Shown piece after piece: positions 1 through 43,326 of a stretch of 43,326 nucleotides of DNA. The stretch covers positions 1 through 43,326 of the forward strand of contig JAISER010000006.1 of NCBI GenBank assembly GCA_031263985.1, in the 5' to 3' direction. The notes beneath the pieces are model-generated. The model did not search any database. It saw only the letters and a program-made list of their open reading frames with translations, and was not told where the DNA came from. The first letter of the stretch is position 1. Each line of letters begins with the position of its first letter. A program made the translations under genes and the position numbers. The stretch comes from Clostridiales bacterium (GTDB lineage Bacteria > Bacillota > Clostridia > Lachnospirales > JAISER01).

Positions 1-58
1 ACCTTATTTAACAAATATCCAAAGATCGCGCTGGCCCGAACCGCCGCCATCAGTCTTT

Positions 59-140
59 AGAGCCTGTTCCCGTTAACGACGATTCCAGCGCCTTCGCGTT
101 TAGACCTGTCCCGGAACCTGACTCCGGCGTATGCGTGGCT
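59..140 (+). repeat. Solo ends of repeat families C and B
   Basis: AGAGCCTGTTC at 59-69 matches the terminal repeat of family C (full copies at 23706-23800 and 31766-31885). TAGACCTGTCCCGGAACCTG starting at 101 matches the left end of family B (full copies at 14556-14684 and 23925-24051). Neither has its partner end nearby, so these look like truncated remnants. Confidence 0.6.
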
Positions 141-728
141 AAAAAAATAAATTTTTGATGCCCCTCCGGATTTTATCTGTTATACTATATTGAGCGTCCG
201 AGAAATGAACGTGACGACCGCGATCTTATTTTAAACATAAATCCGCGTTTAACGCGCTTAAATCCGAAAAAAAATATTTAAGCGCGGAAACGCGGCCAAC
301 CTGAGACCGCGCATAAGCTCAAAAGATGAAAAACAACGGAGCGCGGCAGCCTGAACGAAGACGGCTCGCTGTTAATAATTACGAAGTATAAAAGTCCTTG
401 TTATGCTAAATACTAGCGACATAAGTAATTAACCGTTATACGAGCGACTATGCGATGCATATAGATTGCATGACTTATAACTTATCTCTAAACCTAACCC
501 TTTTAAGCGGCGCTGGAAAAACGCCGCCTTAAGAGCGCACGAACGCGTCCCGCGCGTTCGTGAGCGGCGATTGGGGAACGCCGCTTTAAGCCCGCCGTCA
601 TTTTTCGCGCGATTTTCTCCTGAAGAATAGCTTCTTTGATTTGATTAGAGATAAAGCTTTCGGTAATTGTAATGACTTTTTGTACGAAGCGGATGTTAAA
701 GCGTTGAAATGCATAAGGAGGAATCATT
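141..728. other. Non-coding leader region with three adjacent GC hairpins
   Basis: No convincing gene was seen here. At 505-530, 538-562 and 563-585 there are three successive inverted repeats: AAGCGGCG with CGCCGCCTT, CACGAACGCG with CGCGTTCGTG, and AGCGGCG with CGCCGCT. The first and third share the GCGGCG core. The stretch may be the end of an upstream transcript or a structured leader ahead of the AbrB-type gene. The ribosome site AAGGAGG for that gene is at 715-721. Confidence 0.35.
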
Positions 729-914
729 TTGAAGGCTACAGGCATTGTTAGAAGAATTGACGATCTTGGCAGAGTGGTAATACCGAAAGAAATACGGCGG
801 ACATTGCGTATCAGAGAAGGTGAACCGTCTCATATGACATTGGAAGATGAACAAACGTTTACATACGGCTTTTTAGCGCTTTACAAAAGAATCGGCGAAC
901 AAAGGCGGATCTGA
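729..914 (+). CDS. AbrB/SpoVT-type DNA-binding domain protein (61 aa)
   Basis: The first 32 residues match the swapped-hairpin DNA-binding domain of the AbrB/SpoVT transition-state regulators, with the hallmark GIVRRIDDLGRVVIPKEIRR followed by a TLRIREGEP turn. The remainder (to residue 61) aligns only loosely with the second half of that domain, and the C-terminal GAF-like domain of SpoVT is absent. The protein is therefore a domain-only or C-terminally eroded relative. Translation starts at TTG 729, placed 7 nt after a strong AAGGAGG at 715-721. The stop lies one base before the tyrA start, so the two are probably co-transcribed. A role in DNA binding is inferred from the family; no target can be read from the sequence. 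Confidence 0.75.
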   Translation: MKATGIVRRIDDLGRVVIPKEIRRTLRIREGEPSHMTLEDEQTFTYGFLALYKRIGEQRRI

Positions 915-915
915 C

Positions 916-1992
916 ATGCCAATAAAAACAGCCGGCATTATAGGACTGGGACTCCTCGGCGGCTCACTCGCTAAAAGTCTTAAAAATCGCGCCGGGCTTT
1001 CTATCGTCGGCTTTGACAAAGATAAAAATAGCGTTAACGCGGCATTCAATGACGGCGTGATCGACATCGCGGCCAAACATCTTTCGGACTTCTCACAGTG
1101 CGACGTAACATTCGTATGCGCGCCTCTTGACTATATACCTGACATCATCAAAAAAACCGCGCCGTTTTTAAAGCGCGGCGCCATAATTACGGACGTAGGC
1201 AGCGTAAAAAACGAAATAATGGAACGAACGCCTTCGTTTGACGGCGTGACTTTTATAGGCGGGCATCCTATGGCCGGCTCGGAACTCACCGGATACTTCG
1301 CATCCAAGGAATATTTGTTTGAAAACGCGTGTTACGCTCTTTGCCCCGCGCCGGACACTGACGAAAAACATATCGATACGTTAAAAAACCTTGTCCTAAA
1401 AATAGGCGCCGCGCCGCTCGTCATGGATCCTAAGCTCCACGACGCGGCGGTAGCCGCTGTCAGCCACGCGCCGCACATCATAGCGTCCGCGCTCGTTAAT
1501 TCCGTCAAAAAACTGGCGGACTCAAACGGCGACATACCCGCTTTGGTCGCCGGCGGCTTCAAGGACATAACCCGCATAGCTTCTTCAAATCCTGAGCTTT
1601 GGGGCATGATAGCAAACATAAACCGCTCGGAAATATTGACCGCCCTGACTGTATTTAAAAACGAGATAGAGTCTTTCGAAGCGGCGCTGCGAGCCAACGA
1701 CGCTGAAAAGCTGTTTTCAGAGGCGAAGTTATTTCGTGACGGAATCCCCGACCGCGCTATGTCCACTTACGGCGGATACTATGTCATATTTGTGGATATA
1801 CTCGACACACCCGGCATAATAGGTAAAATATCAACCGTTTTAGGCGAAAATGGTATAAATATAAAAAATATCGGCATAGGAAACAGTAGGGCGTACGAAG
1901 GCGGCGCGTTGCAAATCGCTTTTGAATATGTTGAACATAGAGACAAAACCGTCCGTATACTTGGCGAATTGGGGTATACGACGTACCTTTAG
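916..1992 (+). CDS. tyrA: Prephenate dehydrogenase with C-terminal ACT domain
   Basis: This 358-aa protein oxidatively decarboxylates prephenate to 4-hydroxyphenylpyruvate with NAD(P)+ in tyrosine synthesis. The N-terminal Rossmann fold carries the dinucleotide motif GLGLLGGS (residues 10-17). The family motifs DVGSVK and GGHPMAGSE (catalytic-region histidine) follow, and a second histidine-rich segment, AAVSHAPHIIA, is in the helical domain. Residues of about 285-358 form an ACT domain (starting YYVIFVDILDTPGIIGKIS), which in the family binds amino acids for feedback control. Length is normal for a monofunctional TyrA plus ACT. The gene follows the AbrB-type gene by 1 nt, and aroA, the next shikimate-pathway gene, lies 450 bp downstream behind repeat elements. 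Confidence 0.95.
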   Translation: MPIKTAGIIGLGLLGGSLAKSLKNRAGLSIVGFDKDKNSVNAAFNDGVIDIAAKHLSDFSQCDVTFVCAPLDYIPDIIKKTAPFLKRGAIITDVGSVKNEIMERTPSFDGVTFIGGHPMAGSELTGYFASKEYLFENACYALCPAPDTDEKHIDTLKNLVLKIGAAPLVMDPKLHDAAVAAVSHAPHIIASALVNSVKKLADSNGDIPALVAGGFKDITRIASSNPELWGMIANINRSEILTALTVFKNEIESFEAALRANDAEKLFSEAKLFRDGIPDRAMSTYGGYYVIFVDILDTPGIIGKISTVLGENGINIKNIGIGNSRAYEGGALQIAFEYVEHRDKTVRILGELGYTTYL

Positions 1993-2012
1993 CATGATAA
2001 AGAACCTTATCT

Positions 2013-2125
2013 GAAATATCAAGGCATAAAAACCTTGGGGCTCCGCCCCAAACCCCGCCGGGGTCTTCGACCCCGGACCCCACGCCGCGCATTTGCGCGG
2101 CTTCATGAAACGATTGAATAGTCAT
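2013..2125 (-). repeat. Family A element (reverse orientation)
   Basis: This copy reads, on the minus strand, from ATGACTATTCAATCG (2125 downwards) through three GC-rich hairpins to a degenerate left end near 2013. Stems visible on the plus strand are GGGGC/GCCCC around 2037-2049, GGGGTC-TTC-GACCCC at 2060-2074 and CCGCGC/GCGCGG around 2085-2100. It separates tyrA from aroA. Confidence 0.8.
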
Positions 2126-2137
2126 AATATATTATAA

Positions 2138-2171
2138 TTTTAATCTTGACCTCTTGTTTTCAAGATTAAAA
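2138..2171. other. AT-rich perfect hairpin
   Basis: A 12-bp perfect inverted repeat (TTTTAATCTTGA at 2138-2149, its complement at 2160-2171) with a 10-nt loop. It is followed by CTCC and then six T residues, so it could terminate transcription from tyrA, but the AU-rich stem is weak for that. Confidence 0.4.
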
Positions 2172-2325
2172 TCTCCTTTTTTTCGATAATAACAAGGGCA
2201 TGGATAAACAAAATCTCTCGGTAATTCCCAAAAAACGGAACAGATCTTTTGAGAAGAAAAAGCTCCCTAGAGCTTAATTCCTTAGCGAAGCGGCTAAAAC
2301 AAGCGGGCCCTAAGATCTTTCAAAA

Positions 2326-2413
2326 ACGGAGCGGAGCGAGGTTTTTGAGGAAAGGGTTCCTAAGGGACGAAGTCCCTTAGCGGAGGGTTTGGGGGGCGGA
2401 GCCCTCCAAGGTC
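2326..2413 (+). repeat. Family A-related element with altered stems
   Basis: It shares the tail GGGCGGAGCC...CCAAGGTCTT with family A, but the stems differ. CTAAGGGAC (2360-2368) pairs with GTCCCTTAG (2372-2380) around a GAA triloop. GGGGGGC (2391-2397) pairs with GCCCTCC (2401-2407) around a GGA triloop, with one G-T wobble. Both triloops match those of typical family A copies. The element ends 31 bp before the aroA start. Confidence 0.65.
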
Positions 2414-2443
2414 TTCCACCCGCTTAAACGGAAAGGCGGAACA

Positions 2444-3715
2444 ATGGACATAATCGTTAGACCAAAAAAAGAAGGACTACGCGGGCGATTTTCAGTTCCG
2501 GGCGATAAATCCATATCGCATAGGAGCGTTATGCTCGGCGCCCTCGCGGACGGTAAAACGGTCATAAGCGGCTTTTTAAACAGTGACGACTGCTTCTCGA
2601 CCATACGCTGCTTCAAAGCGATGGGCGTTAGGATCGAAACAGAGGATGACAACCGCAAAGCGATCGTCCACGGCGTCGGGCCGCATGGACTTAAACAGCC
2701 CGAAAAACCGCTTAACGTCGGCAATAGCGGCACAACGCTTCGCCTCCTAACCGGCATTTTGGCGTGGCAAGACTTCTCGTGCGAGATAGACGGCGACTTG
2801 TCAATACGCGGACGTCCCATGAAAAGAGTGATAGAGCCGCTTTCGCTGATGGGCGCGGACATAATCGGCGAAAAAGCGCCTCTAGTCATCAACGGCCGCA
2901 AATTACGCGCCATAGAGTACGCGGCGCCGATCGCCAGCGCGCAGCTAAAATCCGCCGTTCTGCTGGCGGGCCTCGGCGCCGACGGCGAAACAACGATTAT
3001 CGAAAAAAACCCGTCCCGTGACCACACGGAAATTGCGCTTAAATATTTCGGCGCGGACATTTCGCGCGAAAACTCAAAGATTCGCCTTGTCCCTCCAAAA
3101 AGCCTTCACGCGGCGGATATCGAAGTCTCCGGCGACATATCATCGGCCGCGTTCATTATCGTCGCCGCGCTTATCTTGCCCGGCTCAGCCGTAACAATCG
3201 CGAACGTGAACGTGAATCCAACGCGTACCGGGCTTTTAACCGCTTTGAAACGCATGGGCGCGGATATATCGACAACAAACGTCAAAACTATATGCGGAGA
3301 GCCGACAGCTGACATAATCGTCCGCCATTCGCGGCTTAAAGGCATTGAAATAAGCGGCGGGATCATACCGCTCATGATAGACGAGATACCCGCGTTCACC
3401 GTGGCCGCCGCGTTCGCGGACGGCGTGAGCGCGGTGCGAGACGCCGAAGAGTTGCGCGTGAAAGAATCCGACCGCATAGACGCTATGAGCGCCGAACTTT
3501 CAAAAATGGACGCCGATATCGAAGCGACGCGCGACGGCCTCGTGATAAGAGGCGGAAAAAAACTTTCCGGCGCGGCTTTGGAAAGCCACGGCGACCACCG
3601 CGTGGCTATGAGCCTTTACATAGCGGCGTTGGCCGCTCGCGGCGAAAGCGTCATATCCGGCTCCGAATGCGTCGGCATATCGTTTCCGCGCTTTTACGAC
3701 ACTTTCTCTCCATGA
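2444..3715 (+). CDS. aroA: 3-phosphoshikimate 1-carboxyvinyltransferase (EPSP synthase)
   Basis: This 423-aa cytoplasmic enzyme transfers the enolpyruvyl group of PEP to shikimate-3-phosphate, the sixth step of the shikimate pathway. Family signatures are complete. GDKSISHRS near residue 20 supplies the catalytic lysine (K22). NVGNSGTTLRLLTG is the PEP/substrate loop. ELRVKESDRI lies near residue 345 and HGDHRVAMS near the C-terminus. Length is typical (about 425 aa). The ATG at 2444 follows a modest AAGGCGG. The gene lies 27 bp ahead of the sortase gene on the same strand and behind tyrA, so it forms an aromatic-amino-acid group interrupted by repeats. Confidence 0.97.
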   Translation: MDIIVRPKKEGLRGRFSVPGDKSISHRSVMLGALADGKTVISGFLNSDDCFSTIRCFKAMGVRIETEDDNRKAIVHGVGPHGLKQPEKPLNVGNSGTTLRLLTGILAWQDFSCEIDGDLSIRGRPMKRVIEPLSLMGADIIGEKAPLVINGRKLRAIEYAAPIASAQLKSAVLLAGLGADGETTIIEKNPSRDHTEIALKYFGADISRENSKIRLVPPKSLHAADIEVSGDISSAAFIIVAALILPGSAVTIANVNVNPTRTGLLTALKRMGADISTTNVKTICGEPTADIIVRHSRLKGIEISGGIIPLMIDEIPAFTVAAAFADGVSAVRDAEELRVKESDRIDAMSAELSKMDADIEATRDGLVIRGGKKLSGAALESHGDHRVAMSLYIAALAARGESVISGSECVGISFPRFYDTFSP

Positions 3716-3742
3716 ACTTAACGCTCCGGCAGGTGAATCGAT

Positions 3743-4942
3743 ATGAATTTGCATCATACATCCAAAGACAAAACATTGCGCGAAAGCTTATATCCGCCAG
3801 CGCGCCCCGACATTGTCGCCGCTGAAAATAGGGCCGAACGGATCGAAGAGGTCTGGAGAATCGTTAAAGTCGAACGGAAGCTGAAGTATGAACGCGCTTA
3901 CGTTGATACCGACGAGCTTGACGGCCAAAATTCATTTTGCGCTTCCAATGACGGCGCGCTGTCAAACGCAAAGAGACTGCTGCGCCGCAAGCGCGTTTTT
4001 GACGTCTTGTTAATTTCATCTGTGGCGCTTGGTTGCTTTATCGTCACGGCGTTTATCGCTTACTCGCGATACAGAGATTTCTCACAGGAAACGATGGCCG
4101 ATCAGGCTCTGCTGAATTATAAGGAAAACTTCGCGACTGTCGTCTCAGAACAGGACTACGCGACCGCCGAAGCCGCGAATGCGGCGACCGCTGAAGCCGC
4201 AATCTCAGCGACCGAGGCGAACGCGATCGACAACGCCTCCGGTACGGATGTCTCCACCGCTGACGCCTCTGTAGATCGTTTTCAATCCGTTAACCCTATT
4301 GATCTATTGAACCCGCCGGGAAAATCCGCGCCTGTTTCCAAAGCGGCCGTCGCCGAAAAAGAGGATCCGCGCCCCGAATTGGTCGAACTAATGCGCTCAG
4401 AGTACGCGAACGACGAGATAATCGGATATATAAGAATAGACGGCACGACAATCGACTATCCCGTCGTACAGTCAACCGACAACAACAAATATCTTAGCGT
4501 AAACGCTCGCGGAAAGGAAAGCGGCGCGGGCGCGATCTTTTTGGATTATGAAAACGATATCGAGCGCGATGATAAAAACATGATTATATACGGACATAAT
4601 ATGAAAACAAAGACCATGTTTCATGAATTGCGAGACTATCGCGACAAGAATTTTTTTGACGCGCACAGAACAATCAAGTTCTGCACGCTATATGACAGCT
4701 ACGAATACGAAGCGTTTTCCTTTTACAAAGCGGAAGATACGTTTAATTATATCCAGGCGGTTTTTGACAATGACGAAGAGTTTTTAACGCTGTTGAACGA
4801 GATGAAGTCACGCTCCATGCACCGCGTGGACACGGATGTTTCCGCGGACGACCGCATACTTACGCTTTCGACATGTTCGAACGCGGACGACGACACGCGC
4901 TACGTCATTAACGCCAAACTCGTTAAAAAAACGGCTGAATAA
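3743..4942 (+). CDS. Class B-type sortase with long cytosolic N-terminus
   Basis: This 399-aa membrane transpeptidase would attach sorted surface proteins to the wall. Residues 1-83 are a charged cytosolic segment. Residues 85-107 (VFDVLLISSVALGCFIVTAF and onward) form one transmembrane helix, and an Ala/Glu-rich linker covers about 140-205. The sortase barrel covers about 215-397 with the catalytic set H285 (YGHNM), C378 (LSTCS) and R386 (DDTRYVI). The beginning (NDEIIGYIRIDGTTIDYPVVQ) and the HNM/TCS context match class B. Usual class B sortases are 230-260 aa, so the N-terminal extension is long. No protein with an evident class B sorting motif was found in this window. Start ATG 3743 follows GGCAGGTG. 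Confidence 0.88.
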   Translation: MNLHHTSKDKTLRESLYPPARPDIVAAENRAERIEEVWRIVKVERKLKYERAYVDTDELDGQNSFCASNDGALSNAKRLLRRKRVFDVLLISSVALGCFIVTAFIAYSRYRDFSQETMADQALLNYKENFATVVSEQDYATAEAANAATAEAAISATEANAIDNASGTDVSTADASVDRFQSVNPIDLLNPPGKSAPVSKAAVAEKEDPRPELVELMRSEYANDEIIGYIRIDGTTIDYPVVQSTDNNKYLSVNARGKESGAGAIFLDYENDIERDDKNMIIYGHNMKTKTMFHELRDYRDKNFFDAHRTIKFCTLYDSYEYEAFSFYKAEDTFNYIQAVFDNDEEFLTLLNEMKSRSMHRVDTDVSADDRILTLSTCSNADDDTRYVINAKLVKKTAE

Positions 4943-4986
4943 AAGCTTGCGCGGAATCATCATCTCCAGCGCGCTAAACGTGCGCC

Positions 4987-6489
4987 TCATGAAACGGCGC
5001 CTCTTTTCGCTTTTATCTCCGTTATTTTCTTTCGCGCGGCGCGAAATCCGGAATATATGCCGACGAAAACTATAAGAACTTCCAACCGTCCCAAGAGCAT
5101 CCCTATCATTTCGACTATAAGCGTGGCCGCGCTGGCGTTAACGCTCGTAATGCCGTTTGACACGCCTACCGTGCTGAGCGCCGATGTAAACTCGAAAGCC
5201 GAGTCGATAAGAGAGCGCTTTTCAGTGATGGTGAGAAGCAACGTCCCAATTACAGCCGTGATCACGTAAATCAATATAAAAACGCATGTGTCGGATATCA
5301 TATCGCCGTCAATAGCCGTCTTGCCCTGCGCTCTGTAAAAAAATGGGACGGTCACTCTCCGCGCGGACCGGACGCGTTTTTTGACGTTCTCGCATATAGC
5401 GCGAACAAGCAAGTACGCCCGCGATAACTTTACGCCGCCCGCCGTGGAACCCGCGCCGCCGCCTATTACCATAAGGATGAACATAAGCCCGACGGCGAAA
5501 TGCGGCCACAGCGCGTAATCCATAGTAGAGTATCCAGTGGTCGAAAAAAGCGTTACGACGCCGAACAGACTATGCCGCGCGGCTTCAAAAAGACCCGCGC
5601 CTCTTTCAAAAATAAGCGACAGCGCTATAGCGGGCGTAAACAGCAGTATAAGAACAAACATAAAACGCATCTCACTTACGCGAAGCGCTTTTTTGAACTT
5701 ACGCTTTACAAACATCAAAAGCGCGGCGAAATTCGATGCGCCTATCAGCATCAACAATATAGTGACGGCCTCCACGCCAAGATTATTATAACCGCCTATG
5801 CCGCCCGGCGCGCTTGTAAAACCGGCCGTCGAAAGCGCGCTCATAGCGTGGCACACCGCGTCAAACGGAGCCATGCCGAACGCTATATACAGCGCGACGC
5901 CCAGCAATGAGAAAACGCCGTACATTTGAAAGACGGTTCGAGCCGTTCTCTTTATGTTAGGGGCGAGCCTATCCGAGTGCCCTTCCGCGTTATACATATC
6001 CACGGCCTGTCTGCCCTGGACAAGCGTAATTATCATGAGTATAAACCCAGCGCCGCCGCAATACTGCATAAAAGCGCGATAAAAAAGAAAAACGCGCGGC
6101 ATTTTCGCCACGTCCGCCAGCGTAAGGCCGGTGGTGGTCCAACCGCTTACAGACTCGAAAAGAGCGTGGAAAAACTTAAGCTGACCGGCGAGCGTAAACG
6201 GAATGGCGCCAAGCGCGGAAGCGACGCACCAGGCGAACATAACGGGCAGACTGCCCCGCTGCAAAGGCGATTGCCATTCATCCGCGGGCTTTTCTTTCGT
6301 TTTCACAAAACAAAGCGCCGTCCCGACCGCCACTGTCACGACCGCTGGCGCCAAAAACGAAAATATATACCGCGCCTCATCGGGATAAAACAGCGGCACG
6401 ACTGCGGGCGTCGCGATTAGCGCCCCTATAAGCATGGTGAGCTTGGCGTAATAACCGCCGTTCGCTACGGTCTTCCTCAGGCCGTTCAC
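4987..6489 (-). CDS. trkH: TrkH/KtrB-type potassium uptake channel subunit
   Basis: This 500-aa integral membrane protein has repeated M1-P-M2 units and about ten hydrophobic segments, the pattern of the TrkH/TrkG/KtrB superfamily. Filter-like loops are visible at SVSGWTTTGLT, SALSTAGFTSAP, TLFSTTGYSTMD and SALSTVGVSNG, each with the conserved filter glycine. It would conduct K+ together with a cytosolic RCK partner. The start is GTG at 6489, overlapping the TGA of trkA (GTGA overlap), which implies translational coupling in a trkA-trkH operon. Length matches TrkH (about 480-500) rather than the shorter KtrB. Confidence 0.93.
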   Translation of the reverse strand: MNGLRKTVANGGYYAKLTMLIGALIATPAVVPLFYPDEARYIFSFLAPAVVTVAVGTALCFVKTKEKPADEWQSPLQRGSLPVMFAWCVASALGAIPFTLAGQLKFFHALFESVSGWTTTGLTLADVAKMPRVFLFYRAFMQYCGGAGFILMIITLVQGRQAVDMYNAEGHSDRLAPNIKRTARTVFQMYGVFSLLGVALYIAFGMAPFDAVCHAMSALSTAGFTSAPGGIGGYNNLGVEAVTILLMLIGASNFAALLMFVKRKFKKALRVSEMRFMFVLILLFTPAIALSLIFERGAGLFEAARHSLFGVVTLFSTTGYSTMDYALWPHFAVGLMFILMVIGGGAGSTAGGVKLSRAYLLVRAICENVKKRVRSARRVTVPFFYRAQGKTAIDGDMISDTCVFILIYVITAVIGTLLLTITEKRSLIDSAFEFTSALSTVGVSNGITSVNASAATLIVEMIGMLLGRLEVLIVFVGIYSGFRAARKKITEIKAKRGAVS

Positions 6490-7145
6490 TTGCCCGTCAA
6501 CTCGCGGATAGCCGCTTTTTCATGTTGCGCCGCGGATATCAGCACCAGAGTGTCGCCCGCCAATATGCGCGTGTCGCCGCGCGGTATCATGCTTTTGTCG
6601 CCGCGCATCACACAACCGATGATCACCTGTTTAGGCAGGTTTATTTCGAGCAGTTTCTTGCCGGCGATATGCGCCAACGCCGGGACGCGCGCCTGAGTTA
6701 TACGTATATGCCCGTCGCCTATCGGCAAAAGCGTTGAAATCTCGTTTACGAACGCGTTTTGTTCTATTATTGCGGCGACAGCCGTTATCGCGCACACGAC
6801 GGAGTCCACTCCCATTCGGTGGAAAAAATCCGTCTTTTTGGAGTCTGAAACGAGCGCCACCGTTTTTTTAACGCTGAATTTCTTTTTGCACAGCTCGCAA
6901 ATGACAAGGTTGTCATCGTCACGGTTTGTAAGCGCTATAGCTATGTCGGCGTTAAAAACGTTGGCGTCTTCTAAGACGAACGGCTTTGAGCCGTCGCCGT
7001 AAAAAACGTTAAGTTTTTCAATTTCGGCTAATTGAGCGCAGCGTTCCTTATCGTTATTAATCGCCGTCACTTCGTAGCCTTTCTTAATAAGTGACGCGGC
7101 CAGTGATTTTGTCTTATTGAATCCGCCTACAAGCGCCGCTCGCAT
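6486..7145 (-). CDS. trkA: TrkA/KtrA-type RCK potassium-channel regulator
   Basis: This 219-aa cytosolic protein has an N-terminal RCK_N Rossmann domain (about 1-130) and a C-terminal RCK_C domain (about 140-217, ending with RGDTRILAGDTLVLISA). It gates the TrkH pore in response to nucleotides. The size is that of a single-unit TrkA/KtrA, half of enteric TrkA. The dinucleotide motif is degenerate: ALVGGFNKTKSLA replaces the usual GxGxxG, while the acidic end of strand 2 is replaced by AINNDKE. Nucleotide binding may therefore be altered. The ATG at 7145 follows GGAGATGA. It is the first gene of the trkA-trkH pair. Confidence 0.9.
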   Translation of the reverse strand: MRAALVGGFNKTKSLAASLIKKGYEVTAINNDKERCAQLAEIEKLNVFYGDGSKPFVLEDANVFNADIAIALTNRDDDNLVICELCKKKFSVKKTVALVSDSKKTDFFHRMGVDSVVCAITAVAAIIEQNAFVNEISTLLPIGDGHIRITQARVPALAHIAGKKLLEINLPKQVIIGCVMRGDKSMIPRGDTRILAGDTLVLISAAQHEKAAIRELTGK

Positions 7146-7165
7146 CGCTTCATCTCCATTTCGTT

Positions 7166-7217
7166 AAAGCTGACAAGCCCCCCGCCCTTTTTACCAGGCA
7201 GGGGGCTTGTCAGCTTT
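7166..7217. terminator. Very stable hairpin upstream of trkA
   Basis: A 17-bp perfect stem (AAAGCTGACAAGCCCCC at 7166-7182, complement at 7201-7217) with an 18-nt loop. It lies 21 bp upstream of the trkA start. No good T-run follows on the minus strand, and four T residues are at its plus-strand edge, so it may be a terminator between transcripts or a leader hairpin affecting trkA. Confidence 0.55.
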
Positions 7218-7242
7218 TCATTCAAATCCGTTAAAAACACGC

Positions 7243-7279
7243 CGAAGCGTTCAGCCCGCCGAGCGGCTCCAACGCTTCG
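7243..7279 (-). terminator. Hairpin after the small-lipoprotein genes
   Basis: CGAAGCGTT (7243-7251) pairs with AACGCTTCG (7271-7279). On the minus strand it is followed by GCGTG and five T residues, the layout of a factor-independent terminator for the lipoprotein gene at 7371-7529. Confidence 0.5.
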
Positions 7280-7370
7280 CGCAAACCCTTGTAAACAATC
7301 GTCGTTCGCTTTATGGAACATGCGCCGTTTTTCGTCACAGCGCGGTTTCGGACACGTCTCTAGAATGCGT

Positions 7371-7529
7371 TTATGAGCCTTCTTGCACCTTTTTGTCCGT
7401 ATTCAGCAACTTCAGCATTTCTTCCGACACATAACGATCCATATCGTCGTCGTCATCGTGGAAAGGACATCCCGCGCTTATCGCTGTCATCGCCAAACAT
7501 ACCGCGATAAGTGAAATTTTCTTAAGCAT
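7371..7529 (-). CDS. Small Asp-rich lipoprotein (52 aa)
   Basis: A short open frame with a lipoprotein signal: MLKK, a hydrophobic stretch ISLIAVCLAMTA, then the lipobox-like ISAGC (Cys21). The mature part is about 32 residues. It begins CPFHDDDDDMD and ends with a charged helix-like segment (SEEMLKLLNTDKK). The start is well set by AAGGGGG placed 6 nt ahead of the ATG. The signal segment VCLAxxxxSAGC is nearly the same as in the 40-aa frame at 7825-7947, so the two are paralogues. Function is unknown. The run of five aspartates after HD could bind a cation, which would suit its place between potassium-uptake genes, but that is inference. Confidence 0.7.
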   Translation of the reverse strand: MLKKISLIAVCLAMTAISAGCPFHDDDDDMDRYVSEEMLKLLNTDKKVQEGS

Positions 7530-7539
7530 TTGAATCCCC

Positions 7540-8030
7540 CTTTGGATAACCTATGAAAAGACTCCCTTCACATCAGTACGTTAAATCAACCTTTCCATAC
7601 ATGTCCAATCGCGTGTGATCTTTCTACAAGCGGCTCTCAGACGATTATTACAAAATTTACCTCGTTGCGCGGCGTATAAAACAGCTAACGAATTTACCCG
7701 AACCTTTCTTCCAGACCACTGTCATAAGACGACGCTGATTAGCGACCACGAAGTTTTCCGTCCAAGGTTTTCTCCATAGCGCGTTTGCGGACACGTCCCG
7801 CAAGCGCGCTACGCAAGCTCATTTTCAGTCGAACAGATCTATTACTCCGTCCGCGAAAGCGCGGATGTCGTGCCCGTAGATTTTGCATCCCGCGCTTAAC
7901 GTAACTACCGCCAAACATACCGCCACAAGTAAAACTCTCTTAAACATTGTAATCCCCCTTAGGATATTTTATGAAAAGACTCTTGGCCGCGCTGAACTAG
8001 CGCCTTCCATTTGTCCAATCTTTTTACAAA
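7540..8030 (-). repeat. Duplicated leader region of the lipoprotein genes
   Basis: The sequence ahead of the two small lipoprotein genes is repeated. Around 7545-7606 and 7965-8022 (plus strand) both have GGATA...ATGAAAAGACTC, a spacer, then CC(A)TA/TT-TGTCCAATC. Both genes also share the minus-strand ribosome site AAGGGGGATT. The gene plus its leader was therefore duplicated in tandem. Confidence 0.55.
7825..7947 (-). CDS. Small lipoprotein (40 aa), paralogue of the 52-aa protein
   Basis: A 40-codon frame with a lipoprotein signal: MFKR, hydrophobic VLLVAVCLAVVTL, lipobox-like LSAGC (Cys21). The mature peptide is only about 20 residues (CKIYGHDIRAFADGVIDLFD). The ribosome site AAGGGGG lies 7 nt ahead of the ATG at 7947 and is the same as that of its paralogue. 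Hydrophobic segment and lipobox are conserved while the mature part differs, which argues that both are translated and exported. Function is unknown. Confidence 0.6.
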   Translation of the reverse strand: MFKRVLLVAVCLAVVTLSAGCKIYGHDIRAFADGVIDLFD

Positions 8031-8104
8031 CAACCGCTCGCCGGACGAACATAAAAAAAGCCGTTTCGCTTCACGTGGCGCTAAAACACCGTTTGTCTCA
8101 CCGA

Positions 8105-8216
8105 TTATGTAAATCCGTCGGAGAAATCCGTCACCTCGTCCGTCAGAACGCGGACATTGAAGAAAGCTAGCGAGATTAGGCCATACATGCCGTCGTAAGT
8201 AAAAAAATCTTTTAAA
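8105..8216 (-). pseudogene. Decayed copy of the small lipoprotein gene
   Basis: On the minus strand this matches the start of the 40-aa gene (TTTAAAAGA...TTTTACTTACGACGGCATG against TTTAAGAGAGTTTTACTTGTGGCGGTATG) and its end (TGTCCGCGTTCTGACGGACGAGG against CATCCGCGCTTTCGCGGACGGAG). The start codon and the reading frame are lost. It marks an older third unit of the tandem group. Confidence 0.5.
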
Positions 8217-8614
8217 ACCCGTTTGAACTCGTTTACGTTCGGTTCATCTAATCTTTTTGAACGACTTTCATAGATAATCATAGCAAAACCCCGTTAAAAC
8301 GCGGCCGCCTCTCACGGTCTCCGTTTAATAAACCGCGGATTCCTATACCGTCATTATAACAATATATCCTGCAAATGTAAATTATCCGTAATGCCGATAT
8401 GGCTAGTCTAAATAGCATAAGTTTCGACCGCGTTTTTGACAAAAACGTATATATCTCGTCATAATAATAAGCCGCAAAAAAAGATTTTCCGTCTTTTTAA
8501 CTAACCTCAGGGGGCAATCAGTCAGCGTTATATATAAAATACAGGCGCAACAAACTGGTTTATTTTACATTATGTTTAATTTGGAAATCGGTTTCAAAAG
8601 CATCGCGCGGAACC
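8217..8614. other. Intergenic, AT-rich, no gene seen
   Basis: No frame with a ribosome site was found. The stretch holds AT-rich promoter-like DNA (for example TTGACA near 8436 on the plus strand, with no well-spaced -10 box), presumably leader DNA of the decayed lipoprotein unit. Confidence 0.4.
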
Positions 8615-8818
8615 TCATCTCATCAGCAGACGCTTACCCACATCGCTGCGTACAGTGTCTAAAACGCTGTCAAGGCGGTCTTTATATTCTTTCTCCAAAC
8701 CGATGTAATCGACGCCGCTTTCCAGCTCGCTCTCCTCACGCAAGTCTGAACAACCTCCGCTTACGGCCATCATAAGCGCGCATACGGCCGCAAGCGATAT
8801 TTTCCTAAATCTCATCAT
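8615..8818 (-). CDS. Small lipoprotein (67 aa)
   Basis: MMRFRK, a hydrophobic stretch (ISLAAVCALMMAV) and the lipobox VSGGC (Cys23) give a clear lipoprotein signal. The mature 45 residues are highly charged (DLREESELESG, LEKEYKDRLDSVLDTVRSD) and likely helical. The ribosome site GAGGG lies 8 nt before the ATG at 8818. The signal region resembles the two smaller lipoproteins downstream on the same strand (ISL-AVC-A pattern), but the mature part is unrelated in sequence. Function is unknown. Confidence 0.75.
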   Translation of the reverse strand: MMRFRKISLAAVCALMMAVSGGCSDLREESELESGVDYIGLEKEYKDRLDSVLDTVRSDVGKRLLMR

Positions 8819-9037
8819 AGTTTAATCCCTCTTCTCTTTAGTAGTTAAAAATTTAATATTATGAAAGGACGTCGGCGCGCGATCCGGCGCAAACAAGCCA
8901 AGCCTCGCCTAATTTGGGAAAACCGAATATAAGAGTCGAATAAGAGTCAAAAAGCGGCCGATAAAACTCCGCGCCGCGATTTATTATCATTATTCAGATT
9001 CCCTCCCGCCGCCATATAAGTTTTCGCGTCGGATCAG

Positions 9038-9535
9038 CTATTCCTTCGTCCGTTCTTTCATTATTGATCCTTTCGACTCGCTTTCCAACGCGTCCGTCGA
9101 GCCTTCGTTACGGCGCATACTCAAAAGTTTGTCTATTTCTTTAACCGACAACACCGCGGGGCATATGGTGTCTATGCCGAACTCCCGATATACCATTTCC
9201 CTTTCGGGGTCATACAAACGCGCTATCACATGATTTATATGAAAAAGCTCCTTGGCGATTTGAGCGACGAGTATATTCGTATTATCTTTGTTCGTCACGG
9301 AAATAACAGCCTGCGCTTGTTCTATGCCCGCCTCGGTCAGCGCGAAGACCTCCGTCGCGTCGCCCGTTACGGTTATGCCCCCGAAGGACGGGGACAGCTT
9401 ACGAAACGCCTCCTGGCATATGTCTATAATCGTTACGCCTTCGCCGCCGGCTGACAGAGTGTTAGCCAAGTTCGCGCCAAGGCGGCCGCATCCGACTATA
9501 ATCGTATTCCTGTCGCTTATTTTAACGCTTTCCAT
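9038..9535 (-). CDS. Lone RCK_N (TrkA-N) domain protein
   Basis: The protein has 165 residues from ATG 9535. A TTG at 9538, 8 nt after GGAGG, is an equally good start, whereas an upstream in-frame start at 9616 has no ribosome site. Residues of about 11-125 form an RCK_N Rossmann domain with an intact dinucleotide motif (VGCGRLGANLA), an acidic strand end (TIID) and the family segments GDATE and VTNKDNTN. The usual RCK_C domain is missing; instead there is a 40-residue charged tail (LLSMRRNEGSTDALESESKG). It probably senses NAD(H) or ATP and may pair with the nearby TrkA/TrkH, whose own TrkA has a degenerate nucleotide motif. Confidence 0.85.
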   Translation of the reverse strand: MESVKISDRNTIIVGCGRLGANLANTLSAGGEGVTIIDICQEAFRKLSPSFGGITVTGDATEVFALTEAGIEQAQAVISVTNKDNTNILVAQIAKELFHINHVIARLYDPEREMVYREFGIDTICPAVLSVKEIDKLLSMRRNEGSTDALESESKGSIMKERTKE

Positions 9536-9840
9536 CAATGTAAAAACCTCCGTAGCGAGCGGCGTTAAAAAGCGCCTGGAAATAATCCCGGCTGTAATTA
9601 TAGCAATATATCCCATTGCTGTAAATTACCATATATGATAATTACCATCATTTGGCAGCCAGGCCGCCAGCGCTTTTACGCCGAGTTTTTAATGTAGATT
9701 TTATATATCTTATATAAAACTTCGTCAAAATATATATTATTTTTTCATTTTACGCCTTTTTACGCGTCACACGCTGAGCGCTATGCCCAAACGCCGATTG
9801 AATCGACATATTTATTTCTGCCCATGAAAAATGGCCGCTT
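9536..9840. other. Intergenic between RCK protein and histidine kinase
   Basis: No gene seen. AT-rich DNA around 9690-9745 probably contains the promoter of the RCK gene. No strong terminator for the kinase gene was found at its 3' end. Confidence 0.35.
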
Positions 9841-11292
9841 CTACGCGTCGTTAATTTCGCTTTCAAGCGGCTTCCTAAAAAATTCTTTAGCGAGCGGCAG
9901 CGTAAACGTAAAAACGCTTCCTTTACCTTCATCCGAAGCGAGCGTAATCGTTTCGCCATGAGCCTTTATGAACCCGGCCACAATGGATAATCCCAGCCCG
10001 CTTCCACTCCTGTCCTCTCCGCGCGACGCGTCGCTTTTAAAAAACCGTTCAAACACATGCTTGTGATCTTCCGGCTTTATGCCGCGCCCATAATCCTTCA
10101 CCGATACGCAAACCTTTTTATCGCGTATTGTCGTATCGATTTCTATACGTCCGTCCTGTTCTGAAAATTTAACGGCGTTATCCAGCAGGTTGTATATTAC
10201 GCGGCGCATCTTCTCCTCGTCCGCTAAAACCGCAGTGACGTCGTTTGCGAAACTGACGTTGACCGCAATGTTTTTGCTCGTCGCCACGTTTTCGAACATA
10301 AGCGCCGTTTCACGTATAAGCTCGTTTATATCGAACGCGGTTTTATTCAGCTCAAGTTCCCGCATCTTTTCCAAATCTATTATATCATGCGTCAGCTTTG
10401 ACAGTCTGCTCGTCTCGTCCAGCGCTATGTTCAAGTAGCGGCTTTGCTGTTCGGGCGGCACGGCGCCGTCTTGTATGGCTTGCAAAAAGCCTCTTATGGA
10501 CGTAAGCGGCGACCGCAAGTCGTGCGACACGTTGGCTATGAATACGCGCCGTTGCTGTTCTTGTTCGTAGAGGCTTTCGGCCATATTGTTAAGGCTTTCG
10601 GCGAGCTGCCCGACCTCGTCGCGCGACGCGACGCGAAAACGCTTTTCAAAGTCGCCGTCCGCCATAAGCTTCGCCGCCTCGCTCATTTCATGAAGCGGCT
10701 TGGTCATGGTCCTTGACAGCACAAACACCAGTATAGACGCTATCAACGCGGAAACCGCCAAACATATTATCGTCAGCCGCATAGTCTCAGAAACTGTTTT
10801 GCTTATTTCCGGCATGGGCGCGCTTAGCAGCGCCACGCCGCAGATGTACTCGTTTATCACGATGGGATACGCCACGGTCAACACGCTTTCGTCAAATACG
10901 CCGCCGACGCTGCCCACGGCCACAACCGTTTCGCCCAAAAAAGCGTTGTTGAATTCCGGCAGGTCAAAGCGCGCCTTGCCATAAACGGCTATGTCCGGCG
11001 TAACCAACTGTATAACCCTGTTATTATCCACAAACATAAAGCTCGAGTTCAGATATTCATGCAAAACGGATATCTCGCTTCTAAGCTGCGCGACGTTATA
11101 TACGACCACGCCGTCGGAGTACATGCCATAAGTCTCCGAAACGCGCCTGGCCTGCTCTTTAAGCAGGTTTGACTTCTGAGTCATGAAGTAGCCGCTGAAC
11201 ACGTTCGACATTGATATGGCCAATATGACGAAACTGACCGTCAGCGCGCTTATATAAAACGTAAAATGCTTGGCGAAGATGCTCCTAAACAT
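9841..11292 (-). CDS. Membrane sensor histidine kinase (HAMP, HisKA, HATPase)
   Basis: This 483-aa kinase has TM1 at about 10-32, an extracytoplasmic sensor segment of about 140 residues, TM2 at about 171-193, a HAMP domain (about 195-247), and HisKA with phospho-acceptor H257 in SHDLRSP. The HATPase domain has N box NLLDNAVKFS, G1 DYGRGI, an F box (FERFF) and G2 GSGLGLSI. It autophosphorylates and passes phosphate to the response regulator encoded just upstream; the two frames overlap by 8 bp. Domain order and pairing with an OmpR-type regulator resemble PhoR, VanS or ResE. The stimulus cannot be inferred. Confidence 0.95.
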   Translation of the reverse strand: MFRSIFAKHFTFYISALTVSFVILAISMSNVFSGYFMTQKSNLLKEQARRVSETYGMYSDGVVVYNVAQLRSEISVLHEYLNSSFMFVDNNRVIQLVTPDIAVYGKARFDLPEFNNAFLGETVVAVGSVGGVFDESVLTVAYPIVINEYICGVALLSAPMPEISKTVSETMRLTIICLAVSALIASILVFVLSRTMTKPLHEMSEAAKLMADGDFEKRFRVASRDEVGQLAESLNNMAESLYEQEQQRRVFIANVSHDLRSPLTSIRGFLQAIQDGAVPPEQQSRYLNIALDETSRLSKLTHDIIDLEKMRELELNKTAFDINELIRETALMFENVATSKNIAVNVSFANDVTAVLADEEKMRRVIYNLLDNAVKFSEQDGRIEIDTTIRDKKVCVSVKDYGRGIKPEDHKHVFERFFKSDASRGEDRSGSGLGLSIVAGFIKAHGETITLASDEGKGSVFTFTLPLAKEFFRKPLESEINDA

Positions 11293-11986
11293 TTTTTTTC
11301 ACCTCAAATTTATATCCCACTCCCCAAACCGTCTTTATGCCCCACTCGTCGTCGAACGACATCTTCTCGCGCAGCCTTTTCACATGTACGTCAACCGTTC
11401 TTGTGTCTCCTATAAATTCATACCCCCATATGCGGTCAAGCAATTGCTCTCTTGTAAAAACGCGGTTCGGGGCGCTCGACAAAAAAAACAGCAGCTCAAA
11501 TTCTTTCGGCGGCAAATCCATTTCCTTGCCATGATACGTTATAGTGTATGTAACCGGGTTTACGACAAGGTTTTTAAAAACAATGCGCTTATCGGCGTCG
11601 GTGTCGGACGCGTTTTTTTCATAGCGCCTTAAGACAGCCTTTACGCGCGCGACAAGCTCTTTGACATCGAACGGCTTCACAATGTAATCGTCGGCGCCAA
11701 GCTCGAGTCCAAGCACTTTGTCAAACGTCTCGCCCTTCGCGGTGATCATGATTATAGGCAAATCGCTCATTTTTCGTATTTCGCCGCACACTTGATAGCC
11801 GTCCATCTCGGGCAGCATCAAGTCTAAAAGCGTCAGATCAGGAGAATAAACGGAAAATTCCTTAAGCGCCTTTTTGCCGCTTAAAGCCGTTCTCGTTTCG
11901 TACCCTTCCTTATTCATGTACAGAGCTATCAGTTCGCAAATATTGGGATCGTCGTCCACAATCAGTATTTTTTTCTCGTTCATCAA
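11285..11986 (-). CDS. OmpR/PhoB-family response regulator
   Basis: This 233-aa regulator has a receiver domain (about 5-120) with acidic pair D11/D12, phospho-acceptor D55 (LLDLMLPEMDG), T82 and K104 (YIVKPFD). A winged-helix DNA-binding domain follows (about 135-230, with KEFELLFFL, FTREQLLDRIWGYEF and RTVDVHVKRLREK). It is the cognate partner of the kinase that follows with an 8-bp overlap. Its own promoter region contains a spaced inverted repeat (12052-12096) that could be an autoregulatory site. Confidence 0.96.
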   Translation of the reverse strand: MMNEKKILIVDDDPNICELIALYMNKEGYETRTALSGKKALKEFSVYSPDLTLLDLMLPEMDGYQVCGEIRKMSDLPIIMITAKGETFDKVLGLELGADDYIVKPFDVKELVARVKAVLRRYEKNASDTDADKRIVFKNLVVNPVTYTITYHGKEMDLPPKEFELLFFLSSAPNRVFTREQLLDRIWGYEFIGDTRTVDVHVKRLREKMSFDDEWGIKTVWGVGYKFEVKKNV

Positions 11987-12051
11987 ACCGCATCCCCCGT
12001 CGACCGTCGAATCCGCGGCGCCATTTTTTTGATTTTCGCACGATAACTTTA

Positions 12052-12096
12052 AAATGTAAATGTCTAGCTCAATTTATTCACATTAATTTTACATTT
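12052..12096. promoter_or_regulatory. Inverted repeat upstream of the response regulator
   Basis: AAATGTAAA (12052-12060) and TTTACATTT (12088-12096) form a 9-bp perfect inverted repeat, 66-110 bp upstream of the regulator start. A related AAATGTAAA is near 8373. The spacing is unusual for OmpR-type direct repeats, so binding by this regulator is only a guess. Confidence 0.35.
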
Positions 12097-12191
12097 GCGC
12101 CTTGATTATTAATACCTCACTCAGTCTAAGAGCCTGTTTAATATCTACATTTCGCGTCTTTTCGGGAGAGGTCAAGTATAAATCTTCGCTC

Positions 12192-12244
12192 AAAAAAAAG
12201 AAAACGACGTGAAAGCTTACGCTTTTTCGCGCCGTTTTCTTTTT
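12192..12244 (-). terminator. Terminator of veg
   Basis: On the minus strand, GAAAACGGCGCGAAAAAGC and GCTTTCACGTCGTTTTC pair imperfectly around a short loop and are followed by CTTTTTTTT. It begins a few bases after the veg stop codon. Confidence 0.8.
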
Positions 12245-12250
12245 CGCTTT

Positions 12251-12493
12251 TTAATCGCAAAGAGTAATTTCAACCGAATTCGTTAAAACGTCAGTATAGC
12301 TAAACGACAATTTCCTCGAGGGCTCCTTGCCGTCATATAGTTGAACAGTAAAAATACTCGGATATACGCTTGAAATAACGCCAACGTTTACAGTTGACTT
12401 ATTTTTACCCTTGTTAGACTCAAGACGCACCCTGCTACCCAGAAATTTTTCAATGTCCTGTTTGACGATCGTAACGTCGTTTCTCAAATACAT
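12251..12493 (-). CDS. veg: Veg family protein
   Basis: This 80-aa protein matches the Veg family (formerly DUF1021): an N-terminal helix ending in IEKFLGSRVRLESNKGKNKS, then VGVISSVYPSIFTVQLYD and SFSYTDVLTNSVEI, the conserved SH3-like barrel strands. In Bacillus subtilis Veg stimulates biofilm-matrix genes by opposing SinR, and its gene is conserved near sporulation and wall genes. Length is the family norm (80-90). The ribosome site AAGGTGGGTGG is strong and a good terminator follows, so it is a single-gene transcript. Confidence 0.9.
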   Translation of the reverse strand: MYLRNDVTIVKQDIEKFLGSRVRLESNKGKNKSTVNVGVISSVYPSIFTVQLYDGKEPSRKLSFSYTDVLTNSVEITLCD

Positions 12494-12594
12494 AAAAAAC
12501 CACCCACCTTAACAGACTAAAAAAGCGCTTCGACGCGTATCGAAAAAAATCCCTCTTCCATAACATTCAGTCGTACAAGCCAAAAAACCGTCCG

Positions 12595-12900
12595 TTGAAA
12601 CAATCAATTAGTCAATTTTTAAAGAATCTTACAGATAATGTTCATTATACCATAAATTTTAAAGGTGTCAATTATATCGTGTCTAAAAAAGCATGTCAAT
12701 ACGGTAATTTTAGAGTTCAAGCGTTTGTGAATTGTAAAAAATATCCAATAAAAGCTAAAGCCATCCTCATCTTTCACTAAATTAAACGAATATTTCCAGC
12801 GTTTGTCGGCTATTACGCCGAATTTATTTTCTATGTCAATGGTAATATCGCCCATAACGACACATTGAATCTATGATAATTTCTTTGGATATTTTCTCAA
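12595..12900. other. AT-rich island with two doubtful short frames
   Basis: The composition is much lower in G+C than the neighbours. Two overlapping frames exist: plus 12595-12780 (TTG start, 61 codons) and minus 12619-12855 (ATG start, 78 codons, beginning MGDITIDIENKFGV). Neither has a ribosome site and neither is recognised. The minus frame begins like a real protein but turns into low-complexity Ile/Phe/Cys codons. This may be a remnant of transferred DNA. Confidence 0.3.
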
Positions 12901-12927
12901 ACGCGTGAGGCGGGCAGTTTAAAAGAT

Positions 12928-13449
12928 CTAAAAGATTTTGAACTCATTCAACGGAAACCATTTGGCTATGATCTTACCCGTTATATCGTCGGCGGCCACC
13001 GGGCCGACCGTCCTGCTGTCATAGCTTACGCCGCGGTTGTCGCCCAGCGTGAAATATTCATTTTCTTTCAATACTATATCGATTTCGCCGTCTGTTGTAT
13101 TATCTCCCAAAAATGGCTCGTCTAACACGTCTCCGTTCAAATAGACGTCTCCGTCGGAAATAGTCACGCGGTCACCCGGCAGACCCACTACCCTTTTCAC
13201 GATCGTCTCATCTCCACCGCCCAAAAAAGGAGCTTTATAAACGATCAGGTCGTTTCGGTCTATATCGTTTAGAAACACGGATATTTTAGATACGACCACC
13301 CTGTCGCCGTCGCGCAACGCCGGCTCCATTGAACCGCCGCTGATAACGAACGGGCGGCACGCGACATAAAGTATCAAAGACGCGACGATGGCGCAAAAAA
13401 TCGTTTCCACCGCGTCACGCGGATTCCTGCTTTTCACGTTTAAGTTCAT
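12928..13449 (-). CDS. lepB: Signal peptidase I (type I leader peptidase)
   Basis: This 173-aa serine protease of the S26 family has one N-terminal transmembrane helix (about 14-32). The nucleophile S40 lies in SGGSMEPALRDGDRV, the general base K85 in ETIVKRVVGLPGD, and box E is GDNRGVSYDSRTVGPV. It removes signal peptides from exported proteins on the outer face of the membrane. The length is typical of Gram-positive SipS-type enzymes. GGAAGG directly abuts the ATG at 13449, which is too close; GTG at codon 5 is another possible start. Confidence 0.95.
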   Translation of the reverse strand: MNLNVKSRNPRDAVETIFCAIVASLILYVACRPFVISGGSMEPALRDGDRVVVSKISVFLNDIDRNDLIVYKAPFLGGGDETIVKRVVGLPGDRVTISDGDVYLNGDVLDEPFLGDNTTDGEIDIVLKENEYFTLGDNRGVSYDSRTVGPVAADDITGKIIAKWFPLNEFKIF

Positions 13450-13504
13450 CCTTCCGGCGTAACGCGCCTTCTTCTTCGCCGATACGCTGTCACAATTCGC
13501 TCAT

Positions 13505-14419
13505 TTATAAAATATGCTCGTCAATCACATTTACGAGTTTCGCTATCTCAGGTTTAAAGACTTGCGCGGTAGCGCCGATCTCCTCACCCTTTACGCGCAT
13601 GTTTTCGCCGACCAAAGACGAAAATATTATTACGGGCAATTTATTAAGCTTTTCGTCAGAGCGTATGAGTTTAATGAGCTTATGCCCATCCATACGCGGC
13701 ATTTCTATATCAGTCACAACTATGGCCGCGTAGCCGGATATGTCGCCGCCCATCTCTTTATATCCCAAAAGCAGATTCCAAGCCTCTTCTCCGTTTGAAC
13801 AGCGCGTAACATTGGAAAATCCGGCGCTGTTCAGCGCCTTCAATATCGCTTCGCTTAAAAACGGCGAGTCTTCCGCGACAAGTATAGGTTTGTCAGACCG
13901 CTCCCGTCCGCTGAGCGCGCTGACGTCCTCCGGCCTTATGCCGCTTCGCGGGCTTATATCCATAATGATCTTCTCAAAATCAACGATAGCTATCAGCCTG
14001 TCCTTAAATCGCGTCACGCCTATTACAAGCCCTTCGTCGCCCCCGTAAAGCGAACAGTCGAGCGCGTCTATATCCGACCATGAGATTTTATGGATAGCCT
14101 CTACGGAATGCACATGGAACGCGAAATTTACATTGTTGAAATTCGTTATCAAAAACACATCGCGGCGTTCGGCGCCGGAAGGCGGCAGCTTCATGTAACC
14201 GGCCAGGTCCACCGCCGTCAATATAATGTCGCGCGGCTTAAAAACGCCCTCAATGTATGGGTTGGAATTTGGCAGAGGAGTTACTTCACTATATTGCATA
14301 AGCTCTATCACTTTAGCGACATTTATGCCGAAAAAGCCGCCGCCCACGGTAAATTCCATAATTTCAAGCTCTTTCGCCTCGTCTTCAAAGAGTATGCCGT
14401 CTTTTTTGTCGCTTCCCAA
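13505..14419 (-). CDS. cheV: CheV: CheW-like coupling domain fused to a receiver domain
   Basis: In this 304-aa chemotaxis protein, residues of about 18-155 form a CheW-like domain (FTVGGGFFGINVAKVIEL, VTPLPNSNPYIEGVFKPRD) that couples chemoreceptors to CheA. Residues of about 177-304 form a receiver domain with D184, phospho-acceptor D237 (VTDIEMPRMDG) and a conserved Lys in VFKPE. In B. subtilis, phosphorylated CheV serves adaptation. No flagellar or other che gene lies in this window. The start is TTG at 14419, 9 nt after AAGGAGGG, which decides it. Confidence 0.93.
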   Translation of the reverse strand: MGSDKKDGILFEDEAKELEIMEFTVGGGFFGINVAKVIELMQYSEVTPLPNSNPYIEGVFKPRDIILTAVDLAGYMKLPPSGAERRDVFLITNFNNVNFAFHVHSVEAIHKISWSDIDALDCSLYGGDEGLVIGVTRFKDRLIAIVDFEKIIMDISPRSGIRPEDVSALSGRERSDKPILVAEDSPFLSEAILKALNSAGFSNVTRCSNGEEAWNLLLGYKEMGGDISGYAAIVVTDIEMPRMDGHKLIKLIRSDEKLNKLPVIIFSSLVGENMRVKGEEIGATAQVFKPEIAKLVNVIDEHIL

Positions 14420-14555
14420 TTAAAGAAACCCTCCTTAAAGAGCGGTCGCGGCGCGCGCCGCCGTTCTTTTTCGATTATAAAGCTTTTCCAATAATATCCG
14501 CAAGCGTTTTTTTGTCAAAAAACAACTTATCTCGAAGTTTCACGGATAGCCTCAT

Positions 14556-14684
14556 TAGACCTGTCCCGGAATCTGACTTCGACGGATTCACGAATGGATT
14601 TTTCGCAACGCAAGGATTTCGCCAACGCCGCATTGTGGAAAATCCGCCGCGCGGACGCCGGAGTCAAATTTCGAGACAGGTCTA
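14556..14684 (+). repeat. Family B element
   Basis: A 129-bp element bounded by TAGACCTGTC...GACAGGTCTA. The inside matches the copy at 23925-24051, including CGGATTCA(C/T)GA, CGCATTGTG and CCGCCGCGCGGACGCCGGAGT. No coding frame is conserved. It looks like a miniature inverted-repeat element. Confidence 0.8.
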
Positions 14685-14771
14685 TTACATATTTTTAGCT
14701 AATATTAAATTTTTTAGCCGTTTTTTCAATATATAACGCGAAACAGCGCGACTTGATTTTAAGCGCGCCGT

Positions 14772-14837
14772 TTAGGACTCGTCAAACAATATCTTGATGT
14801 TTTTCATTTGTCCTTTCGCATTGTCGTCAATCGCCAT
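14772..14837 (-). CDS. Doubtful 21-codon frame
   Basis: ATG at 14837 lies 10 nt after AAGGAG and opens a frame encoding MAIDDNAKGQMKNI and a short acidic end. The frame stays open upstream of the ATG without a start, so it may equally be the surviving end of a lost gene. It is not recognised. Confidence 0.2.
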   Translation of the reverse strand: MAIDDNAKGQMKNIKILFDES

Positions 14838-14945
14838 ACCGGCATATCTCCTTCCTCCGCCTTGCCTGACGATGAAATCGCGGCGTTAAATTCCATCAAT
14901 TCTCAGTATGATAAAGTATAGCGGAAAATGATCCGAAAAGACACA

Positions 14946-14970
14946 AAAGCGAAATTTTGAACAGGCTCCA
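14946..14970 (-). repeat. Solo right end of family C
   Basis: AAAGCGAAATTTTGAACAGG followed by CTCC matches the right terminal region of family C elements (compare 23772-23798, 25191-25215 and 30265-30298). No left end was found nearby. Confidence 0.5.
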
Positions 14971-14990
14971 AGCCCTACTGTGGGCGCGAC

Positions 14991-15023
14991 AAAAAAAAGA
15001 CAAAGTCCTTCGCTTTGTCTTTT
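14991..15023 (-). terminator. Terminator of the SH3/NlpC-P60 gene
   Basis: On the minus strand AAAAGACAAAG pairs perfectly with CTTTGTCTTTT around a 7-nt loop, and the transcript ends in a run of eight U. It lies just after the stop at 15032. Confidence 0.85.
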
Positions 15024-15031
15024 CGTCACGC

Positions 15032-16171
15032 TTAGAATACCCGCCTAGCCGACACGAACGTATTGAAGTTAGAAGAGTAAGAAACCCCTCTGCCTTTCGA
15101 TTCGGTCGAATGGATATAGCGTCCGTCGCCTATATATATAGCCACATGCGATATCACGGAGCCGTTCGCGCTAAACAGCAGCAAATCGCCCTTTTGCAGT
15201 TCCGACCGCGGCGTCGGGCTTCCGTTGTTAGCCATATCCCTCGAGCTTCTGCCCAAATTAACGTCGAAGTTACGCATCACCGAATATACGAACCCTGAAC
15301 AGTCCACGCCTTTATTTAAATCCACGCCGCCGTAGCGATATGGCGTGCCTAAAAACCGTTCCGCGTAGCTTATTATTTGCGCCGCCATCTCATCACGGCT
15401 TGACTGCGCGGCGCTTTCCTCCGTAAATTCCGCTTTGGCATAGCCTTCTTCGCCGTTATAAGCGACCTTAACCCATTCGCCGCGCTTTTCGATGACGCGC
15501 ACGACCGTTCCGAACGGCAGCGCCGCCTGTACGCTCGAGTCCTGCGAGGGTTCTTTCCTTAGGTTAACGCCATCATACGGCGTCACTCGAACATAAGCCG
15601 CATCCGTCGCTTGTTCCGCCGCTTCCGGCGGCTGTGAATTCTCGCTTTCCGAAACGGCGGATTTTTCACCGGCGGCGACGTTAATCACCAGCGTCCGCCC
15701 ATCTTCCTCCTCTGGCGCGGCTTCCGGCGCGTCAATAAAATCCCCGCGTATATAAGCCGTCGAGCCGTTATACTGAATAGCTCGCCAATCTCCGTTCAAG
15801 GCGCCCGTCGCGTAATAGTCGCCTTTTTGGGCTTTCCCAATGGCTTTCCCGTCGACTGACGCCGCGTCTCTTATGTTCACGTCCATATCCGTCACAATTC
15901 CGTAATTATTTTTTATAGTTACGTATTGTTTTGATATAAATACCTCGTTTTTATCATCTATGTCCACTTTATAAAAATCGCCTTTTTCACCGTAAACGAC
16001 GACGTCTTTCCCTTTTTCGGCCTTTGTCGCGACGGCGGATGAGACGCTCGCGAACGAACGAACGTTTACGCTCTGGTCGTTTACGACGCCGTCAACCTTC
16101 GCCATAGCCGTCCGCGGCGACAGCGCCGCCAGAGACATTAAGATCACGAAACAAGAGCGCTTAGCGTTCAT
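15032..16171 (-). CDS. Secreted SH3-domain NlpC/P60 peptidoglycan hydrolase
   Basis: A 379-aa exported protein with a signal peptide (about 1-24, ending RTAMA). Three bacterial SH3-like repeats follow at about 28-87, 92-148 and 192-250, each with the VNVR or VNLR start. The linker at about 150-185 is acidic. An NlpC/P60 catalytic domain covers about 262-379 with C291 (VDCSGFV), H342 (ISHVAIYIGDG) and H354. It should cleave stem peptides in the wall, the SH3 repeats giving wall attachment. A consensus sigma-A promoter lies 49 bp upstream of the start and a terminator follows, so it is a single-gene transcript. GGAGGTG precedes the ATG. Confidence 0.93.
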   Translation of the reverse strand: MNAKRSCFVILMSLAALSPRTAMAKVDGVVNDQSVNVRSFASVSSAVATKAEKGKDVVVYGEKGDFYKVDIDDKNEVFISKQYVTIKNNYGIVTDMDVNIRDAASVDGKAIGKAQKGDYYATGALNGDWRAIQYNGSTAYIRGDFIDAPEAAPEEEDGRTLVINVAAGEKSAVSESENSQPPEAAEQATDAAYVRVTPYDGVNLRKEPSQDSSVQAALPFGTVVRVIEKRGEWVKVAYNGEEGYAKAEFTEESAAQSSRDEMAAQIISYAERFLGTPYRYGGVDLNKGVDCSGFVYSVMRNFDVNLGRSSRDMANNGSPTPRSELQKGDLLLFSANGSVISHVAIYIGDGRYIHSTESKGRGVSYSSNFNTFVSARRVF

Positions 16172-16219
16172 AATTTATTACGCACCTCCGCAAAATTGTT
16201 ACGTAATTATTACAGAGGT

Positions 16220-16248
16220 ATTATATAAATATATAGCGCCTTTGTCAA
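16220..16248 (-). promoter_or_regulatory. Consensus sigma-A promoter for the NlpC/P60 gene
   Basis: On the minus strand TTGACA (16248-16243), a 17-nt spacer and TATAAT (16225-16220) match the consensus perfectly, upstream of the gene starting at 16171. Confidence 0.85.
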
Positions 16249-16338
16249 TAACTGTTTTTGAATTTGTCGCTTACAAAGATAAAGTATAATATATATGATT
16301 ACAAATAAACATATATGCCTAAAATATCTATATTAGCG

Positions 16339-16755
16339 TTATCGCAATTTTTTTATAAAATGTTGGATCGAATCCCCGCCAGGCTTGCTCACCTTCCAGC
16401 CTATATTTACGTTATCTTCCACGTAACGCGGAATAATATGCATATGAAAATGAAAGACCGTTTGTCCGGCGGCCGCTCCGCTGTTTTGCAAAACGTTCAG
16501 CCCGTCGCAGTTCAGCGCGTTTTTTATCTTTTTGGCGTAACGCGCGACCAGCTTGAACATCGCGGCGCCCTCTTCCTCGTCCAGCTCGAAAATGTCGTCA
16601 ACGTGCTTTTTAGGTATGATAAGCGCGTGGCCAAGACTCGACGGGAAAGCGTCAAGAATTATTATGAAAGAGTCATCTTCATACAACTTGTCGGATGGCA
16701 GCTCGCCCGACGCTATGCGGCAAAAAAGGCAGTCCATGTCATCGCCCGCTTTCAT
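16339..16755 (-). CDS. HIT family (Hint-like) nucleotide hydrolase
   Basis: This 138-aa protein has the histidine triad motif HFHMHIIPR (H102, H104, H106) and the N-terminal CLFCRIASGELP segment, whose Cys pair binds zinc in many Hint proteins. The family hydrolyses purine-nucleoside phosphoramidates and acyl-adenylates in the cytoplasm. The ATG at 16755 lies 14 nt after AGGAG; a second ATG at codon 7 (MDCLFCRI) fits the usual family N-terminus and may be the real start. It follows the aminotransferase gene closely on the same strand (9 bp), so the two are likely co-transcribed. Confidence 0.93.
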   Translation of the reverse strand: MKAGDDMDCLFCRIASGELPSDKLYEDDSFIIILDAFPSSLGHALIIPKKHVDDIFELDEEEGAAMFKLVARYAKKIKNALNCDGLNVLQNSGAAAGQTVFHFHMHIIPRYVEDNVNIGWKVSKPGGDSIQHFIKKLR

Positions 16756-16764
16756 ATTTTTTCG

Positions 16765-17868
16765 TTACTCTCCTCTTCTTATAACGCCTTCCAGAGCCGA
16801 CAGCAGCATGTCGTTTTCTTTCGGCCCAAGCGCGCAAAAACGCAAAAAACGGTCGCCCAGAAATTGGAATGAACGGCAATCCCTTACAAGCGCCCGCCGC
16901 GCTATCATTTTTTCAAAAATCTTCGTCGATGTCAATAAGCAGTTTTCCTTAAGGCGTATCAATATAAAATTCGCCTGCGAATCATATACCTTTATTTCCG
17001 GCCACGAGCTTAAAACGGAGATCAATTTCGCCCGTTCGGCGAACACAAGCTTTTTCGAGGCGTTTATATGCTCCGAGTCTGAGAACATGACCTTCCCCGC
17101 AGCTTCCGCCAGCGTATTGACTGACCACGGGTCTTTAATTCTTTTTATCTCGTCAAGAACGGCCTTGTCGAAGCACATCGCGTACCCCAGCCTAAGCCCC
17201 GGAGCGGCGAAAAATTTGCTTACGCCGCGCACGGTGAATAGATTTTCGAACTTTCTCGTCAAATCCGCCGTAATAATATCCTTTTCGGCGAATTCGGCGT
17301 AAGTCTCGTCTATCATCACGCGCACACCCAACCGCGCGCAATGTTCGACTATTTCCGTCATCTGTCCTCGCTCTATCGCCGCACCCGTCGGATTGTTCGG
17401 ATTGGCCGCGATCAAAACGCCCGTTCGTTCATCAATAGCGTCCAAAAGCTCCATTCCCGCTCTGAACTCATTTTCTTCCTTTAGCGGAAATAGGACGCTT
17501 TCAACGCCGCAATTATCCGCCTCGCGCTTATACTCCGAATACGCCGGGCATAATATCACGGCTTTTTTTCTGTTTCTTTCCAGTCTAAAGACCGCTCTTA
17601 TATAAAGCGATATAAGCTCCGTCGAGCCAGCTCCGACGATTACGCCGCCGGCGTCAACGCCCGCGTACTTCGAAATCGCTTCCCTTAATTCCGCGTATTC
17701 CGGGTCAGGATAACGCGTAACGTCCGACGCGCTCTCTTTGACAGCCTTTATCACGCTTTGAGGGACTCCTAACGGATTTATATTGCCGCTGAAATCCATT
17801 ATGTCTTCTTTCGGCGTTCCGAACGCGCGTTCAATCGCGTATAAATCGCCGCCATGCGTAAACGCCAT
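16765..17868 (-). CDS. CobD/HisC-like PLP-dependent aminotransferase or decarboxylase
   Basis: A 367-aa fold-type I PLP enzyme. The N-terminus FTHGGD, DFSGNINPLG and RYPDPEY are typical of threonine-phosphate decarboxylase (CobD) and its close relative histidinol-phosphate aminotransferase. PLP-site features are NPNNPTG, the Asp/Tyr pair in IDETYAEF, and the Schiff-base lysine in RGVSKFFAAPGLRLGYA. The HGG start and lack of neighbouring his genes favour the CobD-like branch, which makes aminopropanol phosphate for cobalamin. No other cobalamin gene is present here, so the substrate stays open. The gene precedes the HIT gene by 9 bp. Confidence 0.8.
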   Translation of the reverse strand: MAFTHGGDLYAIERAFGTPKEDIMDFSGNINPLGVPQSVIKAVKESASDVTRYPDPEYAELREAISKYAGVDAGGVIVGAGSTELISLYIRAVFRLERNRKKAVILCPAYSEYKREADNCGVESVLFPLKEENEFRAGMELLDAIDERTGVLIAANPNNPTGAAIERGQMTEIVEHCARLGVRVMIDETYAEFAEKDIITADLTRKFENLFTVRGVSKFFAAPGLRLGYAMCFDKAVLDEIKRIKDPWSVNTLAEAAGKVMFSDSEHINASKKLVFAERAKLISVLSSWPEIKVYDSQANFILIRLKENCLLTSTKIFEKMIARRALVRDCRSFQFLGDRFLRFCALGPKENDMLLSALEGVIRRGE

Positions 17869-17920
17869 GCGATCATACCTTTCAAAGATTTTGAGGGGTT
17901 GAGGCGCTCAGTTAAAAATT

Positions 17921-18297
17921 ATGACTATCCAATCGTTTCATGAAGCCGCGCAAATGCGCGGCGCGGGGTCCGGGGTCGAAGACCCCAGCGGGGTTTGGGG
18001 CGGAACCTCAAGGTCTTTATGACTTGTCTGGATAGTCATTTTAGATAATATGACTATTCAATCGTTTCATGAAGCCGCGCGAACGCGCGGCGCAGGGTCC
18101 GGGGTCGAAGACCCCGGCGGGGTTTAGGGCGGAGTCCCAAGGTCTTTATGACTTATCTGGATAGTCATTTTAGATAATATGACTATTCAATCGTTTCATG
18201 AAGCCGCGCGAACGCGCGGCGCGGGGTCCGGGGTCGAAGACCCCGGCGGGGTTTGGGGCGGAGCCCCAAGGTCTTTATGACTTATCTTGATAGTCAT
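17921..18297 (+). repeat. Triple tandem array of family A elements
   Basis: Three 119-bp copies at 17921-18039, 18050-18168 and 18179-18297 are separated by the same 10-nt spacer (TTTAGATAAT), giving a 129-bp period. Each copy starts ATGACTAT(C/T)C and ends with (G/T)GATAGTCAT or close to it. Each has three hairpins: CCGCGC/GCGCGG, GGGGTC-GAA-GACCCC and GGGGC-GGA-(G)CCCC. Mutations are few, such as CCCCAGCGGGG in copy 1. It lies between the M32 and aminotransferase genes and contains no gene. Confidence 0.9.
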
Positions 18298-18347
18298 TTT
18301 AAAAATTATATAACCGCGCGAATTTTTCGACAGGTCGAGTTCTCCTT

Positions 18348-18358
18348 AGAGCCTGTTC
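18348..18358 (+). repeat. Solo left end of family C
   Basis: AGAGCCTGTTC, identical to the family C terminus, sits a few bases from the 3' end of the M32 peptidase gene. Other solo left ends are near 12129 and 30963. Confidence 0.45.
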
Positions 18359-18365
18359 AGATTAT

Positions 18366-19868
18366 TTAAAGGCTATATAGCTTCGTAAATTTTTCCGTAA
18401 GATAATCGATATAATGTTTTACGTCCGGCGGCTCTCCGGTCGCGTCCTCGATAAGTTCAGACGGCGTTTTAAGCGCGCCGAACTTGTGAATTTTATCACG
18501 CAGCCAACCGTTTACAGCGCTTATCTCGCCTTGCTCGATAAGCACGAAAACATCAATATCGCGCCGCATAGCGTAAAAAAGCTGCGCGGCGTAGGCGTTT
18601 CCAAGCGAATACGACGGAAAATAGCCGAAACTTCCGTCCGACCAATGCACGTCCTGCAAAATGCCTTCCGCGTCATTTTTTGGAACCACGCCCAAGTAAG
18701 CTTCGTATTTTTCATTCCATAAACCCGGCAGAGAATTCACGTCAATGTCGCGGGCGAGCGCCTCCTTTTCCATTTCATAGCGTATAAGAATATGCAGCGG
18801 GTACGTAAGCTCGTCCGCTTCTATACGTATGGGTCCTGGCTTGACCAAATTGGACGCTATATAAAGGTCTTTGGCGGAAACGCCTTTAAATTGGCCTCCG
18901 AGGAGATCGGCTATATCTCCGTAGACGCATTTCCAAAAGCTTTCGCTTCTGCCTATTATATTTTCGTAAAAACGCGACTGCGATTCGTGAATGCCCATCG
19001 ACGCTCCGTCGTCCATAAACGTGTCGGCTATGTCATCGCTTTTATTCTGCTCGTAAATCGCGTGACCGACTTCATGAATCACCGAATAAAAAGACGCGAA
19101 AAAGTTGTTTTCATAATAATGCGTAGTAACGCGCGCGTCATTTTTGCCGAACGAACACGTAAACGGATGTTCGCTTTCGCGCAAAAGTCCCCTGTTCATG
19201 TCGTATCCTAGTTTATCCGTCAGAACCAAGGCGATCTTCCTCTGGGCGGCCTCGCTCACCTTATAATTTACAAAATCAGAGCGATAACGCGTTGACGCGC
19301 GCGTTACGTCCCTTATCAACGGCGCTATACTCGCCTTTACGCTTTCAAAATGCGCGTCCAAAAATCGAACGGTCACGCCCGGCTCGAAGTCGTCCAAAAG
19401 CGTGTCGTAGGGGTGTTCCGAAAAACCGCGGTATTCTATAAATCTGCGGTTGTACGTTATAATTTCGCTCAAAAACGGCGCGAACGCCGCGAAGTCGTCG
19501 TTTCGCTTAGCGTTTTCCCATACGGCTTCCGCTTCCCCGGTAAGCCGCGCATACTTCTCATACTCATCGACCGGTATCTTGACAAGCGCGTCGTATTCCT
19601 TTTTACATCTCTTATATAACCCCAGCGTAAGCGTGTCAAGCTCGTCCGCCCGTCCGCCGAGCGCGTCTAAAAACCGCGCCATATCGTCCGACGTAGTCAT
19701 AGCGAACTCCTTCGCCGCGATTACGCCGCGCGTCTTGCTTCTGGATGACGCGCCGCCTTTTGGCGCTCCCGTCGCCGCGTCCCAGCCCATAAGCTCGACC
19801 GCGCGCGCCAGAGCGAGCTTTTCGTCCAAATATTTTATGAATTGTTCCTTTATCGTTTCAACATCCAT
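18366..19868 (-). CDS. M32 family metallocarboxypeptidase (carboxypeptidase Taq type)
   Basis: A 500-aa cytoplasmic zinc carboxypeptidase that trims C-terminal residues from peptides. The zinc site H265-E266-x2-H269 is in YSVIHEVGHAIYEQ. The family segments MGWDAATGAPKGG (near 27), DDGASMGIHESQSRFYEN (C-terminal ligand Glu), and IRIEADELTYPLHILIRYE follow in order. Length is typical (about 500). It is monocistronic and divergent from the ABC importer operon. Confidence 0.95.
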   Translation of the reverse strand: MDVETIKEQFIKYLDEKLALARAVELMGWDAATGAPKGGASSRSKTRGVIAAKEFAMTTSDDMARFLDALGGRADELDTLTLGLYKRCKKEYDALVKIPVDEYEKYARLTGEAEAVWENAKRNDDFAAFAPFLSEIITYNRRFIEYRGFSEHPYDTLLDDFEPGVTVRFLDAHFESVKASIAPLIRDVTRASTRYRSDFVNYKVSEAAQRKIALVLTDKLGYDMNRGLLRESEHPFTCSFGKNDARVTTHYYENNFFASFYSVIHEVGHAIYEQNKSDDIADTFMDDGASMGIHESQSRFYENIIGRSESFWKCVYGDIADLLGGQFKGVSAKDLYIASNLVKPGPIRIEADELTYPLHILIRYEMEKEALARDIDVNSLPGLWNEKYEAYLGVVPKNDAEGILQDVHWSDGSFGYFPSYSLGNAYAAQLFYAMRRDIDVFVLIEQGEISAVNGWLRDKIHKFGALKTPSELIEDATGEPPDVKHYIDYLTEKFTKLYSL

Positions 19869-19939
19869 CAGACATCCTCGCTTTCATAAATAGCTGAAGC
19901 GCAATTATTCTAACACAATACAATTAAAAAAAAAAGCTC

Positions 19940-19966
19940 TTGACAAATACATATTTAACATATAAT
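19940..19966 (+). promoter_or_regulatory. Candidate promoter of the ABC importer operon
   Basis: TTGACA (19940-19945) and TATAAT (19961-19966) are perfect boxes, but the spacer is 15 nt, shorter than the usual 17. TAATAT two bases further would restore 17. It lies about 45 bp ahead of the permease start. Confidence 0.6.
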
Positions 19967-20007
19967 ATATATATGAAATATGCGTTGAATATATGGAGGC
20001 GCTTAAT

Positions 20008-20946
20008 TTGAAGAGACTCATCCCGCTTGCGGCCATAACGCTGACTCTGGCGACGCAAGCCGTCTTACCCAATTCGCCCCGTCAACCAACGACGGCGGCG
20101 CCGTACTTTACATACTTTTTAATCTTCGCTTTAGCGGTTTACACGGTTTTTGCAGCAATTTCTCTGTTCAGCGAAAAAACGCGCGCGTATATTTTACGCA
20201 AATACCCGTTTATAAGCGGCGTTTTTATCTTTTTAACGGCTTTGAACTTCCTGACTTCGAAGTTCGCTGTCTTGCCCGCGCTGTACTTTCCGTCGCTCGA
20301 CAGGGTATTCGCCGCTCTGACGGAAGAACGGGCGCTTTTGCTCAAATGTCTGTCCTACTCTACGCGCCTTTTGATCGTCGGGTATCTCTGCGGCGCGCTG
20401 GCCGGTTTCTTTACAGGCGTTTGCATAGGGTTTAATAAAACCGTGAGCTATTGGGTCAGCCCAATTGTCCGCATTCTTGGGCCAATTCCGTCCGTCGCGT
20501 GGATACCGCTGGCGCTCATCGCCTTTTCGTCGGCCAGCCGGGCCAGCTCGTTTTTAATAGGGTTGTCCGTATGGTTTCCTACCACTATTATGACTAGCAG
20601 CGGCATAATAAATGTAGAGCAAGCCTACTTTGAAGCGGGCAGCGTGTTCGGCGCGAACGCTTTCCAGAGGATATTCAAAATAGGCGTGCCTGCCGCTATG
20701 CCTCATATCTTTTTAGGGCTGTTCAACGGCGTGTGCGCTTCTTTCATCACCCTTGTGACGGCCGAAATGATCGGCGCCAAGTACGGCTTGGGGTGGTACA
20801 TAAATTGGCAAAAAGACATGCTGTCTTACGCGAACGTGTACGCCGGACTTCTGGTCATCGCCGCCTCGTTTTCGATACTCATATCTCTAATGTTCCGCGC
20901 GCGCGACAAGGCTTTGTCGTGGCAAAAGGGGATGGTCAAATGGTAG
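20008..20946 (+). CDS. ABC importer permease (SsuC/TauC family)
   Basis: A membrane permease of about 312 residues with six or more transmembrane segments. The BPD_transp_1 EAA-like loop (FEAGSVFGANAFQRIFKIGVP) contacts the ATPase. The closest families are the sulfonate/taurine/nitrate/thiamine-precursor permeases (SsuC, TauC, ThiX). TTG at 20008 is chosen as start because GGAGG ends 8 nt before it; an ATG at 19993 overlaps that ribosome site. An extra N-terminal segment (about 75 residues with two hydrophobic stretches) precedes the usual domain. It overlaps the ATPase gene by 7 bp. Confidence 0.9.
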   Translation: MKRLIPLAAITLTLATQAVLPNSPRQPTTAAPYFTYFLIFALAVYTVFAAISLFSEKTRAYILRKYPFISGVFIFLTALNFLTSKFAVLPALYFPSLDRVFAALTEERALLLKCLSYSTRLLIVGYLCGALAGFFTGVCIGFNKTVSYWVSPIVRILGPIPSVAWIPLALIAFSSASRASSFLIGLSVWFPTTIMTSSGIINVEQAYFEAGSVFGANAFQRIFKIGVPAAMPHIFLGLFNGVCASFITLVTAEMIGAKYGLGWYINWQKDMLSYANVYAGLLVIAASFSILISLMFRARDKALSWQKGMVKW

Positions 20947-21719
20947 GCGAAATCTTAATAAAAGGCGTCTCCAAGACGTTCGAGCGGACGGATGAGCAAG
21001 CCGTTCAAGCGTTAAAGGATATTAACTTGCATATAACGCCCGGCTCGTTCGTGTCGCTGATAGGGCCGTCGGGCTGCGGAAAATCCACGCTTCTGCGTCT
21101 TATCGCCGGCATTATAAAGCCGGATAGCGGCGAATTATATTTGGACGGCGCCGCCATTGAAAAGCCGAATTGGGACAGAGGGTTCGTTTTCCAGCGTCAC
21201 ACGCTGTTCCCTTGGCTGAATATGCGTCAAAACATCGCTTTCGGCCTGAAGATACGCGGGCTTTATAATAAGAACAAAAGCGAGGTTGATGAATGGATTA
21301 ATTTGGTTGGGCTTTCGGGCTTCGAACGTTCATACCCGCATCAGTTGTCCGGCGGCATGTGTCAGCGCGCGTCGCTTGCCCGCGCGCTGATCATGAAGCC
21401 GAAAGCGCTGTTGATGGACGAACCGTTGGGCGCGCTCGACGCCTTAATGCGCATGAATATGCAAGATGAGTTTCTGCGCGTATGGTCGTCGCGCAAGATG
21501 ACTATGATCATGGTGACGCACGACGTCGATGAAGCCGTTTATCTGTCGGAAAAGGTGATCATAATGTCGCCGCGGCCCGGCGAGATCGACCGTGTAATAG
21601 ACATACGCCTGCCCCGGCCTCGCGCCAGAAGCGGCGACAATTTCGTCGCGTACCGCAAAGAAATACTCGACCGCTTGCATTTTGGCGGCGAAAAGCTCGA
21701 ACCTAACTACTATTTGTAA
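20940..21719 (+). CDS. ABC importer ATPase (SsuB/TauB family)
   Basis: A 259-aa nucleotide-binding subunit. Walker A is GPSGCGKST (42-50), the Q loop Gln85 (FQRHTLFPW), the signature LSGGM (136-140), Walker B ALLMDE (156-161) and the H loop MVTHDVDEAV. The start ATG 20940 overlaps the permease stop (ATGGTAG context) and follows GGGGATGG, so translation is coupled. Belongs with SsuB/TauB/NrtD importers of small organic anions or vitamin precursors. Confidence 0.95.
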   Translation: MVGEILIKGVSKTFERTDEQAVQALKDINLHITPGSFVSLIGPSGCGKSTLLRLIAGIIKPDSGELYLDGAAIEKPNWDRGFVFQRHTLFPWLNMRQNIAFGLKIRGLYNKNKSEVDEWINLVGLSGFERSYPHQLSGGMCQRASLARALIMKPKALLMDEPLGALDALMRMNMQDEFLRVWSSRKMTMIMVTHDVDEAVYLSEKVIIMSPRPGEIDRVIDIRLPRPRARSGDNFVAYRKEILDRLHFGGEKLEPNYYL

Positions 21720-21721
21720 TT

Positions 21722-21832
21722 ATGTCTACACAATCGCCTCATGAAGCCGTGCGGCGCGGGGTCCGTGGCCGAAGGCCCCGGCGGGGTTTGGGGCGGAGCC
21801 TCTAGGTCTTTATGACTTGTTCAGATAGTTAT
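21722..21832 (+). repeat. Family A element inside the ABC importer operon
   Basis: A 111-bp copy with degenerate ends (ATGTCTACAC...GATAGTTAT). Its central stem is GGCC-GAA-GGCC in place of GGTC-GAA-GACC, so both sides changed and pairing is kept. It separates the ATPase gene from the binding-protein gene, 40 bp before the latter's start. Confidence 0.8.
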
Positions 21833-21871
21833 CTTTTTAATAATCATATATTTATTATAAGGAGAATAATC

Positions 21872-22888
21872 ATGAAAAAATTCGCGTTAGCTCTAACCCT
21901 CTCTCTCGTTCTGACGTCCTGTTCGTCTCCTGTCCTCAACGAATCATCAGAGTCCGACGAATCATCGCGATCGTCCGTTACGGATGAAGAGGAATATGTC
22001 GTTCGCGTCGGCTATGGAAGCAGCCTATGCCACGCGCCGTTGCACGCGGCTATGGAGAAAGGCTTTTTTGAGGCGGAAGGGTTAAAATACGAAGCTATTA
22101 AGCTGGACACGGCGGTCATGGCGGACGCGGCCGCCAGCGGACAGATCGACACAGGGTACGGTCTGGTCGGCAAATTCATACAGCCGCTTGAAAACGGATT
22201 GCCGATTCAGCTTACCGCGGGCATCCATACGGGCTGCATAAAGCTTGTCGCCGCGCAAGATTCGCCTATCAACGACTTAACGGATCTGCGCGGCAAAAGA
22301 ATAGGCGTCGGAGCGCTCGCCGACTCCCCCGCGCTTATAGCGAAACGCGCTTTGGCGAACGTCGGCGTCGGCATAACGCCGGACAACTTGGAAGTGGAGT
22401 TTTTAGTCTTTCCAAACGCCGACTTGCCTACCGCGCTTGAAAACGGCGCTATTGACGCGTTCGCGGCGCCTGACCCGCTTGTGTCCGTCGCGATCGAGGA
22501 ATACGGCTTGAAAACGCTTGTGGACACGGCTGAAGACGCTCCGTTTAAAGACGAGTACTGCTGTTTTTCTTTCGTCACGAACGACTTCGCCCAAAAACGC
22601 CCCGATTTAGCCGCTAAATATACGGCGGCGCTTATTAAAGCGGCGGAGTGGGTCGGCGAAAATCCGGAAGAAGCCGCCGAATTGCAAGTGGAAAAAGAAT
22701 ATGTCTCCGGCGAGGCGGCGTTTAACGCGACCCTTTTATCAGCGTACAGCTTTAAAGCGTCGGCTAAAAACGGACGCGACGCGCTTGCCAGCGTGGTTTA
22801 CGCGTTGGACGAAATAGGCGCGCTAAATCAAAACTCCGACAAAGAAGCTTTGATAGAAAATTCATTCACCGTCTTCGGCGATATATAA
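21872..22888 (+). CDS. ABC importer substrate-binding lipoprotein (NMT1/SsuA-like)
   Basis: 338 aa from ATG 21872 (after AAGGAGAATAATC). It has a lipoprotein signal MKKFALALTLSLVLTSC, then a Ser/Glu-rich linker. The NMT1/THI5-like binding fold starts VRVGYGSSLCHAPLHAAMEKGFF, the usual opening of SsuA/TauA/NrtA-type proteins. DLRGKRIGVG and a DAFAAPDPL segment follow as in this family. It would capture the ligand at the cell surface for the permease/ATPase pair upstream. Ligand unknown: sulfonates, nitrate or thiamine precursors are all in the family. Longer in-frame start at 21812 lies inside the repeat and has no ribosome site. Confidence 0.92.
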   Translation: MKKFALALTLSLVLTSCSSPVLNESSESDESSRSSVTDEEEYVVRVGYGSSLCHAPLHAAMEKGFFEAEGLKYEAIKLDTAVMADAAASGQIDTGYGLVGKFIQPLENGLPIQLTAGIHTGCIKLVAAQDSPINDLTDLRGKRIGVGALADSPALIAKRALANVGVGITPDNLEVEFLVFPNADLPTALENGAIDAFAAPDPLVSVAIEEYGLKTLVDTAEDAPFKDEYCCFSFVTNDFAQKRPDLAAKYTAALIKAAEWVGENPEEAAELQVEKEYVSGEAAFNATLLSAYSFKASAKNGRDALASVVYALDEIGALNQNSDKEALIENSFTVFGDI

Positions 22889-22909
22889 AATCAACAGGAG
22901 GATGACATT

Positions 22910-23548
22910 ATGGACGACAAGGTTTTATCTTGCGTAAACTGCGGCTCGCATAGCTGTAAAGAGCGCGACGATAGATTCCCGAATTTTTGCCCGACCGTAG
23001 AGTTTGACGACGAACGAGTCGGCGTTATCGTTGACGCCCTTAAAACCGATGAAACGCTGAAAAATATCGCTCTTACGTCAGCGGAAGTGGAAGGTCAGTT
23101 TTACGGCAAACTCTCACGCGTGGAAGAAACTATAGAGTATATAAAAAGAGGCGGCTACAAAAACATAGGCATAGCCACTTGCATAGGACTCATTAACGAA
23201 ACGAGAACGCTTATGAAAATCTTTGACCGCTACGGCGTAAACTCGTACGCCGTCTGCTGCAAAGTCGGCGGCGTGGATAAAAGCGACATCGGCGTGCCTG
23301 ACGAACACAAGCTGAATCGCGGAAAAGAGCATGAGACCATGTGCAATCCCATTTTGCAGGCGAAAGTCCTTGAAGAGCGCCAGACGGACTTTAACATTAT
23401 AATGGGCTTATGCGTCGGTCACGATTCTCTGTTTTCAATGCATTCGAAAGCGCCGGTCACGACGCTCGTAGTAAAGGACAGGGTCTTAGCCCATAACCCC
23501 GTCGCCGCTTTGTATACCAGCGACACGATCTATTCGCGCTTCAAATGA
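22910..23548 (+). CDS. DUF1847 family cysteine-rich protein
   Basis: A 212-aa cytoplasmic protein matching DUF1847. The N-terminal cysteine set C8-x2-C11-x4-C16-x10-C27 suggests a zinc or iron-sulfur site. Conserved segments NIGIATCIGL, YAVCCKVGGVDK, CNPILQA and GLCVGHDSLF contain further cysteines, and the C-terminus carries VVKDRVLAHNP. AGGAGG lies 8 nt before the start, 21 bp after the binding-protein gene, so it is the last gene of the importer operon. Biochemical role is not established; the context suggests it uses or senses what the importer brings in. Confidence 0.88.
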   Translation: MDDKVLSCVNCGSHSCKERDDRFPNFCPTVEFDDERVGVIVDALKTDETLKNIALTSAEVEGQFYGKLSRVEETIEYIKRGGYKNIGIATCIGLINETRTLMKIFDRYGVNSYAVCCKVGGVDKSDIGVPDEHKLNRGKEHETMCNPILQAKVLEERQTDFNIIMGLCVGHDSLFSMHSKAPVTTLVVKDRVLAHNPVAALYTSDTIYSRFK

Positions 23549-23597
23549 TCCGGCTTCGTTTAACGCTGACAAGACTCGAGCGAATCAATGCGGCTTA

Positions 23598-23697
23598 AGG
23601 TCTTGGGGCTCCGCCCCAAACCCCGCCGGGGTCTTCGACCCCGGACCCCCACGCCGCGCGTTCGCGCGTCTTCATGAAGAAACGATTGGACAGTCAT
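23598..23697 (-). repeat. Family A element (reverse orientation)
   Basis: Reads on the minus strand from ATGACTGTCCAATCG (23697 downwards). Stems CGCGCG/CGCGCG, GGGGTC-GAA-GACCCC and GGGGC-GGA-GCCCC are intact. The far end is degenerate. It follows the DUF1847 gene. Confidence 0.8.
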
Positions 23698-23705
23698 GTT
23701 ATATA

Positions 23706-23800
23706 TCAGAGCCTGTTTGAGATTTCGCTTTTAGATGATTTTTCGCCAAACGCGGAAATAAGCCGAAAAATGCGAAATGGAGATCTTAAACAGGCTCTGA
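23706..23800. repeat. Family C element, complete
   Basis: A 95-bp element with 13-bp perfect terminal inverted repeats: TCAGAGCCTGTTT at 23706 and its complement ending at 23800. The pairing continues imperfectly inwards (GAGATTTCGC against GCGAAATGGAGATC). No coding frame. It lies 9 bp from a family A copy. Confidence 0.8.
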
Positions 23801-23924
23801 TATTTTTTTATAAAAAAGCCCGCGTTCTATAAAAAGCGCTTTTAGCATATACTTCTATGTGGCGCTCGCATAGGCTCGTATGCTTTTCGATCGGACGCCA
23901 TAAAGCGGCCGTAAGGCGTAATAT

Positions 23925-24051
23925 TAGACCTGTCCCGGAACCTGACTTCGATGGATTCATGAGCGAATTTTTCGCAAGGCAACGAAACGAAAGCCGCATT
24001 GTGAAAAAATCCGCCGCGCGGACGCCGGAGTTAGATTTCAGGACAGGTCTA
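23925..24051 (+). repeat. Family B element, complete
   Basis: A 127-bp element with 11-bp perfect termini (TAGACCTGTCC and GGACAGGTCTA). It is homologous throughout to 14556-14684. No coding frame is conserved. Immediately right of it, TGAACTCAG (24053) and CTGAGTTCA (24119-24127) form another inverted repeat ahead of the M23 gene. Confidence 0.85.
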
Positions 24052-24150
24052 TTGAACTCAGCCTGAACCATGACCATCCGAACGGTCCTTTTCACGTCCG
24101 GTTTGGCTATGTCTCAAACTGAGTTCAGTATAAAACGAGAGGGGCTTGAC

Positions 24151-25022
24151 ATGGAAAACGGACGTTACGTCAGGCGGCGCACCGCGCCGCGCGCGAAAGC
24201 GAGGGAAAAAAGCTCATACATAGAGACGGTGACGGCGCAGCTCGTCGTATGCTCCATAACGTTGGCGGTCGCGTTGCTTATTAACATCTTGGACATACCG
24301 GTAGCCGAGCAAGCTAAAGAAACAATCGCCTCGACGATAAATAACGATGACGGTCTTTACGCCTTCGCGAAAATCGCGAGTTCTATCAAAGAATTTAAAA
24401 AACCGGCTCAAAGCGCGCTGGGCGATTTAGCCGAAAAGGATATTTACGGCCCTGACAGCGAAGCCGAAGAGGACTCGCCGCCTTTCGCGGACGAAACGTC
24501 CGACAGAATTGATGAAGACGTATTGAGCGAGTTAAACTCTCGCATGGACTACGATAGTGACTTGGCAAAAAAGCGAACGGTTCCGTTGCGGGAAGAATAA
24601 ACTCCGACGCGGACAGCGGAACCGACAAAGCGTCAACAAAGCTTCTATTACCGGTCGAAGGTTTCATTTCATCGCCATTTGGCGACAGGGTAAACCCGTT
24701 GACCGGAAAAGACGAATTTCACAATGGCATAGATATCGCCGCCGTCATCGGCTCCAACGTTTTAGCCGCGGATGACGGCGAAATTATCGAGGCTGACGAA
24801 AATAGCTTAAACGGCGTATTTTTACGTTATAAAACTATGGGCGGCCTTGTTGTGACTTACGCTCATCTGAGCGAAACGCTAGCCGAAGAAGGCGACTCCG
24901 TAAAACGCGGGCAAACCGTGGCGCGCTCCGGCAATACAGGCCGAAGCGACGGTCCGCATCTGCATGTGTCGATTTCCTTGGACGGCGAATTCGTCGATCC
25001 CTCCTCTTACATTGATTTTTAG
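24151..25022 (+). CDS. Membrane-anchored M23 peptidase, SpoIIQ-like, in two frames
   Basis: The first frame (24151-24600) encodes a basic N-terminus, one transmembrane helix (about 29-50) and an acidic linker, ending in 150 codons. The second frame (about 24573-25022, one base back) encodes the rest: PVEGFISSPFGDRVNP, then an M23/LytM domain with HNGID, AHLSE and HLHVSI, all metal/catalytic residues present. Joined, they give about 290 aa, the layout of SpoIIQ-type forespore proteins or other anchored LytM endopeptidases. The second frame has no plausible start of its own upstream of FISSPFG. The join needs a -1 shift at an A AAA AAG heptamer. This is either programmed shifting, a loss of one A, or a sequence error. 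GAGGGG precedes ATG 24151. Confidence 0.75.
24567..24624 (+). promoter_or_regulatory. Candidate -1 ribosomal frameshift signal
   Basis: The heptamer A AAA AAG (24567-24573) is in the zero frame as GCA AAA AAG. Four bases later CGGTTCCGTTG (24578-24588) pairs with CAGCGGAACCG (24614-24624): 11 bp with one G-U pair and a 25-nt loop containing the zero-frame TAA (24598-24600). This is the classical slippery-site-plus-stem layout, as in dnaX. Confidence 0.45.
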
Positions 25023-25097
25023 GATCCTTAAATTATATTGATTATTCTAGAAGGAAAATCATAAGACGCGGACAAATCGCGGCGCGCTCATTCCGGA

Positions 25098-25131
25098 CGA
25101 TGTCCGGACATTGTCTGGACATTGTCCAAAG
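25098..25131. repeat. Three short direct repeats
   Basis: Three 11-bp units (GATGTCCGGAC, ATTGTCTGGAC, ATTGTCCAAAG) lie in the gap between the M23 and protease genes. Purpose unknown. A solo family C right end (GCGAGATCTTGAACGGACTC) follows at about 25193. Confidence 0.5.
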
Positions 25132-25304
25132 CGACGCCGCGCGCCTCGTTTTATACTGAACTCAATTCGAAACTCGGCCAAATCCGCCAAAAGCGAGATC
25201 TTGAACGGACTCTAAGCCCAACAGCCCATTATCCTTCACAACACGGAGGCTTTAACAGCTCGTCCCGCCCACCGCCGGCGCCGACCGCCCAACGACGCCG
25301 ATTT

Positions 25305-28300
25305 TTACATTTCCCTTAGAGAGTCGAATGTCTTCATGAGATCTAAACGCCCGTATCCAGACTGCACATTCGGATAATTTTCATTATCGTCCCGGCGTCC
25401 GCCGCCTCGCGCTATCAGAGCTTTTACGCGTATGGCGTTCATGCCGACCTCATGCTTATCCGCTATGCCCCATTGCAAAACAAGAGCGCACGCGCCCGCC
25501 GTTATAGCCGCCGCGACGCTTGTTCCGCTCATGACGCCAGGCCCATTCGGGTATATTCCGCCTACGTTTACGCCAGGCGCCAGAAGATCCGGCAGCACGG
25601 TCGGAACAGTCGAAGGCCCCCACGACGAAGAGACATATATGCTTCCGTCTTCGCTGTTATACGCGCCGCACGTAATTACTCCTTCCGACGTGGCCGGCAC
25701 GACCACGGTGTAATTCGCCGTAGGCGCCATGAACCGCGCAGTTGAGCCTATAGGCAGCCACAAATGGAATTCACCGCTTATAACCAAATCGCCATACACG
25801 GAAATTACCCATATTCCAGGCGTAGGATCGTGTATTTTCACTAAAGAGATATGGCTCGTGTTTTGATAGTAAGATATTGTGAGCCGCGCCTCCTCCAGCG
25901 CGAAATTTTTTTCAAACGAAAGCCCCGGACTTGACGGAACGCGGTTCATAATTTCGCCCGACGGCGACTTTATGGAAACGGACAATTTATCCCAATAAGC
26001 GTTTTTTAAGTAAACGACGAGCGTCTTTATTCCCTCCGGCGTTCTTATCTCTATGTCTTTCATATCGCCGGTTCTTTCCAGCATATCATGGGTGTGTCTA
26101 GCGGCTCCGCCTTCGTTACCGGCGGCGGCGCATATGACAACGCCGGGAAGCCGCGTGACCGACGTCATATATTCCTCTAAAACGGTTAATCCGTCGTGTC
26201 CGCCCGCGTTCGTGCCCAACGCTACGCATATGACGACCGGTCTGTCGACTCTCCTCGCCTCGTCCAGTATATATTGTATGCCCAGCATAACTTCAGCGGA
26301 TCGAAAAAGAAGTTCGTCCTCGCGGCCGCTCCAGAAGCCTTTTATATAGGCCGGGTCCGCGGTCTTAAGCTTTACAGCCACAATCTCCGCGTCAGGCGCG
26401 GCTCCGTTATATTCGCCTTCCTCGCGTCCGGCAGCCAGAGAAGCCAGGAACGTCCCGTGCCCGTCCTCGTCAAGGTGCGGCGCCAGATCATGAGGGTCAG
26501 ACGCCTCAAGCGCGGCGTTTATATCGTCGTTTGAGTACCGCGCGCCGAAATGCATCCCCGCGGGGATTTCGCCTTCAAGCGTCTGATCCCATATGGATAA
26601 TATTTTACTCGAACCGTCTTCGTATAAAAAAACGGAATTCGTATAATCTATGCCTGTGTCCACAAACCCTACCAAAACCCCGCTTCCGCTCAGTTGTAAA
26701 TATGGATTGCGCCGCGCGCGAATGATGCCGGCCGCGTCCAGGTTCTCTTGATCCAACAGCGATAAAGGCGCGGGTATCATTATTATCATGTCCGAACCCA
26801 TGTCCGATATCACATTCTCGACTTCCGATATCGTCGTATACGCCACGACATAGCCGCCGTCCAGCACGGAGCCTATTTTAACGTACGGATGTTCCTGCGC
26901 GTAATTTTCAAACTGATAGCTGTAACGCGCGCATATAGGCACGACCTCAGGCAGCTTTATAAACTCTTCCACGGAAAGATTATCATATTCGTCTTCGGAT
27001 CCGGCGACTTCCGTTCCCTTTATTATCCTTTCGGCGAATTCGTCGTGGGCCATAGCCTTTACCCCTCCTTGAACATAACTTTTAAGCATATCGATAGAAC
27101 CTTTAACGCACAGCGCGCCATAGCCCCACAACGGGCTTGGATACGACACGCCGTCGCCGCGTTCGGCCCCGGCGCGTAAAAACGCTTTTACGCGCTGCCC
27201 GTACAAAAAGGGATCGTTCCCTTTCACTATGCCCCATTCCATCATAAGCGCCGCGCCGCCCGCGACAAAAGGCGCCGCCACGCTCGTGCCGGTGAAACTG
27301 TCATAGCCGCCGCCCGCTTTGGTCGAAATGACGTTTACGCCCGGCGCCACCAGGTCCGGCTTTACATAGGCGTCGTTTCGCGCGAAACCCCTGCTTGAAA
27401 AATCGGCCATCGCGCCTATGCGGTAGTCGTACGCGCCGACGCTTAATACGTTTTTGGCTGTCGCCGGCAAAGTCATGGTGCCATTGGCCGACGGCGCGCT
27501 GAACGCGGTGGCTTCGCCGACCTGCTCTATCGTCGGCAGCCACATGTCAAAGCGGCCGTCAACTATGCGGCCGGCTTTTACGCGCAGCGTCCAAAGGCTG
27601 GCCGGCAGCGTTTCCTTGGAGCTGACGTTAATGAAGATCTCCTGGGCGTCAGTGTAATAGCTGGGCTGTCCGAAAGAGATGTCCACTGTTACGCCGTCCG
27701 ACGTTTCGCTTCGCGTCCTGGCGGAGTAAGTTATATCCCTTATCGCGTATCCGTTTGGCAATATGAAGTCGAATGAAATATCGTCCACGAAATTTTGCCA
27801 AAAGGATATATAAAATGAGCGTAAATTCGGCGCGGTAAAAAATTCGGCGTCTACGGACTGACCCGAATCTATTTTGGCCGAATAGTGATGTGAGCCGGAA
27901 CCTTCATTACCCGCGGCCGCCACGATGACCGTCTTCCATTTTCGCTCCATATCGTCCAAAAAAAGCTCGAACAGCGAGTTGTCGTCGTGCGACCCGTCGT
28001 TTGTGCCATAGCTCAAGTTTATGACTATCGGCATTCCCAACGCCTCGGCCTGATCCGTCACATATTTCACGGCGCGCATAAGCTCCGTAGTTCTGGCGAA
28101 TGACATACGGCCCTGTTCGCCAAGGCAGACGACTACTAAGCTAGCTTTCGGCGCCACGCCCGCGTTCGCTTGGACGGCGCGCCCGTTACCCGCCGCGATT
28201 CCCGCCACCGCCGTGCCGTGACCTATAAAATCCATCGCGCCTAATGTCTCGCCGTTCGCTATCGCTTCATTTATAGCCGCCGCGTCATATTCCGCCCCGT

Positions 28301-28853
28301 GATTAAAACCGGCGGGCGGCGTTCCTTGCGCCCGTTGATCCCAAACGCTTAAAATTCTCGTAGCGCCGCTGTCGTCCATAAAATCCGGATGCATGTAATC
28401 TATGCCCGAATCTATAATGGCGACTATAACGCCGTCGCCCGAAAGCCCTTCCATCTCAGGCGCGGGATAGACGCATGACGCCCGCGCGCCCTCGTTTATT
28501 AAAAACGCGAGCGCTTTCGGCGTCTCTATGTGTTCGACGCGCGAGTCTCTCGACAACTCGTTCAGCTTGTCGGAAGACGACGTGATAATAGCGTAACTCT
28601 CGTTCAAGATTTCGACGCTAACGTCATAAATGTCCTCAACGCCCATTATATCTCCGTTGTACTTAACTATTACCTCCCATTCGCTCGAATCGCCTCTGTA
28701 ATCGTCCAAAATCTGACAGCGCCCCCCTACGACATATTCCGCCAACATTTCATTTAACGACGCGGCCCAACGATCGCACAGACGCGGCGCGGGCGTAATA
28801 TATTTATATTCACATGCCGGTCGAAAGATTATTAACATTGAGCGAAACGACAA
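25305..28853 (-). CDS. Tandem double subtilase (S8), CspBA-like
   Basis: A 1182-residue protein with two subtilase units. Unit 1: prodomain-like segment (about 50-120), D148 (IIDSGID), H212 (GHGTAV), oxyanion N316 (AAGNEG) and S524 (GTSVAAP), with a beta-rich jelly-roll insert of about 335-460. Unit 2: prodomain-like segment (about 640-715), D732, H799, N913 and S1112 (SGTSVAA), with its own insert of about 940-1050. Architecture and inserts match clostridial Csp germination proteases, and the fusion recalls CspBA of Clostridioides difficile. There the second unit has lost its triad; here both are complete. No signal peptide. Start is uncertain: the TTG at 28853 has no ribosome site. A short frame from ATG 28878 in another phase (MSENMNASLVVSLN...) resembles a family N-terminus, hinting at a frameshift. 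Confidence 0.88.
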   Translation of the reverse strand: MSFRSMLIIFRPACEYKYITPAPRLCDRWAASLNEMLAEYVVGGRCQILDDYRGDSSEWEVIVKYNGDIMGVEDIYDVSVEILNESYAIITSSSDKLNELSRDSRVEHIETPKALAFLINEGARASCVYPAPEMEGLSGDGVIVAIIDSGIDYMHPDFMDDSGATRILSVWDQRAQGTPPAGFNHGAEYDAAAINEAIANGETLGAMDFIGHGTAVAGIAAGNGRAVQANAGVAPKASLVVVCLGEQGRMSFARTTELMRAVKYVTDQAEALGMPIVINLSYGTNDGSHDDNSLFELFLDDMERKWKTVIVAAAGNEGSGSHHYSAKIDSGQSVDAEFFTAPNLRSFYISFWQNFVDDISFDFILPNGYAIRDITYSARTRSETSDGVTVDISFGQPSYYTDAQEIFINVSSKETLPASLWTLRVKAGRIVDGRFDMWLPTIEQVGEATAFSAPSANGTMTLPATAKNVLSVGAYDYRIGAMADFSSRGFARNDAYVKPDLVAPGVNVISTKAGGGYDSFTGTSVAAPFVAGGAALMMEWGIVKGNDPFLYGQRVKAFLRAGAERGDGVSYPSPLWGYGALCVKGSIDMLKSYVQGGVKAMAHDEFAERIIKGTEVAGSEDEYDNLSVEEFIKLPEVVPICARYSYQFENYAQEHPYVKIGSVLDGGYVVAYTTISEVENVISDMGSDMIIMIPAPLSLLDQENLDAAGIIRARRNPYLQLSGSGVLVGFVDTGIDYTNSVFLYEDGSSKILSIWDQTLEGEIPAGMHFGARYSNDDINAALEASDPHDLAPHLDEDGHGTFLASLAAGREEGEYNGAAPDAEIVAVKLKTADPAYIKGFWSGREDELLFRSAEVMLGIQYILDEARRVDRPVVICVALGTNAGGHDGLTVLEEYMTSVTRLPGVVICAAAGNEGGAARHTHDMLERTGDMKDIEIRTPEGIKTLVVYLKNAYWDKLSVSIKSPSGEIMNRVPSSPGLSFEKNFALEEARLTISYYQNTSHISLVKIHDPTPGIWVISVYGDLVISGEFHLWLPIGSTARFMAPTANYTVVVPATSEGVITCGAYNSEDGSIYVSSSWGPSTVPTVLPDLLAPGVNVGGIYPNGPGVMSGTSVAAAITAGACALVLQWGIADKHEVGMNAIRVKALIARGGGRRDDNENYPNVQSGYGRLDLMKTFDSLREM

Positions 28854-28980
28854 GTGAAGCGTTCATATTTTCAGACATATCCTCATAGTGTATTATGTAC
28901 GTTTGTTTGGAGCCGGCAAGCGGCCGTTCAAGTCAAACGGCCAATCGAGACAGTCAGCGTCAATATGCGAGGTGCGGCGA

Positions 28981-29949
28981 ATGGACGATTTAAACATTCA
29001 TGTTCTAAACGGCTTTGGCGTCAAAGCTAAATACGTCAGGCAGCAAAAGGCAAGCTATGTATGCGCCACCGATAAAGGCGAGAAAATAATTAAAAAAAGC
29101 TTTGACAGCGCCGAAAACATTCTGCTTCAACGCGCCCTGACTGAGCATATGCGCGCGAACGGATACGCTCGAGCCGTAAAGTTTGAGCTGTCCGAAGCCG
29201 GACTGCCTTACGTACATTTTGGCGGCGAGCTTTACACAATGACGGATTATCTGCCCAGACTGACAGAGACCGATTTTCACGACCGCGATACGTTCGTGAA
29301 AATATTGCGAAACATCGGGCTTATGCATCAAGCCGCGTCGGGGTTTTTCGGCGCCCCTGAACCGCCGGACGCCATTGAGCGCTTTAAAAAGGGACGCACT
29401 GAGATGACCGCCATAAAAAAAAGGCTTAGAGCGCAAAAGCGTCTCTCGGACATAGACGTCACCTTCCTTAAAAACTACGAATTCTACGCCGAAAAAATTG
29501 ACGCGGCCATACGCATGATGGAAGACGCCTGTTTTTCTGAAGCCGTAAAAGCCTCCGCTTCAAACGGTCGCGTCTGTCACGGCGCCATTAAAGAGGAAAC
29601 CGCGCTTACGGACGGCGACGACATATACTTTTACAATTTTTCGCGGGCATTCGCCGGACACGCCGTCTTTGACGTTTGCGACGCCTCGCGGCGCCACGCC
29701 AGACGCCCGCAGCCGGCGACTATGCCGTTCACGGAAGCGCTGCGGCTTTACCGTGACGTGACCGGCGAAGTGCTCGATTTCAACATAGCGTATCCCCTGA
29801 TGCTGTACCCAGAGAAATTTATACGCGTTTGCGGCCAGTATTATAGAAAAAAAAGGACGTGGATCCCAAGCGCGATGGCAAACCGTATGGAGAAAGAAGT
29901 AAACTCAAAAGACGCTTATTATGAATATATAGAAAGCGCGGTCACTTAG
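28981..29949 (+). CDS. CotS-like spore coat protein with degenerate kinase fold
   Basis: A 322-aa protein resembling the CotS/YsxE/YutH family (aminoglycoside-phosphotransferase-like fold, spore coat). It has an N-lobe (KASYVCATDKGEKIIKKSFDS), a hinge-like MTDYLPRL, and a catalytic-loop region RVCHGAIKEETAL with YNFSRAFAGHAVFDVCD in place of the metal-binding segment. The usual HxDxxxxN residues are absent, so it is probably a pseudokinase. ATG 28981 follows GAGGTGCGGCG. It is divergent from the double subtilase and near the SpoIIQ-like gene, which supports a spore role. Confidence in the family is moderate. Confidence 0.7.
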   Translation: MDDLNIHVLNGFGVKAKYVRQQKASYVCATDKGEKIIKKSFDSAENILLQRALTEHMRANGYARAVKFELSEAGLPYVHFGGELYTMTDYLPRLTETDFHDRDTFVKILRNIGLMHQAASGFFGAPEPPDAIERFKKGRTEMTAIKKRLRAQKRLSDIDVTFLKNYEFYAEKIDAAIRMMEDACFSEAVKASASNGRVCHGAIKEETALTDGDDIYFYNFSRAFAGHAVFDVCDASRRHARRPQPATMPFTEALRLYRDVTGEVLDFNIAYPLMLYPEKFIRVCGQYYRKKRTWIPSAMANRMEKEVNSKDAYYEYIESAVT

Positions 29950-29962
29950 CGCCTAATTTCAG

Positions 29963-30298
29963 ATGACTATCCAAACAATTCATGAAGACCTTGGGGCTCC
30001 GCCCCAAACCCCGCCGGGGTCTTCGACCTCGGACCCCACGCCGCGCGAACGCGCGGCTTCATGAAACATTAGACAGTCATATTGGCAAAAAAACGAGCGC
30101 AAAGAATCCGTCGAAAATGAGATCTCGAACCAAACAAGTCATGAAGACCTTGGGGCGCCGCCCCAAACCCCGCCGGGGTCTTCGACCCCGGACTCCACGC
30201 CGCGCGAACGCGCGGCTTCATGAAGCCATTAGACAGTCATATTGGCAAAAAACGAGCGCAAAGAATCCGTCAAAAATGAGATCTTGAACAGGCTCTTA
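29963..30298. repeat. Two reverse family A copies in a tandem duplication
   Basis: Copies at 29963-30080 (ATGACTATCC...AGTCAT) and about 30131-30240 are each followed by the same flank (ATTGGCAAAAA...ACGAGCGCAAAG...GAGATC) at 30081-30130 and 30241-30298. A unit of about 160 bp was duplicated. The second flank ends in a family C right end (GATCTTGAACAGGCTCTTA). Confidence 0.8.
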
Positions 30299-30332
30299 AC
30301 CGAAGCGCCGTCGTCCCATCACGGCGGAAAAC

Positions 30333-30373
30333 GTCAAAAAACGCGGAAATCAGTCGTTTCCGCGTTTTTTGAC
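30333..30373 (-). terminator. Hairpin terminator
   Basis: A 17-bp perfect stem (GTCAAAAAACGCGGAAA at 30333-30349, complement at 30357-30373) with a 7-nt loop overlaps the stop codon of the 30373-30921 gene. The A/T tract within the stem gives T-runs in either direction. Confidence 0.7.
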
Positions 30374-30921
30374 TATACAGTCTCCAAAAACGCCCGCCCT
30401 TCATCTATGGCGTCTTCCAGCGCGTCGGCCGCTTCGCGCTGAAAACCGTTGAAGAGGTTAAGCTTGTTGAGTATAAGGTCGTAATCAGCGTCGTTATGTA
30501 GCAATTCCTCCTTAACCGCTTTAAAGTCCCTTTTGGAGCCTATAGCCCTTAATCTCTCATTTATCGCCGCGTTCTGACTTTCGGCGTATTCGACAAACCG
30601 CGCGAACCGCTCCACCTCAGCTTCGTCAAAACGCGTCCGCGCGCGGCTTTTATCACGTAGCCTCCGCTCTATTCCGTCATACACCGCCGCCCGCTCTCTC
30701 AAAAGCCGCGACAATCTTATCGTTCCGTTTTCAATATATTCCATAGCTTCGCTTATGTTTCGCCGCGTTTTTTCATCGTCGGCTGGCGCTTTGCGTTTAA
30801 CCGCGCACATGGCCTTGTTTTCATTATGGAATATCTCATAAGCTATTTTGGCGGCGTCCGCCGCCGGCGACCGTGAAACCAGCATCACCAACAGAACTAC
30901 TCCCCCGATTATCACATTCAT
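30373..30921 (-). CDS. Unknown protein with N-terminal membrane segment and helical body
   Basis: 182 aa, not recognised. Residues 1-18 (MNVIIGGVVLLVMLVSRS) look like a membrane anchor or uncleaved signal. The rest is strongly charged and helical, rich in Arg/Glu/Ala heptad-like runs (RLSRLLRERAAVYDGIERRL, EVERFARFVEYAESQNAAIN), suggesting a coiled coil. The short MNVIIGG start resembles the small anchored proteins of sporulation operons in outline only. GAAGGACGTGG precedes the ATG at 30921 and a strong hairpin ends the gene. Confidence 0.65.
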   Translation of the reverse strand: MNVIIGGVVLLVMLVSRSPAADAAKIAYEIFHNENKAMCAVKRKAPADDEKTRRNISEAMEYIENGTIRLSRLLRERAAVYDGIERRLRDKSRARTRFDEAEVERFARFVEYAESQNAAINERLRAIGSKRDFKAVKEELLHNDADYDLILNKLNLFNGFQREAADALEDAIDEGRAFLETV

Positions 30922-31362
30922 TCATTCCACGTCCTTCGTTTGTAAGCGTTATCTCTCAGTTAAGAGCCTGAAAAATTTCTCTTCATATTAATATCGACCG
31001 AAGACGCCCGTCCGCCAAGAACCTTGTTCAACGCTTGGCGTCGCGGCGTTCCGCGCCTGAAAGCCGGCCGTCTTCAAAGGGCCTTTAATAATATATACGT
31101 TTGAAATATGTTAAAAATATGAACGAATCATTAATAATTCGTTAAAACTGACGGCCAGCGCGTTTTCCGCGATGAATTATGATTTGAGGGAGATTTTCGC
31201 CCGACGTACCGGCGTAAGCGCTGATTCTATCAGCGCTTACTTGCCCGGCGCGTCACGCCGTTTCTTCTTTCACAAAAAAACCCTAACACGCGGCGCCTCG
31301 AGCGTCTGCGAGCCGTCCGCCCGCGGAACGCCGCGCCCGTTTTTTCCTCCGCCGTTTCCGCG
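30922..31362. other. Intergenic with an 11-bp perfect hairpin
   Basis: No gene seen. AGAGCCTG at about 30963 is a solo family C end. At 31214-31224 and 31230-31240 an 11-bp perfect inverted repeat (GTAAGCGCTGA) with a 5-nt loop lies downstream of the small gene at 31363-31509 and might end its transcript, although no T-run follows. Confidence 0.45.
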
Positions 31363-31509
31363 TCAGCGAAGCCCGCCAAGCAGAAGAAGCAACAGCAATG
31401 TCGAGTTCTCTCCCGAAAACATTCCGGGGTTCAGCAACGTCAATAGCAAAATGGTCGTGGTATCAATGCCAGGTCCGCCGGGAAATCCGGCTCCGCCTAT
31501 CGCGCTCAT
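31363..31509 (-). CDS. Small Gly/Leu-rich hydrophobic protein (48 aa)
   Basis: A 48-codon frame with an excellent ribosome site (GGGAGG, 8 nt before ATG 31509). The N-terminal part is Gly/Pro-rich (MSAIGGAGFPGGPG), followed by ten hydrophobic residues, a polar turn (NPGMFSGENS) and a run of Leu (TLLLLLLLGGL). It could insert in the membrane as a short hairpin. No family is recognised; the small Gly-rich hydrophobic proteins of spores are similar only in style. A longer antisense frame on the plus strand covers the region but lacks a ribosome site. Confidence 0.6.
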   Translation of the reverse strand: MSAIGGAGFPGGPGIDTTTILLLTLLNPGMFSGENSTLLLLLLLGGLR

Positions 31510-31765
31510 TAAAAAAACCTCCCACAAAATAGTTGTAGTCTATATTATGAGACGCGATATAAATGTTGCCTGTCTGACGGGCGCGCCTTTTCGCGTCCGC
31601 CGCCCTTAAAAACCCTCTTTCAATCCATACCAAGTTAACATATGTACAACCATGAAAAATGTAAAAACCACGCGCGTAACACAAATGAAATGTGTCGAAA
31701 CGCATAAATCGGCGCGCCGAATCCATAATATTTACAGGATAACATTGATTGCCGCAACGGGACTG

Positions 31766-31885
31766 AGAGCCTGTTTAGTATCCGAGTCCGGCGGACTAGC
31801 GAGCAAGTTTTTCGCTGTATGAGGAAGCGATGAATAGCGGAAAACCAAACGCTTAACCGTCGAACGCGGGCGCTAAACAGGCTCT
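31766..31885. repeat. Family C element, complete
   Basis: 120 bp with 13-bp perfect termini (AGAGCCTGTTTAG at 31766, complement ending at 31885). The interior differs from the 23706-23800 copy, so only the ends are shared. Confidence 0.8.
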
Positions 31886-32093
31886 GCGTGAGCCGCGCGA
31901 CTATCGTATTGTTTCCGAACGAACGCATAGCTATTACATGTTCGTTACATTTCCCCGCAAACGGTTGCGTTTAATGGATATTTGCGATATATTCACAAAC
32001 GCCGTGAGTTGGCTTGTTTTGGGCGAAAACGGCGCGCCGCTCACCGGGGGCGTTACAATTTGGTTACGCCGAAGTTAAATAACGCGTATTCGA

Positions 32094-32122
32094 TTGACTG
32101 GTAAAATATGTGGCGCTATAAT
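32094..32122 (+). promoter_or_regulatory. Sigma-A promoter of the large surface protein
   Basis: TTGACT (32094-32099), 17-nt spacer, TATAAT (32117-32122). The leader to the start codon is about 85 nt with AAGGAGG at its end, consistent with strong expression. Confidence 0.85.
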
Positions 32123-32214
32123 GATTTTCGTAAACGGGAACGGATATTGAATATCCACGGGCGGTCGTTCCGCCGTCCGAAAAACCCACTCAAAATTTTT
32201 AAGGAGGAAGATTT

Positions 32215-35200
32215 ATGAAAAGAAAGTTAGCTTTATTGCTGGCGGCGGTCTTTACGCTTTCCGTCGTGCCGGTGATGAACGCGGCGGCCGCCGGAGTCAG
32301 CAGGTCGCTTACTCCGTCGCTCGGCTTCGTTCCAGAGAAAACCTTGTTTTTTGAAAACTCTTTAAATACCTCAGCCGGCGAACCGACCCCTAAAACGGAC
32401 GATGTTGAGTATTATGTGGAAGGGCCTGACCTTCTGATCAACATTAACGACGACACGGTCAGAGCTGGCGCGACGCTTCGCCTTGAACTGACGAACGCGG
32501 ACTTCGCGTTCAGGAACTCAGTAGCCGTAACTACAGGAGATACTACCTTTGATGCGATTACTGCAATATCAGGCGCCAGCCTGCGCACCGCTAACGGTAA
32601 CAGTTCCAACGATAGGGTTTTCGCTAAACTCCCGCAGCCAAGTGACGCTTCCGCCGGCGAGTTTTGGAGTACGAACGGTTATACGGAAAGGATTAATCCC
32701 TCCACCATTACCGCCATTGCCAACGATTTTACTTACGATAGATCGAAAGGTCTTTTCGGCCACGACGACCTCACTGGCGGCAAGTCCGGCATATATTTCC
32801 GCATAGGCGATCTTTGGCCTACAGTTGGCGGAGTACAGGATTATAGCGCGATAACCTCTACCATAGGCAGTAAGAAGCTTGAGATTCCTTATGCTCTTGA
32901 GGTGTCAGCGATAGACGACTCCGTAGCTAACGTGACTATCCTTAACCCTCGCGGATTTGCAAACTCCAGCAATAATTATACCGATGTAGCCGCTGTCTGG
33001 CACAACGACGCTCCTGGGGTGGTGCCTAGAGCCTTATACAATTCATCGGCTTGGCAGATCAGGATACCGATAGTCGCGCTTACCTTGAAAGACGAAGAAG
33101 TTCGCCTGAGAGTCGAACCGGCGGGTTCTTCCGGTCTCGGCAGCCTGAACACTTACAGCATTTCGTCTCCGGTTACGAGTTCCACGAACACATATTTCCA
33201 AAAACCAGAGACAGCCAGATCCTCTTTCGTATATGACGCCGACGACGAGAAACTGATTATCGCAGAGTCGAGATTCTATTCAATCGAGAACGGATCTTTT
33301 GAGTTGGCTTTGCCAAGAGGCTTTGAGTGGGATAAGCCGACTAAAGTGGTGATTGGAACTGACCCAGGTCTCTCTTGGAACGACGGTATAAGCTCTTATA
33401 AGGAGCAAAACCTAGGTTTTTACGATATCGACTACAAACTGAAAAGCAACAACGACGAGGACAAATCGACGTTAAGAGTTAATTTAACTGGTATCGAAAA
33501 GTCTAAGCGCACCAGAGGCTACCTCTATATCAAAGGGTTAGCTTTCACCGCCGACGACGACGCGCCTTACGGCGAAATTAAAGCGACGATCAAGAATGTC
33601 TCCGGTTCAGACTTTTTAACGACGCAGACGTTCACGGCAGGTACTCGCAGAGATTATGAAGTGACTTTAAAGACAACGGGAACGATTCCTACGCTTTACA
33701 GCGGACGTTACGACGAGCTTAGTCCACTTGACGCCGGCGACGACCATAAAGCGGCGACGGTAGTGTTTGAGGAAGCCGTGACGGAAGCTTGGCTTTCGGG
33801 CGAAGTCAGTTTCGTTCTTTCCAAAGGCGCCAGGTTCCGCAGAGTGGAATTTACCGACGTGGATAACCTCACAAGCGCGAGCGAAGCCAATTTGACCGAC
33901 GATGTTGTGGGTACCGTAGTGTTCGACAAAGAAGCGACCCCCCCATTTGACGTAGACCCCGGCAAGGGCGAGTTTATAAACGACAACTCTTTCTATGGCG
34001 ATTCTAGCGGCAAAGTTAGAATAAACGAGAACATCATGACGCTGACCGGCTTTGACGTTCAGGCCAGCAAGAGAGCTCTCATTGAGTTTGACTCGTGGAT
34101 AAGCATTGAACCAGGCTTTGAGGGCGACATTAAACTTATCGCCTCCGGACGCGGCGTGGGCACCGGCGAAGATCAGGCCGTCACCATAGCTAAAGCCGTC
34201 AACCCGGTTACGGTTGAAACGAAAGTTACGGACGTTAAAATCGGTTATCAATATCAAGCTACCGCTGACATCGTTTTGAAAGAAACCGGCGCGGGAGCGC
34301 TTCCGGACGACAAAGAAGTTTGGGTTTCGGTAAGCGACATGCTTTCCAACGACATGCGCTTTTCACCTGACACAGTCGTAAAAGTTACGGAAGGCAACCT
34401 CGACATCGAAGACATTAAGAGCGTCGCTGGCGTAAGCGACGTAGGCAGCTCGAGTTACGCGTCCGGCGGCTCATATCTTGGGCAAGTCGGAGGCAGCACG
34501 ATCAGCTTTAACGTAAGACGCCCGTCCACGACCGCTTCGACGATTACGCTGTCGAACGTGGCGGTAAGAATCGACCGTACCGTACCTTTGACGAACTATA
34601 CGCCTTACAAAGTTCTCGTTTGGGGTCCGGGACCGGCCGGCAGTTACTACTATTTGAATTATCATAAAAATTTAAGGGATAAATTCCTTACGGCCGGCAT
34701 AGCCGCCGATTACCTGCGCGTGATAACCGCCGCCGAGGATATCGGTCTTGCCAAACAGGAAGTCAGAGTGACCATAGGCGCTCGCACCTTTACCGTAAAC
34801 GGCACGTCGTACGATATGGACGCCGCTTCCTATATCTCGACCGCCAGCAACAGCACGATGGTTCCGATTCGCTTCGTCGCCAACGCTCTTGGCATAGACG
34901 ACAACGGCGTTATCTGGGACGACACGAATAAAGTCGTTACTATAAACGCGCCTAACAGAATCGTTCAGTTCACCATCGGCAGCTCTACAATGAAAGTGAA
35001 CGGAGCCGACGTTACTATGGTAAGCCCGGATAACCTTCCCGTTAAGGCTGAAATAGTCGCCGACAGAAGCTATGTCCCGTTCAGAGCTATGGGTTACGCC
35101 TTTGGCATAGAAGTCTCTTGGGACGAAGCGACCCAAACCGCCATATACAATCCTGGCGTAGGACTGACGACTACAACCACAGCCACAGCAGTGACCGCGG

Positions 35201-35238
35201 ATGACACGGATGATGACGACGACACCACAACCGCGTAA
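32215..35238 (+). CDS. Large exported surface protein with C-terminal stalk domain
   Basis: A 1007-aa secreted protein. A signal peptide (about 1-26, ending NAAAA) is followed by about 800 residues of beta-rich, acidic sequence with no recognised family, possibly several Ig-like or bacterial-surface modules. Residues of about 845-985 contain a copper amine oxidase N-terminal-like (stalk) domain, with VRVTIGARTFTVNGTSYDMD, MVPIRFVANALG, VIWDDTNKVVTI and YVPFRAMGYAFGIEVSWDE. The tail is Thr/Ala/Asp-rich with no LPXTG motif or membrane anchor. Strong promoter, leader, ribosome site and terminator suggest an abundant envelope protein, perhaps S-layer-like; this is inference. It is monocistronic but followed by two further stalk-domain genes. 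Confidence 0.85.
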   Translation: MKRKLALLLAAVFTLSVVPVMNAAAAGVSRSLTPSLGFVPEKTLFFENSLNTSAGEPTPKTDDVEYYVEGPDLLININDDTVRAGATLRLELTNADFAFRNSVAVTTGDTTFDAITAISGASLRTANGNSSNDRVFAKLPQPSDASAGEFWSTNGYTERINPSTITAIANDFTYDRSKGLFGHDDLTGGKSGIYFRIGDLWPTVGGVQDYSAITSTIGSKKLEIPYALEVSAIDDSVANVTILNPRGFANSSNNYTDVAAVWHNDAPGVVPRALYNSSAWQIRIPIVALTLKDEEVRLRVEPAGSSGLGSLNTYSISSPVTSSTNTYFQKPETARSSFVYDADDEKLIIAESRFYSIENGSFELALPRGFEWDKPTKVVIGTDPGLSWNDGISSYKEQNLGFYDIDYKLKSNNDEDKSTLRVNLTGIEKSKRTRGYLYIKGLAFTADDDAPYGEIKATIKNVSGSDFLTTQTFTAGTRRDYEVTLKTTGTIPTLYSGRYDELSPLDAGDDHKAATVVFEEAVTEAWLSGEVSFVLSKGARFRRVEFTDVDNLTSASEANLTDDVVGTVVFDKEATPPFDVDPGKGEFINDNSFYGDSSGKVRINENIMTLTGFDVQASKRALIEFDSWISIEPGFEGDIKLIASGRGVGTGEDQAVTIAKAVNPVTVETKVTDVKIGYQYQATADIVLKETGAGALPDDKEVWVSVSDMLSNDMRFSPDTVVKVTEGNLDIEDIKSVAGVSDVGSSSYASGGSYLGQVGGSTISFNVRRPSTTASTITLSNVAVRIDRTVPLTNYTPYKVLVWGPGPAGSYYYLNYHKNLRDKFLTAGIAADYLRVITAAEDIGLAKQEVRVTIGARTFTVNGTSYDMDAASYISTASNSTMVPIRFVANALGIDDNGVIWDDTNKVVTINAPNRIVQFTIGSSTMKVNGADVTMVSPDNLPVKAEIVADRSYVPFRAMGYAFGIEVSWDEATQTAIYNPGVGLTTTTTATAVTADDTDDDDDTTTA

Positions 35239-35262
35239 TATCTTTTAAAATAAATCTCTTTA

Positions 35263-35288
35263 AAAAACCCCCCGAAAGGGGGGTTTTT
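35263..35288 (+). terminator. Terminator of the large surface protein gene
   Basis: AAAAACCCCCC, GAAA tetraloop, GGGGGGTTTTT: an 11-bp stem ending in a T-run, 24 bp after the stop. Confidence 0.92.
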
Positions 35289-35331
35289 GCTCAATCACGC
35301 GTCAGGGCGCCATCTCACAAGCGGGCATCTC

Positions 35332-35404
35332 CGTTAAACCGCGCGAAGCGGGGTCCGGGGACGAGTCCCCGGCGGGGTTTGGGGCGGCGCCCCAAGGTCT
35401 TTAC
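35332..35404 (+). repeat. Truncated family A element
   Basis: Lacks the left terminal repeat. It keeps CCGGGGA-CGAG-TCCCCGG (a stem changed from the typical GGGGTC-GAA-GACCCC on both sides) and GGGGC-GGC-GCCCC, then AAGGTCTTTA. It ends 41 bp before the next gene. Confidence 0.7.
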
Positions 35405-35445
35405 TCTTTTATAGTGTTTTTACTCTCTTGTAAGGAGGCGATGAA

Positions 35446-36180
35446 ATGCGTTTGAAGTCTTTTGCGGCCGGCATAGCGGTTGGCGCCGCGGCGATGGCCG
35501 TGATAGCGGCGTCGGTCAGCGTGTACGCCGCTAATAGTAAGGTGGAAGTGTGGGTCACGGACTCGTTCAAAATTAACTTTGACGGGAAGGATAAGACTCT
35601 TCCGGACGATTACCACATATTGAACTATCAGGACAGGATATATTTGCCTTTTAGATATGTGGCGGAGGAACTGGGAGCTAAGGTCTCGTTCTTCGCGGAC
35701 ACTAACCGTATTTTAGTCGAAAGCCCCGAGCCGAAAGTCGTTGAGAAAATCGTTGAGGTTACACCCGAGAAAGAACCCGAGGCCACATATCTTGAATTGC
35801 CCGTGAGATTGCGCAAACAAGACGTGACGATTGATATCTATGAAATTAAGAGAGAAACGGACTTCGCCTATGTGTCATTCGATATGACGAATGATTCCGC
35901 GAAGGACGTGCAGTTGGACTTCCGTAATGCGAGGTTCGACGTGGACGGCGTGGAAATTTACGCCGAAGAGCAATATGAGGTCGATTGGCTTAACGTCGTG
36001 CCGGCTTATAGCGCTCTGGAGGAAAAAACGCTCGTTTTTCCAGGTCTGCCGCGAAGACGCGACCAGGTGAAGCTTATACTGCCGGTTCTTATGGAAGAAT
36101 ATATCGCGGACACGAAGAGCTATGACATGGTGTCCCGTGATTTTGAGTTTTATATAGACACCACTGAAAAAATTGACTGA
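35446..36180 (+). CDS. Exported stalk-domain protein (244 aa)
   Basis: N-terminal signal or anchor (about 1-29: AAGIAVGAAAMAVIAASVSVYA). A single short stalk (copper amine oxidase N-like) module follows at about 30-85, with NYQDRIYLPFRYVAEELGAKVSF. After a charged linker (EKIVEVTPEKEPE) comes a beta-rich domain of about 110-244 that resembles extracellular Ig-like domains of unknown role (VSFDMTNDSAKDVQLDF). AAGGAGG lies 6-8 nt ahead of the ATG. The following stalk/TolC-like gene begins 14 bp after the stop, so the two are an operon. Confidence 0.8.
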   Translation: MRLKSFAAGIAVGAAAMAVIAASVSVYAANSKVEVWVTDSFKINFDGKDKTLPDDYHILNYQDRIYLPFRYVAEELGAKVSFFADTNRILVESPEPKVVEKIVEVTPEKEPEATYLELPVRLRKQDVTIDIYEIKRETDFAYVSFDMTNDSAKDVQLDFRNARFDVDGVEIYAEEQYEVDWLNVVPAYSALEEKTLVFPGLPRRRDQVKLILPVLMEEYIADTKSYDMVSRDFEFYIDTTEKID

Positions 36181-36194
36181 ACGGGAGATTGATT

Positions 36195-37679
36195 ATGAAG
36201 CTTCGTAAAATTACGGCGTTCGCTATGACTATCGTAATGACGGGGCTGTGTTGCGTGAACGCGTTCGCCGTCAACTTGAAAGTGGACGGAACGACCGCAA
36301 ATCTTACGCATTCACCGCAAAACGCCGAGAATTATTGGCTGGTCGAAGGCGGCGAGCTTGCCGCGCTTTTGGGACTTAAGAGCGTGTGGTCACCCGACCG
36401 GAAAACGCTGACTATCGCCGACGGAACCGCTAAAACCGCCGTTTTCACCGCGGGACGGAAGTCATATGAAGTGAACAACATAGCGAAAACTATGCCCCTC
36501 GCCGCGATAGAGACCATAAACGGCTTGTATGTGCCTGTACGCGTCGTTTGCGAAACGTTTGAGGCGAAAATATTGTGGGACGGCATAGCGCAAAATATCT
36601 TGATAACGACGCCTTTGAAAAACGCTGACGCCATAGTCGCGCGTTACTCCGACGACGGCGCGAAAGGCGCCACAAAGTATGAGGACGCTTTGAAAAGAGC
36701 GCTTGAAATCAATTCGGACATTAAAAATCTGTCGGATAATATCGAGTACATGCAAAAACAGCGCACGGAACTCGTCGATATGCAGCCTACCGACGTTTAT
36801 GTCACAGCCGAAACGCGCCAGATAAGCGATACGAATTTCAGCGCGTGGCTGCGCCAGATAAACGCGCTCGAAAGCGAAATATCAAACAAGGAATACAACG
36901 AACGCCTCACTAAAGGCATGTCGGAATATTTGATGCGCAACGCGATTATACAAATTAAACTCAACGAAATCGATATATCCGTTTTGAGCGAGAATGTCAG
37001 TTTAGCGGAAAATAACCTTAAAAACGTAACGCTCAAAAACAGCGTTGGCATGGCCAGCGACGCGGACGTGAAAACGGCGAGGACAAACGTGGATAAGCTG
37101 AAAACATCGCTGTCCGCGCTCCAGCTTACGGCGCGGGATAATAAGTTGGCGCTTAATAAGCTTTTGGACTATCCGGCCGATACGAACCTGATTATACCCC
37201 TGACGCCGGCGTATTCCGAACTGCCCAAAAGTATAAACGACTATATACGCATAAAAACAAGCGAAGACCCGCAGATTAAAAAACTTGAAGCCACGCTCGA
37301 AAACGCTGAATACGCGCTTAACGTCACATGGGACACCGTCACTGACTATGAGCTTGAAAAGATTAAAAACCAAAACGCCGTAAATCAGGCCGCCAGAAAT
37401 CTTTCTGACGCGAAAACCAATTTAAGCAAAAACATCGAAAGCGCGTATAACGACCTTAACAAGCTTTTAGAGAACCAGAACGGGCTTACGGTGGACCTTG
37501 CCAAAGCGCATGAAGACCTTTCAAACGCTACCGCAAGCTATCAGGCGGGCTTCTCAACCGTTTACGAAGTGAACGGGGCTAAGCTATCCGTTTTAAGGGC
37601 TGAAACGGAAATCGCCAAAAACATATATAACTATTCAAATTTATACTTCGCTTTTCAAAACCCGTATCTTTTGCAATAA
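36195..37679 (+). CDS. Stalk-domain protein fused to a TolC-like helical region
   Basis: 494 aa from ATG 36195, placed 7 nt after GGGAG. Signal peptide about 1-24 (ends VNAFA). A stalk module at about 35-135 includes WLVEGGELAALLGL and LYVPVRVVCETFEAKILWD. The rest is almost entirely helical, with two similar halves of long coiled coil typical of the TolC/outer-membrane-efflux family (EDALKRALEINSDIKNLSDN; LAENNLKNVTLKNSVGMASDADVKTAR; ATASYQAGFSTVYEVNGAKL). The TolC beta-barrel strands are not evident. In a Gram-positive the helices cannot form an outer-membrane duct, so a wall-spanning or scaffold role is possible. A terminator follows. Confidence 0.8.
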   Translation: MKLRKITAFAMTIVMTGLCCVNAFAVNLKVDGTTANLTHSPQNAENYWLVEGGELAALLGLKSVWSPDRKTLTIADGTAKTAVFTAGRKSYEVNNIAKTMPLAAIETINGLYVPVRVVCETFEAKILWDGIAQNILITTPLKNADAIVARYSDDGAKGATKYEDALKRALEINSDIKNLSDNIEYMQKQRTELVDMQPTDVYVTAETRQISDTNFSAWLRQINALESEISNKEYNERLTKGMSEYLMRNAIIQIKLNEIDISVLSENVSLAENNLKNVTLKNSVGMASDADVKTARTNVDKLKTSLSALQLTARDNKLALNKLLDYPADTNLIIPLTPAYSELPKSINDYIRIKTSEDPQIKKLEATLENAEYALNVTWDTVTDYELEKIKNQNAVNQAARNLSDAKTNLSKNIESAYNDLNKLLENQNGLTVDLAKAHEDLSNATASYQAGFSTVYEVNGAKLSVLRAETEIAKNIYNYSNLYFAFQNPYLLQ

Positions 37680-37696
37680 TACCTGATATATCGATA

Positions 37697-37743
37697 AAAA
37701 ATTACAGTTCATGGCGGCGGCTCGCTTTAGAACTGTAATTTTT
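37697..37743 (+). terminator. Terminator of the stalk-domain operon
   Basis: AAAAATTACAGTTC (37697-37710) pairs with GAACTGTAATTTTT and runs into a T-tract of eight, 18 bp after the stop. Confidence 0.85.
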
Positions 37744-37744
37744 T

Positions 37745-38344
37745 TTATCTAATTCATATCAATTTTTCCGTCCGCAAAAGAATGTGACTTATCTAAAAAA
37801 ACTGACAAAGGCGGCTTTTAAAATTTGTGAAATATTTTTTTAATATATAATCACAAAATGTAATGTTAAAAATCATGCTATAGCTTTATAGTCTTTTTGT
37901 AATATATTCTACATAATAAGCGCTGTTTTTGTTTAAATAAAAAAATCTATTTAAAAAAAGATTTGTTATGTACATTTTAATTTGTTATAATTACTAGTCA
38001 ATCAAACCCGTTTCATTTTATGGCCTTTGCCTGCCCGCGCGTCTCTTGAGCGAAACGGAGGATAGCGACTATCCTCCGTTTCGCTCAAGATGGTGAACTA
38101 TATAGGTATATAATCAGCGAAACATGGTCATAAAAAGCGATAACCGGCGCCGCGCGTCGCGAATGACAATTTTTTTGACTCGTCCGGCCATCGCGTATGA
38201 AAGGAGGGCGCTCGCATACCCTGAAAACGACGAAAAACCTATTATGGCGAAAACGGCGTGAGTTAATGACGCGACAACTCACAAACCGCCTTTTGGACGC
38301 TCCTCTATAATCGTGTCGCCGCATAAAAAGGAGAAGAAAACATT
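37745..38344. other. AT-rich intergenic with a 22-bp perfect palindrome
   Basis: No gene seen. 37780-37990 is very AT-rich. At 38044-38065 and 38069-38090 a perfect 22-bp inverted repeat (arm begins TCTTGAGCGAAACGG) surrounds a 3-nt loop (CGA). No T-run follows, so it is not an ordinary terminator. It lies 255 bp ahead of the acyl-CoA synthetase gene. Confidence 0.6.
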
Positions 38345-40012
38345 ATGAGCTTCATACACAGGTACTGTGAAACTAAATTCGATTCCTACGAAGATTTTTA
38401 CAACAATTTCACCGTAAAAAAACCGGAACAGTTCAATTTCGGCTATGACGTCGCGGATGAACTGGCGCGTACGCGCCCCGACAAAACGGCCATCGTATGG
38501 AGCGACGACCGAAAAAGGGAAAAATTCATATCGTTCGCGGAAATCAAACGCATGAGCGACAAAATGGCGAACGCGCTGATATCTCTCGGTATAAGCAAAG
38601 GCGACGCCGTAATGACAATGTTGAAACGACGCTACGAATATTGGTATTTCACTATTGCTATGCATAAAATAGGAGCCATTCTTATCCCAGCGACGCATAT
38701 GCTGACGGTAAAGGATATCGTTTACCGTATAAACGCCGCTGACATAAAAATGATCATATCAGTCGACGATAAGCTAATGGGCGAAAGGATAGACGAAGCC
38801 CAGTCGAAAACCAACGACACGCTTAAAATAAAATCCTTCTTATCCGCGGATAAGGAAGGATACGTTAATTTCAGCCGCCTGACGGAAACTATGCCGGAAC
38901 AATTTGAGCGTCCGGCGGACATGCCGGACAGCAAGGACGTAATGCTGGCGTATTTCACATCCGGTACGACGGGTATGCCCAAGATGGTCGCGCACGACTA
39001 TTTTTACCCTCTGTGTCATTTGACGACAGCTAAATTCTGGCACGGTCTGGACGAAAACGACTTGCATCTCACGGTCGCTGACACCGGATGGGCGAAAGCG
39101 TCGTGGGGCAAGATCTATGGTCAATGGATATGTGAAGCGGCGGTGTTTATCTATGATCACGATAAATTTACGCCTAGCGCGTTTTTAGAGCTTATTGACC
39201 GTTATAAAATAACGTCGTTTTGCGCGCCGCCCACGGTTTACCGTTTTTTGGTAAGAGAAAAATTGAGTAATTTCTCACTCAAATCTCTAAAAAAATCGAC
39301 CGTGGCTGGCGAGCCTCTTAACCCGGAAATCTATTACCGCTGGTTTGACGCGACGGGGCTGAGCCTGCGCGAAGGATACGGCCAGACGGAGAGCGCCATA
39401 CTTATCGCTACAAACCTGTGGGTCGATCCAAAGCCTGGTTCCATGGGCAAACCTATGCCGCTTACTAAATGCGACGTGTACGATGAAACCGGCGGCTTGT
39501 GCGCGGACGGCGAATTAGGCGAGCTATGCATGCCTGTCCCGGACATTGATAATCGCCCTATAGGTCTTTTCATGGGCTATTACCGCGACGAGCGGCTAAC
39601 TAAAGAGACGCTGTACAATCACATATACCATACGGGCGACACGATGTGGAGAGATGACGACGGCTATATCTGGTTCAAAGGACGCGCAGACGACATTATA
39701 AAAAGTTCCGGGTATCGCATAGGCCCGTTTGAGGTTGAAAGCGCGCTTTTGGAACATCCCGCCGTGCTTGAAACGGCAATCACTGGCTCGCCGGATCCTG
39801 TCCGCGGGTTTAACGTAAAGGCGACCATCGTCTTGGCCAACGGTTACACACCGTCGGAAGCGCTTAAAAAAGAGCTGCAAGACCATGTGAAGCGCACTAC
39901 AGCGCCCTATAAATATCCGCGCGTAATCGAATTTGTCGATCAGTTGCCCAAGACGATAAGCGGCAAAGTGCGTCGGGTGGAGATACGCAAAATGGACGCT
40001 TTAAAGGCTTAA
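38345..40012 (+). CDS. AMP-forming acyl-CoA synthetase
   Basis: A 555-aa adenylate-forming enzyme that activates a carboxylic acid with ATP and CoA. The P-loop FTSGTTGMPKMV is at about 204-215, the A5 motif is EGYGQTES, and A7-A8 is YHTGDTMWRDDDGYIWFKGRADDIIKSSGYRIGP (given here in parts: HTGD, GRADDIIKSSGYRIGPFEVE). The catalytic lysine is in KTISGKVRR near 540. The length and the motif pattern resemble medium-chain acyl-CoA and acetyl-CoA synthetases (AcsM-type); the acid cannot be read from sequence. AAGGAG lies ahead of the ATG. A shared hairpin follows at 40026. Confidence 0.93.
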   Translation: MSFIHRYCETKFDSYEDFYNNFTVKKPEQFNFGYDVADELARTRPDKTAIVWSDDRKREKFISFAEIKRMSDKMANALISLGISKGDAVMTMLKRRYEYWYFTIAMHKIGAILIPATHMLTVKDIVYRINAADIKMIISVDDKLMGERIDEAQSKTNDTLKIKSFLSADKEGYVNFSRLTETMPEQFERPADMPDSKDVMLAYFTSGTTGMPKMVAHDYFYPLCHLTTAKFWHGLDENDLHLTVADTGWAKASWGKIYGQWICEAAVFIYDHDKFTPSAFLELIDRYKITSFCAPPTVYRFLVREKLSNFSLKSLKKSTVAGEPLNPEIYYRWFDATGLSLREGYGQTESAILIATNLWVDPKPGSMGKPMPLTKCDVYDETGGLCADGELGELCMPVPDIDNRPIGLFMGYYRDERLTKETLYNHIYHTGDTMWRDDDGYIWFKGRADDIIKSSGYRIGPFEVESALLEHPAVLETAITGSPDPVRGFNVKATIVLANGYTPSEALKKELQDHVKRTTAPYKYPRVIEFVDQLPKTISGKVRRVEIRKMDALKA

Positions 40013-40025
40013 TACGTTCGAAAAA

Positions 40026-40055
40026 CGCCGTCGCCGGTTAAAAAACCGGTAGACG
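40026..40055. terminator. Bidirectional hairpin between acyl-CoA synthetase and DUF805 copy 1
   Basis: CGCCGTC-GCCGGTT and AACCGGTAGACGGCG pair with a short A-rich loop. The same hairpin recurs at the end of each unit (about 40850, 41757 and 42577). It can serve genes arriving from both sides. Confidence 0.65.
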
Positions 40056-40090
40056 GCGCGGCAATTATGTACTTCCTTTAATAAAATAGT

Positions 40091-40483
40091 CTAGAGGACG
40101 CTCTTTGGATTCGGTCCGAAACGGTTGTCTCCCGTTTCGCCTTCCGTCGCCATCAATACGATGAACCAAATCAAGCCAATAAACGGGACAAACGCAACAA
40201 AAATCCAATGCCAGCTCTTCCCAATATCATGTAACCGCCTTACCGCCGCCGCCAACGCGGGCAACAGCATAGTTAAATTATATACGAAATGAATAACTAT
40301 TAAAACCGCGCTTACCGGCGGTCGAAACAAAGCCGTTAAAAACAAATTAATCATCAAAGCCATTAAAACGAAATTAATAGTAGCATTAACTAAAAAGAAA
40401 AGCCAATATTCCCTACGTCTTGCGCGTCCTGAAAAATCGGCGTAATTTTTCAATACCTTTACATAATTGTTTACTAGTTCCAT
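40091..40483 (-). CDS. DUF805 membrane protein, copy 1 (canonical length)
   Basis: 130 aa. It opens with the family start MELVNNYVKVLKNYADFSGR, then ARRREYWLF, four hydrophobic segments, and the C-terminal NRFGPNPKS hallmark. The conserved AVRRLHDIG motif sits before the third segment. GGAGG lies 9 nt before ATG 40483; an upstream GTG overlaps the ribosome site and is rejected. Function of DUF805 proteins is not established. It is the shortest copy and lacks the duplicated C-terminal segment of copies 2 and 4, so it probably keeps the ancestral form. Promoter: TTGATA-17-TACAAT at 40524-40552. Confidence 0.9.
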   Translation of the reverse strand: MELVNNYVKVLKNYADFSGRARRREYWLFFLVNATINFVLMALMINLFLTALFRPPVSAVLIVIHFVYNLTMLLPALAAAVRRLHDIGKSWHWIFVAFVPFIGLIWFIVLMATEGETGDNRFGPNPKSVL

Positions 40484-40523
40484 ACAGCCCACCCTCCATA
40501 TTATCCTTCAAAGTTTTAATTAG

Positions 40524-40552
40524 ATTGTAGCGCCAAACGCGCGCCATATCAA
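40524..40552 (-). promoter_or_regulatory. Promoter of DUF805 copy 1
   Basis: On the minus strand TTGATA, 17-nt spacer, TACAAT. The spacer (TGGCGCGCGTTTGGCGC) is conserved in every unit. Confidence 0.75.
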
Positions 40553-40913
40553 TTTTTAATCCCCAAAAAACAGCGAAAAAAACCTTCGTTAGCCGCATTT
40601 TTCGGCCGCGTCTACACATTCGAACCAGCGTAACGTCGCCGTATTTTACTACGTAATCTCGCGCATCAGACCGCTGTCTTTGGCGACCACCGCTCCGCCA
40701 GGGCCTATGTCGTCATAGTTTATGACCTTCGCTCATATGAACTAGCGCTCTGAGTCCGTGTGAATTTTCTCAACCGTTCTCAACGCTCTTAAACCTCATT
40801 TTATAGTCCAACGCACTCGCGCCCTTACGGGGGGGCTGGCCGTAAAAAAACGCCACCCACCGGTTAAAATCCGGTAGACGGCACGGCAATTATGTACTTC
40901 CCTTATAAAAAGT

Positions 40914-41393
40914 TTAAGCTACGCTCTTGGGATCCGGGCCAAAACGATTGTCTCTCGCTTCGCCCGCTATCGCCATCCATATGAAGTAAGCGATCCCCGT
41001 TAAACATATGACGATAGACAAAATAACAAGCCAAAGCAGTCTATACTCAGTGTAGGCTCTCGTTTCGCCTGCTATTGCCCTCCATATGCGGAACACGATC
41101 CAGCCTCCTAAATATAAGACGCCAAGCAAAATAACAAGCCAAAGCCCGCTATGTCCAGTATCATGTATCCGCCTTACCCCAAGTTCCAGCATGTACAGCT
41201 GCATAACTGAATGATATAATTTAACAATAATCCCAAACGCTCCACCTATAATAGGCAATAGGGAAAAAAACCATAAAACTACACCAATAATAAGATTGGC
41301 TAAAACGAAAAGCCAATACTCCCTACGTCTTGCGCGGCCTGAAAAATTGGAATAATTTTTCAATACATGCACATAATTATTTACTAATCCCAT
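40914..41393 (-). CDS. DUF805 membrane protein, copy 2 (with internal duplication)
   Basis: 159 aa from ATG 41393 (after GGGGGCGGG). The N-terminal part matches copy 1 (NYVHVLKNYSNFSGRARRRE). The C-terminal part is longer because a helix-plus-motif segment occurs twice: LWLVILLGVLYLGG...IWRAIAGETR, then LWLVILSIVICLTG...IWMAIAGEARDNRFGPDPK. The second carries the family's C-terminal hallmark. This gives one extra membrane segment and may alter topology of the C-terminus. Confidence 0.9.
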   Translation of the reverse strand: MGLVNNYVHVLKNYSNFSGRARRREYWLFVLANLIIGVVLWFFSLLPIIGGAFGIIVKLYHSVMQLYMLELGVRRIHDTGHSGLWLVILLGVLYLGGWIVFRIWRAIAGETRAYTEYRLLWLVILSIVICLTGIAYFIWMAIAGEARDNRFGPDPKSVA

Positions 41394-41433
41394 AAAACCC
41401 GCCCCCAATAATATCTTTCAAAGTTTTAATTAG

Positions 41434-41462
41434 ATTATAGCGCTAAACGCGCGCCATATCAA
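41434..41462 (-). promoter_or_regulatory. Promoter of DUF805 copy 2
   Basis: TTGATA, 17-nt spacer, TATAAT on the minus strand. The -10 box is better than that of copy 1 (TACAAT). Confidence 0.75.
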
Positions 41463-41820
41463 TTTTTAACCCTCAAAAACCGCGAAAAAAACCTTCGTTA
41501 GCCGCATTTTGCAACCGCATTCTACATATTAAACCGAACCAGCGTAACGTCGCCGTATTTTACTACGTAATCTCGCGCATCAGACCGCTGTTTTTGGCGG
41601 CCGCCGCTCCGCCAGGGCCTATGTTGTCATAGTATAACCTTCGCTCGTATGAACTCGCGCTAAAAGTCCGTGCGAATTTTCTCAACCGTTCTCAACGCTC
41701 TTAAACCTCATTTTATAGTCCAACGCGCTCGCGCCCTTACGGCTGGCCGTAAAAAAACGCCGCCCACCGGTTGAAATCCGGTAGACAGCGCGATAATTAT
41801 GTACTTCCCTTACAAAAAGT

Positions 41821-42213
41821 TTAGGCTGCGCTCTTGGGATCCGGGCCAAAACGATTGTCTCTCGCTTCGCCCGCTATCGCCATCCATATGAAGTAAGCGA
41901 TCCCCGTTAAACATATGACGATAGACAAAATAACAAGCCATAGCAGTCTATACTCAGTGTAGGCTCTCGTTTCGCCTGCTATTGCCCTCCATATGCGGAA
42001 CACGATCCAGCCCTCCTAAATATAAGACGCCAAGCAAAATAACAAGCCAAAGCCCGCTATGTCCAGTATCATGTATCCGCCTTACCCCCAAGTTCCAGCA
42101 TGTAAAGCTGCATAACTGAATGATATAATTTAACAATAATCCCTACGTCTTGCGCGGCCTGAAAAACCGACATAATTTTTCAATACATGCACATAATTAT
42201 TTACTAATCCCAT
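41821..42213 (-). pseudogene. DUF805 copy 3, broken
   Basis: Nearly the same as copy 2 but disrupted. After RARRRDYC a stop follows, because about 89 bp corresponding to the first membrane segments are missing; the junction lies at a CCC shared by both ends. Two further single-C insertions in C-runs (near 42012 and 42087) break the frame. The promoter (TTGATA-17-TACAAT, 42254-42282) and start region are intact. Confidence 0.88.
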
Positions 42214-42253
42214 AAAACCCGCCCCCAATAATATCTTTCAAAGTTTTAATTAG

Positions 42254-42282
42254 ATTGTAGCGCCAAACGCGCGCCATATCAA
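42254..42282 (-). promoter_or_regulatory. Promoter of DUF805 copy 3
   Basis: TTGATA, 17-nt spacer, TACAAT on the minus strand, the same as in copy 1. It is retained in front of a broken gene. Confidence 0.65.
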
Positions 42283-42641
42283 TTTTTAACCCCAAAAAAA
42301 CCGCGAAAGAAACCTTCGTTAACCGCATTTTTCGGGCCGCGTCTATACATTCGAAACAGCATGACTTCGCCGTATTTTACTACGTAATCTCGCGCATCAG
42401 ACCGCTGTCTTTGGCGACCGCCACTCCGCCAGGGCCTATGTCGTCATAGTTTATGACCTTCGCTCGTATGAACTAGCGCTCTGAGTCCGTGTGAATTTTC
42501 TCAACCGTTCTCAACGCTCTTAAACCTCATTTTATAGTCCAACGCACTCGCGCCCTTACGGGGCTGGCCGTAAAAAAACGCCGCCCACCGGTTAAAATCC
42601 GGTAGACGGCGCGGCAATTATGTACTTCCCTTATAAAAAGT

Positions 42642-43121
42642 TTAGGCTACGCTCTTGGGATCCGGGCCAAAACGATTGTCTTTCGCTTCGCCCGCTATCG
42701 CCATCCATATGAAGTACACGATTCCTTCTAAACATGGGACGACAATCAAAGTCAGAAGCCAAAAAAGCTCGCTCCTCTCACTCCGTATTGACCATTTGTC
42801 TTCTACCACCATACATACCAAGTAGTCGATCCAGTTTAAACATGGGACGCCAAACAAAATAAAAAGCCATAGCCCGCTATGCCCAGTATCATGTATCCGC
42901 CTTACCCTCACCGCCAGCCTGGGTAGTAGCGTAGCTGAAGCATATAAGCTAAAAATAACATCAAACGCTATGCCTATAATAGGCAATAAAGAGAAAACCC
43001 CGAAAACTGCACCAATAATAATATCGGCTAAAAGGAAAAGCCAATACTCTCTGCGCCTCGCGCGGCCTGAAAAACCGGCATAATTTTTCAATACATGCAC
43101 ATAATTATTTACTAATCCCAT
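42642..43121 (-). CDS. DUF805 membrane protein, copy 4 (diverged, with internal duplication)
   Basis: 159 aa from ATG 43121, with GGAGGG 8 nt upstream. N-terminus (NYVHVLKNYAGFSGRARRREYWLF) and C-terminus (IWMAIAGEAKDNRFGPDPKS) match copy 2. The intermediate repeat has diverged: LWLFILFGVPCLNWIDYLVCMVVEDKWSIRS in place of the IAGETR form (written here only as a pattern: LWLFILFGVPCLNW, then MVVEDKW). Same extra membrane segment as copy 2. Promoter at 43162-43190. Confidence 0.9.
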   Translation of the reverse strand: MGLVNNYVHVLKNYAGFSGRARRREYWLFLLADIIIGAVFGVFSLLPIIGIAFDVIFSLYASATLLPRLAVRVRRIHDTGHSGLWLFILFGVPCLNWIDYLVCMVVEDKWSIRSERSELFWLLTLIVVPCLEGIVYFIWMAIAGEAKDNRFGPDPKSVA

Positions 43122-43161
43122 AAAACACACCCTCCATAATATCTTTCAAAGTTTTAATTAG

Positions 43162-43190
43162 ATTATAGCGCCAAACGCGCGCCATATCAA
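43162..43190 (-). promoter_or_regulatory. Promoter of DUF805 copy 4
   Basis: TTGATA, 17-nt spacer, TATAAT on the minus strand. The spacer DNA beyond it repeats that of the other units and runs off the window end, so a fifth unit is likely. Confidence 0.75.
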
Positions 43191-43326
43191 TTTTTAATCC
43201 CCAAAAAACCGCGAACAAAACCTTCGTTAGCCGCATTTTGCAACCGCATTCTACATATTAAACCGAACCAGCGTAACGTCGCCGTATTTTACTACATAAT
43301 CTCGCGCATCAGACAGCTATCTTTGG

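Follow-up and report, generated by a model that had tools for sequence, protein, structure and literature searches.

Family A in a Clostridiales contig, a MITE enclosing a palindromic hairpin core

What are the hairpin-rich repeats that recur along this Clostridiales contig, and why should so many of their stems differ while remaining paired? The window -- the whole 43,326-nucleotide stretch that was analysed, contig 95 of an assembly of 124 contigs and 2.135 Mb -- has among its genes a CspBA-like germination protease and other clostridial-type proteins. A preliminary description, made from the letters alone, had placed about ten copies or relatives of one "family A" in it, and all ten places exist:

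17920-18040, plus strand: first MITE copy of a tandem triplet, 121 bp, with inverted repeats of ~25 bp
18049-18169, plus strand: second MITE copy of the triplet
18178-18298, plus strand: third MITE copy of the triplet, with hairpins HP1 at 18203-18220, HP2 at 18228-18246 and HP3 at 18253-18269
17912-17919: left 8-bp target duplication of the triplet, TTAAAAAT, read directly in the sequence
18299-18306: right 8-bp target duplication of the triplet, TTAAAAAT, likewise read directly
2010-2126, minus strand: MITE copy, degenerate at one end
2354-2415, plus strand: free-standing core, GGGTTC-[ CTAAGGGAC gaa GTCCCTTAG ]-CGGAGGGTT-[ TGGGGGGC gga GCCCTCCA ]-AGGTCTT, without ATGACTATCC ends
21721-21833, plus strand: degenerate MITE copy, with one compensated pair (T-A to C-G) and one broken pair in HP2
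23589-23698, minus strand: MITE copy with one end truncated and rearranged
29962-30080, minus strand: MITE copy in reverse orientation
30121-30241, minus strand: reverse-oriented MITE copy, with one of its ends replaced
35350-35401, plus strand: free-standing core, GGGGT-[CCGGGGA cgag TCCCCGG]-CGGGGT-[TTGGGGC ggc GCCCCAA]-GGTCTT, without inverted repeats

They do not all form one family, however: the MITE copies belong together, but the elements at 2354 and 35350 are a core standing free of the ATGACTATCC ends.

Ends, duplications and copy number of family A

Family A is a MITE. Its unit is 121 bp long, with terminal inverted repeats of ~25 bp (ATGACTATCC…) and 8-bp AT-rich target duplications, and about 100 copies are present in the 2.1-Mb genome; a search for the inverted repeat as ATGACTATYCARWCRWKTCATRAAG, with up to 3 mismatches, gave 96 + 101 = 197 matches, and the reversed pattern gave 0. 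In 1.90 Mb of stretches, 90 elements with paired ends were identified, 65 of which measure exactly 119 bp from ATG to CAT; adding 1 nt on each side gives the unit that the 8-bp duplications flank. Five internal-deletion derivatives of 82 bp were found in the same 1.90 Mb. Among copies in the first half of these stretches, 43 of 71 have 8-bp duplications (matching at 7 or more of the 8 positions), where shuffled sequences give 2.5 on average and never more than 7. Three marks of a MITE -- terminal inverted repeats, target-site duplication, and many non-coding copies of one size -- are thus present, and the earlier suggestion of a mobile element is borne out by the repeats and duplications; folded as a single strand, the element lies 4.3 to 4.9 sd below its shuffles. 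An 8-bp duplication is the trace expected from a DDE transposase, and the ends and duplications together suggest that family A was moved in trans by an enzyme of that type.

Bacterial MITEs such as those of Coxiella (PMC5896051; reviewed in PMC10969869) are likewise short and non-coding, have inverted ends and target duplications, occur in about 100 copies and include internally deleted derivatives, here the 82-bp ones. Family A differs from them in carrying a multi-hairpin core that also exists alone, here and in other phyla, and in that no partner transposase has been seen for it.

The triplet is enclosed as a whole (17920-18298) by the perfect 8-bp duplication TTAAAAAT, and both of its inner spacers are TTAGATAA. 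The same 8-bp spacer also adjoins copies on two other contigs (L269, L260), so that tandem MITE arrays at separate loci share it, as if dimers or arrays of the MITE travel as one unit.

A transposase bearing ATGACTATCC ends, which the preliminary description had proposed looking for, was not found in 1.90 of the 2.135 Mb; nor was any convincing pair of inverted repeats enclosing a gene detected in those 1.90 Mb. The genome has transposase genes that we take to be IS630-, IS30-, IS5- and ISAs1-like, and none was seen with an end matching ATGACTATCC. Among candidate partners, the repeated transposases are IS630-/IS30-like by eye, the DDE_Tnp_1 matches have different ends, and the unpaired ATGACTATCC-type ends either enter the core or resemble chance matches. 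Some contigs end in or near MITE copies (e.g., L219, L256), so the partner could be unassembled.

The hairpin core and its stems

The interior of the MITE reads HP1–CGGGGT–HP2–CGGGGT–HP3–GGTYTT. Three hairpins had indeed been described, all with GAA or GGA triloops, but HP1 has a tetraloop. The core itself is GGGGT–HP2–CGGGGT–HP3–GGTYTT, hairpins in a row whose stems vary while the spacers between them are constant, and 28 of 140 HP3 matches in this genome lie in a core with no inverted repeat nearby. The type seen at 2354-2415 recurs at L265, L287 and L321, and several of the free cores carry other HP2 stems (CTAAGGGAC/GTCCCTTAG, TGGGGAC/GTCCCCA, CGGGGAC/GTCCCCG). Short tandem tails of AGGTYTT or GCCCCAAGGTTTTA are found 3' of the core at L063, L094, L099 and L157, and at L310 and L338, on the minus strand near one contig end, HP3 alone (AGGGTTTGGGGCGAAGCCCCAAGGTCTTAC) forms a 30-bp tandem array. 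In the copies read, the tails lie on the GGTYTT side; tandem growth at that end in several genomes fits replication slippage.

Within the MITE family, stem changes are random decay. Across the 65 equal-length copies, broken, G·T-kept and compensated cells number 13, 3 and 0 in HP1 and 26, 9 and 0 in HP2 -- together 39 that break the pair, 12 that keep it as G·T and none compensated -- while HP3 has 17 broken, 40 G·T-kept (32 of them at a single position specific to one subfamily) and 2 compensated. Since about half of random transitions in G-C pairs would stay as G·T, these counts give no sign of selection for pairing. The statement that stems differ yet stay paired consequently stands for the free cores at 2354 and 35350 but not for the inverted-repeat element, and the variant stem reported near 21722 proves to be paired at its compensated position and open at its broken one.

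Between core types and species the stems truly covary; random differences with loss of pairing, the outcome that the preliminary description had named as refuting its reading, are what is seen in the MITE family, not in this wider comparison. A search pattern from which HP2 had been left out gathered 102 distinct loci, and in 71 of the 102 distinct upstream sequences an HP2 stem scoring at least 6 lies directly at the linker, versus 0-4 in 20 shuffles. Because related sequences inflate pairing counts, more weight is put on the number of different stems, which is 52 distinct HP2 pairs. With positions set by foot and linker rather than by pairing, 268 of 357 cells are Watson-Crick (shuffled mean 193, maximum 211; a foot-anchored test on the window's own genome is not used, its anchor having fallen on a GGGT inside the stem), and the second pair of HP2 occurs there as C-G 12, A-T 11, T-A 9 and G-C 3 times. 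In MAG G465, 260 exact copies of HP3 have GTGGGGC/GCCCCAC in place of TTGGGGC/GCCCCAA, a compensated pair; this form is absent (0) from five of six other core-rich genomes and occurs 3 times in the sixth, G058.

Such paired changes had been taken as a sign of selection. They are real between core types and species, but they are absent from the young MITE family, and template switching in replication, which can create, maintain and repair hairpins with compensatory changes (PMC8794818), can give rise to them and could hold the stems paired without selection. One alternative goes further and sees only neutral palindromes, their pairing kept solely by this quasipalindrome correction and their spread due to ordinary duplication and gene transfer, the core having no dedicated mobility. 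The tandem expansions at its 3' end (L094, L310, L338) and the failure to find a mobility gene agree with that, and hairpins maintained by template switching do resemble these in having paired multi-base changes that are explained without strong selection (PMC8794818). Template switching, however, is a mutational process and not an element, and leaves dispersal unexplained; to place so many scattered copies, all with the same linkers, in unrelated genomes would take some mechanism of dispersal, and this alternative is considered unlikely.

Distribution of the core and the question of an RNA role

When 56 genomes of the order were searched with 126 bases, the core turned up, without MITE ends, in nine other genomes; their HP2 stems, including CAAGGGGC/GCCCCTTG and AAGCTTTT-type arms, differ yet pair. 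Among genome contigs more widely, the exact pattern GCGGGGTTTGGGGCNNNGCCCCAAGG is found in >111 stretches, under the names of several phyla and named Clostridia, Synergistaceae, Magnetococcales, Acetobacteraceae, Nitrosovibrio and Defluviitaleaceae, among others (names are those of the deposited record titles, MAG names as given). Matches in Streptomyces, Vibrio and Accumulibacter lack a clean HP2, may be chance or decayed, and were left uncounted. In a sample of 398 genomes of the phylum, searched with up to 2 mismatches, the core pattern occurs in 4: 130 times in the window's own genome and once in each of three others (3 of 397 when the own genome is excluded). Scattered core-rich genomes have 323, 182, 125, 106, 98, 70, 55 and, in the cultured isolate D16-76, 46 copies, with strands about balanced and zero matches in the reversed-pattern control. 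Phage and plasmid records gave no match at the E-value used, and viral contigs gave 4 among 2.9 million. High copy numbers in a few genomes and none in most are characteristic of mobile DNA rather than of a conserved RNA gene.

No description of the GGGGT-tagged core was found in the open literature searched, subscription journals being largely outside it. Searching that literature for the core strings gave no relevant match, the nearest being GTAG/CGTC palindromes, and neither the core nor the repeat family matched any of the RNA and repeat families searched.

RNA processing or anti-termination had been the other suggestion for these repeats, and with a role at mRNA 3' ends it makes up a second alternative, in which the hairpins would act, and be selected, in transcripts. 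A stable fold (z -4.9), covariation across species and two sites on one strand that weakly resemble terminators are in keeping with it. The core, however, shows no orientation bias to genes in its own genome (26:26 upstream and 26:26 downstream, from crude ORF-based gene calls), and neither its bias to the G-rich (replication) strand (62:51) nor that to the majority coding strand (48:37) is significant there. Rfam covariance models found no match to family A in the window; the scan's three matches lie elsewhere in it, all far below gathering scores and with E up to 1. With pairs freely broken within the MITE family and so patchy a distribution besides, an RNA function is not supported, and this alternative appears distinctly improbable.

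Proposed movement of the core

The preliminary description had also raised a REPIN-like element, and a third alternative is a REP/REPIN moved in trans by a RAYT, a Y1 tyrosine transposase. Several features recall such elements: a constant 5' foot on the hairpins, high copy number, and inverted (head-to-head) core dimers, present at L092, L105, L115, L098 and L143, in Synergistaceae and a Nitrosovibrio-named MAG, with none in the window. (In the Nitrosovibrio-named MAG, L092:3300-3625 and L105:2515-2840 are foldback palindromes of ~325 nt whose arms differ but pair.) Movement by a Y1 transposase is nevertheless not supported at home, where PF01797 has no match, and of 20 core-bearing genomes 11 lack the domain, as do 5 of 10 others. 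Of the five richest genomes, four are without it -- G017 with 182 copies, G061 with 125, G068 with 106 and G058 with 70 -- while the richest, G465, has an intact-looking Y1 frame, so that a RAYT may play a part in some genomes. The window family, moreover, has inverted repeats and 8-bp duplications, neither of which Y1 systems are known to make.

Published REP super-families have GTAG or CGTC feet (PMC3733652), and the foot here is GGGGT or CGGGGT, without the GTAG/CGTC tetranucleotide of RAYT-mobilised REPs. Compared with REP, BIME and REPIN palindromes of the GTAG/CGTC kind (PMC3733652, PMC3116915), the core is alike in its constant 5' foot, its copy number, its occurrence as monomers and inverted dimers and the variation of its stems between families, and unlike in its foot, in that several hairpins follow one another in direct orientation, joined by a recurring CGGGGT linker, and in that several of its richest genomes lack RAYT. 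Because Y1 is absent here and in several of those genomes, the core is not filed as a REP/REPIN, and movement by RAYT is regarded as very unlikely.

The reading that probably accounts best for these observations is that family A, with its 8-bp duplications and inverted ends of ~25 bp, is a non-coding MITE mobilised in trans by a DDE-type transposase, and that the sequence inside it represents one of a distinct set of palindromic repeats (GGGGT-HP2-CGGGGT-HP3-GGTYTT), captured here. That core would most likely spread as a selfish DNA element, folding in its single-stranded form and working like REP/REPIN, and would have hitched onto the MITE in its own genome. The lasting pairing of its stems may be due to a requirement for the hairpin in movement, to the copying of one arm from the other by template switching, or to both. 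More tentatively, and with somewhat less than even confidence, the core may represent a class of mobile palindromic DNA of its own that crosses phyla, does not depend on RAYT and is spread by a hairpin-recognising enzyme, and for which MITEs are usable as vehicles. No recurrent mobility gene was detected near the core across phyla; its neighbours are GC-rich frames, probably spurious, and apparently common families. If no RAYT moves the core, its enzyme would be one still to be found.

A near-identical, high-copy core in unrelated lineages would be unusual, as a non-coding palindromic element crossing phyla. Paired stem changes are usually taken to prove an RNA, and here they can accompany a DNA element without orientation bias; with hundreds of copies per genome, the core offers material for separating selection from template switching.

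Other repeats are present in the window. A second family, with inverted ends AGAGCCTGTTC...GAACAGGCTCT, lies at 23729-23800 and 30264-30295, and on contig L297 at ~7150-7270; it is probably another MITE. A third, of ~130 bp with inverted ends TAGACCTGTCC..., is found at 100-139, 14552-14684 and 23924-24055. From 40021 to 43326 the window consists of diverged ~0.9-kb units in tandem, and the one unit tested encodes a DUF805 protein.
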